64,000 nt of DNA from an uncultured Latescibacterota bacterium. GTDB lineage: Bacteria > Latescibacterota > UBA2968. The notes beneath the pieces were generated by a model. The model saw nothing but the letters and a program-made list of their open reading frames with translations, was not told the DNA's origin and did not search any database. Made by a program: the position numbers and the translations under genes. Below, piece after piece: positions 1 through 64,000 of this stretch. The stretch spans positions 1,287,339-1,351,338 of the forward strand of contig OX638329.1 in the NCBI GenBank assembly GCA_951812755.1, written 5' to 3'. Within the stretch, counting starts at the first letter, position 1. Each line of letters begins with the position of its first letter.

Positions 1-1871
1 GAGCATACCCGCTGTGTACTATCGGCATTCACCGTTATAACCCGGTGATACGGGCAAATTTGCAAAAGTGAGCGAGGTGCTTCCACAGAAACCCGCTCTG
101 GACAATGTGGCGCAGCGCGATACCCCGTATCTGCACAGACATCGCGCCGGATCAAATCGGCCTGAGGTGGGGCGAACCACCGTTGATCGGGATCGTGGGG
201 CAAGCTGTTAAACAGATCGAAAAACAAAGGCGCGGCACAGCGCGCGCCCGTGAGTTCAGACACCCCTTCACCCGCGAAATTGCCCACCCACACAGCAATC
301 GTCCACTGCGGCGACACCCCCACAGCCCACGCATCTCGGTGTCCATAGCTCGTACCCGTTTTCCAGGCAATGGGCCACTGGTTTTGAAATTGGTGCCAGT
401 AAAATTCTATTCCGGGCCGCGAGAGATCGCGCAACGTATTCAACACCAGATAACACGCACCGCGACTGAGCAACGATGGGGTTTCAGACGGACGATCTGC
501 CGGATTTATATAAAGGGGCTGAAACACGCCCCCATTGCCCAAACCGCGAAAAAGCACCGCCATATCCCAGCCCGTCACCTCGGCACCGCCGAGAACGAGG
601 GGCAAGCCGTAATCATTCGGTGTGCGGAACAACGTCGTCAAACCCGCCGCGCGAAGCCGTTCGTAAAACGCTACCACGCCATACGTATAAAGCAAGCGCA
701 CCGCAGGTACATTCGCCGACAAAATCAAAGCATCGTGCGCCGAAACAAGCCCCTGAAAGGTGCGACTGGCATTGTGTGGTGAAAACGAGCCGTAATACGT
801 CGGGATATCCCGAATTTTGCTCTGCGGCAGAATCAGCCCCGCATCCATACTGAGCGCGTAGAGAAATGGCTTGAGCAACGAACCCGACGACCGCGGCGCG
901 CGAATCCCATCGACATAACTATCTGTGAAATTTTCAGACCCGACATAAGCGCGAACAGCACCCGTTTTGGTATCCGCAATCAGCGCAAAACCATTGTGAA
1001 TCCCGCGCTGCTGCAACCTGCTGACGTGACGCGCAACAAGCGTCTCTGCCCGGATCTGAATATCCCGATCAATCGTCGTTGGATAAACAAACGCTGTCCG
1101 GCGATCTTTAATGTACCGCGCCAGATGAGGAGCCAACAGGGGAAAGGGATGCGACTTGCGCGGTACAGATTCTTTTTTCGCCAGATACAGTGTCTCAGAA
1201 TCAAAATATCCCTCACCGTGCAGTGCGTTGAGCAACGCATCGCGCTTCTTTTTTAACAAATCGGGATTTGTCTGAGGCGAAATTTTTCCCGGCGCATTGG
1301 GCAACACCGCGAGCAATGCCGCTTCTGCCCAGGTTAGCTGATCCGGCGATTTCCGAAAAAAACGCAACGCCGCCGCCCGATAGCCCACCACATTCCCGCC
1401 ATAAGGCGCGTGATCGAGATAAAGTTGCAGAATCTCTTCTTTTGAATACTGCATCTCGATCTTCAGTGCCTGAAGCATCTCCAGTGTCTTGTTAAAATAT
1501 GTGCGCGGCCTGGGATGCATCAGCCGCGCCACTTGCATCGTCAACGTACTCGCGCCACTCACAGTTTTGCCCTGTCTCAAATTCTGATACAGCGCGCGCA
1601 CCACAGACACGGGATTGACGCCAAAATGATAATCAAAATACCGATCTTCAAAATAGAGCACACTCGCTTTGAGCTTCTGCGAAACGCGCACATCCTTCTC
1701 GGGCGGAAAATGCCACTGCTGGCGGTTATTGAGAAATACGCGCAAAACGCGCCCATCTCTATCCAGCACAACCGCGCTATAATCCGCTAAAAAATGCGGC
1801 AACGGAACGACAAAAAACAGAAGTACTATTCCCACAAAAATACCGATTAAAATTTTGTATCGACGTCTCAT
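1..1871 (-). CDS. pbpC: Penicillin-binding protein 1C (3' end outside window)
   Basis: Bifunctional peptidoglycan synthase anchored in the inner membrane and acting in the periplasm. Reading the minus strand from the ATG at 1871 gives an open frame through to base 1, about 623 codons, so the C-terminus is missing. An N-terminal membrane segment (residues 7-25) is followed by a family 51 glycosyltransferase domain with the EDRYFDYHFG motif (Glu75 the likely catalytic acid) and GASTLTMQ. The transpeptidase domain has SLLK (Ser331 the predicted nucleophile) and KTGTS near residue 507. Near the edge the start of the PBP1C C-terminal domain appears (CPYHR). It is last in a minus-strand operon after an alpha-2-macroglobulin gene, the classic yfhM-pbpC pairing. 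A 128-bp MITE sits in the 227-bp gap upstream, and no clear ribosome binding site precedes the ATG. Confidence 0.93.
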   Translation of the reverse strand, partial: MRRRYKILIGIFVGIVLLFFVVPLPHFLADYSAVVLDRDGRVLRVFLNNRQQWHFPPEKDVRVSQKLKASVLYFEDRYFDYHFGVNPVSVVRALYQNLRQGKTVSGASTLTMQVARLMHPRPRTYFNKTLEMLQALKIEMQYSKEEILQLYLDHAPYGGNVVGYRAAALRFFRKSPDQLTWAEAALLAVLPNAPGKISPQTNPDLLKKKRDALLNALHGEGYFDSETLYLAKKESVPRKSHPFPLLAPHLARYIKDRRTAFVYPTTIDRDIQIRAETLVARHVSRLQQRGIHNGFALIADTKTGAVRAYVGSENFTDSYVDGIRAPRSSGSLLKPFLYALSMDAGLILPQSKIRDIPTYYGSFSPHNASRTFQGLVSAHDALILSANVPAVRLLYTYGVVAFYERLRAAGLTTLFRTPNDYGLPLVLGGAEVTGWDMAVLFRGLGNGGVFQPLYINPADRPSETPSLLSRGACYLVLNTLRDLSRPGIEFYWHQFQNQWPIAWKTGTSYGHRDAWAVGVSPQWTIAVWVGNFAGEGVSELTGARCAAPLFFDLFNSLPHDPDQRWFAPPQADLIRRDVCADTGYRAAPHCPERVSVEAPRSLLQICPYHRVITVNADSTQRVC

Positions 1872-1887
1872 GATCAGTAGTCAGTAG

Positions 1888-2015
1888 TGCATCGTGGCGT
1901 AAATCATGCCCCATATAGACATGAACAGCAAAACCTTCTGGATTGCGGCTAAAACCATGCCGCAATGACAATCGCAAGTAAGATTGATATGGGTAGTCTC
2001 TTTTGCCGCGATGAA
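1888..2015 (-). mobile_element. 128-bp MITE, copy A
   Basis: Inverted copy of a 128-bp element with near-palindromic ends (TGCATCG at one end, CGATGAA at the other). It is flanked by a 4-bp direct repeat, GTAG, at 1884-1887 and 2016-2019. An internal hairpin (ATTGCGGC paired with GCCGCAAT) is conserved in all copies. It has no coding capacity and lies between the alpha-2-macroglobulin and pbpC genes. Matching copies lie at 7639, 31270, 31402 and 54427. Confidence 0.85.
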
Positions 2016-2098
2016 GTAGTCAGTTACCCCACACCCCACCAGTCCCCAGTCCCCAGCCCCTCGCCTTTCATCTGTGTGCATCTGCGTACATCTGCGGA

Positions 2099-5000
2099 TC
2101 ACCTAACCACCACAGTTCTCCCCGTCACAACCGCTCTGCTCGCATGATTGTACATCGCCTCAACCAGCGTAGGCGGCAAGGTGAATGTGCCAACAGTGAC
2201 GGCATTGAGCTTTACGACAAAGTCCCGCGTGAATCCCGGCCCCGCGGGCGTAATGTCAAAAAAATAGGTCACGCGGTCGTCTCGGATATCGAAATACGTC
2301 TCGTGGCCCAAATGCAATTTAGAAGTCCACCTCGGCATTGGCGCACCCGACAAGCGCGTATTTTCGATTTCCCAACCCGAAGGCAACAACTGTGTCAACG
2401 CCATCTCGCGGAGATACGCGGCAGAGGTATTTCTCACGCGGAAATGTCCCCAAAAAGTCGCCCCCTGTTTGAGCGTATCCGGATACACGGGAAAGCCATT
2501 GTCATCGCGCCAGCGCACGTCGAGTTGCAAATTGCGAGATTCGGCCACCGCATCGGCATTGAGCGGCACGCCCGACCACGCGAGGGTTGCAAATGCCCGC
2601 GTCACCGTACTCTCGGCATTGAGCTGCACGCGAACAGATTGTCCAAATCCAGATTCGATATCGACATTGTAAAAACGCGAATCCGTATCAAACGGCACGA
2701 CCTCCCCGCCGGGCAATGTCACCGAACCCGTCAAACGCAGCGGTTGATCTCCTTCAGTCGCCCGAATATGCTTGCCCAATGCCAGCAGCGCGAAACTACT
2801 CGTCTGTGTCGAATACCACCTGTCCGACGCCAGTGCCAGCGCGATTTCATCAACCAGAGGATCGGCTTCTTCCCAGCGTTGAAAATCGATCATCGCCCCC
2901 AAAATCATCGTGCGGTCTCTCAGTGCAGACCCAAAGGTATGTTCCCACCTCTTGTCCTGAGTTGCAAGCGTCCCCGCGTTCCTGAGAATCTCATCAGCTA
3001 TCGCAGAACTGCCCGCGCGGTGATACGCCGATGCCAGCAACCATTTCTCCACATTCGTCATATCCCGCAAACTGCTTTCCTTCAGTAAATTCATCGCCCC
3101 CAGCGCGGGCTGATTTGCCAGCGCGAGCAAATAAACGCGATAGGTTCGGATCATGAGATCATCGCGCGTGGTCAAAGCGCGAGACTGCTCGTATTGCACC
3201 CAGCTTTCAAACAAATCGTCGGGCACATAATAACCGAGGGCATTGGCCTCAATCAAAAAATGCCCGGCATACAGCGTGCCCCATATCGATGGCTTAGACC
3301 GCCCCGGCCAATAACTGAGTGCGCCGGACGACAGCCGAAATCGGCGCAACCGCTGAATCGCAGCATTGATATGCTCGTCGATCTCCCGCGCAATCGCATT
3401 CGATTGATCCGATACGATGAGAATGTCCTTGAGATAAAGCTGTGGAAACGCCGCCGACACCACTTGCTCCACACAACCGTAGGGATATTGCACCAGCCAA
3501 AGCACGCGATTGTCCAATTTCATATTCGGGCGCGTGTGCAGGGTGAGACGTGCGCGATTGGAACCGGGAATGCCCCGGTCGGGAATGGGGAGAACAACCG
3601 CATCTCCCGGTCGTATCTCCCGCGTCTCATCGGCACTGATGCGGGGCGACGACGGTGAAATAGTCAGATCCGTGGTATGCGTGGCAATCACATCGCCCGC
3701 AGTCGCAGTAATCACAACGCGCGCATCTCCAATTGCATTGGGCACCGCACACATAAATAGCACATCTTCTTCACCGACTTTTTGAAACACAATGGTATCC
3801 CGCGTCTGCCCATCGACATTGAGTAACCCCTCTGTACTGATCGCCACATCAACAGGCCCCAAACTATCTCTCATGGCAAATACAGTAGCTGGAACAGCAA
3901 TGTGATCGCCGGGGCGCAACACGCGCGGCAAAGTGGGCAAAACCATCAAATCCGTTTTCACGGGCACTGTTTTTTCCGCGCTACCATAAGCATTGCCCCG
4001 CGCTGCCACAGCCATGATGCGCACCGAACCGACGTAATTGGGCATCACAAAAGAAACCACAGCGCGCCCCTGGTCGTCGGTAGCAATCGGACCTTCAAAA
4101 AGCGATACAGACTTAAAACGCTGTTTTTGCTCTTCGGGGAGCCTATCGCGCCGATAAGCAGCCAGGGCGGCATCGCCACCTATCGCAAAGGTCTTAAACA
4201 CATCGCCGATATTGACACCTATAACCTGCCCAAACAAATCGGAAATATGCAGCCCCAAACGCAACTTGCCGAAAAACGCGCGCCATGGATCGGGCGTGGA
4301 AAATTGCGTGATATCCAGCAAACCCTCATCTACAACTGACAGCGTCAACTGCGCGGGTTTTCCATCATCCGTTTGCACGACAACCTCAAAAGAATCGTCG
4401 GGTTTGAGTTCATCGGGCGCAGTCAGCGTGAGATCGAGCCGCGTATTTGGATCAACCACGCGCAAAGGCACAATCCCATACATCCGCAACGGGCGATCAT
4501 TGGCCGTCTGTCTGTGCGGCTGAATGACGGATATCGTCACGTACGCATTCGGTGCCATATCTGCTGTAATGGGAATCTCGACTTGCGCGGTATTTCTCGT
4601 CCGCGGCGTATGCCACCGCGAATGCACCACATTTCCACCGCGCGACACAGTCACCAGTACAGACGACGTATCGGGCACGGGAAAAGACACCACAGCTTTT
4701 TCACCCGGCGCGTAATTTTCGCGGTCTGTCTTGAGCACCAGTGCGCCAGCATCTCGCCCACTTGCGGGCAAACTGCCCCAGGGATACGCGCGGATAAAAA
4801 GTGACGCCTTATGCCCATCCTCATCCGCCACCTCGATCAAATACTCTCCTTTTTTTTCAGGCTTAAACGCAACTGGCACCGGGCGATCTTGAGAAATAAT
4901 CGATGTTTCGAGAATCTTCTTCGTACTAAAATCCCGCTTAAAACGCAGGCGAAACTGATCCCTCGAATCGTATTCCCACCACCAGTAATTCTCATTGTGA

Positions 5001-7591
5001 AAAACGCGATACATCAACGTGCGTCCAGACGCGGCCTCCCCATCGGGCGTCACTGCAACAACGGGCACCTCAAGAGAGGCATTGATGCGCGTAAAACCGT
5101 AATCCAGGTCTGGCTTGTGCAAGCCCACATAAACCTCAAACGGATCGATGTGTACCGTGTGCGCTGTGCTATTGGGTCGCCCCCCTTTTTCGAGCACGCG
5201 AGCGCGCAATACCGCAGACAGGCGTGAAGGTGCTTCGCTCAAAGAAGGAAGCTGCCACGACACAGCAGCCTTGCCCTCCTCGTCCAGAGCACCCGTAAAA
5301 ATATTGGTAGTAATCGGCTTGAATTGAACCGCCTGATTGACAAACGAAAAACCCTCAAATTTGGGAAATACAGGCGGAGAACTGCGCAGCGTAACATCGA
5401 CACTGGCTTTTAAGCCCGCCGCTGGATTGCCAAATAAATACGCACTCCTCAGATCTGCTTTCAACACGCGATCCCGCTCTGCAAGTTGCGGATCGAGAAA
5501 GACTTTAAGGCGAAAAGGCACAATGGTTTCGACCTTGACCCTGTGATTAAACTTGCGGCTACCCACGTCAATTTCAGCGCGCCAGTTGCCCGTTGGCGCG
5601 TCGGCCGAAGTCGATAAATCAAAGGTGTAAAATCCATCTTTTCCCTCGCGATTGGTCTGCGTGAGCACGCGCTGTCCCAATGGATTGTAAAACGCGAGCG
5701 AGACCGGATGCCCGTCTGGAAACGTGTGGTTGTGATTTCGCACAATCGCCGATAGATGAATATCATCGCCGGGCCGATAAACCCCGCGCTCCGTGTAAAA
5801 AAACGCCCGAATACCATCGGGTGCAGGGTCTTGTCCTCCCGTATCAAAAGTCGATAGATTCCACGCCATATCCCCCGATTTGACAAAACTGCGCTGCCCA
5901 TCTTTCTCGGCTTCGATATAAAAAACATCTGATTTTACAGGACTAAAATCCGCCAGGCCGTTTCGATCTGTAACTTTTTGTTCCACAACCTGATTCTGGT
6001 ATGTGCGCAGGGTTATGGTGACACCGGACAATGGCCGCGCATCTTCCAAATGGGTGGCATAAACGAGATGCCGCTCGTGCGTCTTTTGATGCATAAGACC
6101 GATATCGCTGACCACCACCGGCTTATAGATGCGCCCGTGCTGATAGACATAACCGCGCGAATAGGGATTGTTAAAATAATCAGTCCCGCGGTACCGTCTG
6201 CGTTGTTGCCGCGCCTCTGCCGCTTCCACAGGGTCTCCGTAGAGCATATCCTCTGCCCCAAAAGTGAGCCCGATCAAATAAAGCCCCTTCTCGTCTTTGG
6301 AAATCAGATCGTTCAAATCGAGTTCGTGTTGCAACCACACATTTTTTTGGTTGCCAATATCCAGTGTGGTATCTGCCACTGTCACGCCCACGCGCCGAAT
6401 CTGATAAGAGGAAAATACTCGCGTGCGATCCCGCGCCCCATCCACCCCTTGAATTTGCAAGAACTGCCCCAGATTCGATTCAAAAACTTTATCGATCTTG
6501 AGACGAACGCGCGACACATTTACCGTCTGAAACCGGATTTTTCGATTGCCAGAAGTGGGCAAAAACACACCGTCACGCGCAAAACGCATGCGGGGCTTGA
6601 TATCGTCAAAAGCCACCGTCTCTGTACGCGGTTGTGCCAGTGCGATGCCCCAGCGACTGCGAACCCCCGGATGTACTGTCAACGCATAACTCTGTCCGTG
6701 CTGAAAATCGCCCACAACACTCACTGTTTTGCCAAGCGCGTTGAGCTGAAGCTGTTGCGGTGGGTCGGCAGTGATTAACCCCGCGATATCCTGACCAAAA
6801 TCGAGATCATCTGAAAAAATAATACTTACGCTCGGGCGGTCTCGGTCCGTGTGTTTTTCAATCTCGACAACGGAAAATGCCGATAAAGGAGGAAGCACCC
6901 ATGTATTGTCGTAGTCTTGCGAGAGTTCCAAATCTGTTCGATCAATATGCATCGCGAGTTCCTGGGACTCTCTCGTGCGCGTAATCTCGGCACTCGTAAA
7001 ATCGTGCGTCTTGCCATCTGATAACACACGCCAATGGAGTGCAAGCCGCTGATCTCCCAGACGCAACGCCACCGCATCACTCACAGCCGAAGAATCCGCG
7101 CGTTCGTTAAAGCTAATCTGACCGCTAAAAACCAGACGCTGCGGATCGTTCGCATCGGGCAACTCAAAATCTGCCTCGAGTGCGACGAGTTCCCGTCCCG
7201 CGACCTCAAACTGGATGATGAGCGGCTTCAGATCTTTGTGCTGGGGAAACAAATCGGCTATGCTGAGCTCGCCGCTATAGACCGTGCGCAATGTCAACGG
7301 TGCGTTTGGCTTGAAAACAAGCGTACGCACATCTTCCCATGTCGCCAAACCGTCAATAGATGGAATAAAGCGAAACACGCGCGTTCGCAACACCTGCCCA
7401 ACCTGACTTTTACCGATAACAGGCGATACAAAGCGCACGCGAATCGGATCAGTCGATGTGAGCACACCCTCGCTCACATGGCTCACCATACGCGCCGTCT
7501 CCATAGGATAGGATTGCGGTGCGTCTTCGGGCGACTTTTTGCTACACGCAAACAGCGTCAGCAACACAAGGAGAGAAATACGGTATGACAT
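2099..7591 (-). CDS. Bacterial alpha-2-macroglobulin family lipoprotein
   Basis: Giant periplasmic protease trap, 1830 residues. The start is set at 7591, not further upstream, because AGGAGG lies just before that ATG and a signal peptide with lipobox LFAC (Cys16) follows. The thioester motif GCVEQ lies near residue 1372, so this is a thioester-bearing member that should covalently capture proteases after bait-region cleavage. Repeated beta-rich macroglobulin domains fill the N-terminal two thirds, and alpha-helical thioester and receptor-type domains follow. It is somewhat longer than E. coli YfhM (about 1650 residues). Downstream pbpC gives the usual partner: A2M is thought to guard the periplasm once the wall is breached while PBP1C repairs it. 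Upstream are two membrane CutA-like genes, which are not standard partners. Confidence 0.95.
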   Translation of the reverse strand: MSYRISLLVLLTLFACSKKSPEDAPQSYPMETARMVSHVSEGVLTSTDPIRVRFVSPVIGKSQVGQVLRTRVFRFIPSIDGLATWEDVRTLVFKPNAPLTLRTVYSGELSIADLFPQHKDLKPLIIQFEVAGRELVALEADFELPDANDPQRLVFSGQISFNERADSSAVSDAVALRLGDQRLALHWRVLSDGKTHDFTSAEITRTRESQELAMHIDRTDLELSQDYDNTWVLPPLSAFSVVEIEKHTDRDRPSVSIIFSDDLDFGQDIAGLITADPPQQLQLNALGKTVSVVGDFQHGQSYALTVHPGVRSRWGIALAQPRTETVAFDDIKPRMRFARDGVFLPTSGNRKIRFQTVNVSRVRLKIDKVFESNLGQFLQIQGVDGARDRTRVFSSYQIRRVGVTVADTTLDIGNQKNVWLQHELDLNDLISKDEKGLYLIGLTFGAEDMLYGDPVEAAEARQQRRRYRGTDYFNNPYSRGYVYQHGRIYKPVVVSDIGLMHQKTHERHLVYATHLEDARPLSGVTITLRTYQNQVVEQKVTDRNGLADFSPVKSDVFYIEAEKDGQRSFVKSGDMAWNLSTFDTGGQDPAPDGIRAFFYTERGVYRPGDDIHLSAIVRNHNHTFPDGHPVSLAFYNPLGQRVLTQTNREGKDGFYTFDLSTSADAPTGNWRAEIDVGSRKFNHRVKVETIVPFRLKVFLDPQLAERDRVLKADLRSAYLFGNPAAGLKASVDVTLRSSPPVFPKFEGFSFVNQAVQFKPITTNIFTGALDEEGKAAVSWQLPSLSEAPSRLSAVLRARVLEKGGRPNSTAHTVHIDPFEVYVGLHKPDLDYGFTRINASLEVPVVAVTPDGEAASGRTLMYRVFHNENYWWWEYDSRDQFRLRFKRDFSTKKILETSIISQDRPVPVAFKPEKKGEYLIEVADEDGHKASLFIRAYPWGSLPASGRDAGALVLKTDRENYAPGEKAVVSFPVPDTSSVLVTVSRGGNVVHSRWHTPRTRNTAQVEIPITADMAPNAYVTISVIQPHRQTANDRPLRMYGIVPLRVVDPNTRLDLTLTAPDELKPDDSFEVVVQTDDGKPAQLTLSVVDEGLLDITQFSTPDPWRAFFGKLRLGLHISDLFGQVIGVNIGDVFKTFAIGGDAALAAYRRDRLPEEQKQRFKSVSLFEGPIATDDQGRAVVSFVMPNYVGSVRIMAVAARGNAYGSAEKTVPVKTDLMVLPTLPRVLRPGDHIAVPATVFAMRDSLGPVDVAISTEGLLNVDGQTRDTIVFQKVGEEDVLFMCAVPNAIGDARVVITATAGDVIATHTTDLTISPSSPRISADETREIRPGDAVVLPIPDRGIPGSNRARLTLHTRPNMKLDNRVLWLVQYPYGCVEQVVSAAFPQLYLKDILIVSDQSNAIAREIDEHINAAIQRLRRFRLSSGALSYWPGRSKPSIWGTLYAGHFLIEANALGYYVPDDLFESWVQYEQSRALTTRDDLMIRTYRVYLLALANQPALGAMNLLKESSLRDMTNVEKWLLASAYHRAGSSAIADEILRNAGTLATQDKRWEHTFGSALRDRTMILGAMIDFQRWEEADPLVDEIALALASDRWYSTQTSSFALLALGKHIRATEGDQPLRLTGSVTLPGGEVVPFDTDSRFYNVDIESGFGQSVRVQLNAESTVTRAFATLAWSGVPLNADAVAESRNLQLDVRWRDDNGFPVYPDTLKQGATFWGHFRVRNTSAAYLREMALTQLLPSGWEIENTRLSGAPMPRWTSKLHLGHETYFDIRDDRVTYFFDITPAGPGFTRDFVVKLNAVTVGTFTLPPTLVEAMYNHASRAVVTGRTVVVR

Positions 7592-7638
7592 AGCAACCTC
7601 CTGCCCATCCTGAGAAACCATCGTAACGGACACCCTAC

Positions 7639-7766
7639 TGCATCTCGGCAAAAGAAACTGGTCATATCAATTTGACTTGCGGTTGTCATTGCGGCATGGT
7701 TTAAGCCGCAATCCAGAAGGTTTTGATGTTCACTTCTATATGTCGCAAGACTTACGCCACGATGCA
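7639..7766 (+). mobile_element. 128-bp MITE, copy B
   Basis: Second copy of the 128-bp element, flanked by CTAC at 7635-7638 and 7767-7770. The right-hand duplication contains the complement of the TAG stop codon of the upstream gene, so the element landed exactly at that gene's end. It lies in the gap ahead of the alpha-2-macroglobulin start. Its sequence is almost identical to the copy at 31402. Confidence 0.85.
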
Positions 7767-8444
7767 CTACCCTCTCCCATCAGCCGCATCGGCAATCCAC
7801 GTCAAATAGGACCTGTGTCCGTGCGACACGGGAAATGACATAGACATATTCCTCAACCGTTTTTTCAGTGATCTCAAGCGACCCTTTACAGTCATCACAA
7901 ATAGCACGATATCTCCATCCCGATTCGGCGACAAAAAATACTGCGAAAAAACATCCACCCGCGCAGCCAGCCGCTCGGCAACAAGCGCGTTCCCAACGCG
8001 ACTTGCCTCCGCCTCAGATGGCATGGGAAGAGCGAGAATATAAGGCGCAGCTCGCAACCCACCCTGAACCGTGACATTGAGATCATCTTTACCCAGACGC
8101 CGTGCCACATCGATCTTTCGCACAACCGTATGCACCACAAATAACACCAGACAAATCATCACGCCAATAGCAACGTGTTTCATCAGCCCGCTGAAAAACG
8201 CCCCTTGCTCCCGATCCTCCTCCTGAAAAAACGCATGCTGAAAACGCCCATCCGACTCCGCAGCCAACTTTCTCGCAATAACGCGCACCTGTGCATTCGC
8301 CACGGGTGGCAACGGCTTCACCCGCTCGGAACTGTACAGCGAGCGAACCATCTCGCGCGCAATACGCGAGGCATCCTCATCCACAGCCGCTACGGATGCA
8401 GCCGAACAAAACCCAAATAGAATGACGATCCAGACTTTTAACAT
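7767..8444 (-). CDS. Membrane-anchored protein with divergent CutA-like domain
   Basis: 225 residues. A signal peptide (1-20) is followed by a short helical, probably periplasmic, region (25-85), one transmembrane helix (about 89-107) and a cytoplasmic C-terminal domain (about 134-210). That domain has the order and spacing of CutA1: a first strand (ILALPMP), a helix with GNALVAERLAARV, then strands and a helix with KGRLRSLKKRL. The CutA assignment rests mainly on its tandem paralogue at 8548-9195, which matches better. A good ribosome binding site (AAAGGAT) precedes the ATG. It is in the operon of the A2M and PBP1C genes. Soluble CutA is a trimer linked to divalent-cation tolerance; what a membrane-tethered form does is unknown. 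Confidence 0.6.
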   Translation of the reverse strand: MLKVWIVILFGFCSAASVAAVDEDASRIAREMVRSLYSSERVKPLPPVANAQVRVIARKLAAESDGRFQHAFFQEEDREQGAFFSGLMKHVAIGVMICLVLFVVHTVVRKIDVARRLGKDDLNVTVQGGLRAAPYILALPMPSEAEASRVGNALVAERLAARVDVFSQYFLSPNRDGDIVLFVMTVKGRLRSLKKRLRNMSMSFPVSHGHRSYLTWIADAADGRG

Positions 8445-8454
8445 GCTATTGACA

Positions 8455-8547
8455 TCCTTTCACGGGCGGGCACAGGGGCACCGCCCCTACATTCTTTCGT
8501 CTCACATCTTGTATCTTTGTGTCTTTGCGTCTTCGTGTGAGGCTCTC
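8455..8547. repeat. Short intergenic repeat stretch
   Basis: This gap between the two CutA-like genes holds a GC-rich, partly palindromic stretch (ACAGGGGCACCGCCCCTAC) and then a T-rich TTTGTGTCTTTGCGTC-type stretch. Both are of a kind commonly scattered between genes in such genomes. No gene is visible in it. Confidence 0.4.
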
Positions 8548-9195
8548 TCACACCTCACGTATCACAACGAGCTCTGGCGTCTTGCCCTCGCCCAATTCCT
8601 CTGCGCGGCCAATCAAATGGCTGAGTTGCGCCCGCGTCGTCTTCAAAAAAACCATCGCCTCCGCAGCTTCTCGCACCCCATCCTCTCTACGATAAATTGA
8701 ACGGATACTCGGTGCAACAGTTCCGCCCGACGCCAAATTTTCTTCGACAAGAACCTTGCCGAGTTTTTGCGCCCGCGCTTCTGTGCGCATCGCAATCAAC
8801 ACCCCCAGAGAATCATCTCCCGACTCGGCACCCACTCCCCTTCTAATCACACGGAAAATCGCCCACAAAACCAGCAGCGCAATCAGAACAGCGATCCCTT
8901 TGGCAACCTGGCTCGCGATATTCCGAATCGACGCATCTCTTTCCCTGCGCACCTCTTCCAACCGCTGTTTTTGTTCGTCGAGAAATACCACATCCTCTGC
9001 CAATTGTGCGGTCATGCGCTCGACCCATGCAACCTGCTCTGCCGTCAGAGAATCCCCCTCTGCCAAAACCGCCCGCGCTACATGTCGCGCAATACTCTCA
9101 AGCCGTTCCACATTCACCTGTCCCTCAGCGGGCATACTCATAATAATGAACAGAACGATAAGCGCACCCAACCCAAAGATATGTCGATATCTCAT
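8548..9195 (-). CDS. Membrane-anchored CutA-domain protein
   Basis: 215 residues, first gene of the envelope operon. The start is placed at 9195, where AGGGGAAG precedes the ATG and a hydrophobic signal segment (residues 6-22) begins. A charged coiled-coil-like helix spans about 60-95, a transmembrane helix about 100-116, and a C-terminal domain 129-215. The last reads as CutA1: GKVLVEENLASGGTV, then IRSIYRREDGV, then AMVFLKTTRAQL, ending in a TPELVVI strand. That is the usual CutA strand-helix order with the SIYRWEG-like core, though the family's W is replaced by R. The architecture (signal, coiled coil, membrane helix, cytoplasmic CutA) is duplicated in the next gene. A link to metal sensing or to trimeric assembly under the membrane is inference. 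Confidence 0.72.
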   Translation of the reverse strand: MRYRHIFGLGALIVLFIIMSMPAEGQVNVERLESIARHVARAVLAEGDSLTAEQVAWVERMTAQLAEDVVFLDEQKQRLEEVRRERDASIRNIASQVAKGIAVLIALLVLWAIFRVIRRGVGAESGDDSLGVLIAMRTEARAQKLGKVLVEENLASGGTVAPSIRSIYRREDGVREAAEAMVFLKTTRAQLSHLIGRAEELGEGKTPELVVIREV

Positions 9196-9297
9196 AAAAT
9201 GATCTTCCCCTGTCAAATTTTCCTTGTTTTTGTCTCTTATTTTAGCAATATAGGACACAGAAATGCTACGTGCAAGAGGCTGACGAATTAAAAATTA

Positions 9298-9396
9298 AAA
9301 ATTGGGGGTAGGCGACCAAGAAGGATCGTCCCTACATTATGGACGGGCGAAAAATTTTTCGCCCCTACTTCACACTTCACACTTCACACTTCACAA
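9298..9396. repeat. Palindromic repeat and CACTTCA microsatellite
   Basis: A palindrome (GGGCGAAAAATTTTTCGCCC) at about 9343-9363 is followed by four tandem copies of a CACTTCA-type unit at about 9368-9395, directly abutting the next ATG. No ribosome binding site can be recognised there. Confidence 0.55.
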
Positions 9397-10491
9397 ATGA
9401 CACCCGAACAACTCGGTTTTGATTCGCAGAAACTCGACCGCGCCCGTCAAGTATTACAACACCATGTGCATACGCGCACCACCCCCGGTGCCGTCGGTCT
9501 CGTCCTGCGCCGCGCTGGCATCGTCATCTGCTGGCCTGTGGGTCACCACACCTATCAACCCAACGCTACACCCGTGCAAATCAACACCCTCTACGACCTC
9601 GCTTCTGTCACCAAAGTCATCGCCACCACAACACTCTGCATGTTATTTGTCGATAAAGATCGTCTCAACCTCGACGCGCCCGTGCAATTTTATGTACCCT
9701 CCTTCACAGGAAAAAACAAAAATCGCGTCACAATTCGGCATCTGCTCGCCCATTGCAGCGGCTTGCCCGCACATGTTCACCTGTACGAAAACCAACGCTC
9801 AACGTATGATATTGACATCCGCGATGCCATGTTCAACGCTGCCTGCCACCACCCCTTAATTTACGAACCCGGCACAGACACCGTTTACAGCGACCTGGGC
9901 TTTCTCACCCTGGGTAAAATCCTCGAAACCATCGGCGGCCAGCGTCTGGATCACCTCGTCAAACAGCACATATTCGAACCGCTCAAAATGAACGACACAG
10001 GGTACTGTCCACCACCCCATCTCAAACACCGCATTGCGCCCACTGAAAACGGCTCCGACTTGCGCGATCACCTCGTACACGGTGAAGTCCACGATGAAAA
10101 CGCCGCCGCAATGGGCGGTATCGCCTCCCACGCTGGCCTATTTTCCACAGCGCATGATCTGGCGAAGTGCCTGCTCGCCTGGCTCGGTGCAGGCATCTTT
10201 CCCAAACGGAGCATTCCACAATTTACCACCCGCGCCAACCTCGCGCCCAACAGCACCTGGGCACTCGGCTGGGACACGGTCTCATCCGACGAAAGTTCGA
10301 GCGGCCATTACTTTAGCGAACAATCCTTCGGCATCCTCGGTTTCACCGGCACATCCGTATGGGCGGACCCCATACGAGACCTCGGCGTCATTCTCCTCAC
10401 CAACCGCGTACATCCCACCCGCGAGAACAATCAAATTGCCCATCTCCGACCCGAATTTCACGACGCCATTTCCGAAGCCTTAATCGAATAG
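9397..10491 (+). CDS. Serine hydrolase of the beta-lactamase/EstB family
   Basis: 364 residues, no signal peptide, so likely cytoplasmic. The class C beta-lactamase/DD-peptidase fold is shown by SVTK (Ser nucleophile and Lys, about residues 70-73) and YSD near residue 165, the usual YxN-position variant for this esterase branch. The late motif usually seen as HTGFTG reads ILGFTG, so the third-motif His is missing. Family members hydrolyse esters, beta-lactams or D-amino-acid peptides; the substrate here cannot be told. The gene stands alone: it diverges from the CutA operon and converges on the PIN-toxin pair with a shared terminator. The start is the first ATG after a microsatellite and lacks a visible ribosome binding site. 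Confidence 0.88.
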   Translation: MTPEQLGFDSQKLDRARQVLQHHVHTRTTPGAVGLVLRRAGIVICWPVGHHTYQPNATPVQINTLYDLASVTKVIATTTLCMLFVDKDRLNLDAPVQFYVPSFTGKNKNRVTIRHLLAHCSGLPAHVHLYENQRSTYDIDIRDAMFNAACHHPLIYEPGTDTVYSDLGFLTLGKILETIGGQRLDHLVKQHIFEPLKMNDTGYCPPPHLKHRIAPTENGSDLRDHLVHGEVHDENAAAMGGIASHAGLFSTAHDLAKCLLAWLGAGIFPKRSIPQFTTRANLAPNSTWALGWDTVSSDESSSGHYFSEQSFGILGFTGTSVWADPIRDLGVILLTNRVHPTRENNQIAHLRPEFHDAISEALIE

Positions 10492-10500
10492 ACCGATAAT

Positions 10501-10540
10501 AAAAAAGAAGCAAGCCCTTAATAACCTTGCTCCTTTTTTG
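10501..10540. terminator. Bidirectional intrinsic terminator
   Basis: Inverted repeat AGCAAG with CTTGCT, extended by A-rich and T-rich arms on both sides (AAAAAAG and CTTTTTT). It lies between the convergent hydrolase and PIN-toxin genes and could serve both strands. Confidence 0.75.
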
Positions 10541-10555
10541 ACTTCTGAAGATGTA

Positions 10556-10999
10556 CTATACAAGCGGTAAAATTTCAATCATATCCGAAAATCGTTCAAA
10601 ATCAGACACATTGTTTGTTAATAGCCGAACAATACCATAAGTCTGCATTGTGGCTACAATATTCGCATCATGAATCTGTTTACCACCTACGGGAATTCGC
10701 TCAACCAATGACAGTAATTTTTCCGTTACTTGTGGAGTATCTTCAGCAACATGAAAATATTTCTCAAAAAATCGAATACGTTCAACCAGAAGTGAAGCAG
10801 GTTTGGGTTCTATAATCACATCTCTTCTTGTAAGAACAGCCAAATATTCGCGCAGAATTTGACGACTGATCCAAATATCAACACCAGCAGCATATCGAGA
10901 TACAATTGCTGAAAGCGCAACCTCGTGTAATGGAGAGTCTGCGACATTCGCATATATGAGAACATTTGTATCTACAAAAACAACATTACCGCTCGTCAT
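10556..10999 (-). CDS. PIN-domain ribonuclease toxin (VapC-like)
   Basis: 147 residues. PIN-domain acidic residues are visible: VFVDTN at the N-terminus, LREYLAV in the middle and IHDANIVA towards the C-terminus, followed by LTNN and DF. These coordinate Mg2+ or Mn2+ for RNA cleavage in VapC toxins. The start at 10999 is chosen because it gives a normal PIN N-terminus directly before VVFVDTN. It overlaps the antitoxin gene by 14 bp, as in translationally coupled toxin-antitoxin pairs. The RNA target is unknown. All catalytic positions seen are intact, so this pair looks functional, unlike other toxin loci in the window. Confidence 0.86.
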   Translation of the reverse strand: MTSGNVVFVDTNVLIYANVADSPLHEVALSAIVSRYAAGVDIWISRQILREYLAVLTRRDVIIEPKPASLLVERIRFFEKYFHVAEDTPQVTEKLLSLVERIPVGGKQIHDANIVATMQTYGIVRLLTNNVSDFERFSDMIEILPLV

Positions 11000-11213
11000 C
11001 ACCGTACATATCCTCGCGCCGTAAAGATAAATCTGAAGGCCAGAAACCATAATGATCGACGGGAAATTGCAAATCTAAACGTTTTTGATCTGTGTTTGCC
11101 TGTTCATCAATCAAAATTACTGTGCGATGTTCACCAGGTTTTACATCTAATGGCACCTTAGCTGTTAATATGCCATCTTCCGAAACTGTGGCCTTTGTCT
11201 CTATTGTTTTCAT
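10986..11213 (-). CDS. Probable antitoxin partner of the PIN toxin
   Basis: 75 residues, preceded by a good ribosome binding site (AGGAG). The N-terminus (KTIETKATVSEDGILTAKVP) is a short beta-rich segment resembling the DNA-binding part of AbrB-like or related small antitoxins. The acidic C-terminal tail (LRREDMYGDDER) is of the kind that wraps the toxin. Assignment rests on position and on the overlap with the PIN gene, not on a firm family match. By analogy the pair would repress its own promoter. Confidence 0.72.
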   Translation of the reverse strand: MKTIETKATVSEDGILTAKVPLDVKPGEHRTVILIDEQANTDQKRLDLQFPVDHYGFWPSDLSLRREDMYGDDER

Positions 11214-11250
11214 GTAGCAACTCCTGTTGTAAACTACTCGAAACCTATTC

Positions 11251-13170
11251 TCACCGCGTCACTCGAATCGTCCACTCGCCCTGTGGCTCGGGATTTCTAA
11301 CCGTCAGCGTGATTCTTTGCAACAGATCGCCCCAAACCGTCTTCAACCGCGCGTCTTCAATCGCGATATCCTCAATCGCCACATCGAACACATCTGCATC
11401 GTAGTGCAAACGCCCCGCGCCAGACACGCGTCCATCGGCCAATTCAACCTCGTTCAACGCGATTGTGCCATCGCCACGATCTTCTGCACCACACGCCGTC
11501 AATACATTCATCACAACATCGCCAGTCACGGCTTTCAACGCATATCGATCTGCAATCGTCACACCTTCGCCGCGATGCAAAACAACCGTCCGCATCCAGG
11601 AATTAATCTGAGCCTCTGGCGGATAGGCTTGTGCCAGATCCAGTGTAAACGTCGCATCTGCCTCGCTCGCCGCATAAGACACATCTCGAGCCGCAATATC
11701 GTAGTGATAATCAATCCCCGCCTCGGAATAAACCCGCCCGGGAATCTGCATCTGTCCATTCACCGTCGGCAACGTGTGATATTGAGATTGCATCGTCCAA
11801 ATATCATATCGCTCGCTGCTAAACGTCTTAGCCGTATAAGTCTCGACCCCCGCATCCACGAGTACTGGCTCACCATCCAGATAGACCACCACATGCCCGA
11901 TATCATTGTGATTGTGGCTCTCGGCATTGTGCCCACCCTTTGCCCCCACAAAAAATCCATCTGCCGACCCCCCTTGATCGCGTGCGACAAACACCTCAAT
12001 CTCATCCAAAAACACATCGCGCGGCAACGGCGGCGCAGCATCTGCATCGAGAATTTCATTCAGCGAAAATAGCGCGGGCAAAGCGCGCCCCATACTCCCA
12101 AAAGATTCCGCAATACCCTTCTCCGCAGCACCCTGTTGTTTTGCAACCCACGCGCCGAGAGACACCATCGCGTCATCGCCAATGCGCTTGCCATAGCCAT
12201 AGACAACCGCAAAAGCCGGCATCACCACGGGCGACGCATCGGCAAAATTGATAAAATATCGATCCGCAATTTGCACCCGATAGATAAACTTGCCAATATT
12301 CTGAACAAGCGGTTCATCGTACACATCAATCGCGCCACCCGTTGCACTGTAAAGCCACTCCAAACAATCGTAAAGCGATGCCCCTGCACGCCCCCAATAC
12401 CCCGGTCCCTCATCACATCCCCCGTCTTTCGGATACGGATCGATAAAATTATCCACCGTCTGCATCGCCTTAAACACCGACGCAACCCGCCGTGCCTCAT
12501 CGGTCTCCATCAACAAAGTAGAAGTCAACCAATTCGACACAATCCACGGATTCCAATTATTCACGCGCGCACCCGAATACCCCATCCAGCCAAAATCTTC
12601 CCGCTCCAATAATGGTGTCAAAATGCGATACTGCATCTCACGCGCAATACGCGGCACAATCAAAGGCGAAATTGCGTCGAGTTGCGCGCCGAGCAAATAA
12701 ACTGTCCACGCCAGCAATTCCGATGTCTCTGCGGCAAACAAATCGACAATCGGATCGGCCGTATCCGGCAGACCACTACCCGCCTTTTGCACGCCAATAT
12801 GCGCGGGCACGCCCCAAAAAGACTCCTCGCAAATACACCAGATACCATTGGTAATATCATCCAAAAATCGGCCTTTGCCCTCCACGCACTCTGCCAGAAC
12901 CAGATCGGACAGCGCCGTGCGCCGCCCAAAACTCAAGCTCTCGTACCGCGAGCGATTCCCATTGCGCGCATAATCCAAAAACCGCACCGCGGGCACACCC
13001 GGCCAGTCAAAATTCAGGCGTTCTTCCCCCCGTGCAATTTGCGCCTGCCGAACCGCGTCTGGCAACGCATCCCACGCATAGCGCGTCAACGCCGTGGGAA
13101 AAGGCCGCCAGTCATCCCGCGAAATCAAAATATCTTTTAACACGTCTTCCGAATACTTTTGCGAAAGCAT
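11251..13170 (-). CDS. Heparinase II/III-like protein
   Basis: 639 residues with a strong ribosome binding site (GGAGGAA). The N-terminal half is alpha-helical, of the alpha/alpha-toroid type, with DEGPGYWGRAGASLYD around residue 250. The C-terminal half carries the hallmark HNHNDIGHVVVYLDGEP and LVDAG of the heparinase II/III beta-sandwich region, with HN/HND the likely metal or catalytic motif. Family members are polysaccharide lyases acting on uronate-containing glycans such as heparin, alginate or oligo-alginate. No signal peptide is visible, which would suit action on imported oligosaccharides. The divergent neighbour is a Gfo/Idh/MocA oxidoreductase, fitting a uronate or sugar catabolic patch. 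Confidence 0.88.
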   Translation of the reverse strand: MLSQKYSEDVLKDILISRDDWRPFPTALTRYAWDALPDAVRQAQIARGEERLNFDWPGVPAVRFLDYARNGNRSRYESLSFGRRTALSDLVLAECVEGKGRFLDDITNGIWCICEESFWGVPAHIGVQKAGSGLPDTADPIVDLFAAETSELLAWTVYLLGAQLDAISPLIVPRIAREMQYRILTPLLEREDFGWMGYSGARVNNWNPWIVSNWLTSTLLMETDEARRVASVFKAMQTVDNFIDPYPKDGGCDEGPGYWGRAGASLYDCLEWLYSATGGAIDVYDEPLVQNIGKFIYRVQIADRYFINFADASPVVMPAFAVVYGYGKRIGDDAMVSLGAWVAKQQGAAEKGIAESFGSMGRALPALFSLNEILDADAAPPLPRDVFLDEIEVFVARDQGGSADGFFVGAKGGHNAESHNHNDIGHVVVYLDGEPVLVDAGVETYTAKTFSSERYDIWTMQSQYHTLPTVNGQMQIPGRVYSEAGIDYHYDIAARDVSYAASEADATFTLDLAQAYPPEAQINSWMRTVVLHRGEGVTIADRYALKAVTGDVVMNVLTACGAEDRGDGTIALNEVELADGRVSGAGRLHYDADVFDVAIEDIAIEDARLKTVWGDLLQRITLTVRNPEPQGEWTIRVTR

Positions 13171-13476
13171 TTATTCCTCCGTTTAGTAGATAGACCCTAT
13201 CCATTTTCCTCTGTTCATCTCACCCATTCATGACTTATTTTCCATGGGTCACTATACATCTAAACGTCATGTGTGACTTTAAGAATAATGGTTAAAAAAA
13301 CAAGCAATCAGTACTCAGCAGTCAGAAAAACAAGGATTTTAGAGCCGTCATTGCGGCAGGGTGTTAGCCGCAATCCAGTGGTTTTGACTTTCTTATATCT
13401 GTTTATCGGTATTACTATATGGCGGTTTTGAAGTCGCACATCACCTACATCTAAATATCTGACAGAAAGGAATAAA
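13171..13476. other. Divergent intergenic region with MITE remnant
   Basis: 306 bp between divergent genes, presumably holding both promoters. It contains a TCAGTACTCAGCAGTCAG-type repeat (about 13308-13325). From about 13345 to 13385 it also has a fragment of the 128-bp MITE core (CATTGCGGCAGGGTGTTAGC then CGCAATCCAG), without recognisable ends. Nothing else is recognised. Confidence 0.5.
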
Positions 13477-14460
13477 ATGCCACTAAAAATCGCACAAATC
13501 GGCAGCGACGGACATCAGAACATGGTACTCGACGGCATCGCGCACATCCCCGAAGCACAACTCATCGCCTGCGCCAAAGGACACCCTGATGACACCCTCG
13601 CCAAAGTCAAATCGCACGTCACCGCACACACCCGCCTGTATGACGACTATCGCCACATGCTCGACACCGAAGAAATCGATCTCGTCAGTATATGTCGCCC
13701 GTATTCCCTCAATGCCGAAGCCTCAATCGCCGCTGCAAACCGGGGAATTGACATCGTCAGTGAAAAACCCGTTGCAACCACTCTGGAAGATCTCGACACT
13801 CTTGAAACAGCGATCAAAAAAAGCGGGATTCGCCTCACAGCCATGTTTGGCCTGAGACTATCTCCCGCATTTCGCGCAGCACACCAGGCTGTGCGAGACG
13901 GCCTTATCGGCGAACCCATTCTGGCGACCGCGCAAAAATCCTATCGCTTTGGCACGCGCCCAGACTTTTTCAAACAACGAGAAACCTACGGCGGCACAAT
14001 CCCCTGGGTCGCAATCCACGCCGTCGATTACACGCGCTGGACAACCGGACAAGAATACACACAAGTCGCCGCGCTTCACGGCAACCTCGCCCATCCCAAC
14101 TATCCCGGCTGTGAAGACCACGGCGGCATGCTCTTCCGCCTGAGCAATGGCGGCACAGCAATGATCAATCTCGATTATTTGCGTCCCTCAACAGCACCCA
14201 CCCACGGCGACGACCGCCTCCGAATCGCCGGATCGGAAGGCGTCATCGAAGTCATCGATGACCGCACACATCTGATTCGCTCGGGCAAAGCCCCCCGCGA
14301 CCTGCCCTTGCCACCCGAAGAAAATTTCCTCGTCAACCTCCACGGCGAACGCACGGGCAAAGCCCCTCACATCATCGGTCCTGACGAAGCCATAAAAGTC
14401 ACGCGCCTGTGCCTGCAAGCACGCGAAGCCGCGGACACGGGCAAAGTACTCGCGCTCTGA
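13477..14460 (+). CDS. Gfo/Idh/MocA family oxidoreductase
   Basis: 327 residues. The N-terminal Rossmann fold begins KIAQIGSDGH, where the usual GxGxxG is degenerate, and the family's EKP motif appears as SEKPVAT near residue 93. The C-terminal alpha/beta domain contains WVAIHAVDYTRW, with the conserved His in the substrate site. Such enzymes oxidise or reduce sugars, inositols or sugar acids with NAD(P). A ribosome binding site (AAAGGA) lies ahead of the ATG. It is divergent from the heparinase-like gene, which suggests a shared role. A 3' segment of this gene (about 14236-14322) recurs at about 94% identity at 17304-17390. Confidence 0.9.
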   Translation: MPLKIAQIGSDGHQNMVLDGIAHIPEAQLIACAKGHPDDTLAKVKSHVTAHTRLYDDYRHMLDTEEIDLVSICRPYSLNAEASIAAANRGIDIVSEKPVATTLEDLDTLETAIKKSGIRLTAMFGLRLSPAFRAAHQAVRDGLIGEPILATAQKSYRFGTRPDFFKQRETYGGTIPWVAIHAVDYTRWTTGQEYTQVAALHGNLAHPNYPGCEDHGGMLFRLSNGGTAMINLDYLRPSTAPTHGDDRLRIAGSEGVIEVIDDRTHLIRSGKAPRDLPLPPEENFLVNLHGERTGKAPHIIGPDEAIKVTRLCLQAREAADTGKVLAL

Positions 14461-14467
14461 GCAGGTT

Positions 14468-14506
14468 ATGAATTGGCCTGAGAGACGGCCAGTTGTAACC
14501 CCTCTA
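14468..14506. repeat. GTTACAACTG hairpin repeat between convergent genes
   Basis: Imperfect palindrome (TTGGCC and GGCCAG arms around CTGAGAGAC). It matches, in inverted orientation, the 39-bp insert inside the MITE at 27792-27830. It fills the 43-bp gap between the oxidoreductase and LRR stop codons and may act as the terminator for both. Confidence 0.6.
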
Positions 14507-17113
14507 TTCCGCAACATCGATGATGGCGATGCTCACCACAACACTCACCTGCCCACCGTTGTCATCAATCACGCGCACGATTGGAGAACACCAGTTCCGC
14601 TCCTCAAAATTATGTGTCTCTTTCGTCTCAAGCTGACCTGTATTCGCATCAATAGCAAAATACTCGGCATCCACACCCCACAGACTATACATAAGCGTAT
14701 CGCCATCGGCACCCGTCGCTGAGATCGGATCGCCTATGGGCTGTCCAGGTGGCGTGTTCTCCTCTAAGAAGCGCGTCACAGGAGGGGCTGACGTGAAAAC
14801 CGGCACCTGGATCACCACCTTGCCAAAGTTATCGACAAAGATCAGAAAATCCGGAATCCCTATCTCGTCATTACCGTCCAGATCGTATTTTGTCTCATAC
14901 CTCTCTTGGCCTTTCTTCAACCCAAACACATCGACAAAGAGCAAAAAGTCCGGGATATCTACTGTTCCATTCCCGTCAAAATCCGCAGAAGCCTCGCCAA
15001 CTGGTAAGTTAGGAGAAGACCCCTGTAAGGCAACGCCGAGGAACATCGGGATAGTATCAGACTGTCCCCCTCCCAATAGCTTAACCCGCACCAACCGTAT
15101 CTCTGTCTCTGATATCTCATCCATCGCGCGAAAGCGAAGCGTGCCCATAAGACCACTATCCACCCTTGTTTCACTATCGGATAACGTCATCCCAATATTC
15201 ACAAAATCCTTGCCAGAAAGCGCTGACGTGCCTGATAATACAGGACCCCGCTTAAATCCCTCGTAGGCCACCTGCGTTGCATCGTATTCAAAGCGAACGG
15301 AAAGATCATTGACAGAAATAGCTTTAAGACTTTTTCCGAAAATCTGGATAGACGCAATGCTATCAGGAGAAACAGAGAGAAAGGACATAAACTGATCTCC
15401 TTCTGATTCATCCATATCCAGAGAAAGGGAAAATCGGTCATTCGGAATAGGCGTGCTGGTCTGTACAGTGACCAATCCCGACCAATCGCCATCACCCGTA
15501 GAATTGCTCGCCCGTATCTGCACCTCGTATTCCGTATCGGGGCTTAGCCGGGTGATGATCGCTCTTGTCCCGATGACATTCTGTGGACCCTCTATAAAGT
15601 CTCCTGTGCCGTCCTGTCGGTAGCGCAGGTCATAGCTCGAGACGACCGATCCTTCCGGAGCCTGCCAACTCATCCTCACACTGGTCGGTGCTGTCTCCAT
15701 CACCATAGGTGCAGAGGGTGGCGGTGGCGGCGGTGGTGGTGTTACTGGCGGCGGTGGTGGTGTTACTGGCGGTGATGGCGGTGATGGCGGTGGCTGCGGT
15801 GGCTGCGGTGGCTGCGGTGGTGGTGGTGTTACTGGCGGTGATGGTGTTACTGGCGGCGGTGGTGGTGTTACTGGCGGTGATGGCGGTGATGGCGGTGGCT
15901 GCGGTGGCTGCGGCGGTGGTGGTGGTGTTACTGGCGGTGGATCGGGAGGAACGATTGCGCTACATACTTCATCTGGCAGCGAAACGTCCAGGACCACAAC
16001 ACTCCGTCCTACCTCTCTCTGTTTGGCCTGCAGCCTGCACAGCGGCGACAAATCCTTGATTGAATTACGTCTGATATATAACTCCTCCAGACTGACCATG
16101 TCTTCGAGCGGCATCAGATCACTAACCTGCGTGGCAAGTATCGATAATCCCTGCAAATCCAGGTCTCTCAGTGGTTCAAGGCTACTGACATCATTGAAAT
16201 CAAGATTCATCCACTTTAGACTTTCTATGTCTTCGAGCGGGCTAAGGTCGCTAATTTTATTCGCAGGGGCGAGCAATTGAGTCAGTTTGAGGTCTGCGAT
16301 TGGGGTGAGGTCTCTAACTTCGTTCCCCTGGATTTTCAGTAACTCTAAACTGTGCAAGTTCTCAAGCGGCTCCAGGGAGCTTATGCTATTAAAACCGAGT
16401 GCCAGACTCCTCAACTTCGCCAGATTGGATAGCGGCATCAGGTCGCTGACACGGTTGCTATAGAGCCATAATTCACTTAAGTTTGCCAAATTGGATAGTG
16501 GCATCAGGTCGGCAACGTCATTATCACTCAGATCCAGGATCTGCAACTTAATCAGTCCCGCGAACGGCGTCAGATCGGTGATACTATTGTCGCCCAGATC
16601 CAAAGTCTCCAAATTCAGCAAATTCCGGAGAATCTCTACATTATCTATTCCACTGTCATGAAGGGATAGTACCTCCAGGCTCAGCATATTGCTGATTGGC
16701 TCAAGATAGGTTTCGTCTGATACTGTGATACGGAGAGATCTCAAAGACAGCTCTCTGATTGGTTCAAGGTTGTCAATCGCCCTTGAACGGTAAATTGTCA
16801 ACTCTTTTAAATTTCGTGCATACTCCAGTCCCGACAGATTGCTTATAGCGGGAGCAAACACCCTGGTCAATTCCAGCAATTTAGCTTCCGTCAGGTCAGC
16901 GTCGTTCTGCACGGAGAGAGCATCCTTTATCGCTTTTCTCAAGTTCACGTCCGGTATTGAAACGGCCTGTGCAGATACAATGTCGGGCCAATTTGCCAGG
17001 CACAATAGGACAAAAGAGAAGACAGCGTGGCGGACGGACCGCTGGTGCAGTTGTACACCGCCTGTACGCAGATGGACTCTTGTCCGCCGCCAGATTTTGA
17101 AAAACGGAAACAT
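14504..17113 (-). CDS. Secreted modular LRR-FnIII-cohesin-like-dockerin-like protein
   Basis: 869 residues. After a basic N-terminus and signal segment (about residues 29-49) come about a dozen 21-22-residue internalin-type leucine-rich repeats (about 60-370, for example LETLDLGDNSITDLTPF). A Pro-rich linker of PPPVTPPPPP-type repeats (about 390-465) follows. Next are one fibronectin type III domain (about 468-555), a cohesin-like beta domain (about 558-690), and paired Ca-binding loops of dockerin type (DFDGNGTVDIPDFLLF and DLDGNDEIGIPDFLIF, about 715-770). A cadherin-like domain ends the protein. Roles in adhesion or surface assembly fit the modules but are inference. No sortase or anchor motif is visible. 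The first 25 residues contain a segment (GGVQLHQ) encoded by a copy of the GGTGTACAACTG repeat, so the true start could lie further in. Confidence 0.85.
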   Translation of the reverse strand: MFPFFKIWRRTRVHLRTGGVQLHQRSVRHAVFSFVLLCLANWPDIVSAQAVSIPDVNLRKAIKDALSVQNDADLTEAKLLELTRVFAPAISNLSGLEYARNLKELTIYRSRAIDNLEPIRELSLRSLRITVSDETYLEPISNMLSLEVLSLHDSGIDNVEILRNLLNLETLDLGDNSITDLTPFAGLIKLQILDLSDNDVADLMPLSNLANLSELWLYSNRVSDLMPLSNLAKLRSLALGFNSISSLEPLENLHSLELLKIQGNEVRDLTPIADLKLTQLLAPANKISDLSPLEDIESLKWMNLDFNDVSSLEPLRDLDLQGLSILATQVSDLMPLEDMVSLEELYIRRNSIKDLSPLCRLQAKQREVGRSVVVLDVSLPDEVCSAIVPPDPPPVTPPPPPQPPQPPPSPPSPPVTPPPPPVTPSPPVTPPPPQPPQPPQPPPSPPSPPVTPPPPPVTPPPPPPPPSAPMVMETAPTSVRMSWQAPEGSVVSSYDLRYRQDGTGDFIEGPQNVIGTRAIITRLSPDTEYEVQIRASNSTGDGDWSGLVTVQTSTPIPNDRFSLSLDMDESEGDQFMSFLSVSPDSIASIQIFGKSLKAISVNDLSVRFEYDATQVAYEGFKRGPVLSGTSALSGKDFVNIGMTLSDSETRVDSGLMGTLRFRAMDEISETEIRLVRVKLLGGGQSDTIPMFLGVALQGSSPNLPVGEASADFDGNGTVDIPDFLLFVDVFGLKKGQERYETKYDLDGNDEIGIPDFLIFVDNFGKVVIQVPVFTSAPPVTRFLEENTPPGQPIGDPISATGADGDTLMYSLWGVDAEYFAIDANTGQLETKETHNFEERNWCSPIVRVIDDNGGQVSVVVSIAIIDVAE
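15712..15945. repeat. Triplet/minisatellite repeat encoding Pro-rich linker
   Basis: Tandem GGTGGC-type triplets with repeated units reading GGTGGTGTTACTGGCGG on the plus strand. Translated from the minus strand they give the PPPVTPPPPP linker of the LRR protein. Units differ in number and order, which points to slippage or recombination and probable length variation among relatives. Confidence 0.8.
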
Positions 17114-17640
17114 AATTGCTCCACAGAAAAGCGCGCTCGAAATCGCTGCTACCGCTTGTGGCGGCTTTTTAATGTGAGTAAAAAGGAAACGTGTGCAATT
17201 TCATTCATCAATACGACATTCTGGTTCTGAGACAGTACCCCTAAAAATCCTTTATAACGAACGATTGCATTAAATTTAGCGGATGCTCGCGGATTCTCTC
17301 ATCAGGCGTCATCGAAGTCATTGACGTCCGCACGCATCTGATTCGCTCGGGCGAAGCCCCCCGCGACCTGCCCTTGCCACCCGAAGAAAAACGCGCTCAA
17401 AATCTCGGCTGTCGATAGGTGTTTCAAAGTGAGCATAACACACAGATCTTCTATGAAATTTTACTGGTAAATTCCATTATACTGCTAATTAAGTGCAAAA
17501 AAAACAAACGTTTGTAATTGTATTCATCAATATGACGTTCTGGTTCTGAGACAGCACCCCTAAAATTCCGGAAACACAAACGATTGCATTGAATTATAGG
17601 ATAAAACAACGAGTTAGTCAATTTCACCGCTCTAACATCT
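17114..17640. repeat. Degenerate duplication of the M24 peptidase unit
   Basis: 527 bp with no intact gene, made of decayed copies of the neighbouring peptidase locus. (a) About 17127-17160 matches the peptidase 5' end at 18716-18750 (CGCGCTCGAAATCGCTGCT). (b) About 17189-17280 and 17498-17604 are two copies of the sequence downstream of the peptidase (shared GACATTCTGGTTCTGAGACA with few changes). (c) 17280-17303 matches peptidase coding sequence at 17881-17904 (GGATGCTCGCGGATTCTCTC). (d) About 17396-17480 again matches the peptidase 5' end plus its leader. Between (c) and (d) lies a patch copied from the oxidoreductase gene. The order fits a collapsed tandem copy. Confidence 0.75.
17304..17390 (+). 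pseudogene. Fragment of Gfo/Idh/MocA oxidoreductase gene
   Basis: 87 bp nearly identical (about 5 mismatches) to 14236-14322 of the intact oxidoreductase gene, in the same orientation. It codes the IRSGEAPRDLPLPPEE segment but has no start, and it is embedded in peptidase-derived sequence. It looks like a gene-conversion or template-switch patch. Confidence 0.85.
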
Positions 17641-18765
17641 TCACCGCTTTAACATTAGCGGATAATCCGTCAAATTTTGCACACCATCTTCCGTCACCAA
17701 AAACGTATTCTCCAACCGAATGCCCCCATTCAGTGCCTCGCTATACGCACCCGGCTCACAGGAAAAGACCGTGCCCACCTCAAAAATACCCTCTCGGTCG
17801 CGGTTCAAATCGGGCGGTTCGTGTGCGCGGATCCCCACACCGTGCCCCGCGTGATGAATCAGCCCAATATCGGACAGATGCGGATGCTCGCGGATCCTCT
17901 CATCAATCGCGTGCCACAAGGCTGTTCCCCGTCCACCGGGTCTTACCAGATTGGGAACATCCTCCAAAATAGCTTTCAAAAGATCGTACACAGACGCCTG
18001 CAAATCCGTGGGATCGCCCACCGCAAAAGTGCGGCACAGATCGGACCAGTACCCGTGATATTCTGTCTGCGCGTCAATAACATACAACTCTCCATCCTCA
18101 ATAATCCGATCTCTGGCTGGCCCGCCCAATTGCCCGCACTGGTAATCGCCCCCGTGGTGCAGCACCTCACCTGCCGCATGCAGCGCCACCTGCTGCCCAG
18201 CCGCGAGCACATCCAGCTCATTCATCCCCGGCGCAATCACCCCTTGCACGCGGTCATAAGCCCGCAGATTAATATCAATCGCCTTTTGCAACATCGCAAC
18301 TTCATCGGCGTCCTTACTCATCTGCTGTGCAATCAACAAATCGTCTATCCCCACCCATTCGCCGCCCAGAGCATCTGCCACTGTATCCGCGAGCAACTTG
18401 GGCGTAGCTTCCTGCTGCCAGCCCAAACGAGAAATACCCCGACAATCGCGTAGCTTCTGCGCCACCGCCGCATTCAGCAAGCGCATCGGATCGGGATTCA
18501 TCGTATAGAGCACATGCGAATCGTACACCACGCGCTCATCCACAGCCACATCCCCTTCGTCGGTCGTTGACGCCAACCACGATCCCCCATCGGTTTCCAA
18601 ATAAAGAAGCGCGGGAAACGAAAATGCCGGATACGCCGACAATAACGCGCCGGTCAAATAGTAAATATCCCGAGGGTCTGTGATAATAACCGCGTCGATC
18701 CCCTCCTCAGAGAGACGCGCTCGAAATCGCTGCTGCCGATTGCGACAACCTTCTATAGTAAGCAT
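17641..18765 (-). CDS. M24 family metallopeptidase (Xaa-Pro peptidase-like)
   Basis: 374 residues. The start at 18765 is preceded by GGAAAGGAC, and an upstream extension of the frame is only the shadow of the next gene. An N-terminal creatinase-like domain (1-145) precedes the pita-bread catalytic domain. The five metal ligands of the family are visible: Asp in VIDAQTEY, Asp in SDLCRTF, His in HAGHGVGI, Glu in CEPGAY and Glu in RLENT. It would hydrolyse X-Pro dipeptides or related amide bonds such as creatine-like substrates, with two Mn or Co ions. It is divergent from a Gfo/Idh/MocA-beta-helix operon. Degraded copies of parts of this gene lie just downstream. Confidence 0.9.
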   Translation of the reverse strand: MLTIEGCRNRQQRFRARLSEEGIDAVIITDPRDIYYLTGALLSAYPAFSFPALLYLETDGGSWLASTTDEGDVAVDERVVYDSHVLYTMNPDPMRLLNAAVAQKLRDCRGISRLGWQQEATPKLLADTVADALGGEWVGIDDLLIAQQMSKDADEVAMLQKAIDINLRAYDRVQGVIAPGMNELDVLAAGQQVALHAAGEVLHHGGDYQCGQLGGPARDRIIEDGELYVIDAQTEYHGYWSDLCRTFAVGDPTDLQASVYDLLKAILEDVPNLVRPGGRGTALWHAIDERIREHPHLSDIGLIHHAGHGVGIRAHEPPDLNRDREGIFEVGTVFSCEPGAYSEALNGGIRLENTFLVTEDGVQNLTDYPLMLKR

Positions 18766-18870
18766 AACACCATGTCCTTTCCGTGAAATCCTGTTGGTAA
18801 ATCCCTCTTTTTTTTGCATAATACAGGACGCATTTTTAAAATCAACCCAATTTAACAACAGGAGTGCATC

Positions 18871-19914
18871 ATGCCAGAAAAAAAAGTCCGCGTATGTGTC
18901 GTCGGTATGGGCATTGGAAAACCCAATGGCCGCGCCCTTGCGAAAAATGATCGCGGTGAAGTCGTCGCATTGTGCGATCTCATACCCGAAAGAATGGAAG
19001 AATTTGCCCGCGAATTGCCCGGCGAACAAAAATTCTACACCGATTACAAAGAAATGTGCAAAGCCCCCGACATCGACGCGGTTTTTGTAGGCACCCCAAA
19101 CCAGTGGCATGTGCCCATCGCACTCGAAGCCGTCAAAAACGACAAACACGTCCTGGTCACCAAACCGCTATCGGACTCTGAGCAGGCAGCGCAAAAACTC
19201 GTCGAAGCCGCCGAAGCATCTGGCGTCGTCAACATGATGTCGCTCTCCACCCGGTTTTCCGACCAGTGCCAGTACCTCGGCAACCTCGCGCGCGAAGGCT
19301 ATTTTGGTGACCTTTACTACGCCCGCGCCCGCAGCGTACGCCGAAGCGGCATCCCCGCGTGGAACCTCGGATTCATCCAAAAAGGCGGCGGCGCATTCCG
19401 CGACATGGGCGTCCATGTCCTCGACGCCGTGTGGTACTTGCTCGGCATGCCCAAACCCGTCACCGTCACAGGCGTGTGCGGCGCGAAATTTGGACCGCGC
19501 GGACGCGGCTATTGGGGCTTTAGACAAGTACCGCGCAACACCTACGAACAATACGCCGCAGACGACTATGCCGGCGGATTCATCCGCTTTGAAAACGGCG
19601 CGGGTCTCCAGGTCGAAAGCTTCTGGGCATCGCACCAGCCCAACGAACTCCAGATCGAACTCTTTGGCGACGAAGCAGGCGCGCAATTTCGACCGCTCAA
19701 AATCTACAAAACACAGGACGGCGTCCCACACGACATCGCCGTCGATATTCCCCGTGCCACTCAGGCCTGGGACCGCATTGCGGGCCACTTTATCGACTGC
19801 ATTCTCGACGGCAAAACCTGCGAAGCACCCCTGCGCCACGGATATCAAGTGCAACAAATGATGGAAGCCGTACTCGAAAGCGGCGAAACCGGACGGGAAA
19901 TTCGCATTGATTAG
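18871..19914 (+). CDS. Gfo/Idh/MocA family oxidoreductase
   Basis: 347 residues. The Rossmann start reads VRVCVVGMGIGKPNG; in place of the family EKP it has TKPLSDS near residue 97. The C-terminal half carries GGGAFRDMGVHVLDAVWYL, with the conserved His/Asp region of the substrate site. A clear ribosome binding site (ACAGGAG) precedes the ATG. It is followed after 9 bp by the beta-helix gene, so the two are co-transcribed. The sugar substrate is unknown. The sequence is only distantly similar to the oxidoreductases at 13477 and 32762, so these are separate family members and not recent copies. Confidence 0.9.
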   Translation: MPEKKVRVCVVGMGIGKPNGRALAKNDRGEVVALCDLIPERMEEFARELPGEQKFYTDYKEMCKAPDIDAVFVGTPNQWHVPIALEAVKNDKHVLVTKPLSDSEQAAQKLVEAAEASGVVNMMSLSTRFSDQCQYLGNLAREGYFGDLYYARARSVRRSGIPAWNLGFIQKGGGAFRDMGVHVLDAVWYLLGMPKPVTVTGVCGAKFGPRGRGYWGFRQVPRNTYEQYAADDYAGGFIRFENGAGLQVESFWASHQPNELQIELFGDEAGAQFRPLKIYKTQDGVPHDIAVDIPRATQAWDRIAGHFIDCILDGKTCEAPLRHGYQVQQMMEAVLESGETGREIRID

Positions 19915-19923
19915 GAGACTCTC

Positions 19924-21120
19924 ATGACTGGCTTACACATCACTGTCGGACAGAAAAACGCCGACATCATCGGCAATGACAACCGCGCGTTGCAAGCCGC
20001 AATCGATTACATCGCCACACTCGGCGAGGGCACGGTTGAAATCCTATCCGGCACGTACATCATGCGCGACGCGCTCCACCTTCGCAGCAACATCACGGTC
20101 AGAGGACAGGGCGAAAATACCATATTGCAGAAGGCAGATGGCATTGAGACCCCACTGCTTCTCGACGGGGATTTTGGCGAAGAACAGATCACCCTTGAAA
20201 ATCCCGATGGATTCAAAGTGGGCTATGGCGTCAGCATCACAGATGATCAGGGCGGTGGATTTCACACCGCCGTCGGCACCACCCTTTGGCAAAAGGACAA
20301 CACCTTTGGCGTCAATGTGCCCATGGGAGGCGATTACCTCGTCTCTCGCAATGCGCGCGCGGCTACTACCTTCCCAGTCATCAGCGGCTACCACATCGAA
20401 AATGCCCGGGTCGAAAACCTGACTGTAGATGGCAACCGCGAAAACAACCCACACCTCAACGGTTGCCGCGGCGCCGGCATATTCCTCTACCGCGGGCACC
20501 ATACAGCGATACAAAGCTGCGGGGTCAAAAATTATCACGGCGATGGTATCAGTTTCCAGCAGAGCCAGCATGTCACAGTCGAAAACTGCACCTGCACGGG
20601 CAATACCCACCTGGGCCTGCACCCGGGCAGTGGCAGTCAGCACCCCACCATCCGCAACTGCCGCGCGGAAAACAACGGTCGCATTGGTCTTTTCCTGTGT
20701 TGGCGCGTCAAACACGGCATTTTTGAGAACAACGATCTCATCGGCAATGGGGATACGGGTATTTCCATAGGTCACAAAGATACCGACAATGTGTTCTGCA
20801 ACAACCGATCATTGCGCAACGGTTGTGAAGGCATACTCTTCCGCAACGAATCCGAACCTATGGGCGGGCACCGCAACACCTTTGAGAACAATCAGATTCT
20901 CGACAACGGCGACAACAATAAAGGCTATGGTGTACGCATCTTGGGCGAAACTCACGACCTCACCTTCACAAATAATCGCATTGGCAATGACGAAACAGCA
21001 ACACAACGCATAGGTGTTCACATCGGCGAAAAAGCCGACCGCATACACCTCAACAACAACGACCTGTCGGGCAATCTCGACGCCGAAATCGAGGACACGC
21101 GACAAGTCGTTTCTGTCTAA
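19924..21120 (+). CDS. Right-handed parallel beta-helix protein
   Basis: 398 residues without a signal peptide. It starts with a pectate-lyase-like N-terminal motif (NDNRALQAAIDYIATLGEGT and VEILSGTY) and continues with repeated coils of the NNRIGND and ENNQILDNGD type. These are characteristic of parallel beta-helices in pectate lyases, polysaccharide epimerases and phage tailspikes. Catalytic residues cannot be assigned. Co-transcription with a sugar oxidoreductase suggests a polysaccharide lyase or epimerase role, which is an inference. A ribosome binding site (TTAGGAGA) is formed by the end of the previous gene, and an intrinsic terminator follows. Confidence 0.85.
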   Translation: MTGLHITVGQKNADIIGNDNRALQAAIDYIATLGEGTVEILSGTYIMRDALHLRSNITVRGQGENTILQKADGIETPLLLDGDFGEEQITLENPDGFKVGYGVSITDDQGGGFHTAVGTTLWQKDNTFGVNVPMGGDYLVSRNARAATTFPVISGYHIENARVENLTVDGNRENNPHLNGCRGAGIFLYRGHHTAIQSCGVKNYHGDGISFQQSQHVTVENCTCTGNTHLGLHPGSGSQHPTIRNCRAENNGRIGLFLCWRVKHGIFENNDLIGNGDTGISIGHKDTDNVFCNNRSLRNGCEGILFRNESEPMGGHRNTFENNQILDNGDNNKGYGVRILGETHDLTFTNNRIGNDETATQRIGVHIGEKADRIHLNNNDLSGNLDAEIEDTRQVVSV

Positions 21121-21147
21121 AATCCCACGAAAAAATATCAAATACAA

Positions 21148-21178
21148 AAGCCCTCCTGTTTTAGCAGGAGGGCTTCTT
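21148..21178 (+). terminator. Intrinsic terminator after beta-helix gene
   Basis: Perfect 11-bp stem, AAGCCCTCCTG and CAGGAGGGCTT around a TTTTAG loop, followed by CTTTCTT. It ends the oxidoreductase-beta-helix operon and could also stop the convergent toxin transcript. Confidence 0.9.
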
Positions 21179-21192
21179 TCTTCGCTGATTAA

Positions 21193-21477
21193 TCAATATA
21201 CTTCTCTACGATGACGAAAAGAGTATAGGACAACTTCCTGGCCGAATATATCGTAACGCAGACGATAGTCGCCATGCCGAATGCGTCACTGGCCCGATCC
21301 CGGTTTTATATCCTTGAGTTTTGTGATATGGTATTGCCTCGTGCGATTGTAGGGATCCTCGCCGAGAATGGCACGCAACCCCTCAAGTGCTTCCACCAGT
21401 TCGGGATTTTGTCTAAGGCGTTTTCGGGCATCGCGCAGAAATCGGGATGAAGTATGAATGAAAAATGATTGCGGCAT
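21193..21477 (-). pseudogene. RelE/ParE-type toxin with premature TGA
   Basis: Frame of 95 codons. The first 63 residues (HTSSRFLRDARKRL, then ILGEDPYNRTRQYHITKLKD) are RelE/ParE-like and end at TGA (21286-21288). Past this codon the same frame continues with RIRHGDYRLRYDIFGQEV and FRHRREVY, exactly the C-terminal half expected of this family. RelE-type proteins usually have Trp before RIRxGDYR, so a TGG-to-TGA change explains the stop. TGG is used for Trp and TGA for stop elsewhere in the window, so this is a nonsense mutation. The toxin should lack its active-site C-terminus and be inactive. The Phd-type antitoxin upstream is intact. Confidence 0.85.
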
Positions 21478-21489
21478 TATAGATAGGGC

Positions 21490-21798
21490 CTACGACTGCG
21501 TTTTTGCTTTTTCGGTATCGTCGCTGGCATGTAGTTCAGTCAAAAAATCATCCAGGGGTCTGGATGTGCCTTGTCGATATTCTTTATACCCCTCCGCAAT
21601 CTGTTCCTGCATCTCAGGATCCTGGAGTTCTAACCAATCTTCCATATCGTCTATGTCCATAATACCAGCAATGGGAATACCGTTTTTTTCCAGGATGAAA
21701 CACTCATTGTTGAGGTGTGCCCGCCTTACGATCTGTCCCAAATTGGTACGGGCTTCGGTTAAAGGAACGCGATGTACCATAGGAGTTGTTTTTTTCAA
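21490..21798 (-). CDS. Phd/YefM-family antitoxin
   Basis: About 102 residues. The core (MVHRVPLTEARTNLGQIVRR then ECFILEKNGIPIAGIM) is the Phd/YefM fold that binds operator DNA. The C-terminal acidic region would bind and neutralise the RelE-type toxin encoded 12 bp downstream. Start choice: a TTG at 21798 has GAGGTGG at good spacing, while the ATG at 21780 has no such site; both keep the whole domain. Since the toxin carries a nonsense codon, this antitoxin may now serve only as a repressor, or it may cross-neutralise another toxin. Confidence 0.82.
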   Translation of the reverse strand: MKKTTPMVHRVPLTEARTNLGQIVRRAHLNNECFILEKNGIPIAGIMDIDDMEDWLELQDPEMQEQIAEGYKEYRQGTSRPLDDFLTELHASDDTEKAKTQS

Positions 21799-22047
21799 GA
21801 TGACCACCTCTGTGTAACATTGATTAACGTTAGCAAATCTATGATCAAAAATATATACGACTATCCAAAAGGCACAAGCCTTAATCGACGACATGGGTAT
21901 CATCTCCCAGCCTCTTCCTACTTCCTACTTTATGATTATCCAATTATATTCATGAGACCATTGACTTTTTGTTGTGATCGCATATAATGGACAGAAGCAT
22001 TCGCCTTAGAAAAACTACTCGTAGTATCACAGATCGGTAAGGGGCCC

Positions 22048-23670
22048 ATGCAAGGTGTGCCAATCAATATTGATAATCTGATCCACGCCAGATCGGTTGA
22101 AGACAACCGCAGAGAGTTCAAAGCGACCTGGAATGACGCCGTAAAGGAATCGGTTGTCCGAAGCGTGTGTGCATTTGCGAACGACTTGCTCAATCTAAAC
22201 GGCGGGTATGTTATCCTGGGTATCGACACAGATGAACAGGGCCTCCCCATATTGCCCCCGCGTGGTCTCGGTCATCTCGATCTCGATCACGTCCAAAGAG
22301 AGATATACGGACAGTGTAATCGCATTGATCCCATGTACCAGCCACTCGTATTCCCCGAAACATACCGCGGTGAGACGATACTGATTATTTGGGCGCCCGG
22401 CGGCGATAATCGGCCCTATCAAGCTCCGAAACGCGGACGCGGTGGCGAACGGGAATACTACGTGCGGCAAGGCTCCAGCACTGTCGAGGCGAGGGGTGAA
22501 ATACGCACCCAACTCATAGAGCAAACAGCACGGATACCGTTCGATGACCGGCGCAGCCTGATCGCCAAAGTCGAGGACATATCTCCTACGTTGGTGCGCC
22601 GATTTCTTTCGGATGTACGAAGCGATTTGATACAGACCGGAACAAATGTCGCAGATATCGACTTGTATCAGCGGATGCGAATCGTCGTCCGTCTCAATGA
22701 TCACTACGCGCCGCGCAACGCAGCCATCCTGTTCTTCAACGAAACTCCGGACAGTTTCTTTGACGGTGCGAGAATCGAGATTGTGCAGTTCGGCGACGAT
22801 ACGGGAGGCGATTTAATTGAAGAGAGAACAATTACTGGACCGCTCAACGAACAGATCAAACGCACTCTATATTATCTAAAGTCACTCGCAGATGTCATGC
22901 TGAAAAAGCGACCGCAACAGGCCGAAGTAGATCGCACAGTCGCATATCCCTACGAAGCGATGGAGGAAGCGGTCGTCAACGCCGTGTATCATCGTTCTTA
23001 TGACAACCTGCGCGAACCCACCAAGATATATCTATACCCGGATCGCATGGAGATAATCAGTTATCCAGGACCACTTCAAGGCATTGAGGCACATCATCTC
23101 ATTCGGGATGGTGTTGTACCTCCTGTACCTGCGCGAAATCGCCGAATAGGTGAGTTTTTGAAAGAATTGAGACTGGCCGAAGGCCGGGGAACAGGACTGC
23201 CCAAAATTCGTCGTCGAATGGCAGAAAATGGGTCTCCAGAACCGCTATTCGACTACGATGAAGGGCGAACGTATTTTCGCGTTATCCTGCCTGCTCATCC
23301 GCGTTACAAGGTTATTCATGCTTTGAGAGAAAGCGCGTTGCTGTGGTCAACAGGCGAGCGTGACGCGGCACTTTCACACTTGAAAAGAGCCTTTGATGCC
23401 CAGCCGGGCTCGGGCGCATTGGCAAGTCAACTCATAGACTATCTGATAACGATGGATGACCTCGCAACAGCGGAACACGTTTTTACGCAGTTTGATTCTC
23501 AGCCCGTAAAGGCCGAAACCGCCCAGCCATACCTGGTATATGCGGCAGCATTACTCGACAGAAACCAGCCCGAAAAAGCACGTCAAATTTTAGATATGAT
23601 GCCGTTATCCGTCGCATCAGAGAACACACTTGAAATAGCAAGACTCCGGAAACGGTTGGACGAGTTTTGA
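22048..23670 (+). CDS. AlbA_2 / ATPase / TPR regulatory protein
   Basis: 540 residues in three parts. Residues about 1-150 match the AlbA_2 (Schlafen-like AlbA) domain: EFKATWNDAV near the N-terminus, then GGYVILGIDTD and YYVRQGSST. Residues about 265-430 match the C-terminal ATP-binding region of COG2865-type regulators: YEAMEEAVVNAVYHRSY (the GHKL N-box position), then EGRGTGLPKI. Residues 430-540 contain two or three TPR-like helix pairs, not part of the usual regulator. Such proteins are annotated as predicted transcriptional regulators and also occur in defence islands. A small gene of unknown function follows after 54 bp, probably co-transcribed. AAGGGG lies ahead of the ATG. Confidence 0.82.
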   Translation: MQGVPINIDNLIHARSVEDNRREFKATWNDAVKESVVRSVCAFANDLLNLNGGYVILGIDTDEQGLPILPPRGLGHLDLDHVQREIYGQCNRIDPMYQPLVFPETYRGETILIIWAPGGDNRPYQAPKRGRGGEREYYVRQGSSTVEARGEIRTQLIEQTARIPFDDRRSLIAKVEDISPTLVRRFLSDVRSDLIQTGTNVADIDLYQRMRIVVRLNDHYAPRNAAILFFNETPDSFFDGARIEIVQFGDDTGGDLIEERTITGPLNEQIKRTLYYLKSLADVMLKKRPQQAEVDRTVAYPYEAMEEAVVNAVYHRSYDNLREPTKIYLYPDRMEIISYPGPLQGIEAHHLIRDGVVPPVPARNRRIGEFLKELRLAEGRGTGLPKIRRRMAENGSPEPLFDYDEGRTYFRVILPAHPRYKVIHALRESALLWSTGERDAALSHLKRAFDAQPGSGALASQLIDYLITMDDLATAEHVFTQFDSQPVKAETAQPYLVYAAALLDRNQPEKARQILDMMPLSVASENTLEIARLRKRLDEF

Positions 23671-23724
23671 CAGGGAAACACATGGCCCAAAACGTTTTCT
23701 GAGCGCATAGTAAAGGAGAGGCTC

Positions 23725-24144
23725 ATGGCTCTGATCGAGAATCTGGAACATGAAGGCTGGGAGAAATTTTTTCGGGATAGTTTCCGGTATGCACTCGAAG
23801 TCTTAAAAAATGACCGCTTCCGATCCGTCGGCAGTTCTGTAGATGACCTGAAAAGTTGGCTTACTGCGGGTGGGGTCGCCCGGGTCCGCGAACACCTCAA
23901 CAAGCAGATGGAAATGCGCCTTTTTCCCTTATCCCGCAAATCGGCAGTCAACGACTGCATTGAGCAGTTGGCACGAGAGAACCGAAGTGCGCTTTTAGAC
24001 TTGATGGCCGATGGTATTATCCCTGATACAAGGCAGGAACGACTCGAGGCTTGTGGCCTTATTGTTAAATCAGCCACTTTTGTTGCGCCTGCCGGGACAT
24101 TCGAAGAAGTCATTTTTCAGTGCCTTTCTCAAAAGGAACATTAA
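23725..24144 (+). CDS. Uncharacterised helical protein beside AlbA_2/ATPase gene
   Basis: 139 residues that I do not recognise. A ribosome binding site (AAAGGAGAGG) precedes the ATG. The sequence is charged and predicted mostly helical (WEKFFRDSFRYALEVL, then CIEQLARENRSALLDLMADG). It has no membrane segment, Cys cluster or nucleotide-binding motif. It lies 54 bp after the AlbA_2/ATPase/TPR gene on the same strand and would be its partner if the two act together. Its last 35 bp overlap the convergent Uma2 gene. Confidence 0.68.
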   Translation: MALIENLEHEGWEKFFRDSFRYALEVLKNDRFRSVGSSVDDLKSWLTAGGVARVREHLNKQMEMRLFPLSRKSAVNDCIEQLARENRSALLDLMADGIIPDTRQERLEACGLIVKSATFVAPAGTFEEVIFQCLSQKEH

Positions 24145-24610
24145 TAGATTCGGGAAAGTCTGGAAACAAGGCGGACGTCGATATTTTGCCCTGAATATCC
24201 CAAAAGGTGATGGCACCCGATTCTTCGCAAATCCAGACTTCTAAAGCACCGCGCTCCATATAAAGATCTTTCTTCTCTTCCATTTCATCCATGGTATTGC
24301 TCGGTGACATAATCTCAATGCATAATTCGGGCGCAACCGGATAAGGTGTATCCAATTGATGAACAGAAAAAAAATCACTGCTCCCCCAAATAACATCCGC
24401 CACTTTCACGCCCTGTGATGTTTCAACAGAACATTCGTTAAACGTGTGCCCATCCGATTTTTGCGCTGCCAATAACATCGCAATCGCCATCTGGAGGAAA
24501 CTGTGTCGATTTGAAGCTGGACTCATAACAATATTCCCCCATTCATTCAGTTCAATTTTATACGGCAGATCCTGCAAATTTTTCTCTGCAATCACTTCTG
24601 ACCATTTCAT
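24110..24610 (-). CDS. Uma2-family (DUF820) putative nuclease
   Basis: 166 residues with a strong ribosome binding site (GAGGAGG). The PD-(D/E)XK-like core of the Uma2 family is visible: VKVADVIWGS (Asp), then PELCIEIMSPSNT (Glu) and KKDLYMERGALEVWI (Lys). Members are abundant in cyanobacteria and some other groups, often in many copies, and their biological role is poorly known. The gene stands alone and its 3' end overlaps the convergent gene by 35 bp. Confidence 0.88.
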   Translation of the reverse strand: MKWSEVIAEKNLQDLPYKIELNEWGNIVMSPASNRHSFLQMAIAMLLAAQKSDGHTFNECSVETSQGVKVADVIWGSSDFFSVHQLDTPYPVAPELCIEIMSPSNTMDEMEEKKDLYMERGALEVWICEESGAITFWDIQGKISTSALFPDFPESINVPFEKGTEK

Positions 24611-24707
24611 GGGCGACCTCCTCTCATTTTACACGGCGAATCGAGGCAAGGATGCCTCTCTTACAGGTATAGACAACGGCGTTTCTATTTTTGTCGCGTA
24701 CTCGCCT

Positions 24708-26201
24708 CTACAAATCGACAACTCGGGGTTTTGGTTGTCCTTTGCGCCCGTGCAAATACGCGTCGTTTTCCGAGGGCCATCGCATGCGATATTGTTTGCT
24801 ACGCTGGCGTTTGTATCCGGCATTATAATAATTGCTCGTCGCCATCCAACTGAGCAAATCGGCAAACATCTCGCCTTTCACATCGGCGTATTCAGACCTA
24901 TCCCAAACATTCCACAACTCTCCGGGATCGCGGTCTAAATCATACAACTCGCCTTCTGCTTGCCCGATATAATACACCATCTTATGGGCCTGTGACCGCA
25001 TCATAATCTGATAATTATCCTCGCAGAAAACGTATTTTCGAGGCACGGGCGTCTCCCCATTCAAATACGGCATCAAAGAGCGCCCCTCCAAATAACCCGG
25101 AACAGCTACCCCCGCAGCTTCTAAAATTGTCGGACCCAAATCCATAAGCGAAACCAGATCGCGCGTTTCGCCTGGATGGTGAACAGATTGCGGCGTGCGA
25201 ATCATCAGCGGAATATGCACAATCGGATCGTACATCAACCACTTATACGCCAACCCGTGATCGCCCAGCATCTCGCCGTGATCGGAACAAAAAATCAACA
25301 AACTATTCTCCAACCACCCCCGCGCTTGCAGGGCATCCAGAATCTCGCCGAGCTTTTCATCAACCGTCGAAATATTCCCGTAATAATGCCGCTTCATCTC
25401 CGCGAGTTCATCATCTGTGCGCCCGCGCAAATCGATTTGCGATTCGTGATCGGTCGTCGCGTGCATATCCAGATGCGCCGCATGTTGCGGCGGCTTATCC
25501 TCCAACTCCCCATCGCGCTTCACACACGGCGGCATATCTCGATCACGGTACAAATCCAAATGTCGCGGCAAGGGATCCCAGGGCTCGTGAGGTCCCGTAA
25601 ATCCAACCTGGAGAAACAGCGGTTTATCGCCCCGGTGATTGCGAATCCAGTTCAACGCAGAATTACCGATAAATACATCACTGTGAAACCGCTCCTCCTC
25701 ATGCCAAACAACCCCCTGACATTTGTTGAGCCATTCGGGATCTACCTTATTGCGATCATTGGGCCGCTTCACATTGTGAAACGTCATGTACCTGCCCCAA
25801 TCGTCATCTGCCCCGCCACCGTCCAGCGCCTTATTGGTGGGATTTTCTACAATAACGCGCTCGTGAAATCCACCGGGAACATCGCGCGGGGTCAGGTGCA
25901 TCTTGCCAATATTCACGCAATAGTAGCCCGCATCCGATAAATCCTGCACCCAGTTGCGGTGATTTGCCCAGTGATCAAAACTATAAACCCCCGTCGTATG
26001 CGGGTACATACCCGTAAAAATCGCCGCCCGCGACGCCACACACGTCGCCCCGGGACAATACGCCTGCCGAAACGACACACTCTCACGCGCGAGCCGATCC
26101 AGCGTGGGCGTCATCATATAATCATATCCCCAGGCCTGGATAGTATCAAAACGCTGCTGATCGGTGATGACAAAAATGATATGGGGCTTGCCATTAAACA
26201 T
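24708..26201 (-). CDS. Sulfatase (formylglycine type)
   Basis: 497 residues. The N-terminal metal site is IIFVITDQQRFD. The active-site signature is CVASRAA with Cys54, which must be oxidised to formylglycine by a maturation enzyme. CSDHGEMLGDHG carries later metal ligands. No signal peptide is visible, so either it is cytoplasmic or export is not obvious. It is the second gene of a two-sulfatase operon with a 9-bp gap and a GAGGAG site overlapping the end of the first gene. Substrates of such sulfatases are usually sulfated sugars. It fits the neighbouring glycan-degrading genes, but the substrate cannot be deduced. Confidence 0.93.
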   Translation of the reverse strand: MFNGKPHIIFVITDQQRFDTIQAWGYDYMMTPTLDRLARESVSFRQAYCPGATCVASRAAIFTGMYPHTTGVYSFDHWANHRNWVQDLSDAGYYCVNIGKMHLTPRDVPGGFHERVIVENPTNKALDGGGADDDWGRYMTFHNVKRPNDRNKVDPEWLNKCQGVVWHEEERFHSDVFIGNSALNWIRNHRGDKPLFLQVGFTGPHEPWDPLPRHLDLYRDRDMPPCVKRDGELEDKPPQHAAHLDMHATTDHESQIDLRGRTDDELAEMKRHYYGNISTVDEKLGEILDALQARGWLENSLLIFCSDHGEMLGDHGLAYKWLMYDPIVHIPLMIRTPQSVHHPGETRDLVSLMDLGPTILEAAGVAVPGYLEGRSLMPYLNGETPVPRKYVFCEDNYQIMMRSQAHKMVYYIGQAEGELYDLDRDPGELWNVWDRSEYADVKGEMFADLLSWMATSNYYNAGYKRQRSKQYRMRWPSENDAYLHGRKGQPKPRVVDL

Positions 26202-26210
26202 AATCTCTCC

Positions 26211-27608
26211 TCATGTCCCCAACGCAAAATGCGCCCCTGACAAAACTTGTGATGAAGCCACGCGGTCGAGAATCCGCAGGCGCAGTTGATTCTCAACCTC
26301 GGCCATCTCGGGCAAACCCGCGAGATTATTCACCTCACCGGGATCTTCTTCCACATCGAAAAGCAAATAGGGCTGTCCGTCGCGATTCAACACGATTTTC
26401 CATTCGCGATTCAACAACATAATTTCTCCGCCGTATTCCGATATCGCTTCTGTGCGGTGTTCCCGCGTCGGATCTTCCAGAACGGGACAGGCCGATTTGG
26501 CAAACTGCCTGTAGTCGAGTTCACCACCTGCGAGCGCGACCAGCGTTGGTCCCACATCAAACCACTCAATTGGACTGTCGCACACAGAACCAGCGACATC
26601 ACCACTCGCCGTCTCGGGCGTGCGAATCAGCAGGGGAACCCGCACCGCGCCATTTAAGAGATTGCTCTTGTAAATAAAACCGTAATCGCCATTCATCTCG
26701 CCGTGATCCGACATCAGCACCACAACCGTATTATCCATCTCGCCGCGCTGTTCAATCGCATCGAAAATCTCGCCAATCTGATCGTCAATCAACGTGACAT
26801 TGCCCGCGTAATTTGCGCGCAATAATCTCTCTTCTCCCGGTTCAAACGGTATTTTTTGCTTGGCGTCTAACAACCCTTGTGGACGCTCGCGGTCATCATC
26901 TATCGGGACCACCGGATCGGGCATATCCTCCGGGTTGTACCGGCTATAATGGGGTTCTGGCGTATCCCACGGTTCGTGCGGCCCGCCAAAACTCACCCAG
27001 CAAAACCAGGGCTGATCGCGGTCATATCCCGCCAGGTATTTCTTCGCTTGCTGCCCCACATACACATCCGCATATTCTTCAAAAGGCAATGTCGATGCCC
27101 GCGTCACCCAGGGCTTGTTGCTAAATCGCTCCTCGAAATCTGCCCGATACGCATCCCACAAACCCTTCTCTTCCCACATCGCCGTCATATATGACAAACA
27201 TCGCGCGCTCGCCCTCGGTCCGCCGATTTCATCCACATCATCAAGCCCATAACTGTGCATCAGATGCTCGCGATCCCTCAGATCGCCCCCGTGCGGGTGT
27301 AAATGCGTCTTGCCAAACAGACTCGTGCGATACCCCGCATCGCGCACCGCCTGCATCCACGTTGGACAATCCGGCGATAACGTGTGGTTCTGATTATCCC
27401 ACACCCCCGTATTGTGCGGATAATGCCCCGTTGCCAGACTCAACCGCGTTGGAATACACACCGGCGAATTGGTCACGCAATTTGAAAACCGCACGCCCTC
27501 TGCTGCAATGCGGTCCATATTGGGCGTCTCCAGCCAATCGCTCACACAACTCAGCGCATCCCACCGCTGCTGATCGGTCATAATCATCAAAATATTCGGC
27601 TTGCTCAT
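26211..27608 (-). CDS. Sulfatase (formylglycine type)
   Basis: 465 residues, first gene of the two-sulfatase operon, with AAAGGAT ahead of the ATG. It opens with ILMIMTDQQRWD. The active-site signature is CIPTRLSLATG (Cys51, the formylglycine precursor), and MSDHGEMNGDYG supplies the late metal ligands. It is only moderately similar to the adjacent sulfatase, so the two probably act on different sulfate positions or linkages. No signal peptide is seen. No formylglycine-generating enzyme is encoded in this window. Confidence 0.93.
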   Translation of the reverse strand: MSKPNILMIMTDQQRWDALSCVSDWLETPNMDRIAAEGVRFSNCVTNSPVCIPTRLSLATGHYPHNTGVWDNQNHTLSPDCPTWMQAVRDAGYRTSLFGKTHLHPHGGDLRDREHLMHSYGLDDVDEIGGPRASARCLSYMTAMWEEKGLWDAYRADFEERFSNKPWVTRASTLPFEEYADVYVGQQAKKYLAGYDRDQPWFCWVSFGGPHEPWDTPEPHYSRYNPEDMPDPVVPIDDDRERPQGLLDAKQKIPFEPGEERLLRANYAGNVTLIDDQIGEIFDAIEQRGEMDNTVVVLMSDHGEMNGDYGFIYKSNLLNGAVRVPLLIRTPETASGDVAGSVCDSPIEWFDVGPTLVALAGGELDYRQFAKSACPVLEDPTREHRTEAISEYGGEIMLLNREWKIVLNRDGQPYLLFDVEEDPGEVNNLAGLPEMAEVENQLRLRILDRVASSQVLSGAHFALGT

Positions 27609-27655
27609 TCAATATCCTTTCAGAATTTGTTTTTATTAAAAATTTTATTGACGTG

Positions 27656-28096
27656 CTACAGGCTTTCCCAAATTGCTCGACTGATATCCGCTTGCTGCAA
27701 AATCCTGAGAAGCTGTTTTAAAACTCATTCTGCCCCTCCCCGTCTATGCTCTATTGCCCTGTCATTCTGAGCGGAGCGTAGCGGAGTCGAAGGAGCGGGG
27801 TACAACTGGCCGCCTCTCAGGCCAGTTCATCTCTTACCAACTCAGGTGGAAAAGATGCTTCGGCTACGCTCAGCATGACAAAACGCCGGACATGCGTAAC
27901 ATCAGGTATTAATTTTAAAACAGCTTCTGAGCAAAAGCCCACGATCGATATCACCCCGATGCAGATTGGGAATGGCAAGACGTGTTGTTTCTCGAATCAT
28001 ATAATGATGCTTGCCTCCAGGATACGGACCTTCAAATCCCAGTTGCCTCAAATAGCGAATTAGATTGCGGCGACTAATTGGCCCAAATTTGGGCAT
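27656..28096 (-). pseudogene. hicA: hicA toxin gene split by a MITE
   Basis: The first part encodes a HicA mRNA interferase: GPISRRNLIRYLRQLGF, then GGKHHYMIRETT (catalytic His) and IPNLHRGDIDRGLLL. The frame then enters the MITE at 27926 and stops after RSCFKINT. On the other side of the element, from 27709 to 27656, the original tail continues: RILQQADISRAIWESL and stop. Removing the MITE and one CTGAG copy restores a continuous 72-residue HicA of normal length. The truncated 64-residue product keeps the dsRBD-like core and catalytic His, so partial activity cannot be excluded. It overlaps hicB at TGATG. Confidence 0.92.
27710..27926 (+). mobile_element. 217-bp MITE inside hicA
   Basis: Non-coding element with terminal inverted repeats AAGCTGTTTTAAAA and its exact complement, flanked by 5-bp direct repeats CTGAG (27705-27709 and 27927-27931). 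The interior carries a GTCATTCTGAGCGGAG-type segment and TGCTTCGGCTACGCTCAGCA. A 181-bp relative lies at 60168-60348. This copy has an extra 39-bp hairpin repeat at 27792-27830. Confidence 0.93.
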
Positions 28097-28311
28097 CACA
28101 CAGACTCCAATACGGCATCCAAACGCACCCCATCCACTTCCGGAAGCGGATGTCCCATCCTCAAGCCAAGAATGATCCAACCTTCGAGCACGGATTGCAA
28201 TTCCTCGCGACACATTTCTAAAGTATCCGCATTGGCATACACGCCTTGAAAGCCCACAATTTCTCCATAAAACGTTTGATCATCGAGGATCTCGTATCTT
28301 GCGTGTTTCAT
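28096..28311 (-). CDS. hicB: HicB-type antitoxin
   Basis: 71 residues from the ATG at 28311; an in-frame ATG at 28338 is an alternative, and neither has a strong ribosome binding site. The sequence ARYEILDDQTFYGEIVGFQG, then YANADTLEMCREELQSVLEG, is the partial RNase H fold of HicB antitoxins. The C-terminal VDGVRLDAVLESV lacks an obvious ribbon-helix-helix or HTH domain. It precedes hicA with a TGATG overlap (antitoxin first), the reverse of the E. coli order but common elsewhere. Its toxin is interrupted. Confidence 0.85.
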   Translation of the reverse strand: MKHARYEILDDQTFYGEIVGFQGVYANADTLEMCREELQSVLEGWIILGLRMGHPLPEVDGVRLDAVLESV

Positions 28312-28426
28312 AGCTGATTGGATATAGGTAATTAGCATAGAACGCCCACTTCACTCTCTCGATATAAGGTTAAAACAGGAATCGTTTGTCCAATATAAAT
28401 GCCCCCGTTGAAATTGGCAACCATTC

Positions 28427-28597
28427 TTAAGAATCCGTATCGGCATCTCGATTTGCCTGCTGCAACAGCAAAATAATCTGATCTAACCGCTTCAAAAATC
28501 CGTAGAGAAAGGCAAAAATCGTACACCACAATCCCACGATAAAAAGCCCGCCTGTAATCGCCATCAAAATCAAATCATAACGCGTGAGTTCTGGCAT
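28427..28597 (-). CDS. Small single-pass membrane protein
   Basis: 56 residues, preceded by a strong ribosome binding site (AAGGAGG, 4 nt before the ATG). One clear transmembrane helix (ILMAITGGLFIVGLWCTIFA) runs into a short amphipathic C-terminal segment (KRLDQIILLLQQANRDA) that could dimerise. I do not recognise it. It lies upstream of hicB on the same strand with a 115-bp gap, so it may be separate. Confidence 0.6.
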   Translation of the reverse strand: MPELTRYDLILMAITGGLFIVGLWCTIFAFLYGFLKRLDQIILLLQQANRDADTDS

Positions 28598-28732
28598 CTT
28601 TCCTCCTTAAAATAGGGTATGTTTGCTTGCTCGCCTTGCTATTCTAATTCAATTGCCTTATGTTCCCACTATTATGAGGAACAAACATTTATCTACAATA
28701 GTCAAAAATAAAACAACTCAAAGGATAGTATC

Positions 28733-29512
28733 ATGCGCCAATACCTGTGGATCGCAATATTTTTAATCGGGTGCGGCGGTAGCACCACTGCGCCGATGCC
28801 GACCGAACCCGAACTCACCGCCCAACACGCGCGTCTGGAACCCGTGCAATTTCAAACGCCAGACGGATTTCTGTTATTTGGCACGCTCTTTTCTTCCCCC
28901 AACCACCCCACACCTCGCCCTGCAGTCATCCTGCTCCATCCATTTAACGAAAACCACGTTCAATGGGCGGACTTTATTCCCGAACTCGTTGCCCAGCGGG
29001 GCTATGTAGCACTCGCTTTTGATCTTCGCGGACATGGCAACAGCATCTTTCGCAATGGGCAACCGTACACACTCCAGAACTTCTCCCTTGACGACATCAA
29101 CCAGATGCCGCTCGATGTCGTCGCTGCAATTGCATTTCTCAAAACCCGCGCAGAAGCCGACCCCAACCGCATCGGCGTTATCGGTACAGACCTCGGTGCC
29201 GATATCGCCTTTGTGAGCGCGGGGCTATTCCCCGACATCAAAGCAACCGTATCCGTTTCACCCAACTTTCTCGGAGACCAGGTTCAGGAAATTCTCATTG
29301 GCACCAATATCCCCGGTTTTGCACCGCGCAACATTCTCTATCTCGCTGCTTTCGGCGATGGATATGCCTACACCACATCCCAAACCCTGTCTGAATTGAC
29401 CCAGGGAGTTACTGCCGTAATCGGCTACCAGGGAACGGGACGTGGACTCGATTTACTCGCTCAGGGCAACGCCTGGACAACCGTCCTGGACTGGCTCGAC
29501 AAAAATCTTTGA
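28733..29512 (+). CDS. Alpha/beta-hydrolase lipoprotein
   Basis: 259 residues. The signal peptide ends in lipobox LIGC (Cys14), so the protein is membrane-tethered outside the cytoplasm. The alpha/beta-hydrolase fold is visible in PAVILLHPFNENHVQW (oxyanion region), VALAFDLRGHGNS and the nucleophile elbow IGTDLGAD. At the elbow the usual GxSxG Ser is Asp. Either it uses an Asp nucleophile, as haloalkane dehalogenases and epoxide hydrolases do, or it has lost esterase activity. Dienelactone-hydrolase-like relatives are the closest match I can name. An AAAGGA site precedes the ATG, and an RGG-rich secreted protein gene follows after 44 bp. Confidence 0.82.
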   Translation: MRQYLWIAIFLIGCGGSTTAPMPTEPELTAQHARLEPVQFQTPDGFLLFGTLFSSPNHPTPRPAVILLHPFNENHVQWADFIPELVAQRGYVALAFDLRGHGNSIFRNGQPYTLQNFSLDDINQMPLDVVAAIAFLKTRAEADPNRIGVIGTDLGADIAFVSAGLFPDIKATVSVSPNFLGDQVQEILIGTNIPGFAPRNILYLAAFGDGYAYTTSQTLSELTQGVTAVIGYQGTGRGLDLLAQGNAWTTVLDWLDKNL

Positions 29513-29556
29513 AACGATGTATGAAAGCGCATCATCTCTTCACACGGGAGGCAATC

Positions 29557-31041
29557 ATGCGATTTTCAAGATGGCTATCGATCTTACTTATAGGCGCGGC
29601 ATTATGCGCCTTAGACCTGTCAGATATTTACGCACAGCGCGGTGGTGGCGGTGGCCGCGGTGGTGGTGGTCGTGGAGGTGGTGGCGGAGGCCGCGGAGAT
29701 TTGCGTCCCCAGCAACGCGGACAATTTGCCGACTTTCCCTGGGGTGCCCAAAAACTCCTCGAAGCCAACGGGCAGATACTCAGCCAAATGCCGGCACCCA
29801 TACAGATGTACATACTCGATCAGGCAAAAAAATGGGATGACCTGTTTCCCGTTCGCCACCAACAACTCGAACTCTTTTTTCGCAAAATCCTCAACACCGA
29901 TCGCCAGGAATTCAACGCGGTTTTCGGCAATATCTTGCGCGAATTTCAGGCACTTCAGGGCGGCAGACAGGGACGTCGGGGGCAAGGGCAAGGAGCACGC
30001 GGTGGTGGTCGCCAAGGGCAAGGGGCACGCGGTGGTGGTGGTCGCCAAGGGCAAGGAGCACGCGGTGGTGGTCGCGGAGGTCCCAGTCTGAATATCACCG
30101 ATTTTACACCTGCTCAATACGCCATGGTCGAGCGCGCTTTCCAATCTTTTGTCTTATCAGACCAGGGTTTGTCCAAAGGCGTGGTCATCATTGCGATCAC
30201 CGGATCGGGAGAATCGAATATCCCCGCCTATCTGACGTACAGAGGGGCATTATTCAACAATATTGACTACGGCAAAAATTCGCGCGAATGGATGACCACG
30301 GTTCAAACGGCTTCACCAAATGCAATCAAAGGCAAAAGTCTCAAAGTCCCTTCGCTATTTGAATACCACAACAAAGCCATCGAGGACAAAACCCATACGC
30401 GCACACTGGCTTTCTATCAGTCCGGGGAAAAAGAGATCCCTCCCATAGTTAGCAAAACCAAGGGCTATGGTACCAGATACAGCCCTTATGCCGTCAATGC
30501 ACCCAGCCTTGAAAAAATCGCAGGCACCATAGAAGAACAACTCGGCACAGCCATAAAACAGGGCAAATCGCAGCGATACATAGACCGCATAGTCAAACCC
30601 AAGCTGACCCCGGAAGCACTCAAATTAAAAAAAGTCATCAAAGATGAAGCGTTTGGTCGGCTGGTATCCGGCGTACTGATGGACAGCGAAGAAAGCCGCA
30701 AACTCGGCACTGCATTCATCACCGAGGTCGCACAAAAAGCCATGGATGCCGCACTTCCCGATATTGTCTTCATCGAAATGAAAGCCGGAGATGTCTCTAC
30801 CCAGACCATCTCCCAATTTCACGACACAATGAGTGCTATGGCGCGCTATGGCAGCAGTGTGACATTCGCCCTATTCGATCAATCTGCCGGTCAGGCACTC
30901 ATTGTCAGTCCCAAAATCATTGGCGGTCAATCCTTCGACGGACAAAGCCTCGAAAACATATCCGCCACCCTGGCCAGAGCGAGCAGTCTCATGCTCGATG
31001 GGGCGGCGGGAACACCTGTTGCAGAGGTGAGAATGAGATAA
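29557..31041 (+). CDS. Secreted Gly/Arg-rich protein of unknown function
   Basis: 494 residues, starting at 29557 where GGGAGG precedes the ATG. A signal peptide (about residues 1-28) is followed by an RGGGGGRGGGG stretch. A helical domain (about 60-145) resembles small calcium- or metal-stress proteins in composition only. A second low-complexity block follows (GQGARGGGRQ repeats, about 147-180). The long C-terminal region (about 185-494) has no recognised family and includes FVLSDQGLSKGVVIIAITGS and DIVFIEMKAGDV. Positively charged RGG blocks could bind nucleic acid, polyanions or envelope polymers. It probably shares a transcript with the upstream lipoprotein hydrolase. Confidence 0.75.
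   Translation: MRFSRWLSILLIGAALCALDLSDIYAQRGGGGGRGGGGRGGGGGGRGDLRPQQRGQFADFPWGAQKLLEANGQILSQMPAPIQMYILDQAKKWDDLFPVRHQQLELFFRKILNTDRQEFNAVFGNILREFQALQGGRQGRRGQGQGARGGGRQGQGARGGGGRQGQGARGGGRGGPSLNITDFTPAQYAMVERAFQSFVLSDQGLSKGVVIIAITGSGESNIPAYLTYRGALFNNIDYGKNSREWMTTVQTASPNAIKGKSLKVPSLFEYHNKAIEDKTHTRTLAFYQSGEKEIPPIVSKTKGYGTRYSPYAVNAPSLEKIAGTIEEQLGTAIKQGKSQRYIDRIVKPKLTPEALKLKKVIKDEAFGRLVSGVLMDSEESRKLGTAFITEVAQKAMDAALPDIVFIEMKAGDVSTQTISQFHDTMSAMARYGSSVTFALFDQSAGQALIVSPKIIGGQSFDGQSLENISATLARASSLMLDGAAGTPVAEVRMR
29985..30081 (+). repeat. Three tandem 30-bp coding repeats
   Basis: Three near-identical units of about 30 bp beginning GGGCAAGG(A/G)GCACGCGG. They encode the GQGARGGGRQ repeats of the RGG-rich protein, and one unit carries an extra Gly codon. 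The copy number is likely variable. Confidence 0.85.
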
Positions 31042-31269
31042 AGGCAAGAGTTAGTATCTGATCCCGGCGCTACCGGCTTATGCATGCAAGAAACTCAATA
31101 TGTCATTCCTGCGAAAGCAGGAATCCAGAGGAGTGGGGCTGGTTGTGGCTTTCGTCGGAGTAGCAAACGAGGATACGCTCCAAAAATAGGTGTCGTAAGT
31201 TGCTACGATACAGTAAATTTTTCAGGCGTATTCAGTCGTAAGGGTGTACGCGCCACGCTGTGGGCCTAG
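31042..31269. other. Gene-free stretch with a VIPAKAGIQ-type repeat
   Basis: No gene is recognised. At about 31101-31128 it contains the palindrome-bearing repeat TCATTCCTGCGAAAGCAGGA, a type of dispersed repeat seen in many bacterial genomes that translates as VIPAKAGIQ in one frame. The first of two 128-bp MITEs begins right after it. Confidence 0.6.
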
Positions 31270-31397
31270 TTCATCGCGGCAAAAGAGACTACCCATATCA
31301 ATCTTACTTGCGATTGTCATTGCGGCAGGGTTTTAGCCGCAATCCAGAAGGTTTTGCTGTTCATGTCTATATGGGGCATGATTTACGCCACGATGCA
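31270..31397 (+). mobile_element. 128-bp MITE, copy C
   Basis: Flanked by CTAG at 31266-31269 and 31398-31401. Ends are TTCATCG and CGATGCA. It sits directly next to copy D, the two sharing a single CTAG. Confidence 0.88.
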
Positions 31398-31401
31398 CTA
31401 G

Positions 31402-31529
31402 TGCATCGCGGCAAAAGAAACTGGTCATATCAATTTGACTTGCGGTTGTCATTGCGGCATGGTTTAAGCCGCAATCCAGAAGGTTTTGATGTTCACTTCT
31501 ATATGTCGCAAGACTTACGCCACGATGCA
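31402..31529 (+). mobile_element. 128-bp MITE, copy D
   Basis: Flanked by CTAG at 31398-31401 (shared with copy C) and 31530-31533. Ends are TGCATCG and CGATGCA. It is almost identical to copy B at 7639 and more diverged from copy C, so this tandem pair was not made by simple duplication. Confidence 0.88.
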
Positions 31530-31800
31530 CTAGCGATAGTCACACTACCACATAGTAATCCAGTCCGTTTTTCCCTCTTTCCATTATCGGATAGCCCGTA
31601 AAACCCAACAGCTTTAGCGTTGGGAGTAGTCACCGCTACTGAAGTACGCCGCCGCCGCGAAGAATCTCGCCGTCTTCGCTCCGAAGCCGAATCCGGCTGG
31701 CAGGACGCTAAGCGATGGCTCGAGGAGCAACTATTGGAACAGAGGAAAGAGGAAAGAGGAATCCCCATCGAACTTCGGGCAGTCAGCCATTTTTTCTTTC

Positions 31801-32299
31801 TCAGACATTTTTGCGAATTTTGCGAATGCGGATGGCATCCTCTATCCACCCGGCGATTTTGCTCTTGACGTAATGGTAAGCGTCCTTGCTATCGCCATGT
31901 GGCGGATTGTACGATTTTACCACGTTTGATAATATCTGACCATTGATATTAATGTTATCAAAAGGATTTTTTCCTTTTGGGGATTGTTTCCCGTATTGAT
32001 CCTTAAGCTTGTGAACATAGATGCCAAGCAGTCCTTTGCCCTCATCCCAATGATTTTTTTATTTCATAATGGATCCAGTCACTTTCGGCAGTATAACTTC
32101 CAATCAGAACGATTGTACAGGATGCTCCGGCAAGCTGGCTATCTACCCATTTCTTGATTGAGGCGGTGTCGGTATAGCTTTCCCACTGGTTATCGCTGAC
32201 GAGTTTATTGCCCTCGACGACACCAGCATTTCTAATTTGGGCAGCCCGCCAATTGTCGTGTGCATAGTGAAAACTAAAAAAGACCCATCGTCTTGTCAT
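31801..32299 (-). pseudogene. ThsB-like (MTH538/DUF1863) TIR-domain gene, frameshifted
   Basis: The first part (RRWVFFSFHYAHDNWRAAQI, then WVDSQLAGASCTIVLIGSYT and DWIHYEIKK) is typical of the MTH538-like TIR family found as ThsB in Thoeris anti-phage systems. The frame stops shortly after EIKK. One base over, the family's second half resumes: WDEGKGLLGIYVHKLKD, then GKNPFDNININ and a helical tail to the stop at 31801. The break is at an A7 run (32054-32060, T7 on the plus strand). Loss of one A, or of the T soon after it, gives one continuous frame of about 165 residues. No ThsA-like effector gene is visible nearby. It is a pseudogene, a homopolymer error, or slippage-controlled. Confidence 0.82.
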
Positions 32300-32761
32300 T
32301 GCACTCTTTGCTCCTACCATTGCTTCCCAAGTTTTTCACATTTCATTGTACCAGAGTACCAAACAGTCAGGCTGGCATGTACGCAGCCTCTGCTATTGGC
32401 ATACTTGGGAATCAAAAATCTAACATTTTTAAATAATATAGTCAATCCCATCATATCGCTACCCTGAAATGCTCGACAGCTAAGTACTGAGTCCAAAACT
32501 GCAGGTAGAACACTAATTGGAACTCCCTGTCCATCCCGGAGGAGCACTATCGTGTTGACAGAAGAAGAGTTGAACGTGTCCACAGTTGTCACAAACGAAT
32601 ATCTTGAAGGCACGTCCTGCCGCTGGCTTCAACCCAAAATTCTGGATTGCGGCTTAAACCATGCCGCAATGACGGCAGGGCATCGGGTCGCTTTTGGATG
32701 CCACTATCCTTCGCCCAAAGGTGCAATAATACCAAAAAATTTTGACTTATCATCAAACGCA
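32300..32761. other. Gene-poor stretch with MITE fragment
   Basis: 462 bp with no recognised gene. Near 32636-32680 it has a core fragment of the 128-bp MITE (TTCTGGATTGCGGC, then CCATGCCGCAATGACGG) without ends. A strong GGAGGAG site precedes a GTG-started plus-strand frame at 32552, but that frame soon enters the repeat and then antisense of the next gene. It may be a gene remnant. Confidence 0.45.
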
Positions 32762-33811
32762 TCACACCGCCACCGCCTGCCTGCGTCTTACCGACTCAAC
32801 CTCCACAAAACACAGACGCAGCGCGTCGGCAGCACTCTCACCAGAAATTGCTCTGGCGACCTCGCCGCTTTCCACAGCATCTACCGCAGCTTGAATCTCG
32901 TTGGCAAATGCAACCACGGGATCGGCATCGCCCAGACTCGGTTCTCGCACCTCGCCATCATCCGTCAACAAGGTCACGGGCATTGTCACAACCGGCTTGC
33001 CGCCCAGAGTCGAAAATTCGTAAAGCACCGTTGCGCGCTCCATATAAACCTCAAACCCGTGTGTAAACGCCCTGCCCTGCTGAGAAATAGCACCCGAAGC
33101 ACACGTCACGCACAAATCCGGCTGGCTATCGTATTGATAACTCGTCGAAATATATTCCACATACCGGTCTTGCACCAGCCTGCCCGAAGACACCACCCGA
33201 TCTGGCCGACCGAGCGCCACCAGGATATAATGCGTATCGTGAATATGCAAATCGACGCCCGGTCCCCCGCTCTTTTCCATATTGGCAAAAGCCGATGTCC
33301 AATTCGGCTGCGAAATAACGCGCTTAAAATGCGCGCCGAGCACATTGCCATATTCCCCGCCATCTATCACCTGCTTGAGATAGGCAAACTCCGGAAAAAA
33401 GGGCAAAACCTGTGCCACCATCATCAACCTTCCCGTCTGCTCGGAAACCCGCACCATGCGGTCGGCGTCCTCGAGACTCAGCGCAATGGGCTTTTCGACC
33501 AGCACATGCTTGCCCGCGCGCATCGCAGCGATTGCCACCTCACAGTGTTGCGAGGTCGGCAAACAGATATCGACCAGATCAATTGAAGCATCCGATAGCA
33601 AATCATCAATCTTTTCATACGTGCGAATACCCGACAGGTCTTCCACCCCTCCCGGCTCTCCAAAATTACCGCCCAACCCCCGCCAGTCTCCCGCCCGCTT
33701 TTTGGGACTGCGCGTGCATATCGCAGCCACTTTGCCCCCGCGTACCCTCTGAATCCCCCGGTAATGCGTCATACCCATAAATCCCAATCCAATAATACCT
33801 ATCGAAACCAT
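32762..33811 (-). CDS. Gfo/Idh/MocA family oxidoreductase
   Basis: 349 residues, starting at 33811 behind TTGGAGG. It has a clear Rossmann nucleotide motif, IGIIGLGFMGMTH (GxGxxG), and the family motif EKPIALS near residue 105. GVDLHIHDTHYILVALG carries the conserved substrate-site His/Asp region. The most canonical of the three family members in the window. The symporter gene lies upstream on the same strand with a 28-bp gap, so the pair probably imports and then oxidises an organic substrate, though the substrate is unknown. Confidence 0.92.
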   Translation of the reverse strand: MVSIGIIGLGFMGMTHYRGIQRVRGGKVAAICTRSPKKRAGDWRGLGGNFGEPGGVEDLSGIRTYEKIDDLLSDASIDLVDICLPTSQHCEVAIAAMRAGKHVLVEKPIALSLEDADRMVRVSEQTGRLMMVAQVLPFFPEFAYLKQVIDGGEYGNVLGAHFKRVISQPNWTSAFANMEKSGGPGVDLHIHDTHYILVALGRPDRVVSSGRLVQDRYVEYISTSYQYDSQPDLCVTCASGAISQQGRAFTHGFEVYMERATVLYEFSTLGGKPVVTMPVTLLTDDGEVREPSLGDADPVVAFANEIQAAVDAVESGEVARAISGESAADALRLCFVEVESVRRRQAVAV

Positions 33812-33839
33812 AACAAACCTCCAATACAATAAGTAAATG

Positions 33840-35078
33840 TCAGCGTTCAGCGATGCCTAATTTTTCGCCCTGATAACGGGCTATCAGGGCTGTGCCACAC
33901 GAATCGCTCCAGACATTGACAGTGGTGCGAAACATGTCCAGGATGCGGTCTATAGTTAGGATCAGGCCGATCCCCTCCAGGGGCAGACCCACAGAGGACA
34001 GGACAATAGAAAGCATCACCAGGCCCGTCATAGGAATGCCAGCCGCGCCGATGGAGGCCAACAAAGCGGTAAGGACGACCAGGAATTGCTGGATAAAGCT
34101 CAGATCAATCCCATAAGCTTGAGCAATAAACAGAGCGGCGACACATTCGAACAGGGCTGTACCGTCCATATTAATAGTTGCACCCAGCGGCGCGACAAAA
34201 CTGGTGGTGCGGTTGGAAACGCCAGCGCGTTGCTCCAGCGATTCAATAGTAATGGGCAAGGTCGCCGAAGAGGAACTGGTGGAAAAGGCGGTGAGGAGGG
34301 CCGGAGCAAGGGCGCGAAGGAAGGATAGGGGCGATATGCCGCCAAAAAAATAAAGCACCAGCGGCAGGGTAATCGCCGCGTGGATAATCAGACCAACCAG
34401 GACAGTGAGGGCGTACAAACCCAAATCGACGAAAATCGACAGGCCGGTGGTGCCAACGGCTTTGGCGACCAGGGCAAAAATGCCGATGGGTGCCAGACGG
34501 ATAATAAAATGGGTCAGTTGCATCATGACTTCGAAAGCAGACTGAAAAAAATCACGCAGGTGCTTCTGGTGCGGATCGGGCAAGCGGATGATGGCAAATC
34601 CGAGAAGGAAGCAAAAGACGATTACGGGCAAGATCTGTCCCTCGGCCATAGCCTTGAATACATTATCCGGCACCAAATCCAACAGCAGCCGCTCAAGGGC
34701 GGCTTTGGGACCGTCGCCGAATTGAGCTATGGAATCGGCCAGTTGTTCAGGAGGGGCTTGCAGAGACAACTGTGCCCCCTTGCCTGGACTTATGGCATTG
34801 ACCAATACCAGACCAGTGATAATGGACAACAGGCTGGTGCTCAGGTAGTAGGTAAAGGTCTGGGCACTCAGGCGTCCAAAATGACCGACCTGGCCTATGC
34901 CGACCACCCCGAAAACAATAGAGGTGACGATCAAGGGGACGATGATCATTTTAAGGCCCTTGAGGAAAAGAGTTCCCACAAAGGCAAAGTGAAGAACGGA
35001 TTCCCCTAACAGCATGCCACTCATTGCGCCGAGGAACAACGCGATAAGGATTTGTACATGGAGCGAGCGAATGTTCAT
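33840..35078 (-). CDS. Dicarboxylate/amino acid:cation symporter (DAACS family)
   Basis: 412 residues, inner-membrane protein with about eight helices and two re-entrant hairpins. Family signatures are present: AFSTSSSSATLPIT (first hairpin, Ser-rich), NMDGTAL (the cation and substrate-binding NMDGT motif), IGAAGIPMTG (second hairpin) and RILDMFRTTVNV (substrate-binding Asp and Arg helix). The usual NVxGD reads NVWSD. Family members couple Na+ or H+ to uptake of glutamate, aspartate or C4-dicarboxylates. GAGGA precedes the ATG. It appears co-transcribed with the downstream oxidoreductase. Confidence 0.95.
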   Translation of the reverse strand: MNIRSLHVQILIALFLGAMSGMLLGESVLHFAFVGTLFLKGLKMIIVPLIVTSIVFGVVGIGQVGHFGRLSAQTFTYYLSTSLLSIITGLVLVNAISPGKGAQLSLQAPPEQLADSIAQFGDGPKAALERLLLDLVPDNVFKAMAEGQILPVIVFCFLLGFAIIRLPDPHQKHLRDFFQSAFEVMMQLTHFIIRLAPIGIFALVAKAVGTTGLSIFVDLGLYALTVLVGLIIHAAITLPLVLYFFGGISPLSFLRALAPALLTAFSTSSSSATLPITIESLEQRAGVSNRTTSFVAPLGATINMDGTALFECVAALFIAQAYGIDLSFIQQFLVVLTALLASIGAAGIPMTGLVMLSIVLSSVGLPLEGIGLILTIDRILDMFRTTVNVWSDSCGTALIARYQGEKLGIAER

Positions 35079-35240
35079 TTTGCGGTATCCTCTGGTCTGA
35101 TGTATAAAATAAAATAACCCTACTGTCTGCTTTTACACCATTGTTTTTTCACCCTCTTTGTTATATTTTATATTAGTTGACCGTCCCTACGTATAACAAT
35201 TGAAAAGTCGGCTAAATCTCAATCTCCACGAGGTACTCTC

Positions 35241-35777
35241 ATGAAAAAACTGCTCGCACTATGGCTCTGCCTTCTCATCGCATCATCTGCCCGCGCAACC
35301 GAAGCCCCCGATTTCAACCTGCCAGGCCTCAGTGGCAAGCGGGTACAACTAACTGCGCTCCTCGAAAAAGGTCCTGTGTTACTCGACTTCTGGGCCACAT
35401 GGTGCAAACCCTGCATCAAAGCAATGCCCAAGCTCGAAGAAATCCACGCCAAATACGCCGACAGAGGACTCACCGTTCTCGGCGTGAACGAAGATGGACC
35501 CCGTGGTCAAAACCGCATTCGCCCATTTTTGCGAGGGCGCAACATCACATTTCCAATCGCCATTGACGCCGATGGATCCGTTATGCAACGCATGCAAGTT
35601 CGCGCCCTGCCCACCACAATTCTCATTGCTTCAGACAGGGAAATTGTATTGCGAGAGGCCGGTTTAACCGATGGGAAGGCCATCATCGACGCTTTAGAGA
35701 TCCTGTTGCCCGAAAAAGAAGCATCAGAGGAAAAAGAAGCATCGGAAAAAAAGGAAACCCCAGATGAAAGCAAGTAG
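35241..35777 (+). CDS. TlpA-like periplasmic thioredoxin
   Basis: 178 residues. The signal peptide (1-19) ends at ARA. A redoxin/TlpA domain follows with the active site WCKPC (Cys55 and Cys58) in LLDFWATWCKPC, and cis-Pro in ALPTTIL. An acidic repetitive tail (EEKEASEKKE) ends the protein. It would reduce or exchange disulfides in the periplasm. The stop overlaps the start of the next gene, an outer-membrane protein, by 14 bp. That tight coupling suggests the thioredoxin serves that protein or a shared substrate. Confidence 0.92.
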   Translation: MKKLLALWLCLLIASSARATEAPDFNLPGLSGKRVQLTALLEKGPVLLDFWATWCKPCIKAMPKLEEIHAKYADRGLTVLGVNEDGPRGQNRIRPFLRGRNITFPIAIDADGSVMQRMQVRALPTTILIASDREIVLREAGLTDGKAIIDALEILLPEKEASEEKEASEKKETPDESK

Positions 35778-37299
35778 CCTGCTCCTCGTCCTGCTCTTCA
35801 CAGCCCCTATTTCTGCACAAATTACCATCACGGGATTGACGGAAATGCAGCGCGGCGAAGTGCCGGGATCTGACTCTACAGCCATCTCTACCGCCTACAA
35901 CCAGATGAATATCGACTTTACGCAAAAGGGCTTGCAGGCCGGTTTAAGAGCAGAAATTTACAACACCTGGGGTGCAGATCGCAAAACGTATCAAATCACA
36001 CAGAAATACGCGCGGTGGAACCATGGTGCTGCGAATGTGGAAATCGGCAATTACTATGCTATTCTCGGGCGGGGCCTCACACTTCGCGCATTTGAACTGC
36101 CCGGCGTCGTGCTCGAAAGCCCCATTTATCGCCTGCGCTATGCCCCGGCTCAGGATCTCGAAGGCGCGACAGCCTCATGGGCTGGCAATCGCGTAGAAGC
36201 CAGAGCACTCATCGGTCGATCAGCACTCAGCGATATTCCCCCAGGTGCCAAAACCGGCACCCCGCCGCGCAGCATTTCCCGCCGCGGAGATTGGGTCACG
36301 GGCGGCGAACTCGCCATCAGACTCTCTTCCAACCTCAAAATAGGCAGCACAGGCATCTACATTACTCCCAGAGATTCCCTCATCGACAAAAATTGGGCCT
36401 GGTCTGGTTTTGCCGATCTCGACCTTTCTAATATTCTGCAAAAGGCTGGCCTATACGGCAGCTTCTACGGCGAATACGCGCAGCGCGAAGGCGAATATGC
36501 ACGGCGCGAAGACGACGAAAAAGGAACCGCCCTCTACTTATCGAGCAATATGGGCTGGAACAATCTGGGGTTGAGTGTCGAATACAAAGATTACGACAAC
36601 ATGCACCTCCATTTCAATGATCCCCCATCTCTCGTCCGCGAACACACCGCATCTTTGCTCAACCGCAACACACATGTACTGCTACTCGCCAGTGAAAAAG
36701 GCTATCAGATCGAAGGCACTTATACGCAACTGAGCCTGGGCAATTTCACGGTCAATATCAGTCACGCACGCAATGATTTGGCTCCGACTGTACAGACCTT
36801 TTTCAAAGAAAGACATTTCTCTTTTGATCTGTACAAATTTGACAACCTGACCGCCACCTTCTTTTTTAACTGGGGCAAAGACGACCTCGAAAGCATCGAC
36901 AGCCACCGCACAGGTGGCGCGATTTTTGAAACCACAACCGCCCGCGGCCATACCCTCGGCCTCGACCTACAATATCAACGCGCCGTCCATTTTGAAGATG
37001 AACCGCATTTTTTCAATACTTATGGCGCGCTCTCCGCACACCACGCGCGCGGTTTTGGTGCTGCCCTTGTCTTTGATCACACAACCGACCCTTTTGAAGT
37101 TGACCGCCCAGAAACTTTCGACATCGAAACCGGCAGCCGCACCTTCGTGTCTCTCAACCTCAATGCGCGTTTTGGCACGCATTACGACGCCGTCCTCTTT
37201 GTGGGCGAGCGGCGCGGGGGCACCGCCTGTACATCGGGGACTTGCTATCTGGTACTCCCCTTCAAAGGCCTGGAAATGCGCCTCAATACCTACTTTTAG
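35764..37299 (+). CDS. DUF6029-like outer-membrane beta-barrel protein
   Basis: 511 residues. A signal peptide (1-18, ending ISA) is followed by alternating amphipathic beta strands throughout and a C-terminal aromatic (LEMRLNTYF), the usual outer-membrane assembly signal. GNYYAILGRGLTLRAFELPG near residue 95 is the region most like DUF6029 proteins. Two Cys lie near the C-terminus (ACTSGTC), which may be why a TlpA-like thioredoxin is encoded immediately upstream. Function is unknown. A terminator follows. Confidence 0.78.
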   Translation: MKASSLLLVLLFTAPISAQITITGLTEMQRGEVPGSDSTAISTAYNQMNIDFTQKGLQAGLRAEIYNTWGADRKTYQITQKYARWNHGAANVEIGNYYAILGRGLTLRAFELPGVVLESPIYRLRYAPAQDLEGATASWAGNRVEARALIGRSALSDIPPGAKTGTPPRSISRRGDWVTGGELAIRLSSNLKIGSTGIYITPRDSLIDKNWAWSGFADLDLSNILQKAGLYGSFYGEYAQREGEYARREDDEKGTALYLSSNMGWNNLGLSVEYKDYDNMHLHFNDPPSLVREHTASLLNRNTHVLLLASEKGYQIEGTYTQLSLGNFTVNISHARNDLAPTVQTFFKERHFSFDLYKFDNLTATFFFNWGKDDLESIDSHRTGGAIFETTTARGHTLGLDLQYQRAVHFEDEPHFFNTYGALSAHHARGFGAALVFDHTTDPFEVDRPETFDIETGSRTFVSLNLNARFGTHYDAVLFVGERRGGTACTSGTCYLVLPFKGLEMRLNTYF

Positions 37300-37312
37300 T
37301 CACAAGCGTATA

Positions 37313-37342
37313 AAACGGCTGTAAATCCACAGCCGTTTTTTA
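37313..37342 (+). terminator. Intrinsic terminator
   Basis: Stem AAACGGCTGT with ACAGCCGTTT around a 6-nt loop, followed by TTTATTTC. It ends the thioredoxin-OMP operon before tilS. Confidence 0.9.
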
Positions 37343-37405
37343 TTTCATTTTCCATAAGTGTACAAGAAACTTCAGACGCGATTCAGGCGTCCAAACACTT
37401 ACAAT

Positions 37406-38842
37406 ATGAAATCCGACATGTCCGTACAGAAAATGGATATTCTACATCGCGTTGAAGCCTATATCCAACGAGAACGCCTCCTCACACCAGGTGATGGGGT
37501 GGTCGTAGCCCTGTCTGGCGGTCCCGATTCCGTCACCTTATTCGATCTGCTCCACCGCCTCAAATCAAAATGGAACCTCACACTTTATATCGCGCATCTC
37601 AATCATCAACTTCGTCCCAATGCCGAAAGTGATGCCGCGTTTGTCAAACAAATCGCCCGAAACTATCCCATCTATATCGAAAAGGAAGATGTTCTGCAGC
37701 GGGCAAAAGATAAAAAGCAATCTCTCGAAGAAGCAGCGCGCGATGCACGACGGGCATTCCTCGACACCGTAAAACAGAAAACCGGCGCAAACCGGATCGC
37801 GCTTGGCCATACAAAAAGCGATCAGGCAGAAACCGTCCTGTTGCGCCTTGTCCGGGGTTCAGGACTCACCGGATTAGGGGGTATGCGTCCAATTTCAGAA
37901 ACGTGCTGGATTCGTCCCCTGCTCTCATTTTCCAGGTCGGAAATCGAACTTTATGTACGCACTCGCAATTTGCAGGTGCTGCGCGATGAAACAAATAGCG
38001 ATCCAAAATTTCTGCGCAATCGCATTCGCACAGACCTTATACCCCACTTGCAAAAGACATATAATCCCCAAATCGAAGACCTTCTTTCACGTTCGGCAAT
38101 CCTGCTGCAAAATGACGATGCACACCTCGAAAACATTGCGGAACAGGCACTTTCGGAAACCCTCCTGTACCGCGACAATCGAAAATTTATCCTTGATGTT
38201 AGGCGATTTTTCGGTTATCATATATCACTTCGGCGTCGTCTGATTCGGAAGGTGCTCTTTGCCCTCCAGGCCGGTGCCGAGGCCGCGCGTTTCCAGGTTG
38301 TTGAACGAATTCTCGAAATTTTTTCCACCCCTGGAAACAGCGTTCAAATAACGCCAAAAATCTCAGCCTATCGCACGCATGACACACTTATTATCGCTCA
38401 ACCCGCCCGAGCTTACTGCTTTTTGGTTGAACCCAATGTGCCGCTCAATGTCAACGGCAAATTCTCAATGACCATATTAAACCATGAGCACCTGCAAGCG
38501 GTGTACAACTGCTTCAACAGTTCAAAAACAGCGAATCATACCGTCTTTTTTGATCTGGACCAACTTCCCAACCGGGCGTTGTATCTCCGCTCACCCCGGC
38601 CGGGCGACTGGTTTCACCCTTTTGGCATGCGGGGGAAAAAAAAAGTCAGCAGACTTCTCGGCGACAGCAAAATACCGCGCCCACTGCGCGGCGAAATACC
38701 ACTGCTGGTAAGTGGTGCGACCATTTTGTGGGTCGTTGGCCTTCGGCGTTCACAAATTGCACCCATCACGCCAGCTACTCGGCGCGTGCTCAAAGCAACC
38801 TATAGTAACATGATCACACAATGCGAAAAGAGGCATTTATGA
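37406..38842 (+). CDS. tilS: tRNA(Ile)-lysidine synthase
   Basis: About 478 residues. It modifies C34 of tRNA-Ile(CAU) to lysidine with ATP and lysine. The PP-loop SGGPDSV is near residue 34, and [15 protein letters not shown] and RPLLSFSR follow as in the N-terminal catalytic domain. The C-terminal TilS domain is shown by [17 protein letters not shown]. The start is uncertain among ATGs at 37406, 37418 and 37433, none with a strong ribosome binding site. The stop overlaps ftsH by ATGA, giving the conserved tilS-ftsH order. The segment AVYNCFNSS (about residues 365-373) is encoded by a copy of the GGTGTACAACTG hairpin repeat. Confidence 0.93.
38495..38525 (+). repeat. GGTGTACAACTG hairpin repeat inside tilS
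   Basis: GCGGTGTACAACTG followed after 6 nt by CAGTTCA. It matches the intergenic hairpin repeats at 54572-54606 and 61101-61132. Here it lies in frame in tilS between the PP-loop and the C-terminal domains. Confidence 0.6.
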
Positions 38843-40977
38843 CCGACCCCAAGGACAGGGACTCGAAACCGGATGAAGAAACACAGTCATCCGACGAGAC
38901 GCCTGATCGCGCTCCCACACAGCCTGAAGATGAAGCGCCTGAAACAGAAAAAGAGCGGCGCCCAAACTTGTCAGTGCTCAATCGGGATAATGCTGATCGC
39001 AATGGGGCTTCGGAGAATGGCAAGCGGCCCTGGCGGCGCATCTCAAAACCACTGGCTTTCTGGATATTTTTTGTACTGGTTGCCATTTTTGCTTCCAAAT
39101 TTTTTGGTAGCGACCCCTCCAGCGATGTCGTACTCAGCTACAAAGAGTACAAAATGCTTCTCGAAGAGGGAAAAATTCAGAGCGCGGTTATTATTGAAAA
39201 CGAATTTCACGGCCACCTCGTCGCAGAAGAGCTTACCCCACCAGGGCGAAGACAACAGCACACCTTTCGCGATTTTGTTGTTGACCTCGGCGTCGTAGAT
39301 GCCCAAACCCGCGACGAATGGCTCAAATACGGCGTTGACTTTCGCTTTCAAAGACCCTCCAACTGGCTCAACATATTTTTTAATTTTTTGCCCTGGATCC
39401 TGTTCATAGGGCTCTGGCTTTTCATTTTGCGTCAGATGCAAGGAGGACCCAAAGGCGCGTTCAGCTTTGGCAAAAGCAAAGCAAAGCTCGTCTCTGAAGA
39501 TAAAACCCAAATCACATTCAAAGACGTTGCAGGCGCCGAAGAAGCCAAGCAAGAACTACAGGAAATCATCGAATTTCTGAAAGATCCGCGCAAATTTCAA
39601 CGTCTGGGCGGGCGCATTCCAAAAGGCGTACTCCTGGTTGGCCCTCCCGGTACGGGCAAAACGTACATGGCACGCGCTGTCGCAGGCGAAGCAGATGTCC
39701 CATTCTTTTTAATGAGCGGCTCGGACTTTGTCGAAATGTTTGTCGGTGTGGGTGCTTCGCGCGTGCGCGATCTCTTTGAACAGGGGAAAAATCACGCTCC
39801 GTGTATCATTTTTATCGACGAAATAGATGCTGTGGGACGGCATCGAGGCGCAGGTATTGGAGGCGGTCACGACGAACGCGAGCAAACCCTCAATCAACTC
39901 CTGGTTGAAATGGATGGTTTTGAATCCAAAGAGGGCCTCATCCTCATTGCAGCTACCAACCGTCCCGACGTGCTCGACCCCGCACTGTTGCGCCCCGGAC
40001 GCTTTGACCGCCAGGTCGTGGTGGATCGTCCCGATATAAGAGGACGTGAAGGCATTCTGAAAGTCCACACCCGCAACACACCCCTCTCCGACGACGTCAA
40101 CTTACATGTGCTGGCGCGAGGAACCCCCGGATTGGCAGGCGCAGACCTCGCCAACCTGGTCAACGAAGCCGCACTTCTCGCTTCCAGACATAATCGAGAC
40201 CGCGTAACCATGGACGACTTTGAAGATGCGAAAGACAAAGTCATGATGGGTGCAGAGCGACGCAGCCTGGTCATTTCCGACAAGGAAAAACGCCTCACGT
40301 CCTATCACGAAATTGGTCACGCGCTGGTAGCCAAACTCATACCAGAAAGCGATCCCCTGCACAAAGTGACCATCATTCCCCGCGGGCGTGCCCTCGGTGT
40401 CACACACACCCTGCCCATTGACGAGCGTCACACCTATCCCCAGAGTTATTGTGAAGCGGTTCTCGCTTACGCCCTGGGAGGCAGAATTGCCGAAAAGCTC
40501 GTTTTTGGCGAAATCACAACAGGCGGGCAACAAGACTACCGCATGGCCACCAATCTCGCCCGGCAGATGGTTTGCGATTGGGGCATGAGCCCCAAACTCG
40601 GCCCCATTGCTTATGGGCAACAAAACGACGAAATATTCCTCGGGCGCGAAATGGCACAACGTCGAGATCACAGCGACAGAGTGGCCGAAATGATCGACGA
40701 AGAAATTAAAAACTTCGTGCTCAAAGCCGAGTCCCGCGCCGAACAATTGCTCGGTGATAACATCGACAAAGTCCACATCCTCGCCAAAGCACTGCTGGAA
40801 TTTGAAACCCTCGACGATGTACAGCTCAACCAGTTATTAGAAGGCAAAACCCTCGAAAAACCGGTGCCAAACGGGCGTGCAAAACAGTCAGAAGAATCGG
40901 AAGAAGAACAGGACGCAAAGGACCAAACATCGGAGGAACACACCTCTGAAGAAGAAAAACAGTCATCAGATGACTAA
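38839..40977 (+). CDS. ftsH: ATP-dependent zinc metalloprotease FtsH
   Basis: 712 residues, started at 38839 because its ATG overlaps the tilS stop (ATGA). It degrades membrane and short-lived cytosolic proteins as a hexamer. A long acidic cytoplasmic N-terminus (1-75) precedes the first membrane helix, a periplasmic domain and the second helix ([15 protein letters not shown]). The AAA+ module has GPPGTGKT near residue 270, FIDEIDAVG, and the second region of homology. The protease domain has HEIGHA near residue 491 as the zinc site. The C-terminus is a Glu/Ser-rich tail. The long acidic N-terminus is unusual compared with E. coli FtsH, which begins at the membrane helix. Confidence 0.97.
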
Positions 40978-40981
40978 ACCC

Positions 40982-41017
40982 AAAAAAGAGATCGCGATTG
41001 CCATCTCTTTTTTTTTT
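40982..41017 (+). terminator. Intrinsic terminator between ftsH and folP
   Basis: Stem AAAAAAGAGAT with ATCTCTTTTTT, an A-tract on the left and a long T-tract on the right. It lies directly after the ftsH stop and 4 nt before the folP ATG. It may attenuate rather than fully stop read-through, since folP has little room for its own promoter. Confidence 0.8.
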
Positions 41018-41020
41018 CCC

Positions 41021-41893
41021 ATGAAACACATACGCCCTATTTACCAGCTTTCATGCTGTGGCACACCCCTTCAATTGGGTCATCGAACACTCGTGATGGG
41101 CGTTCTCAATGTCACGCCAGACTCGTTCTCAGATGGCGACCTTTATTTGGAACCGCACAAAGCGATTGAGCGGGCACTGGCACTGGTTGAAGCAGGTGCC
41201 GACATGATCGATATAGGGGGTGAATCAACCCGTCCAGCCGGACCTTATGGAAAAGGAGCGGCTGTCGTCTCTCTCAAAGAAGAACTGGATCGCACCATTC
41301 CCGTTATTGAGGCCCTTGCCCCACAACTCGACGTACCCATCTCCATAGACACGACCAAATCCGAAGTCGCCCGACAGGCCATCAACAAGGGCGCATCTAT
41401 TGTCAATGACATCAGTGCTCTGCGTTTTGATGCCGGCATGATGCATCTGATCGCAGAAACGGGAGCGGCTGTCGTCCTCATGCACATGCAGGGAACGCCC
41501 TCGACCATGCAGCAAAACCCCATGTACGACGATGTGGTGTCCGATATTCTCAACTTTTTAAATGCACAAATTGACCTCGCAAGAGCAATGGGCATTTCCC
41601 GCTCTCAGATTGCGATTGATCCGGGTCTGGGATTTGGGAAAAAATACACGCACAATATCGAGATACTCGCTCGACTGCCTGAATTTCACACGCTGGAATA
41701 TCCTCTTCTCATGGGTGCATCGCGCAAGCAGTTTACCGCCCCCCAAAGCCAATCTCACGAGCGCCTACCAGGTAGCATTGCTGCAATCACATTGGGTGCT
41801 ATCGCAGGAGTACACATTGTAAGGGTTCACGATGTCGCTGAAACTGTCCAGGCATTGACATTATCGGACAGCCTCTGCCGTATTAATTTGTGA
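41021..41893 (+). CDS. folP: Dihydropteroate synthase
   Basis: 290 residues. It condenses 4-aminobenzoate with dihydropterin pyrophosphate in folate synthesis. Family signatures: MGVLNVTPDSFSDGD, IDIGGESTRPAG, SIDTTKSEVARQA, IAIDPGLGFGKKY and LMGASRKQF, all in the expected order of the TIM barrel. The start at 41021 gives the normal N-terminus. An upstream extension would overlap ftsH and the terminator hairpin. No ribosome binding site is apparent because the hairpin T-tract abuts the ATG. tilS-ftsH-folP order is common in bacteria. Confidence 0.95.
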   Translation: MKHIRPIYQLSCCGTPLQLGHRTLVMGVLNVTPDSFSDGDLYLEPHKAIERALALVEAGADMIDIGGESTRPAGPYGKGAAVVSLKEELDRTIPVIEALAPQLDVPISIDTTKSEVARQAINKGASIVNDISALRFDAGMMHLIAETGAAVVLMHMQGTPSTMQQNPMYDDVVSDILNFLNAQIDLARAMGISRSQIAIDPGLGFGKKYTHNIEILARLPEFHTLEYPLLMGASRKQFTAPQSQSHERLPGSIAAITLGAIAGVHIVRVHDVAETVQALTLSDSLCRINL

Positions 41894-41970
41894 AAAACCT
41901 TGACAATGTACGGCAAAACCCCGTAGATTTTCAGGTAAACAGTATCCCCACCAAATTTCGATCCCCCCAA

Positions 41971-43326
41971 ATGCCGATGGACTATATATCTCTTTGCCGA
42001 TGGTTGTGTATCATCGGTCTTCTGTTCCTTTTTTGTCCCCTCTCCAAAGCCTATTCCCGGTCTATTACACTCGAAGAGAGTTTGCAGCACGCGCTATCGC
42101 ACAATGAAGCCCTGCAAATTGCGCGCGAAGATCTGGACAAATCACACCAACGGATTCGCCATGCAGTAGCCGATGTTCTGCCCCAGCTCGATATCACCAT
42201 GCAGTACACGCGCAACTGGTTGCTGCCTGCGTTTTTTTTTGATACGCCAGCAGGCCAACAACAATTTACCATAGGCGCGCACAACAACCTCATCGGCACG
42301 GTTGGCATTCGACAATCTATTTGGGGCGGGGGCAAATCTTTTTCAGCCATGCGCGTTGCGCGTCTGCTCAAGCAATTTATGATGGAAAAGGTACGCGCTG
42401 CAAAGCAGCAGGTACACACTCAGGTCGAAACGGCTTTTTACGACCTGCTACTGGCTGGAGAACTCACGCGCGTCAGCAAATCTTCTGTAGCGCGCGCGCG
42501 TGCAAATTTCAAGCGCGTCGAAAAACTGCGCGAAGCAGGGCGCGTATCGGACTACGATTTGCTGCGCGCACAAGTGCAGGTCGCCGAATTGCTGACAGAC
42601 TCCATACGCGCGGAGAATGCGCATATATTGGCAGATCTCGCGTTCAAAAACCAGATCGGTATTGACCCCAACGAACCCATTACACCTCGTGGGACTTTCC
42701 GCGAAGAAATCCACCTTTTATCGACTATTACCGAGACAGAACTAATTGACCTCTCAATGCAAATGCATCCCATTGTACGTCAGTACTCCCTCGAGATCGA
42801 AATGCTCCAGCATGCAGAGACCATTGCCCGATCAGAATCCCGTCCAACCATAGATTTAATTGTCAATGGACAGTGGCAGGCTCAAAAAAACGAATTTGAT
42901 TTTGTAAAAGACGATTTTCACCAGAGCTGGTTTTCGGGCATCGCCATCAACATTCCCATTTTTGATGGCTTTCGCACAAACGCGCAGGTTGCACAGGCCC
43001 GCTCAGACACGCGGCAAGCCGAACTGGTGCAAAAACAAACCGAGCGCGACGTGCGTTTCAACATCCTGCAAGCGCGGCGCTCTTTTTACGAAGTTCGCGC
43101 CAGAAAAAACGCGCAGATACAGGCTGTGGGTCTCGCCCGCCGGGGCCTGCAAATCGCGGAATCGCGTTATGAGAATGGCGTTGGCACCCAGATCGAAGTC
43201 ATCGATGGGCAAGTCACCTTACAACGCGCCGAAGCCGAACTCGCGCGCGCAAAGCGAGATCTCGCGGTCACCCTCGTACAATTAGAACTCAGTGCGGGCA
43301 TTTTGGGTGAGGAGGATAAACCATGA
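41971..43326 (+). CDS. TolC-family outer-membrane efflux protein
   Basis: About 451 residues; the start is placed at 41971 just ahead of the signal segment (WLCIIGLLFLFCPLSKAYS), and an ATG at 41977 is equally possible. The mature protein begins ITLEESLQHALSHNEALQIA, typical of TolC. Long alpha-helical hairpins follow (for example RKNAQIQAVGLARRGLQIAE and YENGVGTQIEVIDGQVTLQ). It forms the outer-membrane channel of the efflux complex encoded with the next two genes, and its stop overlaps the adaptor start by ATGA. Confidence 0.94.
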   Translation: MPMDYISLCRWLCIIGLLFLFCPLSKAYSRSITLEESLQHALSHNEALQIAREDLDKSHQRIRHAVADVLPQLDITMQYTRNWLLPAFFFDTPAGQQQFTIGAHNNLIGTVGIRQSIWGGGKSFSAMRVARLLKQFMMEKVRAAKQQVHTQVETAFYDLLLAGELTRVSKSSVARARANFKRVEKLREAGRVSDYDLLRAQVQVAELLTDSIRAENAHILADLAFKNQIGIDPNEPITPRGTFREEIHLLSTITETELIDLSMQMHPIVRQYSLEIEMLQHAETIARSESRPTIDLIVNGQWQAQKNEFDFVKDDFHQSWFSGIAINIPIFDGFRTNAQVAQARSDTRQAELVQKQTERDVRFNILQARRSFYEVRARKNAQIQAVGLARRGLQIAESRYENGVGTQIEVIDGQVTLQRAEAELARAKRDLAVTLVQLELSAGILGEEDKP

Positions 43327-44372
43327 ATTTGTACAGGCTTTTGATACCCGGTCTTTTGATCTTGATCAATTTGGGCTGTGGCGATGAATCTTCGGCGCAA
43401 AAAGAAATGCCCACAGAGCGCACCACCAATGTATCTACATTTGTGCTCAAGCCCGATTCGCTCGTCCAATACAGCAGGCTATCTGCCACAGTAAAAGCCT
43501 GGCGCGATGTGACCATCAGCGCGCTCGAATCTGGTGAGGTCATCAACACGTACAAAGATGTGGGTGATTACGTCAAACGCGGAGAGAATCTCGCACAACT
43601 CAACGTGGAGCTTCTGCAAGCCGCATTAATCGAAGCCGAGGCCAACCTGAAGTTTCAAACCTACAATTACGAGCGCAGCAAACAACTTTTCTTGGAAGGA
43701 TCGATTTCCGAACAGGCGTATTTTGCCACAGAATACGACTTCCAGCGAGCCAAATCAACAGCGCAGACCTTAAAGCATCGGCTCTCTTATGGACAGATCC
43801 AGGCGCCTTTTTCAGGCTATATTGCAAAGCGGTACCTCTCACAGGGGCAACATATCGCGCGAGATGGCGCAACATTTCGCCTCGTTCAAACCGACAGCCT
43901 GCGCATTGCGGCCTGGGTAGCCGAGAGCGAAATCATCGACTTTGTCGAAGGCAGTCTCGTCACCCTCGTCCTCGATGCTCTGCCGCACCAAACTTATGAG
44001 GGCACAATCGCCCATGTTGGCCCAGCAGCAGATACAGACCAGAGAGTTTTTCCCATTGAAATCTACCTGCCCAACCCAACAGGGCATATCCGCCCCGGCA
44101 TGATCGGCACGCTGAAAGCCGTGCGCCGCATTCACCGACAGGTCGTCGTCATTCCCCGAGAAGCCATTATCGAACGCGAAACCGGGCCTGTGGCCTTTGT
44201 CGTAAAAGACGACATGGCCCTTATGCGCCCGCTCAGCCTGGGGCCGTCAGAAGCCGAGCGCGTCGTCGTCCAAAATGGGCTATCCTTTGGCGATCAAATT
44301 ATCGTCAAAGGCGGACGCGACCTCATTGATGGCGATCGCGTGGCAATAAAATATGCGGAACCCATCCCATGA
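43323..44372 (+). CDS. RND efflux periplasmic adaptor, lipoprotein
   Basis: 349 residues. The lipobox INLGC (Cys19) predicts a lipid anchor, as in AcrA. The biotinyl-lipoyl halves and coiled-coil hairpin are visible: AWRDVTISALESGEVINTYK and DVGDYVKRGENLAQL, later YGQIQAPFSGYIAKR and LSQGQHIARDG. It links the TolC-like channel to the RND pump. ATGA overlaps at both ends show strict co-translation with its partners. Confidence 0.95.
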   Translation: MNLYRLLIPGLLILINLGCGDESSAQKEMPTERTTNVSTFVLKPDSLVQYSRLSATVKAWRDVTISALESGEVINTYKDVGDYVKRGENLAQLNVELLQAALIEAEANLKFQTYNYERSKQLFLEGSISEQAYFATEYDFQRAKSTAQTLKHRLSYGQIQAPFSGYIAKRYLSQGQHIARDGATFRLVQTDSLRIAAWVAESEIIDFVEGSLVTLVLDALPHQTYEGTIAHVGPAADTDQRVFPIEIYLPNPTGHIRPGMIGTLKAVRRIHRQVVVIPREAIIERETGPVAFVVKDDMALMRPLSLGPSEAERVVVQNGLSFGDQIIVKGGRDLIDGDRVAIKYAEPIP

Positions 44373-47300
44373 CCATCACCGCGTACGCACTCAGACATCG
44401 CATTACCGTTTACGTCTTTGTCGGCATCCTGATCATCTCGGGCATCTCGGCCTATCTGTCGCTTCCCCGCGAAGCCGCGCCAGATATTACCATCCCCCTC
44501 ATCATTGTCAGCACGCCGTATATCGGCACTTCTCCTCAGGATGTTGAAAACCTCATCACCCGGCCTTTGGAAAAAGAACTCCAATCCATTGAAAACGTCA
44601 AAGTGGTCCGATCGAGTTCGGTTGAAGGCGCTTCGTCAATTACAGTCGAATTTAATCCCAATGCCGACATTGACAATGCTCTCCAGCGCGTCAAAGACAA
44701 GGTCGATCTCGCCAAATCAGAATTACCCGATGATGCTGAAGACCCCGCGGTTCTCGAAGTCAATTTTTCCAATATTCCCATGATGATCGTCGCATTGTCG
44801 GCCGACTATGGGCTGATTCGGCTCAAAGAAATTGCCGAAGACTTTGCCGATCATATCGAAACCATCCCCGGCATCCTCGAAGTACGCGTGGTGGGTGGTC
44901 TCGAACACGAAGTCAAAGTCGATGTCGATCCCGACCGTCTCATCGCCTACAAACTCGCCATCCAGGACGTGATTGAGGCCATTCAACGCGAAAATTTGAC
45001 CCTTCCCGGCGGCAGCGTGGATATAGGCGCGTACAAATACGCCGTGCGCGTGCCCGGTGAGCTTGAAACCGTTCCCCAAATTGGCGACCTCCTCATCAAA
45101 GCGTCGCAAGGCCGCCCGGTCTATATTCGCGATGTTGCCGATGTTGTATATGGGTTTAAGGACCGCGCAAATTACGCCCGCCTCAACCACAAACCCAGTG
45201 TGAGCCTCGAAATTGTCAAGCGCAGTGGTGAAAATCTGATTGCCATCGCCGATCAGATTAAAATCGCGCTCGACGATTTGAAACCCACCCTTCCCGCAGG
45301 CACGCAAATCACCATTTTGGGCGACCAGTCCGAAGACATTCGCATGATGGTCACAGACCTCGAAAACAATATCGTATCCGGCCTGATCCTCGTCATTCTG
45401 GTGCTTCTCTTTTTCCTGGGCCTCCGCAATGCCTTTTTTGTCGGTATCGCCATTCCGCTCTCTATGCTCATTGCCTTTGTCATCATCTCTATTATGGGTA
45501 TCACGCTCAATATGATCGTTTTGTTTAGCCTGATCCTCGCACTCGGCATGCTCGTGGATAATGCCATCGTCATTGTCGAAAATATCTATCGCCACCGGCA
45601 AGAAGGCCAATCTCCCATCCAGGGGGCGTTGGAAGGCACTGGAGAAGTAGCATGGCCTGTAATCACCTCAACACTGACGACATTATGTGCTTTTGCACCC
45701 ATGATTGTCTGGCCCGGCATTATGGGCGAATTTATGAAATATTTGCCCATAACCCTGATCATAACCCTGTCTTCATCCCTCTTTGTTGGCCTCGTCCTCA
45801 ATCCCACATTTTGTGCATCTTTCATGACGGTGCGAGGAACGGTCAAAGAAACATCCCCCCGCCTCCAGCGCAGCCTCAACGCCTATCAGCGTCGCCTCGA
45901 ACTGGCACTCAATTACCCGGGAATAACCCTCTCTCTTGCAGCGAGCACACTCATTCTCGTGGTTGTAGCGTACTATTTTTGGGGTCGCGGCATCGAATTT
46001 TTTCCCGAAATTGAACCCAACACAGCCTATATCGATGTGCGCGCGCCATCTGGCACAAACCTCGAAACATCGGATCAACTGGCCCGCCAGATCGAATCCA
46101 TTCTCGCCGGTATTCCCGATGTTGAAACCTATGTTGCCAACGTGGGTGTCTCCGGCGGCGATGTATTTGCAGGCGGCGAAGGCGTTTCAAATGCCAGTCG
46201 TATTTCCGTCGATTTTGTCGATGAGAATCTTCGGCAGCAATCCTCTTTTGAGACCATTGAGGAAATTCGCGGCAAACTCAAAAACCTGACCGGCGCCGAA
46301 ATCGAATTGTCCCAAGAACGCGGCGGACCCCCCGTAGGCCCGCCCATCAGCGTTGAGGTATCCGGCGAAAATTTCGAGATTTTGGGTCAACTATCCGCAC
46401 GCATCAAACGCATCGTAGCCAAAGTGCCCGGCGTTGTCGATCTCAAAGATGACTACGACCGCGGGCGTCCCGAAGTCCGCATCGTTGTAGATCGAGAAGC
46501 CGCTGCAATAGCGGGCCTCAATACGCGCCTGATTGCCGCTACGGTGCGCTCAGCCGTTTACGGTTCAGAAGCATCTGAATATCGGCTGGGCGAAGACGAA
46601 TACGATATCCGCGTGAGATTTAAGTCCGACAAGCGCAACACCCTTGCCGACCTCAAGCGCATAACTATTGAAAAAGATGGCAAAATTACGCCCATAAGCG
46701 CGGTTGCACGTATAGAAACGGGTGGGGGATTTGGCAGCATTCGGCGCAAGGATCTCAAGCGCGTTATCTCCATTGAAGGCAAAGTGCAAGACCGCACATC
46801 TGATGCGGCCATGCGCGATGTGCAAGCGGCCCTATCCGATTTTCCCCTGCCACCGGGCTATCAGATCGCCTATTCCGGTGAAAATGAAGAACAGCAAAAA
46901 GCCACTGCCTTTCTTTTCAGAGCTTTGCTCATAGCATTGGCGGGCATCGCGCTCATTCTGATTACGCAATTCAATTCCCTGGCCCTGCCCTTTACCATTC
47001 TCACATCCGTCATTTTGTCTATGATTGGCGTGTTGATCGGCCTGATTGTCACCGGAACCCCATTTGGCATTCTCATGACGGGCATTGGCGTGATCAGCCT
47101 TGCAGGTGTGGTTGTCAACAACGCCATTGTACTAATCGGCTATACCCTGCAATTGCGCCAGCGCGGCCTTTCAGCGCGCGAAGCGATCATACGCGCAGGC
47201 GTCGTAAGATTTCGCCCTGTCATTCTCACAGCCATAACCACCATTCTGGGGCTGTTGCCCCTGGCCACGGGTATAAGTTTTGACTTTTTTTCTTTTTCAT

Positions 47301-47485
47301 GGGAAATTGGGGGACGCAGCAGTCAGTGGTGGGGTCCCATGGGCGTGGCTGTAATCTTTGGTCTCGCATTTGCCACTGCCCTCACACTGGTCGTTGTACC
47401 TGTTTTGATCAGCCTGATCTGGCGGTGGTTTGGCGCGCCAACAATTGAATCCACATCCCCATATCGCCACACCGCCGCAGATTGA
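44369..47485 (+). CDS. RND-type multidrug efflux permease
   Basis: 1038 residues, inner-membrane proton-driven pump of the AcrB/HAE1 class. It has twelve predicted helices in two repeats, each followed by a large periplasmic loop. Visible signatures: LPREAAPDITIPLIIVSTPY after helix 1, then helix 4 with LALGMLVDNAIVIVENIY (Asp on the proton path) and later ITQFNSLALPFTI and ISLAGVVVNNAIVL. The substrate cannot be read from sequence. The triad lacks a local regulator gene. A small membrane-protein gene follows after about 24 bp. Confidence 0.96.
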   Translation: MTITAYALRHRITVYVFVGILIISGISAYLSLPREAAPDITIPLIIVSTPYIGTSPQDVENLITRPLEKELQSIENVKVVRSSSVEGASSITVEFNPNADIDNALQRVKDKVDLAKSELPDDAEDPAVLEVNFSNIPMMIVALSADYGLIRLKEIAEDFADHIETIPGILEVRVVGGLEHEVKVDVDPDRLIAYKLAIQDVIEAIQRENLTLPGGSVDIGAYKYAVRVPGELETVPQIGDLLIKASQGRPVYIRDVADVVYGFKDRANYARLNHKPSVSLEIVKRSGENLIAIADQIKIALDDLKPTLPAGTQITILGDQSEDIRMMVTDLENNIVSGLILVILVLLFFLGLRNAFFVGIAIPLSMLIAFVIISIMGITLNMIVLFSLILALGMLVDNAIVIVENIYRHRQEGQSPIQGALEGTGEVAWPVITSTLTTLCAFAPMIVWPGIMGEFMKYLPITLIITLSSSLFVGLVLNPTFCASFMTVRGTVKETSPRLQRSLNAYQRRLELALNYPGITLSLAASTLILVVVAYYFWGRGIEFFPEIEPNTAYIDVRAPSGTNLETSDQLARQIESILAGIPDVETYVANVGVSGGDVFAGGEGVSNASRISVDFVDENLRQQSSFETIEEIRGKLKNLTGAEIELSQERGGPPVGPPISVEVSGENFEILGQLSARIKRIVAKVPGVVDLKDDYDRGRPEVRIVVDREAAAIAGLNTRLIAATVRSAVYGSEASEYRLGEDEYDIRVRFKSDKRNTLADLKRITIEKDGKITPISAVARIETGGGFGSIRRKDLKRVISIEGKVQDRTSDAAMRDVQAALSDFPLPPGYQIAYSGENEEQQKATAFLFRALLIALAGIALILITQFNSLALPFTILTSVILSMIGVLIGLIVTGTPFGILMTGIGVISLAGVVVNNAIVLIGYTLQLRQRGLSAREAIIRAGVVRFRPVILTAITTILGLLPLATGISFDFFSFSWEIGGRSSQWWGPMGVAVIFGLAFATALTLVVVPVLISLIWRWFGAPTIESTSPYRHTAAD

Positions 47486-47509
47486 GCCATTAAGGCTATG
47501 GAGACACCT

Positions 47510-47683
47510 ATGTTGCTTCGCCTATTTCTCATTGCCCTTGTCCTGGTCCTATTTTTCCGCTTTGTCGGTCGTCTGTTTCTCGCCATACTAATGCGCTCGA
47601 CCACGGGTACATCATCTAAGAAAAAACCCCTGCGCGACATTGACGATTCACAAATTCAAGACGCGGACTTCAAAGACCTTTAA
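47510..47683 (+). CDS. Small membrane protein
   Basis: 57 residues; the ATG at 47510 has GGAGACACCT upstream. One N-terminal hydrophobic helix (LFLIALVLVLFFRFVGRLFL) is followed by a basic stretch and an acidic tail (DIDDSQIQDADFKDL). It resembles short DUF4834-type proteins found next to unrelated genes, but the match is weak. It may be co-transcribed with the efflux operon. Confidence 0.65.
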   Translation: MLLRLFLIALVLVLFFRFVGRLFLAILMRSTTGTSSKKKPLRDIDDSQIQDADFKDL

Positions 47684-47689
47684 AACCCA

Positions 47690-47808
47690 AAGCAACCACA
47701 GATAAACACCGATAGACACAGATAAAAGAGGCAATGTAGCATAGTTTCTGTGTTATCCGCGATCCGCGTTCATCTATGTTCATCAGTGGTTCCAGACTCC
47801 TCGGATAA
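47690..47808. repeat. Inverted CACAGAT-type intergenic repeat
   Basis: One arm reads AACCACAGATAAACACCGAT and the other its diverged complement, ending TCATCTATGTTCATCAGTGG. The arms flank an AT-rich centre. A related fragment (CATCTGCGTACATCTGCGGA) lies at 2081-2100 next to the alpha-2-macroglobulin stop. It is of the kind dispersed between genes in many genomes. Confidence 0.65.
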
Positions 47809-47813
47809 CACAG

Positions 47814-48839
47814 ATGGCTACTCGACGCCCTCGCAAAACTGGCCCATCCCCAACTCAGGTTCTCGATGCCGTCAAAAAAGGCGAAATCTCATCCCTCTAC
47901 TACTTCTACGGGCAGGAAGACTTCCAACGCGATCAGCTTTTAAGCACCCTCGTTGAAACCCTCATTGAACCCGCAGCGCGCACCTTCAATCTCGACATCT
48001 ATCGCGCCGAAGACATCGATATTCCGCAAGTCATTGCACAAGCACTCACCTTTCCAATGATGGTGCAACGCCGCTTGATTGTTCTCAAAAACGCCGACCG
48101 CTTACTCGATTCAGCCACCCCCGAACTCTTGCCCCTCATTGAATCCCCACCCGAAACAACGACCATAATCATCACAGCCACCAAACCAGATGGCCGCAAA
48201 AAACTATTTGCCGAACTTAGAAAACGCGCGGTTGCAATCGAATTTCGTCCGCCCTACGACAACGAGATCCCGACCTGGATCCAGACACATGTCAGAACCC
48301 TGGGTAGGCAAATCGCGCCCGATGCGGCTCACCTGCTTCACATGAGCATTGGATCAAATCTGCGCGAATTGAACGGCGAAATCGAAAAACTCTTTATCGC
48401 TACCCAATCCAATCCAATCTCACGCGAAGACGTCGCTCAGGTAATCGACAATACGCGGGGAGTCACGGTTTTTGAACTCGCCGACGCACTCGGACACCGT
48501 CAACTGGACAAAGCACAGATCCTCATTGGACGGCTTTGCGAACAGGGAGAACACCCCGCCGGCACGATCGCACTACTCATCCGTCACTTTGGAATTCTGC
48601 AGCGCGCGCGATGGATATCGGGCCAGCGCCTGCCCAGAAATGCTCTATCTTCGCGTCTCAAAGTGCCCGCTTTTTTTGTAAATAACTACCTCGCTCAAGC
48701 CCGTTTATTTGACGAAAGAGCACTCTGGAATGCCCATGATGCCCTTCTCGATGCAGACAACCGCCTCAAGTCCAGCGGCGGGACACCGCTCGAAATTCTC
48801 GCTCATCTGGCATACCGAATTTGCCGCGCATCCCCTTGA
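47814..48839 (+). CDS. holA: DNA polymerase III subunit delta
   Basis: 341 residues. The delta subunit opens the beta clamp within the clamp loader. The N-terminal domain has SLYYFYGQEDFQRDQLL, the usual HolA opening. FPMMVQRRLIVLKNADRL and the lid and collar domains follow (NLRELNGEIEKLFIA, then VFELADALGHRQ). Length is normal for the family. The gene lies between the efflux operon and trxA with repeat sequence upstream. Confidence 0.93.
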   Translation: MATRRPRKTGPSPTQVLDAVKKGEISSLYYFYGQEDFQRDQLLSTLVETLIEPAARTFNLDIYRAEDIDIPQVIAQALTFPMMVQRRLIVLKNADRLLDSATPELLPLIESPPETTTIIITATKPDGRKKLFAELRKRAVAIEFRPPYDNEIPTWIQTHVRTLGRQIAPDAAHLLHMSIGSNLRELNGEIEKLFIATQSNPISREDVAQVIDNTRGVTVFELADALGHRQLDKAQILIGRLCEQGEHPAGTIALLIRHFGILQRARWISGQRLPRNALSSRLKVPAFFVNNYLAQARLFDERALWNAHDALLDADNRLKSSGGTPLEILAHLAYRICRASP

Positions 48840-48864
48840 CAACCCCATAAAAATCTGGTAGTTT
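48836..48864 (+). promoter_or_regulatory. Possible promoter for trxA
   Basis: TTGACA at 48836-48841 is followed 17 nt later by TAGTTT at 48859-48864. The -35 match is perfect and the -10 is weak. It overlaps the end of holA and lies 45 nt ahead of the trxA start. Confidence 0.4.
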
Positions 48865-48909
48865 AGCACATTCTCATCAGAACAAACCCAATCTGAAAGG
48901 AGTCTCAAA

Positions 48910-49236
48910 GTGGGAAGCCCATTGAATGTTACAGATGAAAATTTCCAAACGGAAGTTGTGGATTCCGATCTTCCGGTACTTGTGGATTTCTGGGCAACAT
49001 GGTGCGGTCCATGCCGCATGATTGCCCCCAGCATTGAAGAACTCGCTCGTGAATACGACGGTCGTGTTAAAATCTGCAAAGTCGATGTCGATAACGCGCA
49101 GCAGACAGCACAGGGATTTGGCATTCGCAGCATCCCCACATTGCTCATCTTCAAGGACGGCAAACAGGCAGATCAGCTTATCGGCGCTGTCCCCAAAAGC
49201 GCGATAGAAGACAAACTCAAAGCTGTGCTCGCTTAA
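48910..49236 (+). CDS. trxA: Thioredoxin
   Basis: 108 residues, GTG start with GAAAGGAG at good spacing. Classic thioredoxin: VLVDFWATWCGPCRMIAPS with Cys32 and Cys35, then VDVDNAQQTAQGFGI and the cis-Pro loop SIPTLLIF. It is the cytosolic disulfide reductant. No signal peptide is present, in contrast to the TlpA-like protein at 35241. A terminator follows at 49373. Confidence 0.97.
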   Translation: MGSPLNVTDENFQTEVVDSDLPVLVDFWATWCGPCRMIAPSIEELAREYDGRVKICKVDVDNAQQTAQGFGIRSIPTLLIFKDGKQADQLIGAVPKSAIEDKLKAVLA

Positions 49237-49372
49237 AACAAAGAGGTTGGAGAACCCTGCCTGATTGAGCTGCAACAGAGTCGGGAAAAGGATTTCCCGA
49301 TTACGACGTGCCTGCTGTAGGAGCGGCATCCCTGCCGCGACCTGGCACTTACCACCTAAATAGCATTAAAAA

Positions 49373-49405
49373 AGCCCGGTATCATAAAAAGATACCGGGC
49401 TTTTT
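49373..49405. terminator. Bidirectional intrinsic terminator
   Basis: Stem AGCCCGGTATC with GATACCGGGCT around an A-rich loop, with A-tract and T-tract on opposite sides. It lies between the convergent trxA and radical SAM genes. Confidence 0.92.
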
Positions 49406-49423
49406 GTCTAATCGAAGTGCGTC

Positions 49424-51259
49424 TCACCGAGCAGGTTGCAAATCGCTTTGGGTGGGATATGATTCGAGGATTGCTTCAATCTCTTGTTGAAACCGTTCAA
49501 GAGGTTCAGCAACCTGGTGGCGAAATTCTTCGCGGATCAACTCGCAGTATTCCTGAGCCGCTTTCAACATCACCTCGGCGTTGTGTTGCAAAGTGCGATA
49601 ATCGTCCTGAAAATGATCAACCCGCCCGTGCAAGGCGTGCATCAACTTGCTCGCGTAATCACCTACACTCACCTCTTTATATCCCTCGCTAAATCGCTTC
49701 AGATGATCCAGCGCCTCATCCAAAAATGTCTGCACCTCATCGACTTGCAGGGCATCGCGCGTGGTGAGAATCAAGTGACGGCCATGAATGGACATGCGTA
49801 TGCTATCGCCAAAATCGCGGGGATGGTGCACGAGCATATGGGCCATAAACTTCCAGAACGTCCACCGATAAGTCCCTACCACACCTTGATGCCAAAAAGA
49901 GCGCAATCCCGCCCTGAGTTCTGTCCAACCAATAGGCATTGATGGTATCGGTCTGCGCGCGCGATGTGCATAATGCGTGCGGCAGCGTTCAAAGAAAATC
50001 TCTGGACTGTTCAGCGTTTCGAGAACCTTGCGGTGGCGCGCCAGCAGTTCGTCGGGATCAATGAGGGGCACATAACTCAACTCCCGGCTGAAAACACCCG
50101 AATCGCCCGTATATTTTACGTCTTCACGCAGGCGGCCCAACCGCTTGTAGCGCTTGAAGTCGGGCGTGTCGCGCAGCACGCCCAAAACCCCCACCATAGC
50201 CACCGGAATACCCGCTTCTCTGATAAACGCAATCATGCGATCGGCAATATCATCTGGATCTGTATCCAGGCCCATAATAAAGCCGGCCTGAACTTCCATG
50301 CCGTATTCTTGCAGAATCTTCACTTTGTCCAGCAAAGGCGTATCGCCCTGCAAATTCTTTTGCGCGCCCATAAACTTCAGGCTTTCTTCCACTGGCGATT
50401 CAATCCCCGCAAAAATTTTATCAAATCCAGCGAGGTACATCGCCTCTAATAACGCGGGATCATCACTCACGCGAATGCTGGCCTGCGTAAAGAGTTGGAA
50501 AGGATACCCGCGTTCTCTTTGCCAGGGTACCACTTCTTCTTCCAGTGTTTCTCGAATCTCGTCGCGGTTGCCAACAAAATTATCATCAACCGCCATAACC
50601 GAACCGCGCCAGCCTCTATCGTAAAGCGCGTCCAATTCCTGAATCACGCGGCTGCTATTTTTTAAACGCGTTATCTTGCCGTAAAGCGCGGGGATATTGC
50701 AAAATGTACAACTTTCTGGACAACCCCTTGTAATCTGAATCACCATCACAGTATAATCGTCAAAATTGATCAGATCCCAGCTAGGAAGCGGTGTTGTTGA
50801 GAGGTTTTGAAAATCACCTCGCCGATCAATATACTCTCGCCCCCCCTGGTAAGGCTCAGATACCAATCGCTCGACCACATCCATAAAGCCATTTTCAGCC
50901 TCGCCCAAATAAAAGACCGCATCTCCCTCAATATCTTCGCAATACTGCGTGGGCAGCGGACCACCATTGAGCACGGGCACGTCTGCGACATTGCACTGAG
51001 CAATAATCTCTTCGAGGGAATGCCAGTGAATAATCATCGACGATGTAATCACAATATCCGCCCAATCCAGATCTTCATCTGTCAATGAATGCACATTCAC
51101 ATCCACCACGCGCAAACTGTAGTCATCGGGCATCATACCGGCAATCGTCAACAACCCCAAAGGCGGAAAAGCCGACTTCTTTCCGACCAACCTCAAAGCT
51201 TCATCAAAACTCCAGAACGTCACTGGATTTTTGGGATATACAAGCAACGCATTGGGCAT
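49424..51259 (-). CDS. B12-binding radical SAM protein (DUF4070 type)
   Basis: 611 residues, with AAAGGAT ahead of the ATG. An N-terminal cobalamin-binding-like domain (1-140, with VVDVNVHSLTDEDLDWADIV) precedes the radical SAM barrel, where CPESCTFC gives the [4Fe-4S] ligands Cys180, Cys184 and Cys187. A DUF4070-type C-terminal region follows. This architecture is shared with hopanoid methylases HpnP and HpnR and with other uncharacterised enzymes, so the substrate is not certain. The last 100 residues form an extra helical, coiled-coil-like extension (VGDYASKLMHALHGRVDHFQ) not typical of the methylases. No hopanoid genes are nearby. Confidence 0.85.
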   Translation of the reverse strand: MPNALLVYPKNPVTFWSFDEALRLVGKKSAFPPLGLLTIAGMMPDDYSLRVVDVNVHSLTDEDLDWADIVITSSMIIHWHSLEEIIAQCNVADVPVLNGGPLPTQYCEDIEGDAVFYLGEAENGFMDVVERLVSEPYQGGREYIDRRGDFQNLSTTPLPSWDLINFDDYTVMVIQITRGCPESCTFCNIPALYGKITRLKNSSRVIQELDALYDRGWRGSVMAVDDNFVGNRDEIRETLEEEVVPWQRERGYPFQLFTQASIRVSDDPALLEAMYLAGFDKIFAGIESPVEESLKFMGAQKNLQGDTPLLDKVKILQEYGMEVQAGFIMGLDTDPDDIADRMIAFIREAGIPVAMVGVLGVLRDTPDFKRYKRLGRLREDVKYTGDSGVFSRELSYVPLIDPDELLARHRKVLETLNSPEIFFERCRTHYAHRARRPIPSMPIGWTELRAGLRSFWHQGVVGTYRWTFWKFMAHMLVHHPRDFGDSIRMSIHGRHLILTTRDALQVDEVQTFLDEALDHLKRFSEGYKEVSVGDYASKLMHALHGRVDHFQDDYRTLQHNAEVMLKAAQEYCELIREEFRHQVAEPLERFQQEIEAILESYPTQSDLQPAR

Positions 51260-51479
51260 ACAGCTATCCTTTCACAAAATACATGCAACAAACAAAGAAC
51301 TCCAACTAACTTCAATATACTACATTTTTTTTCTTACTCATAGAAAAAACGAGAGCATCCAGATTGGAAAAAATGAATACCTCGGATCATCGCGAACAAT
51401 AAACCTTGATTTACACCGCAATTTGAGATAATTTTCTGTACCTATCCATTGAGACGGTAGCCGGGGCAAGGAGGCTAAA

Positions 51480-52826
51480 ATGAAAATGATACAAAAGCCA
51501 TATAGAATGGGCTTTCCCCTTTTCATCAACTATTTGCCTGCCATAATACTATCAACCTCACTACTCGGATGCGGTAAATTACCGGAGATCTCTCCCACGG
51601 CACCCCCTCCAACCGAGACACCATCTGCGCCAGCGACAGAAGAAGTGCGGTCTGAAAAGACGCGAGTAACTATACCCCTGGCGACAGACTCAGAACTAAC
51701 AGACCTGGTACGCGGAAACAACGACTTCGCCTTTGGCCTGTACCAAAAATTGCGTGAGGAAGATAGTGGAAACCTCTTCTATTCGCCCTACAGCATCTCG
51801 CTGGCACTTGCCATGACGTATGCCGGTGCCAGAGGCGAAACAGAACGCCAGATGTCAAACGCACTACACTTCATCCTGTCCCAGGACAAGTTGCACCCCG
51901 CGTTCAACGCCCTCGATCTCCAACTCGCCTCTCGCGGCGAAGGCAGCAGCGGCACAGAGGGTAAGGGGTTTCGACTGAACATCGCCAATGCGATCTGGGG
52001 GCAGCAGGGCTATGACTTCCTGCAGGACTTCCTGGATAAACTCGCTGAAAATTACGGCGCTGGAATGAGGATTGCAAACTTCATTGAGGCACCCGAGAAC
52101 TCGCGCGTCACAATCAACGACTGGGTTGCCCATCAGACAGAAGAAAAAATCAAAGACCTGATACCTTCCGGCGCTATCGATAACTTGACCCGATTAGTCC
52201 TCACCAATGCCATCTACTTCAACGCGGCCTGGCTCCACCCCTTCGACGTAAGGGCCACTGCTGAAGGCGACTTTCACTTGCTAAACGGCAGCATAAAAGT
52301 ACCGATGATGCGACAGACCGGGTCATTCGGCTATGCGAGTGGCACGGGATATCAGGCCGTGGAATTGCTCTACGATGGCAGCGAGATATCCATGGTCATC
52401 CTGCTCCCCGACAAAGGCAATTTTGATCCGTTTGAAAATTCGCTAAACGCCGAACTCGTCAGTCAGATATCGAAAGACCTGAGCCACAACCGCATAGAAC
52501 TCACCATGCCCTCATTCGAGTTCGAAGCCCAATTCAAATTGGGCGCAATGCTCCAGAAGATGGGAATGTCAGACGCCTTTAACCCGCAATTAGCGGACTT
52601 CTCGGGCATGGATGGAACAAAAGACCTCTCCATTTCGGACGCCTTTCACAAAGCATTCGTCCTGGTCAATGAGAACGGCACAGAAGCCGCTGCGGCTACC
52701 GGCGTAGTCATAGGGGTGACATCCGTTCCCCCCAGAGTCACGGTCGATCGGCCATTCATCTTCCTCATCCGGGACATAGCGACCAACACCACCCTGTTTG
52801 CCGGGCGAGTAATGGACCCGAGGTGA
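51480..52826 (+). CDS. Serpin-family protease inhibitor lipoprotein
   Basis: 448 residues, behind AAGGAGG. The signal peptide ends in LLGC (Cys31), then a Pro/Thr/Ser-rich linker (to about 60), so the inhibitor is tethered to the envelope. The serpin fold follows: NLFYSPYSISLALAMTYAGA, LVLTNAIYFNAAWLHPF and the C-terminal PFIFLIRD. The reactive loop hinge ENGTEAAAATG is the inhibitory type (small residues P15-P9). Aligning TSVPP with the MSIPP of alpha-1-antitrypsin gives P1 Thr and P1' Ser, which suggests an elastase- or subtilisin-like target. Serpins are sporadic in bacteria. The same window has an alpha-2-macroglobulin lipoprotein. Confidence 0.95.
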   Translation: MKMIQKPYRMGFPLFINYLPAIILSTSLLGCGKLPEISPTAPPPTETPSAPATEEVRSEKTRVTIPLATDSELTDLVRGNNDFAFGLYQKLREEDSGNLFYSPYSISLALAMTYAGARGETERQMSNALHFILSQDKLHPAFNALDLQLASRGEGSSGTEGKGFRLNIANAIWGQQGYDFLQDFLDKLAENYGAGMRIANFIEAPENSRVTINDWVAHQTEEKIKDLIPSGAIDNLTRLVLTNAIYFNAAWLHPFDVRATAEGDFHLLNGSIKVPMMRQTGSFGYASGTGYQAVELLYDGSEISMVILLPDKGNFDPFENSLNAELVSQISKDLSHNRIELTMPSFEFEAQFKLGAMLQKMGMSDAFNPQLADFSGMDGTKDLSISDAFHKAFVLVNENGTEAAAATGVVIGVTSVPPRVTVDRPFIFLIRDIATNTTLFAGRVMDPR

Positions 52827-52856
52827 GGGGATTCTCACTCACAAGGATATCTCAAC

Positions 52857-53606
52857 ATGATCACAGAAGAAGACCTCTGGTATTTCAAAACCACTGGATT
52901 TTACAAAGTCCGCGAAACCCTGCCTGACGATCTGGTCGATCGTCTAAACGAAGTCACTTCCCGGCAAATCGCGGACATGCGCGAACCCATTGTTTGGGAA
53001 GAAAAAGAAGCGCGCGAACCGAAAAATGTTCGCCGTCTCTCAAAAATTTTCTTGCGAAACCCCGTCTATTTTGAAGCCGCGTCTCACCCCATCATCCTCA
53101 ACGCCCTCGAAGGCATCATCGGCCCAAATATCGAAGTGCTCACCAACAAACACAACCACGTCATGGTGCGCCCATCCGGGTCTTATCCCGTCCCCTGGCA
53201 CGCCGGCGAAGAACCCTATGACCACACGCTCATCACTGGCTTGATCTACCTCGAAGAATCAACCGTTGAAAACGGCTGTATACGCATCGTGCCCGGCAGC
53301 CACAACCGGCCATTTCTCAACCCGCGCCGACCACAGAAACAAAGAGACAACTTTTACCACAGCGACAACTATTACCGCGCAGTGCCAATCCCCATGCCGC
53401 GCGGCGGTGTAATCCTCTTTAACGACTGCTGTTATCACGGCTCTGACACAAATTGTTCCGATCATTCTCGCCGCAGCATGACGGTTGCCTATCGCGCCCA
53501 CGACGCCCACGACGTGATCAAAGACGACCCGGAAAAAATTCTCGTACGCGGCGAAAAAGTCTATACGGGACATCCCCATCCCTATTCTCTTCCCGTTCAG
53601 GAGTAG
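52857..53606 (+). CDS. Phytanoyl-CoA dioxygenase-like Fe(II)/2OG enzyme
   Basis: 249 residues. The PhyH double-stranded beta-helix is visible in the first metal motif VPWHAGEEP (His with a later acidic residue), GLIYLEESTVENGCIRIVPG, and distal NDCCYHGSDTN with the 2-oxoglutarate Arg in SRRSMTVAYR. The usual HxD is spaced as HxxE here, so iron binding is less certain than in the next gene. GATATC-rich sequence precedes the ATG without a strong binding site. The adjacent paralogue follows after 3 bp. Confidence 0.88.
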   Translation: MITEEDLWYFKTTGFYKVRETLPDDLVDRLNEVTSRQIADMREPIVWEEKEAREPKNVRRLSKIFLRNPVYFEAASHPIILNALEGIIGPNIEVLTNKHNHVMVRPSGSYPVPWHAGEEPYDHTLITGLIYLEESTVENGCIRIVPGSHNRPFLNPRRPQKQRDNFYHSDNYYRAVPIPMPRGGVILFNDCCYHGSDTNCSDHSRRSMTVAYRAHDAHDVIKDDPEKILVRGEKVYTGHPHPYSLPVQE

Positions 53607-53609
53607 GAC

Positions 53610-54317
53610 ATGCCCTCACTCACCATGCGACAAATCCAGCTCTTTCGGAACAACGGTTTTCTCTGTCTTCCAGACCGTTTGCCAGAAGAAATGGTTGAAA
53701 ATCTGAAGACCGCTATTATGGACGATATTGACCGCAAAATCGAACCCATCGTACGCAATAAAGATGGCCGCGCCGTGCGTATCTCTGCCCTTATGGACCG
53801 CGCGCCGATCTTCCGAGAAGCCGTCACACATCCACTCGCGCTCGACCCACTCGAATCGCTTCTGGGACCCAATATCGAAATCCTCACCAACCGCCACAAC
53901 CACGCCACTTTACGCACAGCAGAGGACAACAAAGGCGCGTATCTTCATCGCGATGTCAGACAGTGGACGCGCAACATCTACACCATCATCTTTTATCTCG
54001 AAGAAACCACCCTCGAAAATGGATGCACCCGCATTGTACCCGGATCGCATCACTTCCCCGGTGTCTCCACATCTATTCACGATGCAGACTGGGCAAGCGA
54101 TGTCCTCGGTCAGGCACTCCCCTTACCCATGCCCGCAGGTGGGATGCTCGCTATCGATAGCATGGTCGTCCACGGTGCAGGCGAAAACCACACCGACGAC
54201 ACGCGCATGAGCATGACAATTGGCTATCACAGCGTCGATGAACTCATGGACATTCCCAACCCCAAACGCCTGCTCGTACGCGGAGAAGGTCTGTACAACG
54301 GGAATGATGGAAAATAG
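53610..54317 (+). CDS. Phytanoyl-CoA dioxygenase-like Fe(II)/2OG enzyme
   Basis: 235 residues. It shares the PhyH plan of its upstream neighbour (NIEILTNRHNHATLRTA here, NIEVLTNKHNHVMV there), so the two arose by tandem duplication. Here the metal triad is canonical: HRD in AYLHRDVRQW, distal His in VVHGAGENH, and the Arg in TRMSMTIGYH. Such enzymes hydroxylate small or lipid-linked substrates with O2 and 2-oxoglutarate. The substrate is unknown. AGGAGTAGGAC at the upstream gene's end serves as the ribosome binding site. Confidence 0.9.
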   Translation: MPSLTMRQIQLFRNNGFLCLPDRLPEEMVENLKTAIMDDIDRKIEPIVRNKDGRAVRISALMDRAPIFREAVTHPLALDPLESLLGPNIEILTNRHNHATLRTAEDNKGAYLHRDVRQWTRNIYTIIFYLEETTLENGCTRIVPGSHHFPGVSTSIHDADWASDVLGQALPLPMPAGGMLAIDSMVVHGAGENHTDDTRMSMTIGYHSVDELMDIPNPKRLLVRGEGLYNGNDGK

Positions 54318-54426
54318 GGTCGGGATTGATCAGTCTGGAACGCGCGAGGCCATTTTCTCGTCTAAGAATACGAAACCGGGGATCGCTTCTACATGGATGC
54401 AGGTATATCAATTCTCAATGAACTGG

Positions 54427-54576
54427 TGCATCGTGGCGTAAGTCATGCCCCATATAGACATGAACAGCAAAACCTTCTGGATTACTGGCGTTGTGCTTGC
54501 GCGTGGCGGCTAAAACCATGCCGCAATGACAATCGCCAGTAAGATTGATATGGGTAGTCTCTTTTTCCACAATGAA
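54427..54576 (-). mobile_element. 128-bp-family MITE, copy E (with 22-bp insert)
   Basis: Inverted copy flanked by CTGG (54423-54426 and 54577-54580). Length is 150 bp because 22 bp (ACTGGCGTTGTGCTTGCGCG plus 2 bases) interrupt the internal hairpin. Its right end abuts a GTGTACAACTG hairpin repeat. Confidence 0.8.
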
Positions 54577-54606
54577 CTGGACAGCGACCAGTTGTACACC
54601 GCTCCT
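54572..54606 (-). repeat. GGTGTACAACTG hairpin repeat
   Basis: On the minus strand GGAGCGGTGTACAACTGG, a short spacer and CCAGTTCAT. It ends 14 nt before the sulfatase start. It may form a hairpin in the 5' leader of that mRNA. Confidence 0.65.
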
Positions 54607-54620
54607 TAATTCTTAATTTT

Positions 54621-56084
54621 ATGTCTTCCAATATTATCATCATCATCTCCGACCAGCACAACCCCCATGTAATGGGATGTGCGGAAAATCCCATTGTGCA
54701 AACGCCGAATTTAGATACGCTTGCGCGTCGCGGCACCCGGTTCCGCAATGCGTATTGCCCCTATCCCCTCTGCGCGCCTTCGCGGTCGGGCTTTATGTCT
54801 GCACAGTACCCCAGCGACGTGGGCGTCTATGACAACAGCGGCAGCCTGTCTTTTGACACCCCCACATTTGCCCATGCATTTGGCGCGGCCGGCTACGAAG
54901 CCGTACTATGCGGTCGCATGCACTTTAGAAACCCCGACCAATTCCACGGCTTTGAAAAACGCATCCACGCCGACTGCGGTGGGCTATCCGCAGAAATTCT
55001 CGGCGCGGGATACAACCGCACAACGGGACAAACCAAATACGGCGTTCAAGTATCTGGTCATGGCGAAACGGGCTATCGTTACTTTGACAAATCCGTCACC
55101 GAAACAGCCTGTAAATTCATAACTGATCGGCAAGAGGGCGACAGACCTTATGCCCTCGTCGTCGGCTACATGAACCCGCACAATCCCCTGATCTGCGGCA
55201 GAGAAGACTTCGAGTATTACATGGCACAGATACCACCGCTCGAACCCGAATCACCCGAATACCTGAACGCCCTGCATCCAGCCATGAAAAAATGGCGCGA
55301 GCGACGCGGCGTTGACGACATCTCCCCAGAACAAAATCGTCGCGGGTTAGCCGCTTATTACGGCCTGACCACCGAACTCGACCGGTACATCGGTCAGATC
55401 ATTGACACCGTACAATCCTCCTCTAATGCAGATAATACCGTCATCATCTACACCTCGGACCACGGCGATATGGCCCATGAACACGGCATGTGGTGGAAAA
55501 GCAGTTTTTACGAAGGCTCTGTGGGCATTCCCTTAATCTGCTCATGGCCGGGCCATCTTCACGAAAACCACACAGAAGATGCCATCGTCAGCCTCATCGA
55601 CGTAGGCCCCACGGCTCTGGACATTGCGGGCGCAGACCCCATGCCCGATGTCTCGGGCAAAAGTTTCGCCTCATTCCTCCAGGGTACCCCGCCACCGGAC
55701 TGGCCCAATGAAGTCTTTGCAGAATACATCGGCTTACTCGGCGACCAACCCGCGTGCATGATCCGCACGGGACCGTGGAAATTGAACTATTACTCGGAAC
55801 ATGACTCCTGCCAGTTGTTCAACATCGACCAGGACCCCGAAGAACGCCGCGACCTATCCAATGATCCCCGCTATCGTGACGTAATCAAATCGGGTCTCGA
55901 AAAAATTTTTGCACGCTGGTCTGCCAATGATATTGCAAGAAACGCCGAACGACAAGCACGCGCCCGAGCACTCATCGCGAGTTGTGGACACAGCCATATC
56001 CCCCACGCTATCCCCCCATTCTCACCAGACATCGACGAAGTAAATGCATTCGATTTTTCACAACTACCAGAAGACCCGAGATAG
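54621..56084 (+). CDS. Sulfatase (formylglycine type)
   Basis: 487 residues. The metal site is IIIIISDQHNPH, the active-site signature CAPSRSGFMSA (Cys51), and YTSDHGDMAHEHGMWWK carries the late metal ligands; WKLNYYSEHD and LYDLDRD-like ends match the family. No signal peptide is visible and no strong ribosome binding site precedes the ATG. It is distinct from the sulfatases at 24708 and 26211. It follows the PhyH pair on the same strand after 303 bp of repeat sequence, so co-transcription is doubtful. Confidence 0.93.
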   Translation: MSSNIIIIISDQHNPHVMGCAENPIVQTPNLDTLARRGTRFRNAYCPYPLCAPSRSGFMSAQYPSDVGVYDNSGSLSFDTPTFAHAFGAAGYEAVLCGRMHFRNPDQFHGFEKRIHADCGGLSAEILGAGYNRTTGQTKYGVQVSGHGETGYRYFDKSVTETACKFITDRQEGDRPYALVVGYMNPHNPLICGREDFEYYMAQIPPLEPESPEYLNALHPAMKKWRERRGVDDISPEQNRRGLAAYYGLTTELDRYIGQIIDTVQSSSNADNTVIIYTSDHGDMAHEHGMWWKSSFYEGSVGIPLICSWPGHLHENHTEDAIVSLIDVGPTALDIAGADPMPDVSGKSFASFLQGTPPPDWPNEVFAEYIGLLGDQPACMIRTGPWKLNYYSEHDSCQLFNIDQDPEERRDLSNDPRYRDVIKSGLEKIFARWSANDIARNAERQARARALIASCGHSHIPHAIPPFSPDIDEVNAFDFSQLPEDPR

Positions 56085-56136
56085 TATTGCAAAAAACTGA
56101 TATTGGCGTATCTTAATAAAGACAAAGGAGGATGTT

Positions 56137-56355
56137 ATGAAAGATTCTATCCAGATTAGTTTACCTGGTTCGTTGCGTACACGATTGGACCAGATGGTTG
56201 AGACTGCCCAGATTACTCGCAACGAAGTGGTGAGCGAAGCTCTTCGACAATATCTTCAAAGAGAAGAGTTTCAGCGACTCAGGCGTGTGATGATTCCCCA
56301 GGCACAAGCTCAGGGCGTTTATACTAATAAAGATGTATTTAGGAGGACATTATGA
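56137..56355 (+). CDS. Ribbon-helix-helix (CopG/ParD-like) regulator
   Basis: 72 residues behind a strong AAAGGAGG site. IQISLPGSLRTRLDQMVE is the beta strand and first helix of a ribbon-helix-helix DNA-binding domain, and ITRNEVVSEALRQYLQREE is the second helix. The C-terminal tail (PQAQAQGVYTNKDVFRRTL) resembles antitoxins normally followed by a PIN toxin gene. Here no toxin follows: the next gene is a lipoprotein overlapping by ATGA. It may be an orphan antitoxin or an autoregulator of the lipoprotein-DUF350-aminopropyltransferase operon. Confidence 0.85.
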   Translation: MKDSIQISLPGSLRTRLDQMVETAQITRNEVVSEALRQYLQREEFQRLRRVMIPQAQAQGVYTNKDVFRRTL

Positions 56356-57083
56356 CACGAGAACGAGTGCCGATCTTGCTAATCGGCCTTCTGTTATTGT
56401 GCGGGTGCGGCGGAGAACGCGATCCCGTCGTTGAAATGCAAAAATCGCTTGCCTCGGCACCGGCATATATGATTGTATTGGATGATATACGTGAAGAAGG
56501 CACAGTTTTTACCGCATATTATCATCGGTATTTAATTACACAGGGCGAAAAAAAGGTACAATCGGACTGGATAGAAGTATCGGAGTCCATCTATCGAAAA
56601 TACGAACCATTTTTGGGAATGGCGCTCGTTGCCAAATCTGAGCAAGATGGCGTAAACAATACGCCACACCCGCCCGGATACCACTATGTGGGCAATCCGA
56701 GCTACGGGCGTTGGTCGGATCGTGGAGGCACGTCGTTCTGGGAATTCTACGGCCAATACGCGATGATGAGTCATTTGCTCGGTTGGGGCGGCGGATTTGG
56801 CATGAGTCGCTACGATTACGACGATTATCGGTCTTATCGCCGAGATGGACGCCCGTATTACGGGCGCAATCGGGAGTATGGCACGCAGGGATCTGTCACA
56901 CAAAAACAAAAACCAACGACATTCCAGCGACGCAAGGCAGCCATAGCCCAAAAGAGACAATCGTTCACACAAAAAGTGCAAAGTCGCACGAGCCAGAGTC
57001 GCAGCGGATTTGGCAGTTCGCGTTCAACGAGTCGCAGCCGATCTGGATTTGGCAGCCGCAGTTCTGGAGGGTTTGGAAAATGA
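56352..57083 (+). CDS. Lipoprotein with basic RS-rich tail
   Basis: 243 residues. Lipobox LLCGC gives a lipid anchor near Cys19. A folded domain (about 30-130) includes TVFTAYYHRYLITQGEKKVQ. A Tyr/Gly/Asp-rich middle (GWGGGFGMSRYDYDDYRSY) and a basic Ser/Arg/Gly tail (SRSGFGSSRSTSRSRSGFG) follow. I do not recognise the family. It overlaps the upstream RHH gene and the downstream DUF350 gene by ATGA, so all three are translationally coupled. Lipoproteins of this kind accompany DUF350 genes in PspA-linked clusters, which is inference from context. Confidence 0.8.
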   Translation: MTRERVPILLIGLLLLCGCGGERDPVVEMQKSLASAPAYMIVLDDIREEGTVFTAYYHRYLITQGEKKVQSDWIEVSESIYRKYEPFLGMALVAKSEQDGVNNTPHPPGYHYVGNPSYGRWSDRGGTSFWEFYGQYAMMSHLLGWGGGFGMSRYDYDDYRSYRRDGRPYYGRNREYGTQGSVTQKQKPTTFQRRKAAIAQKRQSFTQKVQSRTSQSRSGFGSSRSTSRSRSGFGSRSSGGFGK

Positions 57084-57925
57084 TTTTACAAGATTTGATT
57101 GCAACGGGTATTTATCTCATCAGCGCGTTTATATTGTTCTGGCTCGGCAAATTGATCAAGGATTTGACGACAACGAGTTATAGCGTGCGGGAAGAACTGG
57201 TCGAAAAAGACAACGCCGCACTGGGTGTGGCCATGGCGGGATATTATTTTGGATTGATATTGGCCATTGGAGGCACCTTGTCTGGACCATCTCAGGGATT
57301 GGAAAACGATTTAATCGACATCGGCATATACGGATTGCTGGCAATCATCTTGCTCAATCTGTCGCGTCTGGTCAACGACTGGGTGATCTTACACGGGTTC
57401 AAAGTACGGGATGAATTGATCGACGACCAAAATGCGGGCACGGGTGTCGTGGTCGCCGCGTCGTATATTGCAACGGGATTGGTGATCTTTGGCGCCGTCT
57501 CGGGTGAGATTGGCGGAATTGTGACAACAGTGGTATTCTGGGCATCGGGTCAAATAGCCCTGGTACTGGCCGGGCTGGTGTACGAATTGATTACCCCGTA
57601 TAGTATTCACGACGAAATCGAAAAAGACAATGTCGCCGCAGGCGTCGCTTTTGCCGGTGCACTGGTCGGCATTGGCGTTATTGTATTTCACGCATCGGCG
57701 GGCGATTTTATTTCATGGACTATAAATCTGCAGGATTTTGCGATTGAGGTAGTCGCCGGATTGATATTACTACCCATCGCCCGATTCATCTCCGATGTGA
57801 TCCTCTTACCCGGACAAAAACTGACCGATGAAATCGCCAATCAAGAACACCCCAATTTGGCCGCGGGCTTCATCGAAGCCACGTCTTATATCGGTGCGTC
57901 GTTCCTGATTGTATGGAGTTTGTAA
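57080..57925 (+). CDS. DUF350 (YjfL-type) membrane protein, duplicated
   Basis: 281 residues with about eight transmembrane helices in two or more repeats of the DUF350 unit. Each begins with a charged motif: YSVREELVEKDNAALGVAMAG, then FKVRDELIDDQNAGTGVVVA and YSIHDEIEKDNVAAGVAFAG. The repeated (E/D)KDN-A-GVA motif is characteristic. Function is unknown; in enterobacteria the homologue YjfL lies with a PspA-like protein. A strong hairpin with U-tract follows, just ahead of the aminopropyltransferase gene. Confidence 0.92.
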   Translation: MILQDLIATGIYLISAFILFWLGKLIKDLTTTSYSVREELVEKDNAALGVAMAGYYFGLILAIGGTLSGPSQGLENDLIDIGIYGLLAIILLNLSRLVNDWVILHGFKVRDELIDDQNAGTGVVVAASYIATGLVIFGAVSGEIGGIVTTVVFWASGQIALVLAGLVYELITPYSIHDEIEKDNVAAGVAFAGALVGIGVIVFHASAGDFISWTINLQDFAIEVVAGLILLPIARFISDVILLPGQKLTDEIANQEHPNLAAGFIEATSYIGASFLIVWSL

Positions 57926-57951
57926 AAAAGGAAGTTGTATTAAATCTGTGC

Positions 57952-57991
57952 AACTCGGCGGACTGATCGCCCGCCGAGTTGTTTATTTTTT
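57952..57991 (+). terminator. Hairpin/U-tract directly before aminopropyltransferase ATG
   Basis: Perfect 10-bp stem AACTCGGCGG with CCGCCGAGTT, then GTTTATTTTTT, ending at the ATG at 57992. It looks like an intrinsic terminator or attenuator, and it leaves no room for a normal ribosome binding site. Confidence 0.85.
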
Positions 57992-59527
57992 ATGCGACAG
58001 AGTTATCTCTTAAAAGCCTGTATATTCGCCACTGGGTGCGCTGGTATTGTAGCGGAATTTACGCTATCGACGCTGGCGAGCTATCTATTGGGCAATACGA
58101 CATTGCAGTGGGCGGTGCTCATGTCGTTAATGTTATTTGCCATGGGCCTGGGCAGCCGATGGAGCCGATTGTTGACGGACCGATTGCTGGATCGCTTTAT
58201 CGCAATCGAATTTTATCTCTCGGCCCTGTGCGCCACCTGTGCGGTTGTGGCGTATTTTGGATCGGCATTTGTGTTGTCGGCAGGCGTTTTCATCTATGTT
58301 TATGCTTTTGCAATCGGTGTGCTAATCGGCATGGAAATTCCGCTGGTCGCACGCATGAACGAAGCGTACCAGGATCTGAGCACCAATATCGCCTCAGTAA
58401 TGGAAAAAGACTATTTTGGCGCATTGATCGGCGGACTATTGTTCGCCTTTTTTTTGTTGCCAGACTTGGGCCTGACCTACACGCCGCTGGCATTGGGCGC
58501 GATTAACTTTGTCGTGGCATCGGTATTACTGTGGCAATACCGACACTTATTGGCGCGTCGCGGGTGGCTGTTGGCGGCATTCTGGATCCTGGGCGCGGGT
58601 CTTTTAATACTGGGAATTTATATCCGCCCCATTGTAATATGGGGCGAGCAAAGTCGGTATCGCGACCGCGTGGTCTATCAAGATCAAACCGCTTATCAAC
58701 GCATTGTCATAACAGAATGGAAAGGCCACCACTGGCTGCACTTAAATGGCAACGTACAATTCAGCACCTATGACGAAGAACGCTATCACGAATCGCTGGT
58801 ACATCCGGCCATGCAACTATCTGGATCGCGGAACAACGTGCTCATTTTAGGCGGAGGGGATGGACTGGCTGTGCGCGAAGTTGTGAAATACGCAGATGTG
58901 AAAGAGATTACGCTGGTAGATTTAGATAAAGCGATAATCGATCTGGCGCGCACATATCCAATTTTTGTAGAAGCGAACGCGCGGGCACTGGACGACCCGC
59001 GTGTACAGGTGGTAATCGGCGATGCCGGCGCGTTTTTGGCGCGTTCAGATGCATTATTCAATATCATCATCATCGACTTGCCCGATCCCAAAGGACCAGA
59101 CCTCGCCAGATTGTATTCGCGGGAATTTTATCGCTTATGTGCGCGTCACCTGACACCCGATGGCGTGCTGGTAACCCAGGCGTCGAGTCCTCACAACGCG
59201 CGTCTTGCTTTTCTGTGCATTGACCGCACGATGGAAGACGCTGGCTTTTCGACAATCCCCTATCACACCTATATACCGACGATGGGCGATTGGGGATGGG
59301 TACTGGGGATGAAAACACAGGGAATTCGCAAAGAGGATCTCGTTCGCCGAACGCGACAACTCACCTTTGTGAATATTGAAACGCAATTTTTGAATGCAGA
59401 AGCAATGCGGGGAATGTTGCACTTCTGGAAGGGCATGTTCGATGAAAAACATGCGGTCGAAGTAAGCACAGAAATGGAACCGACAGTAGATCGATACTAT
59501 CGGAAATCAGAATGGGGAGTTGAGTAG
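57992..59527 (+). CDS. Membrane-fused spermidine synthase-like aminopropyltransferase
   Basis: 511 residues. The N-terminal half (1-205) has about seven transmembrane helices (COG4262-type). The C-terminal half is a class I methyltransferase-fold aminopropyltransferase: WLHLNGNVQFSTYDEERYHE, NVLILGGGDGLAVREVV (cofactor loop), EITLVDLDKAI and IIIDLPDPKGPDLARLYS (catalytic Asp region). It would transfer aminopropyl groups to a polyamine at the membrane. In other bacteria such membrane-fused forms cluster with DUF350, DUF4178 and PspA genes, as here. The start codon directly follows a hairpin/U-tract, so translation may be leaderless-like or controlled. It converges on the DUF4178-like gene with a 5-bp gap. 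Confidence 0.92.
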   Translation: MRQSYLLKACIFATGCAGIVAEFTLSTLASYLLGNTTLQWAVLMSLMLFAMGLGSRWSRLLTDRLLDRFIAIEFYLSALCATCAVVAYFGSAFVLSAGVFIYVYAFAIGVLIGMEIPLVARMNEAYQDLSTNIASVMEKDYFGALIGGLLFAFFLLPDLGLTYTPLALGAINFVVASVLLWQYRHLLARRGWLLAAFWILGAGLLILGIYIRPIVIWGEQSRYRDRVVYQDQTAYQRIVITEWKGHHWLHLNGNVQFSTYDEERYHESLVHPAMQLSGSRNNVLILGGGDGLAVREVVKYADVKEITLVDLDKAIIDLARTYPIFVEANARALDDPRVQVVIGDAGAFLARSDALFNIIIIDLPDPKGPDLARLYSREFYRLCARHLTPDGVLVTQASSPHNARLAFLCIDRTMEDAGFSTIPYHTYIPTMGDWGWVLGMKTQGIRKEDLVRRTRQLTFVNIETQFLNAEAMRGMLHFWKGMFDEKHAVEVSTEMEPTVDRYYRKSEWGVE

Positions 59528-59532
59528 AGGTA

Positions 59533-60072
59533 TTACGCTACTGGCAGGATACTGCTAAATTGATATTCTTCGACCACCTCACCCACTGCGGCATCATAAG
59601 CGTCTTCGTCCCATTGCTCGACAGACAAAGTGAGCTTTCCCGACTCGTCGAAATAATTCCAGATGATAAACTCCTGTCCTTCATCCCCGCCATCTTTGTG
59701 AAAAGATCCAACGGCAGATGATTCTCCGTAGTAAATAATACCGTTGCAAGTGACTTCATCTGGAGGATCATCGTAGTTGCTCATATGCGCACGGATATTG
59801 CCCTCAATATTGGAAACGGGAATTTTGCGCGTCAGGCCCCAGGAAATACTATCGTCTTCTGCCCGCTCGAGATATGCCACGTCATCGCCACAGGAGAGTT
59901 CCCATTCATCCACGCGATCACCTTCGTAATCGTAATAATGCTGCGCTGTAACCTGCCATGTTTTGAGATCGTAGTCGAGAACATAACCCGGCTTGAGATC
60001 GGACAGCGTAATACTGAGGGGATCGAGGACTTCGGGTTCTTCTTTCTTTTTCTTAAAAGGATTCCAATTCAT
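59533..60072 (-). CDS. DUF4178-like protein
   Basis: 179 residues, starting at 60072 behind AGGGAGAG. A basic N-terminus (NPFKKKKEE) precedes a beta-rich domain: ITLSDLKPGYVLDYDLKTWQ, then WELSCGDDVAYLERAEDDS, then TCNGIIYYGESSAVG. It matches the DUF4178 pattern of a single-domain cytosolic protein. Family function is unknown, and co-occurrence with PspA and membrane aminopropyltransferases is known from other genomes. The upstream gap to pspA holds a MITE. Confidence 0.75.
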   Translation of the reverse strand: MNWNPFKKKKEEPEVLDPLSITLSDLKPGYVLDYDLKTWQVTAQHYYDYEGDRVDEWELSCGDDVAYLERAEDDSISWGLTRKIPVSNIEGNIRAHMSNYDDPPDEVTCNGIIYYGESSAVGSFHKDGGDEGQEFIIWNYFDESGKLTLSVEQWDEDAYDAAVGEVVEEYQFSSILPVA

Positions 60073-60167
60073 TTTCTCTCCCTGCAATGCAGCGAGTAAA
60101 AAAACTCATCCGGGTGCGCGAGTGTCTCATTCACAGGCACACCCAGAGTCAGTCCACAGCTTCTAAG

Positions 60168-60348
60168 AAGCTGTTTTAAAATTAATACCTGATGTTACGC
60201 ATGTCCGGCGTTTTGTCATGCTGAGCGTAGCCGAAGCATCTTTCCACCTGAGTTGGTAAGAGATTCTTCGACTCCGCTGCGCTCCGCTCAGAATGACAGG
60301 GCAATAGCGCATAGCTGAGAAAGGGCAAAATGAGTTTTAAAACAGTCT
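60168..60348 (-). mobile_element. 181-bp MITE at the pspA stop codon
   Basis: Relative of the hicA-splitting element in the opposite orientation. Ends are AAGCTGTTTTAAAA and TTTTAAAACAGTCT (one end diverged), flanked by CTAAG at 60163-60167 and 60349-60353. The right duplication contains the complement of the pspA TAG stop. It lacks the 39-bp internal hairpin insert. Confidence 0.9.
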
Positions 60349-61053
60349 CTAAGAATTCATTCCCATCTTTGCTTTGAGTTCAGCAAGGCGTTGATCTGTG
60401 CCGCTTGATGAAGTACTCAGTGCCGCGTCAATTTCCTCATCAACGCTCTTGGATTCATCGGCCATTTCACCATACGCCTGCGAGAGCGATTCATCTTCTT
60501 CAACCCGCTCTTTCATGCGCTCGAGCATGGCGATTGTACCAGACGAATCGACTTTGGCGAGTTGCTTGTTGATTTTTTTCGTCGCAGCGGCTGTTTTTGC
60601 ACGCGCACGCAGTGAAATGAGTTCATTTTCATGTGTTGCAATGGTAGATTTGAGTTTCTCCACCTGGCTTTGAAGCTTAGCGGCCATATCTTCCTGCATC
60701 TGGGCATCCTGCTCAAACTGAGAGATACGGCTGTCGGCCTCTGTTTTGCGGCTGAGTGCTTCGGTTGCCAACCGATCGGCTTCCCCAGCATCCAGATCGC
60801 CGCTCTGGGCTTTTTGGAGCAAAACCATGGCCTTCCGCTCCCAGTCGGCAGACGCCTTTTTGTTATCTTCAGCCTGCTTTCGCAATCGAATGGCTTGCCC
60901 TTTGACCTCAGCCAGGCTGGTCATCGCGTTATTGAGGTCTTGTTTTAGATCGCGAATGCCCTGTTCGGTCATTTTTATCGGATCTTCAAATTTGTCAATA
61001 GCCGAATGGACTTCGGACTTGCCCACATTGAAGAGACGTTGAAAGATGCTCAT
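60349..61053 (-). CDS. pspA: PspA/IM30 (Vipp1-like) membrane-stress protein
   Basis: 234 residues behind AAAGGAG. The ESCRT-III-like coiled-coil protein is clear: FQRLFNVGKSEVHSAIDKFE, then DPIKMTEQGIRDLKQDLNNA and long coiled coil through residue 190. PspA/IM30 proteins bind anionic membrane, stabilise damaged bilayers and seal leaks. The C-terminal YGEMADESKSVDEEIDAAL, then LAELKAKMGM is normal. No PspF/PspBC regulator genes are seen. The stop codon lies in the target duplication of a MITE yet stays intact. Confidence 0.95.
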   Translation of the reverse strand: MSIFQRLFNVGKSEVHSAIDKFEDPIKMTEQGIRDLKQDLNNAMTSLAEVKGQAIRLRKQAEDNKKASADWERKAMVLLQKAQSGDLDAGEADRLATEALSRKTEADSRISQFEQDAQMQEDMAAKLQSQVEKLKSTIATHENELISLRARAKTAAATKKINKQLAKVDSSGTIAMLERMKERVEEDESLSQAYGEMADESKSVDEEIDAALSTSSSGTDQRLAELKAKMGMNS

Positions 61054-61100
61054 AAGATACTCCTTTTTTGAAAATGGTCAGCTTTTGTACGGGTGGGTTT

Positions 61101-61132
61101 GGAACGGTGTACAACTGCGCCAGCAGTTCAAC
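61101..61132 (+). repeat. GGTGTACAACTG hairpin repeat
   Basis: GGAACGGTGTACAACTGC, then CAGCAGTTCA, lying between the YbjN-like stop (61139) and the pspA start (61053), with GGGTGGGTTT and ACCCGCCC as outer arms. It may act as an intercistronic hairpin modulating pspA expression. Confidence 0.65.
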
Positions 61133-61138
61133 CCGCCC

Positions 61139-61534
61139 CTACTGATGGCTATATTCGAGTAATTCTGCGGCATTTTCGGCCAGGGCGAGTTCGAGCGCAG
61201 TGATCGAGCCTTCAAGCTCAGATCGGTCGAGTGTATCCAGGCGCAGGGTATCGCGGAAAAGAACCGTGCTGGTTTCATCGTCCAGGGTAAACGCCCCGTG
61301 AACAAGTGTGCGATTCATTTCGAGCAACCTTTTGTACAGATCTCCTGGAACATTGGGAACGGGCATAATCGCCTGCTCAATAATGAGGATGGGATCCTCG
61401 CAATCGACAATGAGATGATTGATACCGCGATCTTCGTCGCTCACCACAACGAGTTCTTCAGCGGTATCTTCCTCGTCAACCGCGAGATTGAGGTCTTGAA
61501 GATAAGATTTGACTGTATTGAAATATTCTGACAT
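61139..61534 (-). CDS. YbjN/Tir-chaperone-like small acidic protein
   Basis: 131 residues, started at 61534 behind CAGGAG. The sequence VKSYLQDLNLAVDEEDTAEE, then HLIVDCEDPILIIEQAIMPV, then LYKRLLEMNRTLVHGAFTLD, then TLRLDTLDRSELEGSITALE matches proteins annotated YbjN-like or Tir-chaperone-like (CesT fold). In enterobacteria the PspA-like YjfJ instead pairs with YjfI. It is first in the operon ahead of pspA, with an 85-bp gap. It is probably a cytosolic partner of PspA; that is inference. Confidence 0.78.
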   Translation of the reverse strand: MSEYFNTVKSYLQDLNLAVDEEDTAEELVVVSDEDRGINHLIVDCEDPILIIEQAIMPVPNVPGDLYKRLLEMNRTLVHGAFTLDDETSTVLFRDTLRLDTLDRSELEGSITALELALAENAAELLEYSHQ

Positions 61535-61687
61535 TTTAAACTCCTGAAAGCGGTTAGCGAAAGGTGTAACGTGATCCACCGTTCAGCCTATGAGATTCTC
61601 AAGCGAAATATTAGTTTCAAAAATTAACGTTCAAATTGGCTTCAAGTCAAGTATAGATCGCAGATGACCAACCACTCTGGAGATTTT

Positions 61688-63373
61688 ATGGACCCCAAAT
61701 ACCCGATATGGAACATACGCCATAAGGGCGATTATCATTCTATTGCTGATGTCATTCTCAAAAATCGTTCATTAACAATAGAAGATTTGACCGATTCTCC
61801 CGATATTTTGAATGACCCCTATTTAATGAAAGATATGCCCCGCATTGTCGAACGCATATCAGAAGCTATTCACAATAAAGAGCGCATTGTGGTTTTTGGC
61901 GATTACGATGTAGATGGCGTCACGAGCACGGCTGTTTTGCTCGATTTTTTTGATCTGGTAGGTGCCAATGCCACATTTTTGTTGCCCGACCGTTTTCGAG
62001 ATGGGTATGGCATGAAACCACCGGGCGTAGAGAGGGCATACGCAAACGGGGCACAACTCATTGTAACCGCGGACAATGGTATTTCAGCTTTTGAAGCTGT
62101 TGAAACTGCCAATGATGCTGGAATTGATGTGGTAGTCATTGACCATCACCATCCACAGGACAAATTGCCAGACGCTCTGGCACTGGTAAATCCCAATCGC
62201 GCAGATTGCGAATATCCCTTCAAGGGGCTGGCTGCGGTGGGGGTGGCATTCAAGGTGGTACAGGCTCTGGCACCGGAGTTTCTGTCCGATTCAGAACGCC
62301 GCCGGTATTTGAACTCGCTTTTGGATCTGGTCGCTTTGGGCACCGTGGCTGATATGGCCCCCATGGTTGCAGAAAATCGCCTGCTTACGCGAAAGGGGAT
62401 GCAGGTACTCAATACCACCGAGCGCCCGGGCTTGCAGGCACTCAAAGCCGTCGCGGGTACGACCAACCGCCCCGTTGACACGATCTCTATTGGATTCTTT
62501 CTGGGACCGCGCATCAACAGTGCTGGCCGCCTATCATCGGCTGATCTGGCACTCGATTTGTTGCGCTGTCAAAACCGGGTACAGGCGGCAAAACTCGCCG
62601 AAGAATTAAACGGTCTAAATGGCGAAAGACAGACGCTGCAAAACGACGGCATAGCCGAAGCAGAACGCATGGTAGAAGATAACTGGTTGGATCAACATCG
62701 CATTCTGGTCGTGCGCGGCGAAGATTGGCATCTGGGTGTGGTCGGACTGATCGCCGGGCGATTGGTCGAAAAATTTTCGCGCCCAGCGCTGGTATGTACC
62801 AACTTTCGAAAAAATGGCATCTACACGGGTTCTGCACGCACTGCGGGTGGATACAATATCGTCGAGGCGATTTTCCGCGTCTCGGATTTGCTCACCGAAT
62901 TTGGTGGGCACGCCGATGCCGCGGGTTTTTCAGTCCCCGCTGAAAATTATCTCGAATTTCAAGACCGGTTGATCGCAGATGCTCAAGCGCGGCTATCAGA
63001 GGACGCACTGACGCCACAATTAGAGGTCGATGTCGCACTCAAACCATCCGATATTTCGCTCGCGACCGTTGACACCCTGGACACATTGGCACCTTTTGGT
63101 TCTAAAAACGAATTGCCGCGCTTTATAACCCGCAATTGCCGAATTGCAGATGCGCGCGCCATAGGCCGCGGGGCGCATTTGAAACTCAGCGTGGATACAG
63201 GTGCTGATCTGTGCGATGCAATCTGGTTTCGCCAGGGCGAGCGGGTTTACGAATTATCAGTGGGCGATCGCGTCGATCTCGCCTTTGCACTACAGGCCAA
63301 TACCTGGCAGGGAAGAACCAACGTGCAAATGCTGGTAGAAGACATGCGCCTGTCGAGTTCTGGTAAGGGATGA
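61688..63373 (+). CDS. recJ: Single-stranded-DNA-specific exonuclease RecJ
   Basis: 561 residues, started at 61688 behind TGGAG. DHH-family motifs: VVFGDYDVDGVTSTA near residue 74, IVTADNGISA, VVIDHHHPQ near residue 152 and NPNRADCEYP. The DHHA1 region (LVVRGEDWHLGVVGLIAGRL-like, then GSARTAGGYNIVE and FGGHADAAGF) and a C-terminal OB-like domain follow. It degrades 5' ssDNA ends in recombination and mismatch repair with Mn2+ or Mg2+. It diverges from the YbjN-pspA operon. Confidence 0.95.
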   Translation: MDPKYPIWNIRHKGDYHSIADVILKNRSLTIEDLTDSPDILNDPYLMKDMPRIVERISEAIHNKERIVVFGDYDVDGVTSTAVLLDFFDLVGANATFLLPDRFRDGYGMKPPGVERAYANGAQLIVTADNGISAFEAVETANDAGIDVVVIDHHHPQDKLPDALALVNPNRADCEYPFKGLAAVGVAFKVVQALAPEFLSDSERRRYLNSLLDLVALGTVADMAPMVAENRLLTRKGMQVLNTTERPGLQALKAVAGTTNRPVDTISIGFFLGPRINSAGRLSSADLALDLLRCQNRVQAAKLAEELNGLNGERQTLQNDGIAEAERMVEDNWLDQHRILVVRGEDWHLGVVGLIAGRLVEKFSRPALVCTNFRKNGIYTGSARTAGGYNIVEAIFRVSDLLTEFGGHADAAGFSVPAENYLEFQDRLIADAQARLSEDALTPQLEVDVALKPSDISLATVDTLDTLAPFGSKNELPRFITRNCRIADARAIGRGAHLKLSVDTGADLCDAIWFRQGERVYELSVGDRVDLAFALQANTWQGRTNVQMLVEDMRLSSSGKG

Positions 63374-63476
63374 AATTATAGTGGTTAGCAGTCAGCAAAG
63401 CAAAGGATCTGAAAACGTTGCTCCAAAAAGGTACACTTGCCCAATAAGCCATCCAGGATATTCAGAGGAGGCAACA

Positions 63477-64000
63477 ATGGCGACATCAGAAAACAGAAAT
63501 CTGACGCTATCGGTCAAGGATTTTGGACCAATTTATAGTGCAGAAGTTGAACTGCGCCCACTCACTGTGTTCGTCGGACCGAGCAATACGGGAAAGTCTT
63601 ATTTGGCGATTTTGATCTACGCGCTGCATAAATTTTTTAATAGCCGCAGTAGAAAGAGACCTCCTTATTTTTATTCTAGTAACACGAATTTATTAGACGC
63701 GTTTGCATTATCCGAGGATCTGCCAATCGGGATATCTGAGGAAAATATCAGGCGTTTGGTTGGCGAAGCGAACGAAATCGTTTCGCAAGTAAACGATAAG
63801 ACGTCTGCTATTCTACCAAGCGAAATTGCGTCACTGATCCGAGCTCTGTTCAGTCATCTTCTCCCCGGCGATGATCTCGCTTACGAAATAATGCGGTGTT
63901 TTGGTATTGACGAGACCAGAAGGCTCATTCGCCACGGAAGCAAGGAAAGCGCCAAGATCGCTATCTCACCAGAAGCTGGGTATAACCACGGTTCATTGTA
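63477..64000 (+). CDS. AAA family ATPase (5' part only)
   Basis: 174 codons to the window edge, behind GAGGAGG. It begins TLSVKDFGPIYSAEVELRPL with the Walker A motif VFVGPSNTGKSYLAIL near residue 40, the layout of AAA_15/AAA_21 OLD-like or RecF/ABC-type ATPases, which are common in defence systems and as stand-alone genes. Walker B and any C-terminal nuclease domain lie outside the window, so the class cannot be settled. No start alternative is as good. Confidence 0.85.
   Translation, partial: MATSENRNLTLSVKDFGPIYSAEVELRPLTVFVGPSNTGKSYLAILIYALHKFFNSRSRKRPPYFYSSNTNLLDAFALSEDLPIGISEENIRRLVGEANEIVSQVNDKTSAILPSEIASLIRALFSHLLPGDDLAYEIMRCFGIDETRRLIRHGSKESAKIAISPEAGYNHGSL

Follow-up and report, generated by a model that had tools for sequence, protein, structure and literature searches.

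Tandem, putatively membrane-anchored CutA proteins with a FliF-like membrane segment in an uncultured Latescibacterota bacterium

The window, that is, the whole stretch of 64,000 nucleotides analysed here (G000:C1:1287339–1351338, G000 being the source genome), carried two adjacent genes on the reverse strand, A (8548–9195, 215 amino acids) and B (7767–8444, 225 amino acids), each predicted to encode a membrane-anchored protein of the CutA family. Both ORFs were intact at these coordinates, as in the initial annotation. In gene A, a hydrophobic signal-peptide-like start (residues 1–25; 9121–9195) was followed by a helical stretch that is periplasmic by prediction (residues 26–82; 8950–9120), a membrane segment (residues 83–124; 8824–8949) and a CutA1 domain (residues 132–212; 8560–8802) from which the C-terminal YLxW helix was missing. 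The signal peptide was clearer in the orthologue from genome G025 (...NTQPAQAQ/E). Gene B likewise encoded a signal-peptide-like start and a helical stretch, then a membrane segment at residues ~90–109 (8118–8177) and a degenerate CutA1 domain at residues 138–219 (7788–8033), in which the strand-2 and HxY segments were shortened and the C-terminal SYLTWI helix was retained. A divergently oriented gene for a beta-lactamase-family serine hydrolase (9397–10491, forward strand) lay on one side of the pair. On the other side, as initially annotated, the same strand continued with genuine genes for a bacterial alpha-2-macroglobulin (A2M; 2099–7591) and PBP1C (pbpC; 3–1871, running off the window). 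The A2M comprised bMG domains, a bait region and a TED. Its start resembled that of a lipoprotein (LFAC), and its thioester-type motif (GCVEQ) appeared intact. Intergenic insertions at 8445–8547 and 9290–9396 contained short palindromes (AGGGGCACCGCCCCT; GGGCGAAAAATTTTTCGCCC), then CTAC and TTCACAC-type repeats; because the A–B gap was only ~4–10 bp in several relatives, these insertions resembled a mobile intergenic element. Elsewhere in the window, 14504–17113 (reverse strand) encoded a predicted secreted protein of 869 amino acids that combined leucine-rich repeats and long Pro-rich linkers with stretches resembling fibronectin-type, cohesin, dockerin and cadherin sequences.

Known bacterial CutA1 proteins are small soluble trimers. 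Profile comparison assigned the C-terminal domains of both A and B to this family: Pfam CutA1 (PF03091, curated cut-off 22.4 bits) matched residues 132–212 of A (E = 7.3e-13, 48.6 bits) and residues 138–219 of B (E = 2.7e-5, 24.3 bits), and phmmer searches of the PDB with A and B returned CutA structures (1nza/7l85; E ~1e-6 and 4e-4). The scores against the NCBIfam equivalogs for canonical CutA, NF041095 (28.4 and 15.6 bits against 120) and NF007930 (30.2 and 12.8 bits against 145), stayed below the cut-offs, so A and B are best regarded as divergent members. The full-length proteins were ~26% identical to each other, and their CutA domains were distantly related. A search of the whole source genome identified A and B as its only CutA genes and found no soluble CutA gene. 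A single scan of genome contigs with gene A returned only five close relatives, annotated as Candidatus Latescibacterota. Eight other genomes of the genus carried orthologues of A with 86%–93% identity, and the G038 orthologue was 65% identical. Across the genus, dN/dS was 0.21 (A) and 0.25 (B). Both are thus real genes under purifying selection. The predicted periplasmic parts were constrained as strongly as the CutA domains (0.14 and 0.20, respectively, in A; 0.13 and 0.27 in B). The proposal of a tandem, membrane-anchored, CutA-like pair was therefore borne out by the ORFs, the Pfam matches and the single membrane segment in each protein.

Structure prediction had been suggested as a check on the CutA fold. 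AlphaFold2 models built from only 12 aligned sequences were of low confidence (mean pLDDT 51.8 for A and 45.9 for B), and the order of elements in them was an N-terminal hydrophobic helix, further helices (in A at residues 29–45 and from residue 52 onward), a long membrane helix and a beta-alpha-beta-beta-alpha domain. When the low-confidence model of A was used as a Foldseek query, the first 20 matches were all CutA1 structures (probability 0.77–1.00, best E = 6e-3). The order of elements in these low-confidence models is the one expected for the ferredoxin-like fold of CutA1.

The membrane segment of A resembled a flagellar protein. In a search of 64 genomes of the phylum with gene A, residues 66–125 also matched ORFs of ~500 residues in three genomes (G019, G026 and G028). 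These ORFs encode FliF: PF08345 was present, and the neighbouring ORFs had the sizes expected of flagellar genes. In the reverse direction, a 49-residue query of the second transmembrane segment (TM2) of FliF retrieved FliF from whole genomes, then the A-type CutA of the order and then the B-type CutA of G019. The same query also returned a few ORFs from family f4 that were not CutA; most of those inspected were FliF-like. As this FliF TM2 query returned no ORF that looked FliO-like, FliO was not favoured as the anchor donor. Family f4 also encoded a FliF-like short protein of 187 amino acids (L121:1627–2190, reverse strand; also in G058:C127 and G044:C409), with an N-terminal hydrophobic helix, a stretch like FliF 'LSxxQVxxIxxLVxxSxxGL' and a FliF-type TM2. 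This protein was separate from full-length FliF and had no link to CutA, and the G058 copy contained two in-frame stops.

Because the shared segment is short (~35–45 residues), hydrophobic and diverged within the genus (49%–54% amino acid identity to FliF over 35 residues), the likeness could in principle reflect convergence of two hydrophobic helices, with CutA having gained an unrelated membrane anchor. Several comparisons make this extremely improbable. In shuffling tests that kept the composition of the hydrophobic core, Z was 6.8–7.9 for A of the source genome, about 10–13 for A of G019, G025 and G026, and about 4–6 (4.2–5.7) for the diverged A of G038. Within G026, the CutA anchor and the genome's own FliF shared 77% amino acid and 72% DNA identity over 35 codons (79% DNA identity over 90 nt by blast). 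The alignment with FliF TM2 was ungapped across the membrane helix and its flanks, and hhalign matched residues ~49–124 of A to the C-terminal region of FliF (probability 97.9%, E = 3.4e-13). The likeness was also specific. When 1346 ORFs containing hydrophobic stretches, taken from the examined loci, were ranked by similarity to a reference FliF TM2, scores of 62–157 were reached by A-type CutA, B of G019 and the FliF and FliF-like proteins of the class; the CutA of G018 scored 42 and the rest scored ≤ 33. More distant FliFs of the phylum reached 30–32, indicating that the anchor resembles the FliF of the class rather than FliF in general. Taken together, the searches, blastp, shuffles, hhalign and background ranking show that the membrane segment of gene A is homologous to FliF TM2 of the same lineage. 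In gene B, the FliF-likeness was clear only in the more distant orthologue of G019 (Z = 6–7.5). The B of the genus and of G025 showed no such resemblance under shuffling (Z ~1), and the B anchor of the genus gave a weak profile match to FliF (hhalign, E = 2e-5).

The similarity to FliF appeared to be confined to this segment. YscJ_FliF_C (PF08345) and RBM domains gave no match in the source genome, and the shared part is the TM2 segment alone. A PF08345 search of all 11 genus genomes and of G025 found no FliF; the flagellum otherwise seems to have been lost in the genus. The pre-membrane helical part of A alone had no significant match to FliF in profile comparison. A remnant of FliF RBM3 in the periplasmic part, suggested by a common 'LT-EQV' helix motif, was considered and rejected (E = 0.03 alone, not significant). 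Thus, A shares with FliF (the MS-ring protein; PF01514/PF08345) a segment at residues ~83–124 in the same inferred orientation, whereas it lacks the RBM and collar domains and the FliG-binding tail, lies at a non-flagellar locus and occurs in genomes without FliF. The C-terminus of FliF, beyond TM2, is cytoplasmic (PMC8092281). Together with the signal-peptide-like start and the single membrane segment, the homology to TM2 therefore suggests that the CutA domain is on the cytoplasmic side and the helical stretch in the periplasm.

The CutA domains themselves have diverged in opposite directions. In Shewanella CutA1, three aromatic residues of one subunit (Tyr45, Trp47 and Tyr81) interlock with two of the adjacent subunit (Tyr98 and Trp101; PMC3004244). 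The five positions, numbered as in that study, were located in the present sequences by the motifs Y45xW47, HxY81 and Y98LxW101. The soluble CutA proteins of the order retained all five aromatics, except for Phe at position 81 in G020, and A of G019 had Tyr45, Trp47, Tyr81, Phe98 and Trp101. This canonical cluster was incomplete in both A and B of the genus. The A proteins of the genus and of G025 retained Tyr45 and lacked the other four aromatics, as Trp47 and Tyr81 were replaced and the protein ended before the last helix. In all lineages, B lacked Tyr45, Trp47 and Tyr81. Tyr98 and Trp101 were retained by B of G019 and of most members of the genus, with His at position 98 in G025 and Tyr at position 101 in G038. 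A and B thus appear to have lost opposite halves of the CutA interface. A and B were always adjacent where both ends were assembled, and such opposite losses in adjacent paralogues would be expected of an A:B heteromer; the complementary losses, taken by themselves, suggest a membrane-tethered heteromer of this kind. The purifying selection on each gene and the distant relationship of the two CutA domains would also suit separate membrane-bound homo-oligomers that bind different ligands. Given the constant adjacency and the complementary way in which the two interface halves were lost, we consider separate homo-oligomers unlikely and favour the A:B heteromer.

Comparison across the order placed the CutA locus in a wider context. 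In nearly every examined genome of two families with sufficient assembly, the divergent beta-lactamase-family gene adjoined CutA, whether soluble (G020–G024, G027 and G028) or anchored, and genes named from their sequences as serine hydroxymethyltransferase-like and ROK-like recurred there, so that the locus was recognisable across the two families. In a tree of CutA domains, the A sequences formed one group (81/85, moderate support) and the B sequences another (94/92), with G019, a member of the other family, represented in both. Single-origin groups of this composition suggest, as the simplest reading, a single fusion and a single tandem duplication in an ancestor of the two families, with soluble CutA having survived or been regained in sister genera. 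A possible alternative is that FliF was captured independently in G019 and G026, as the anchors in these genomes were each nearer to their own FliF than to the other's CutA. In the CutA-domain tree, however, the sequences grouped by type (A or B), which makes a single capture before the duplication simpler. In G026, one anchored copy was visible and the contig ended there.

Genome G018, from another family, encoded a single CutA (L072:5392–5850, reverse strand) with all of the interface aromatics and an N-terminal membrane segment that showed weak similarity to FliF TM2 (Z = 3.9–4.8). The gene was located just downstream of disrupted-looking coding sequence resembling an RND pump and TolC. This neighbourhood and the historical link of E. 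coli cutA to copper tolerance (cited in PMC3004244) would fit a membrane-tethered metal-tolerance device, in which CutA helps to handle divalent metals, perhaps together with efflux pumps. However, the metal tolerance ascribed to CutA was disputed by Selim et al. (2021; cited in PMC8469502), none of the genes flanking the A/B pair was recognised as encoding a metal transporter, and the cysteine of the 'AAC' motif was missing from A and B of the genus. A metal-tolerance device is thus an unlikely explanation of the pair.

The initial annotation had gone further and proposed that the pair could relay envelope stress or metal signals to the A2M/PBP1C repair system. In such a relay, the periplasmic helices would sense damage and a cytoplasmic CutA trimer would control repair by A2M and PBP1C. 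Some features of the neighbourhood would accord with such a relay. The A2M (PF17973) and pbpC (PF06832) genes were found in 7 of the 11 genomes of the genus, and at four loci (L004–L007) the order A–B–A2M–pbpC was tight, with the A2M start codon, equipped with an AGGAGG site, ~10 bp past the stop of B (the B–A2M gap in the window was 175 bp). The four genes therefore plausibly form one operon in part of the genus, and co-expression of A and B with the cassette is plausible in that subclade. However, neither A2M nor pbpC was found in the whole genomes of G029, G035, G036, G038, G025, G026 and G019, all of which carried anchored CutA. G038 is a single-contig genome, and in G029, G035 and G036 the CutA locus ran straight into other genes. 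Conversely, the genomes of family f2 with A2M and pbpC (G020–G024) had a soluble CutA on a different contig. In a five-gene tree, the cassette-minus G029, G035 and G036 were nested within the cassette-plus members of the genus with moderate support, which points to loss of the cassette while A and B stayed. With seven relatives in which anchored CutA has no adjoining A2M, the relay found no support as a general explanation and is very unlikely. A functional dependence of the pair on A2M and PBP1C is not supported; the two genes are neighbours in part of the genus and not required partners, and gene content and phylogeny indicate that A and B arose in tandem and are independent of A2M and pbpC.

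From these comparisons, we propose that a soluble CutA ancestor, encoded at this locus beside the divergent beta-lactamase-family gene, was joined to an export signal and to a copied membrane segment from the C-terminal part of FliF. The resulting protein would cross the inner membrane once, oriented like FliF TM2, so that the N-terminal helices lie on the periplasmic side and CutA on the cytoplasmic side. The fused gene would then have been duplicated in tandem and the copies would have diverged. Copy A would have lost the C-terminal helix but kept its FliF-like anchor and, at the interface, the tyrosine face of strand 2; copy B would have lost the strand-2/HxY face but kept the C-terminal Tyr/Trp helix. 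In its most likely working form, the pair would be a membrane-tethered, heteromeric, PII-like CutA trimer of A and B, which might act as a small-molecule-binding or adaptor platform at the inner face of the membrane. In the genus, the anchored pair would replace soluble CutA and would be independent of A2M/PBP1C. We regard this account as a whole, from the FliF-derived anchor through duplication and complementary losses to a membrane heteromer, as probable. More tentatively, the pair could be an obligate two-subunit, PII-like sensor held at the membrane by a domesticated MS-ring anchor, in which each subunit completes the interface of the other and the fusion has outlived the flagellum; we see this as a possible but rather doubtful extension.

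Compared with CutA1 proteins such as those of E. coli (1naq), T. thermophilus (1nza) and Shewanella SIB1, A and B share the C-terminal domain by profile and the predicted order of elements (A also by Foldseek), whereas they add a signal-peptide-like start, a helical stretch and a membrane anchor, occur in tandem and show opposite interface losses. We know of no FliF-type segment or tandem degenerate pair in mammalian CUTA, which we take as an independent case. Like A and B, mammalian CUTA is a CutA1 protein implicated at membranes, as it has been tied to acetylcholinesterase processing and surface localisation (cited in PMC3004244). Within the literature searched, which covered the field in part, no report was found of a membrane-anchored bacterial CutA, of a CutA–FliF fusion or of a flagellar membrane segment put to use as a general-purpose anchor. 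CutA is among the most widespread small proteins. A lineage whose sole CutA appears to have been forced onto the membrane as two complementary subunits would narrow down where CutA works, and the split pair could offer a chance to test the role of CutA trimer interfaces. The locus also illustrates how a membrane segment of flagellar origin can serve as a generic anchor and persist where FliF is no longer found.

What the first reader, a model, noticed from the sequence alone, without database searches (positions are those of the whole stretch)
56137..61534. Envelope-stress-like cluster: RHH, lipoprotein, DUF350, membrane aminopropyltransferase facing DUF4178, PspA, YbjN-like
Two convergent operons bring together a membrane polyamine enzyme, an unknown multi-pass DUF350 protein and a PspA membrane-repair protein. 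Related associations (yjfIJKL, PspA with spermidine synthase and DUF350) are known from genome surveys but their biochemistry is unclear. Here an RHH regulator and a lipoprotein with a highly basic tail are coupled in. Polyamine modification of lipids or of the envelope is one testable idea.
Basis: partly seen in the sequence, partly recalled or inferred. Interest (0 to 1): 0.55.

Follow-up and report, generated by a model that had tools for sequence, protein, structure and literature searches.

The report
Lysine-tailed partners of a membrane aminopropyltransferase
A known bacterial membrane-stress gene cluster pairs a membrane enzyme that adds aminopropyl groups to amines with a partner protein whose tail usually ends in lysine, across very different bacteria, which suggests that the enzyme modifies that protein rather than only making free polyamines.

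Summary
The seven genes are there as described, and the cluster as such is in print: Ravi et al. 2024 list CesT/Tir + PspA + membrane spermidine synthase (TM-SpdSyn) + DUF350 + lipoprotein + DUF4178, sometimes RHH. The two convergent arms are co-conserved: 34 of 40 phylum loci hold all six non-RHH genes; the other six lie at contig ends. The RHH coupling is not conserved (0 of 8 same-genus loci). New, as far as my searches show, is the end of the lipoprotein. In the window and 38 of 38 orthologues it ends exactly -Gly-Lys. Across 80 TM-SpdSyn loci from many phyla, 65 carry a -GK or -HK tail, on seemingly unrelated carriers: lipoproteins, DUF4247, DUF4178-TM fusions and tiny single-TM peptides. 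In a fresh equal-window test the tail occurs at 15 of 19 TM-SpdSyn loci, 0 of 41 SpeE-type loci and 0 of 23 loci of the ATP-grasp spermidine ligase. Beside that ligase the tail protein ends in Gly, Ser or Glu after an RGGFG-like motif. The terminal residue therefore tracks the enzyme chemistry. Best explanation: the C-terminal lysine is the unknown acceptor of the membrane aminopropyltransferase. This is inferred; no biochemistry was done.

The parts
56137..56355 (+). ribbon-helix-helix protein, 72 aa; at this place only in this genome among the same-genus loci read
   Evidence: PF01402 21.5 bits; absent at the same place in 8 of 8 same-genus loci
56352..57083 (+). lipoprotein, 243 aa, lipobox LCGC at Cys19, Arg/Ser/Gly-rich tail ending -SSGGFGK
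   Evidence: no Pfam/NCBIfam family
57075..57080 (+). codons of the invariant C-terminal Gly-Lys, proposed aminopropyl acceptor
   Evidence: 38 of 38 orthologues end GK; function inferred
57080..57925 (+). DUF350 membrane protein, 281 aa, 8 long helices in the model
   Evidence: PF03994 two stretches; AF2 pLDDT 92.5; no PDB match with E <= 0.001
57992..59527 (+). membrane-anchored aminopropyltransferase (TM-SpdSyn), 511 aa: predicted 7 TM helices + spermidine-synthase domain from about residue 226
   Evidence: NF002956 576 bits; invariant acidic and glycine-loop residues; AF2 pLDDT 91.9; best PDB fold matches are aminopropyltransferases
59533..60072 (-). DUF4178 protein, 179 aa
   Evidence: PF13785 72.7 bits
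60220..60241 (+). copy of a genome-wide interspersed repeat in the DUF4178-PspA gap
60349..61053 (-). PspA/IM30 family protein, 234 aa
   Evidence: PF04012 159.2 bits
61139..61534 (-). CesT/Tir-like (YbjN-like) chaperone-type protein, 131 aa
   Evidence: PF22550 160.4 bits, PF10722 40.3 bits

Best explanation
The cluster is a protein-modification module attached to a PspA membrane-maintenance dyad. AdoMet decarboxylase, encoded elsewhere in this genome, makes decarboxylated AdoMet (gene shown, activity inferred). The membrane aminopropyltransferase transfers the aminopropyl group to the side-chain amine of the C-terminal lysine of the partner protein tail, here the lipoprotein ending -GGFGK (inferred). 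The product, Gly-Lys(N-epsilon-aminopropyl), has the same (CH2)4-NH-(CH2)3-NH2 arm as spermidine, so it mimics what the ATP-grasp peptide-spermidine ligases would make on the sister tails. The polycationic tail then acts at the outer face of the membrane, while PspA and CesT act at the inner face (inferred). DUF350 may carry the donor across the membrane or dock the tail (weakly inferred).
For: (1) C-terminal -GK in 38 of 38 orthologues although the preceding residues and tail length vary. (2) In 79 readable TM-SpdSyn loci of the 80 fetched from many phyla, ORFs ending GK are 46 of 969 on the same strand within 2.5 kb, against 5 of 2903 elsewhere in the same loci (Fisher p about 6e-23). (3) 65 of 80 loci carry a -GK or -HK tail within the fetched flanks; 58 of the 61 with DUF350. 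(4) A rule written before those loci were read, on fresh loci with equal 1.5-kb flanks: 15 of 19 TM-SpdSyn, 0 of 41 SpeE-type, 0 of 7 GspSA-like, and 1 of 23 YgiC-like ligase loci, 0 of 23 once an antisense ORF is filtered (p = 7e-11 against SpeE). (5) Beside YgiC/YjfC-like ligases the tail protein carries an RGGFG-like motif and in the 23 genome loci ends in G, S or E, never K. DUF350 is annotated beside both enzymes, so the terminal residue follows the enzyme. (6) Carriers look unrelated: of ten scanned, two hit PF14042 DUF4247, two PF13785 DUF4178, six neither. (7) G287, G289, D310, D344, D362 and D365 are invariant in 47 sequences, in stretches that align with solved aminopropyltransferases. 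(8) AdoMetDC in 22 of 24 TM-SpdSyn genomes examined, in this genome, and within the fetched flanks in 25 of 80 loci; no SpeE over the TIGR00417 cut-off here.
Against: No biochemical evidence. The tail is predicted outside the membrane; by the positive-inside rule so is the catalytic domain, but the donor is made inside, and AF2 draws helices 5 and 6 as one continuous helix, so the side is not settled. 15 of 80 loci lack a convincing K tail: L137 ends -GGGKN; L081, L110, L111, L120, L142 and L155 are cut close to the enzyme by contig ends; L105, L130, L141, L144, L145, L157, L158 and L159 are not explained that way, and none of these eight has DUF350 in the fetched stretch. Three of the 45 loci that passed the discovery rule (L110, L130, L144) proved spurious on reading, so the rule has false positives. 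L291 and L292 have none within about 6 kb. 22 of the 65 positives were accepted by eye after widening the search. PF02675 was not found in 2 of 24 genomes, G071 and G073. One plasmid tail ends -VK, not -GK/-HK. Relatedness of loci was not modelled in the p-values.
Confidence: 0.55

Rival explanations
1. The enzyme makes free polyamines from soluble diamines; the K-tailed protein is a sensor or docking partner whose C-terminus binds the enzyme without being modified.
For: The family is named polyamine aminopropyltransferase and keeps the residues of the active site. No SpeE passes the TIGR00417 cut-off in this genome, so it could be the housekeeping enzyme.
Against: A sensor would not explain why the terminal residue changes from Lys to Gly/Ser when the neighbour is an ATP-grasp ligase. 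The abstract of Li et al. 2019, recalled and not readable here, says the fusion does not complement a SpdSyn mutant.
Confidence: 0.17
2. The C-terminal lysine anchors the tail to peptidoglycan through an L,D-transpeptidase, as for Braun lipoprotein (recalled); the aminopropyltransferase association is indirect.
For: Lipoproteins and 1-TM peptides with a predicted outside tail ending in Lys fit. YkuD-family genes occur in 14 of 14 TM-SpdSyn genomes examined.
Against: It does not explain the enrichment beside TM-SpdSyn and absence beside SpeE-type genes, nor the Gly/Ser ends beside the ligase.
Confidence: 0.1
3. The -GK/-HK end is a docking or quality-control signal recognised by DUF350 or by the membrane domain, with no covalent change.
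For: 58 of 61 loci with DUF350 have the tail, against 7 of 19 without it.
Against: DUF350 is also annotated beside the ligase, where tails end in Gly. L102 has a K tail, and no DUF350 was found in its (draft) genome.
Confidence: 0.15

Closest known systems
CesT/Tir-PspA operon with membrane spermidine synthase ('second major group', Ravi et al. 2024, PMC11237479; passages seen)
   Same: Same genes: CesT/Tir, PspA, 7TM-spermidine synthase, DUF350 8TM, lipoprotein, DUF4178, sometimes RHH; that paper also suggests aminopropylation of other substrates, citing Li et al. 2019
   Different: The term lysine has no occurrence in its main text. The C-terminal -GK/-HK rule, its unrelated carriers and the Lys versus Gly/Ser switch are described here
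E. coli yjfIJKLMC and ygiBC (DUF1190 lipoprotein + YjfC/YgiC, annotated peptide--spermidine ligase)
   Same: yjf operon has the same layout: YjfI (DUF2170; CesT/Tir-like according to Ravi et al.), PspA-family YjfJ, DUF350 YjfL, DUF1190 protein with Arg/Gly/Ser-rich tail, polyamine enzyme
   Different: Enzyme is an ATP-grasp ligase; YjfM and YgiB tails carry RGGYG/RGGFG motifs and end GG
Soluble spermidine synthase SpeE and its relatives
   Same: Catalytic fold and motifs
   Different: No membrane domain; no -GK/-HK tail by the rule in 41 SpeE-type loci
Diatom silaffin lysine-polyamines (recalled, not looked up)
   Same: Protein lysine side chains extended by propylamine units
   Different: Eukaryotic, many internal lysines, silica formation; only an analogy

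Membership tests
Ravi et al. 2024 group-2 PspA operon | CesT/Tir + PspA dyad | tested here: met
   PF22550 and PF04012
Ravi et al. 2024 group-2 PspA operon | spermidine synthase domain fused to N-terminal 7TM domain | tested here: met
   NF002956 over cut-off; seven hydropathy peaks over 47 sequences; AF2 model, in which helices 5 and 6 are drawn as one
Ravi et al. 2024 group-2 PspA operon | DUF350 8TM protein and DUF4178 protein | tested here: met
   eight long helices in AF2 model
Ravi et al. 2024 group-2 PspA operon | lipoprotein of the Ctha_1186 type | tested here: inconclusive
   A lipoprotein is in the right place; it matched no Pfam or NCBIfam family and I had no Ctha_1186 sequence to compare
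Ravi et al. 2024 group-2 PspA operon | RHH gene in some members | tested here: met
   Present in the window; absent in 8 of 8 same-genus loci
Peptide-spermidine ligase system (YgiC/YjfC) | ATP-grasp GSP_synth ligase in the cluster | tested here: not met
   None among the nine cluster and flank proteins scanned; the rest of the genome was not searched for it
Peptide-spermidine ligase system (YgiC/YjfC) | tail ending in Gly/Ser, not Lys | tested here: not met
   Window tail ends GK
Polyamine aminopropyltransferase | glycine loop and acidic residues of the active site | tested here: met
   G287, G289, D310, D344, D362, D365 invariant in 47 sequences; region aligned to solved aminopropyltransferases
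Polyamine aminopropyltransferase | makes spermidine from putrescine | not testable with these tools
   needs enzyme assay
Braun-lipoprotein-like peptidoglycan anchoring | C-terminal Lys on an exported lipoprotein plus L,D-transpeptidase family gene in the genome | tested here: met
Braun-lipoprotein-like peptidoglycan anchoring | covalent link to peptidoglycan | not testable with these tools
   needs sacculus digest

The most novel reading that the evidence does not exclude
Bacteria of many phyla carry an unrecognised post-translational modification: membrane aminopropyltransferases convert the C-terminal lysine of dedicated tail proteins into an N-epsilon-aminopropyl-lysine, a spermidine mimic at the protein end. 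A second, unrelated enzyme class (ATP-grasp spermidine ligase) reaches an equivalent end on sister tails by ligating spermidine. Together they would form a general 'polyamine-capped tail' system coupled to DUF350 and often to PspA.
Probability: 0.45. Interest if true: 0.9.

Novelty: new variant of a known kind. Interest (0 to 1): 0.74.

Why it matters
The acceptor of the MFS-like/spermidine-synthase fusion is an open question (Li et al. 2019, recalled; Ravi et al. 2024 speak of 'aminopropylation of other substrates'). A strongly conserved C-terminal lysine on seemingly unrelated partner proteins, replaced by Gly/Ser when the neighbouring enzyme needs a carboxylate rather than an amine, names a specific acceptor and site that one mass-spectrometry experiment can test. 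It would also give the DUF350, DUF4178, DUF4247 and DUF1190 families a common role.

Tried and rejected
RHH as conserved regulator: rejected. DUF350 function by fold: confident AF2 model, but no PDB match with E <= 0.001. First DUF1190 survey: only 2 of 143 genomes matched; replaced by GSP_synth loci and plasmid records. First thought that ligase tails always end GG: rejected; of the 23 YgiC-like loci, tails end in G in 16, S in 6 and E in 1 (read by eye, eight of them in wider stretches). A bare '-GG' rule is too noisy to use alone: it rang in 16 of 23 ligase loci (one, L212, spurious) but also in 5 of 14 Pseudomonadota TM-SpdSyn loci and in 7 of 16 and 3 of 25 SpeE-type loci. Of ten plasmid loci around ligase homologues, six had a tail ending GG or GGG and four (Nocardia L189, Azospirillum L195, Virgibacillus L196, Photobacterium L197) had none that I could see. 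First tally of 67 of 80 K tails: corrected to 65 after L110 and L130 proved spurious like L144. Peptidoglycan anchoring could not be excluded by absence of L,D-transpeptidases. Papers: all ten paper runs were used; six of them looked for the gene set, DUF350, aminopropyl or C-terminal lysine, and none of the papers listed describes this tail rule in its title or abstract start; searches matched 645 and 210 papers, of which 20 and 15 were listed. The library holds only open-licence PMC papers; Pederick 2023 (seen only as a reference title) and Li 2019 (abstract recalled) were not held.
Full report
WHAT IS THERE. On the plus strand: RHH (56137-56355), lipoprotein (56352-57083), DUF350 (57080-57925, start overlapping the lipoprotein stop) and a membrane aminopropyltransferase (57992-59527; NF002956, 576 bits). 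Facing them on the minus strand: DUF4178 (59533-60072), PspA (60349-61053) and a CesT/Tir-like protein (61139-61534; PF22550, with a weaker YbjN match). The flanks are a sulfatase and RecJ.

THE CLUSTER IS A KNOWN KIND. Ravi et al. 2024 (PMC11237479; passages seen) describe CesT/Tir-PspA with a 7TM-spermidine synthase, DUF350, a lipoprotein, DUF4178 and sometimes RHH. Searching 64 genomes of the phylum with NF002956 gave 40 genomes with a match over the cut-off, the window's own among them. I took stretches around 40 hits: the 39 others, and G037, whose match is partial and under the cut-off. By tblastn, 34 of 40 hold all six non-RHH genes; the six that do not (L042, L051, L053, L058, L064, L073) lie at contig ends. 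In one family all genes run in one direction; in the three such loci that I read, an oxidoreductase-like gene lies between PspA and the enzyme (by eye), and L041 also holds an AdoMet decarboxylase gene (PF02675 hit at that place). The RHH gene is not part of the conserved unit: in 8 of 8 same-genus loci with both flanks readable, the sulfatase is followed by the lipoprotein without it, and tblastn with relaxed settings gave no hit better than E 0.88 in the 40 loci.

THE TAIL. The lipoprotein ends in a basic Arg/Ser/Gly-rich stretch. In 38 of 38 readable orthologues (L042 and L073 lack the gene at a contig end) the last two residues are Gly-Lys, while position -3 has five residues and -4 to -12 vary. 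This pointed to the C-terminus as the functional site.

DISCOVERY SET. Counting stop-to-stop ORFs of at least 70 residues in the 79 loci with a complete enzyme ORF, those ending GK are 46 of 969 on the enzyme strand within 2.5 kb, 2 of 899 farther on that strand, and 3 of 2004 on the other strand. A tail rule passed 45 of 80 loci, of which L110, L130 and L144 proved spurious on reading. With 22 more accepted by eye after widening the search and L088, 65 of 80 loci carry a -GK or -HK tail. Of the 22, L112, L116, L119, L135 and L153 lie on the strand opposite to the enzyme. Of 61 loci with DUF350, 58 have the tail; the others are L137 (ends -GGGKN) and L110 and L142 (contig starts within or at DUF350). 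Without DUF350 it is 7 of 19. Ten carriers were scanned against Pfam: two match DUF4247, two contain DUF4178 followed by a hydrophobic segment and the tail, and six match neither. Others are peptides of 48-68 residues from the chosen Met with one TM segment.

TEST SET. A -GK/-HK rule was then applied to fresh loci with 1.5-kb flanks. TM-SpdSyn in Bacillota: 5 of 5. TM-SpdSyn in Pseudomonadota: 10 of 14, rising to 12 of 14 with wider stretches. Three of these 19 enzymes are identical to discovery loci; without them it is 13 of 16. SpeE-type loci (matches below the NF002956 cut-off, mostly of soluble length; L253 lies in an 835-codon open frame): 0 of 41. GspSA-like (so called from frames of 632-656 codons): 0 of 7. 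YgiC-like ligase: 1 of 23, an antisense ORF that the filter added removes. With that filter the equal-window counts are 56 of 79 (discovery set; two or so of these look spurious), 15 of 19, 0 of 41, 0 of 7 and 0 of 23. A looser rule, any C-terminal K plus a TM segment, gives 41 of 79, 11 of 19, 1 of 41, 1 of 7 and 0 of 23; the same rule for a terminal Arg gives 10 of 79, 4 of 19, 5 of 41, 0 of 7 and 3 of 23, so Arg shows no clear enrichment. Six TM-SpdSyn plasmid loci of 12 full-length hits were fetched: 6 of 6 have a C-terminal Lys tail, one as -VK.

THE SWITCH. Beside YgiC/YjfC-like ligases the partner is also an Arg/Gly/Ser-tailed protein, but ends differently: YjfM -HWGG, YgiB -SMGG, L181 and L182 -GG, six of ten plasmid loci -GG or -GGG. 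In the 23 genome loci all have an RGGFG-like tail protein once wider stretches are read; 16 end in G, 6 in S, 1 in E, none in K (by eye). By rule within 1.5 kb, RGG[FYL] in the last 50 residues plus a TM segment rings in 15 of 23 ligase loci, 4 of 79 and 0 of 19 TM-SpdSyn loci, 1 of 41 SpeE-type and 0 of 7 GspSA-like loci. L159, a TM-SpdSyn locus, has a ligase homologue and next to it a lipoprotein-like ORF ending -SYGG. RefSeq names YjfC and YgiC peptide--spermidine ligases. DUF350 is annotated beside both enzymes (ligase; TM-SpdSyn). A ligase needs a carboxylate and an aminopropyltransferase needs an amine; the terminal residue follows the enzyme, not DUF350.

THE ENZYME. Forty-one alignment positions are invariant in 47 sequences, including G287, G289, D310, D344, D362, P364 and D365. 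The domain aligns to solved aminopropyltransferases, and the 50 best fold matches shown of 163 with E <= 0.001 are spermidine synthases and other aminopropyltransferases, the first from Thermus thermophilus. AF2 gives a confident model (pLDDT 91.9). Family-average hydropathy shows seven peaks; mean Lys+Arg is 2.7, 3.0 and 3.0 in loops 2, 4 and 6 against 0.0, 0.4 and 0.5 in loops 1, 3 and 5. That predicts N-in and the catalytic domain outside, on the same side as the tail, but AF2 draws residues 129-182 as one helix, so the side is uncertain. AdoMet decarboxylase is present in this genome, in 22 of 24 TM-SpdSyn genomes tested, and within the fetched flanks in 25 of 80 loci. No SpeE passes the TIGR00417 cut-off in this genome.

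MECHANISM. Shown: gene content, the C-terminal Lys rule, its absence beside SpeE-type genes, and the switch beside the ligase. Inferred: aminopropylation of the terminal lysine; the resulting arm equals that of spermidine; the polycationic tail works at the outer membrane face; DUF350 moves the donor or docks the tail; PspA/CesT respond inside, as Ravi et al. propose for these operons. Rivals are free polyamine synthesis with a sensor tail, peptidoglycan anchoring and non-covalent docking; none explains the switch as simply. The YkuD search (14 of 14 genomes) does not exclude anchoring.

LIMITS. The discovery criteria were set after looking; only the test set is independent, and phylogenetic relatedness was not modelled in the p-values. 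Stop-to-stop ORFs are not proven genes. The library did not hold Pederick 2023 or Li 2019, so what they showed on substrates is not known to me beyond title or recall.

Noticed in passing
window 60220-60241 and 27853-27874: Interspersed repeat TGAGCGNAGCCGAAGNATCT: 88 exact matches in the genome (44 per strand), none for the reversed control.
   Followed up: partly
window 52857-54317: Two adjacent related ORFs resembling phytanoyl-CoA dioxygenases (by eye, not scanned) upstream of a sulfatase (PF00884).
   Followed up: no
L041 4574-6397, L048 7642-9294, L186 6433-8049: A FAD-dependent oxidoreductase (so annotated in L186; by eye in L041 and L048) sits next to TM-SpdSyn; it could act on the amine.
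   Followed up: no
L159 5042-6496 and 6213-6815, minus strand: TM-SpdSyn locus without DUF350 in the fetched stretch or its genome that holds a ligase homologue beside a lipoprotein-like ORF ending SYGG.
   Followed up: partly
window 57080-57925: DUF350 AF2 model: eight long helices in an apparent repeated pattern with short linking helices, pLDDT 92.5, no PDB match with E <= 0.001; possibly an undescribed membrane fold.
   Followed up: partly
L147 around DUF350 copies at offsets -2044 and -291 from the enzyme ORF: Two DUF350 copies, each near its own mini-protein ending -SYYHK.
   Followed up: no
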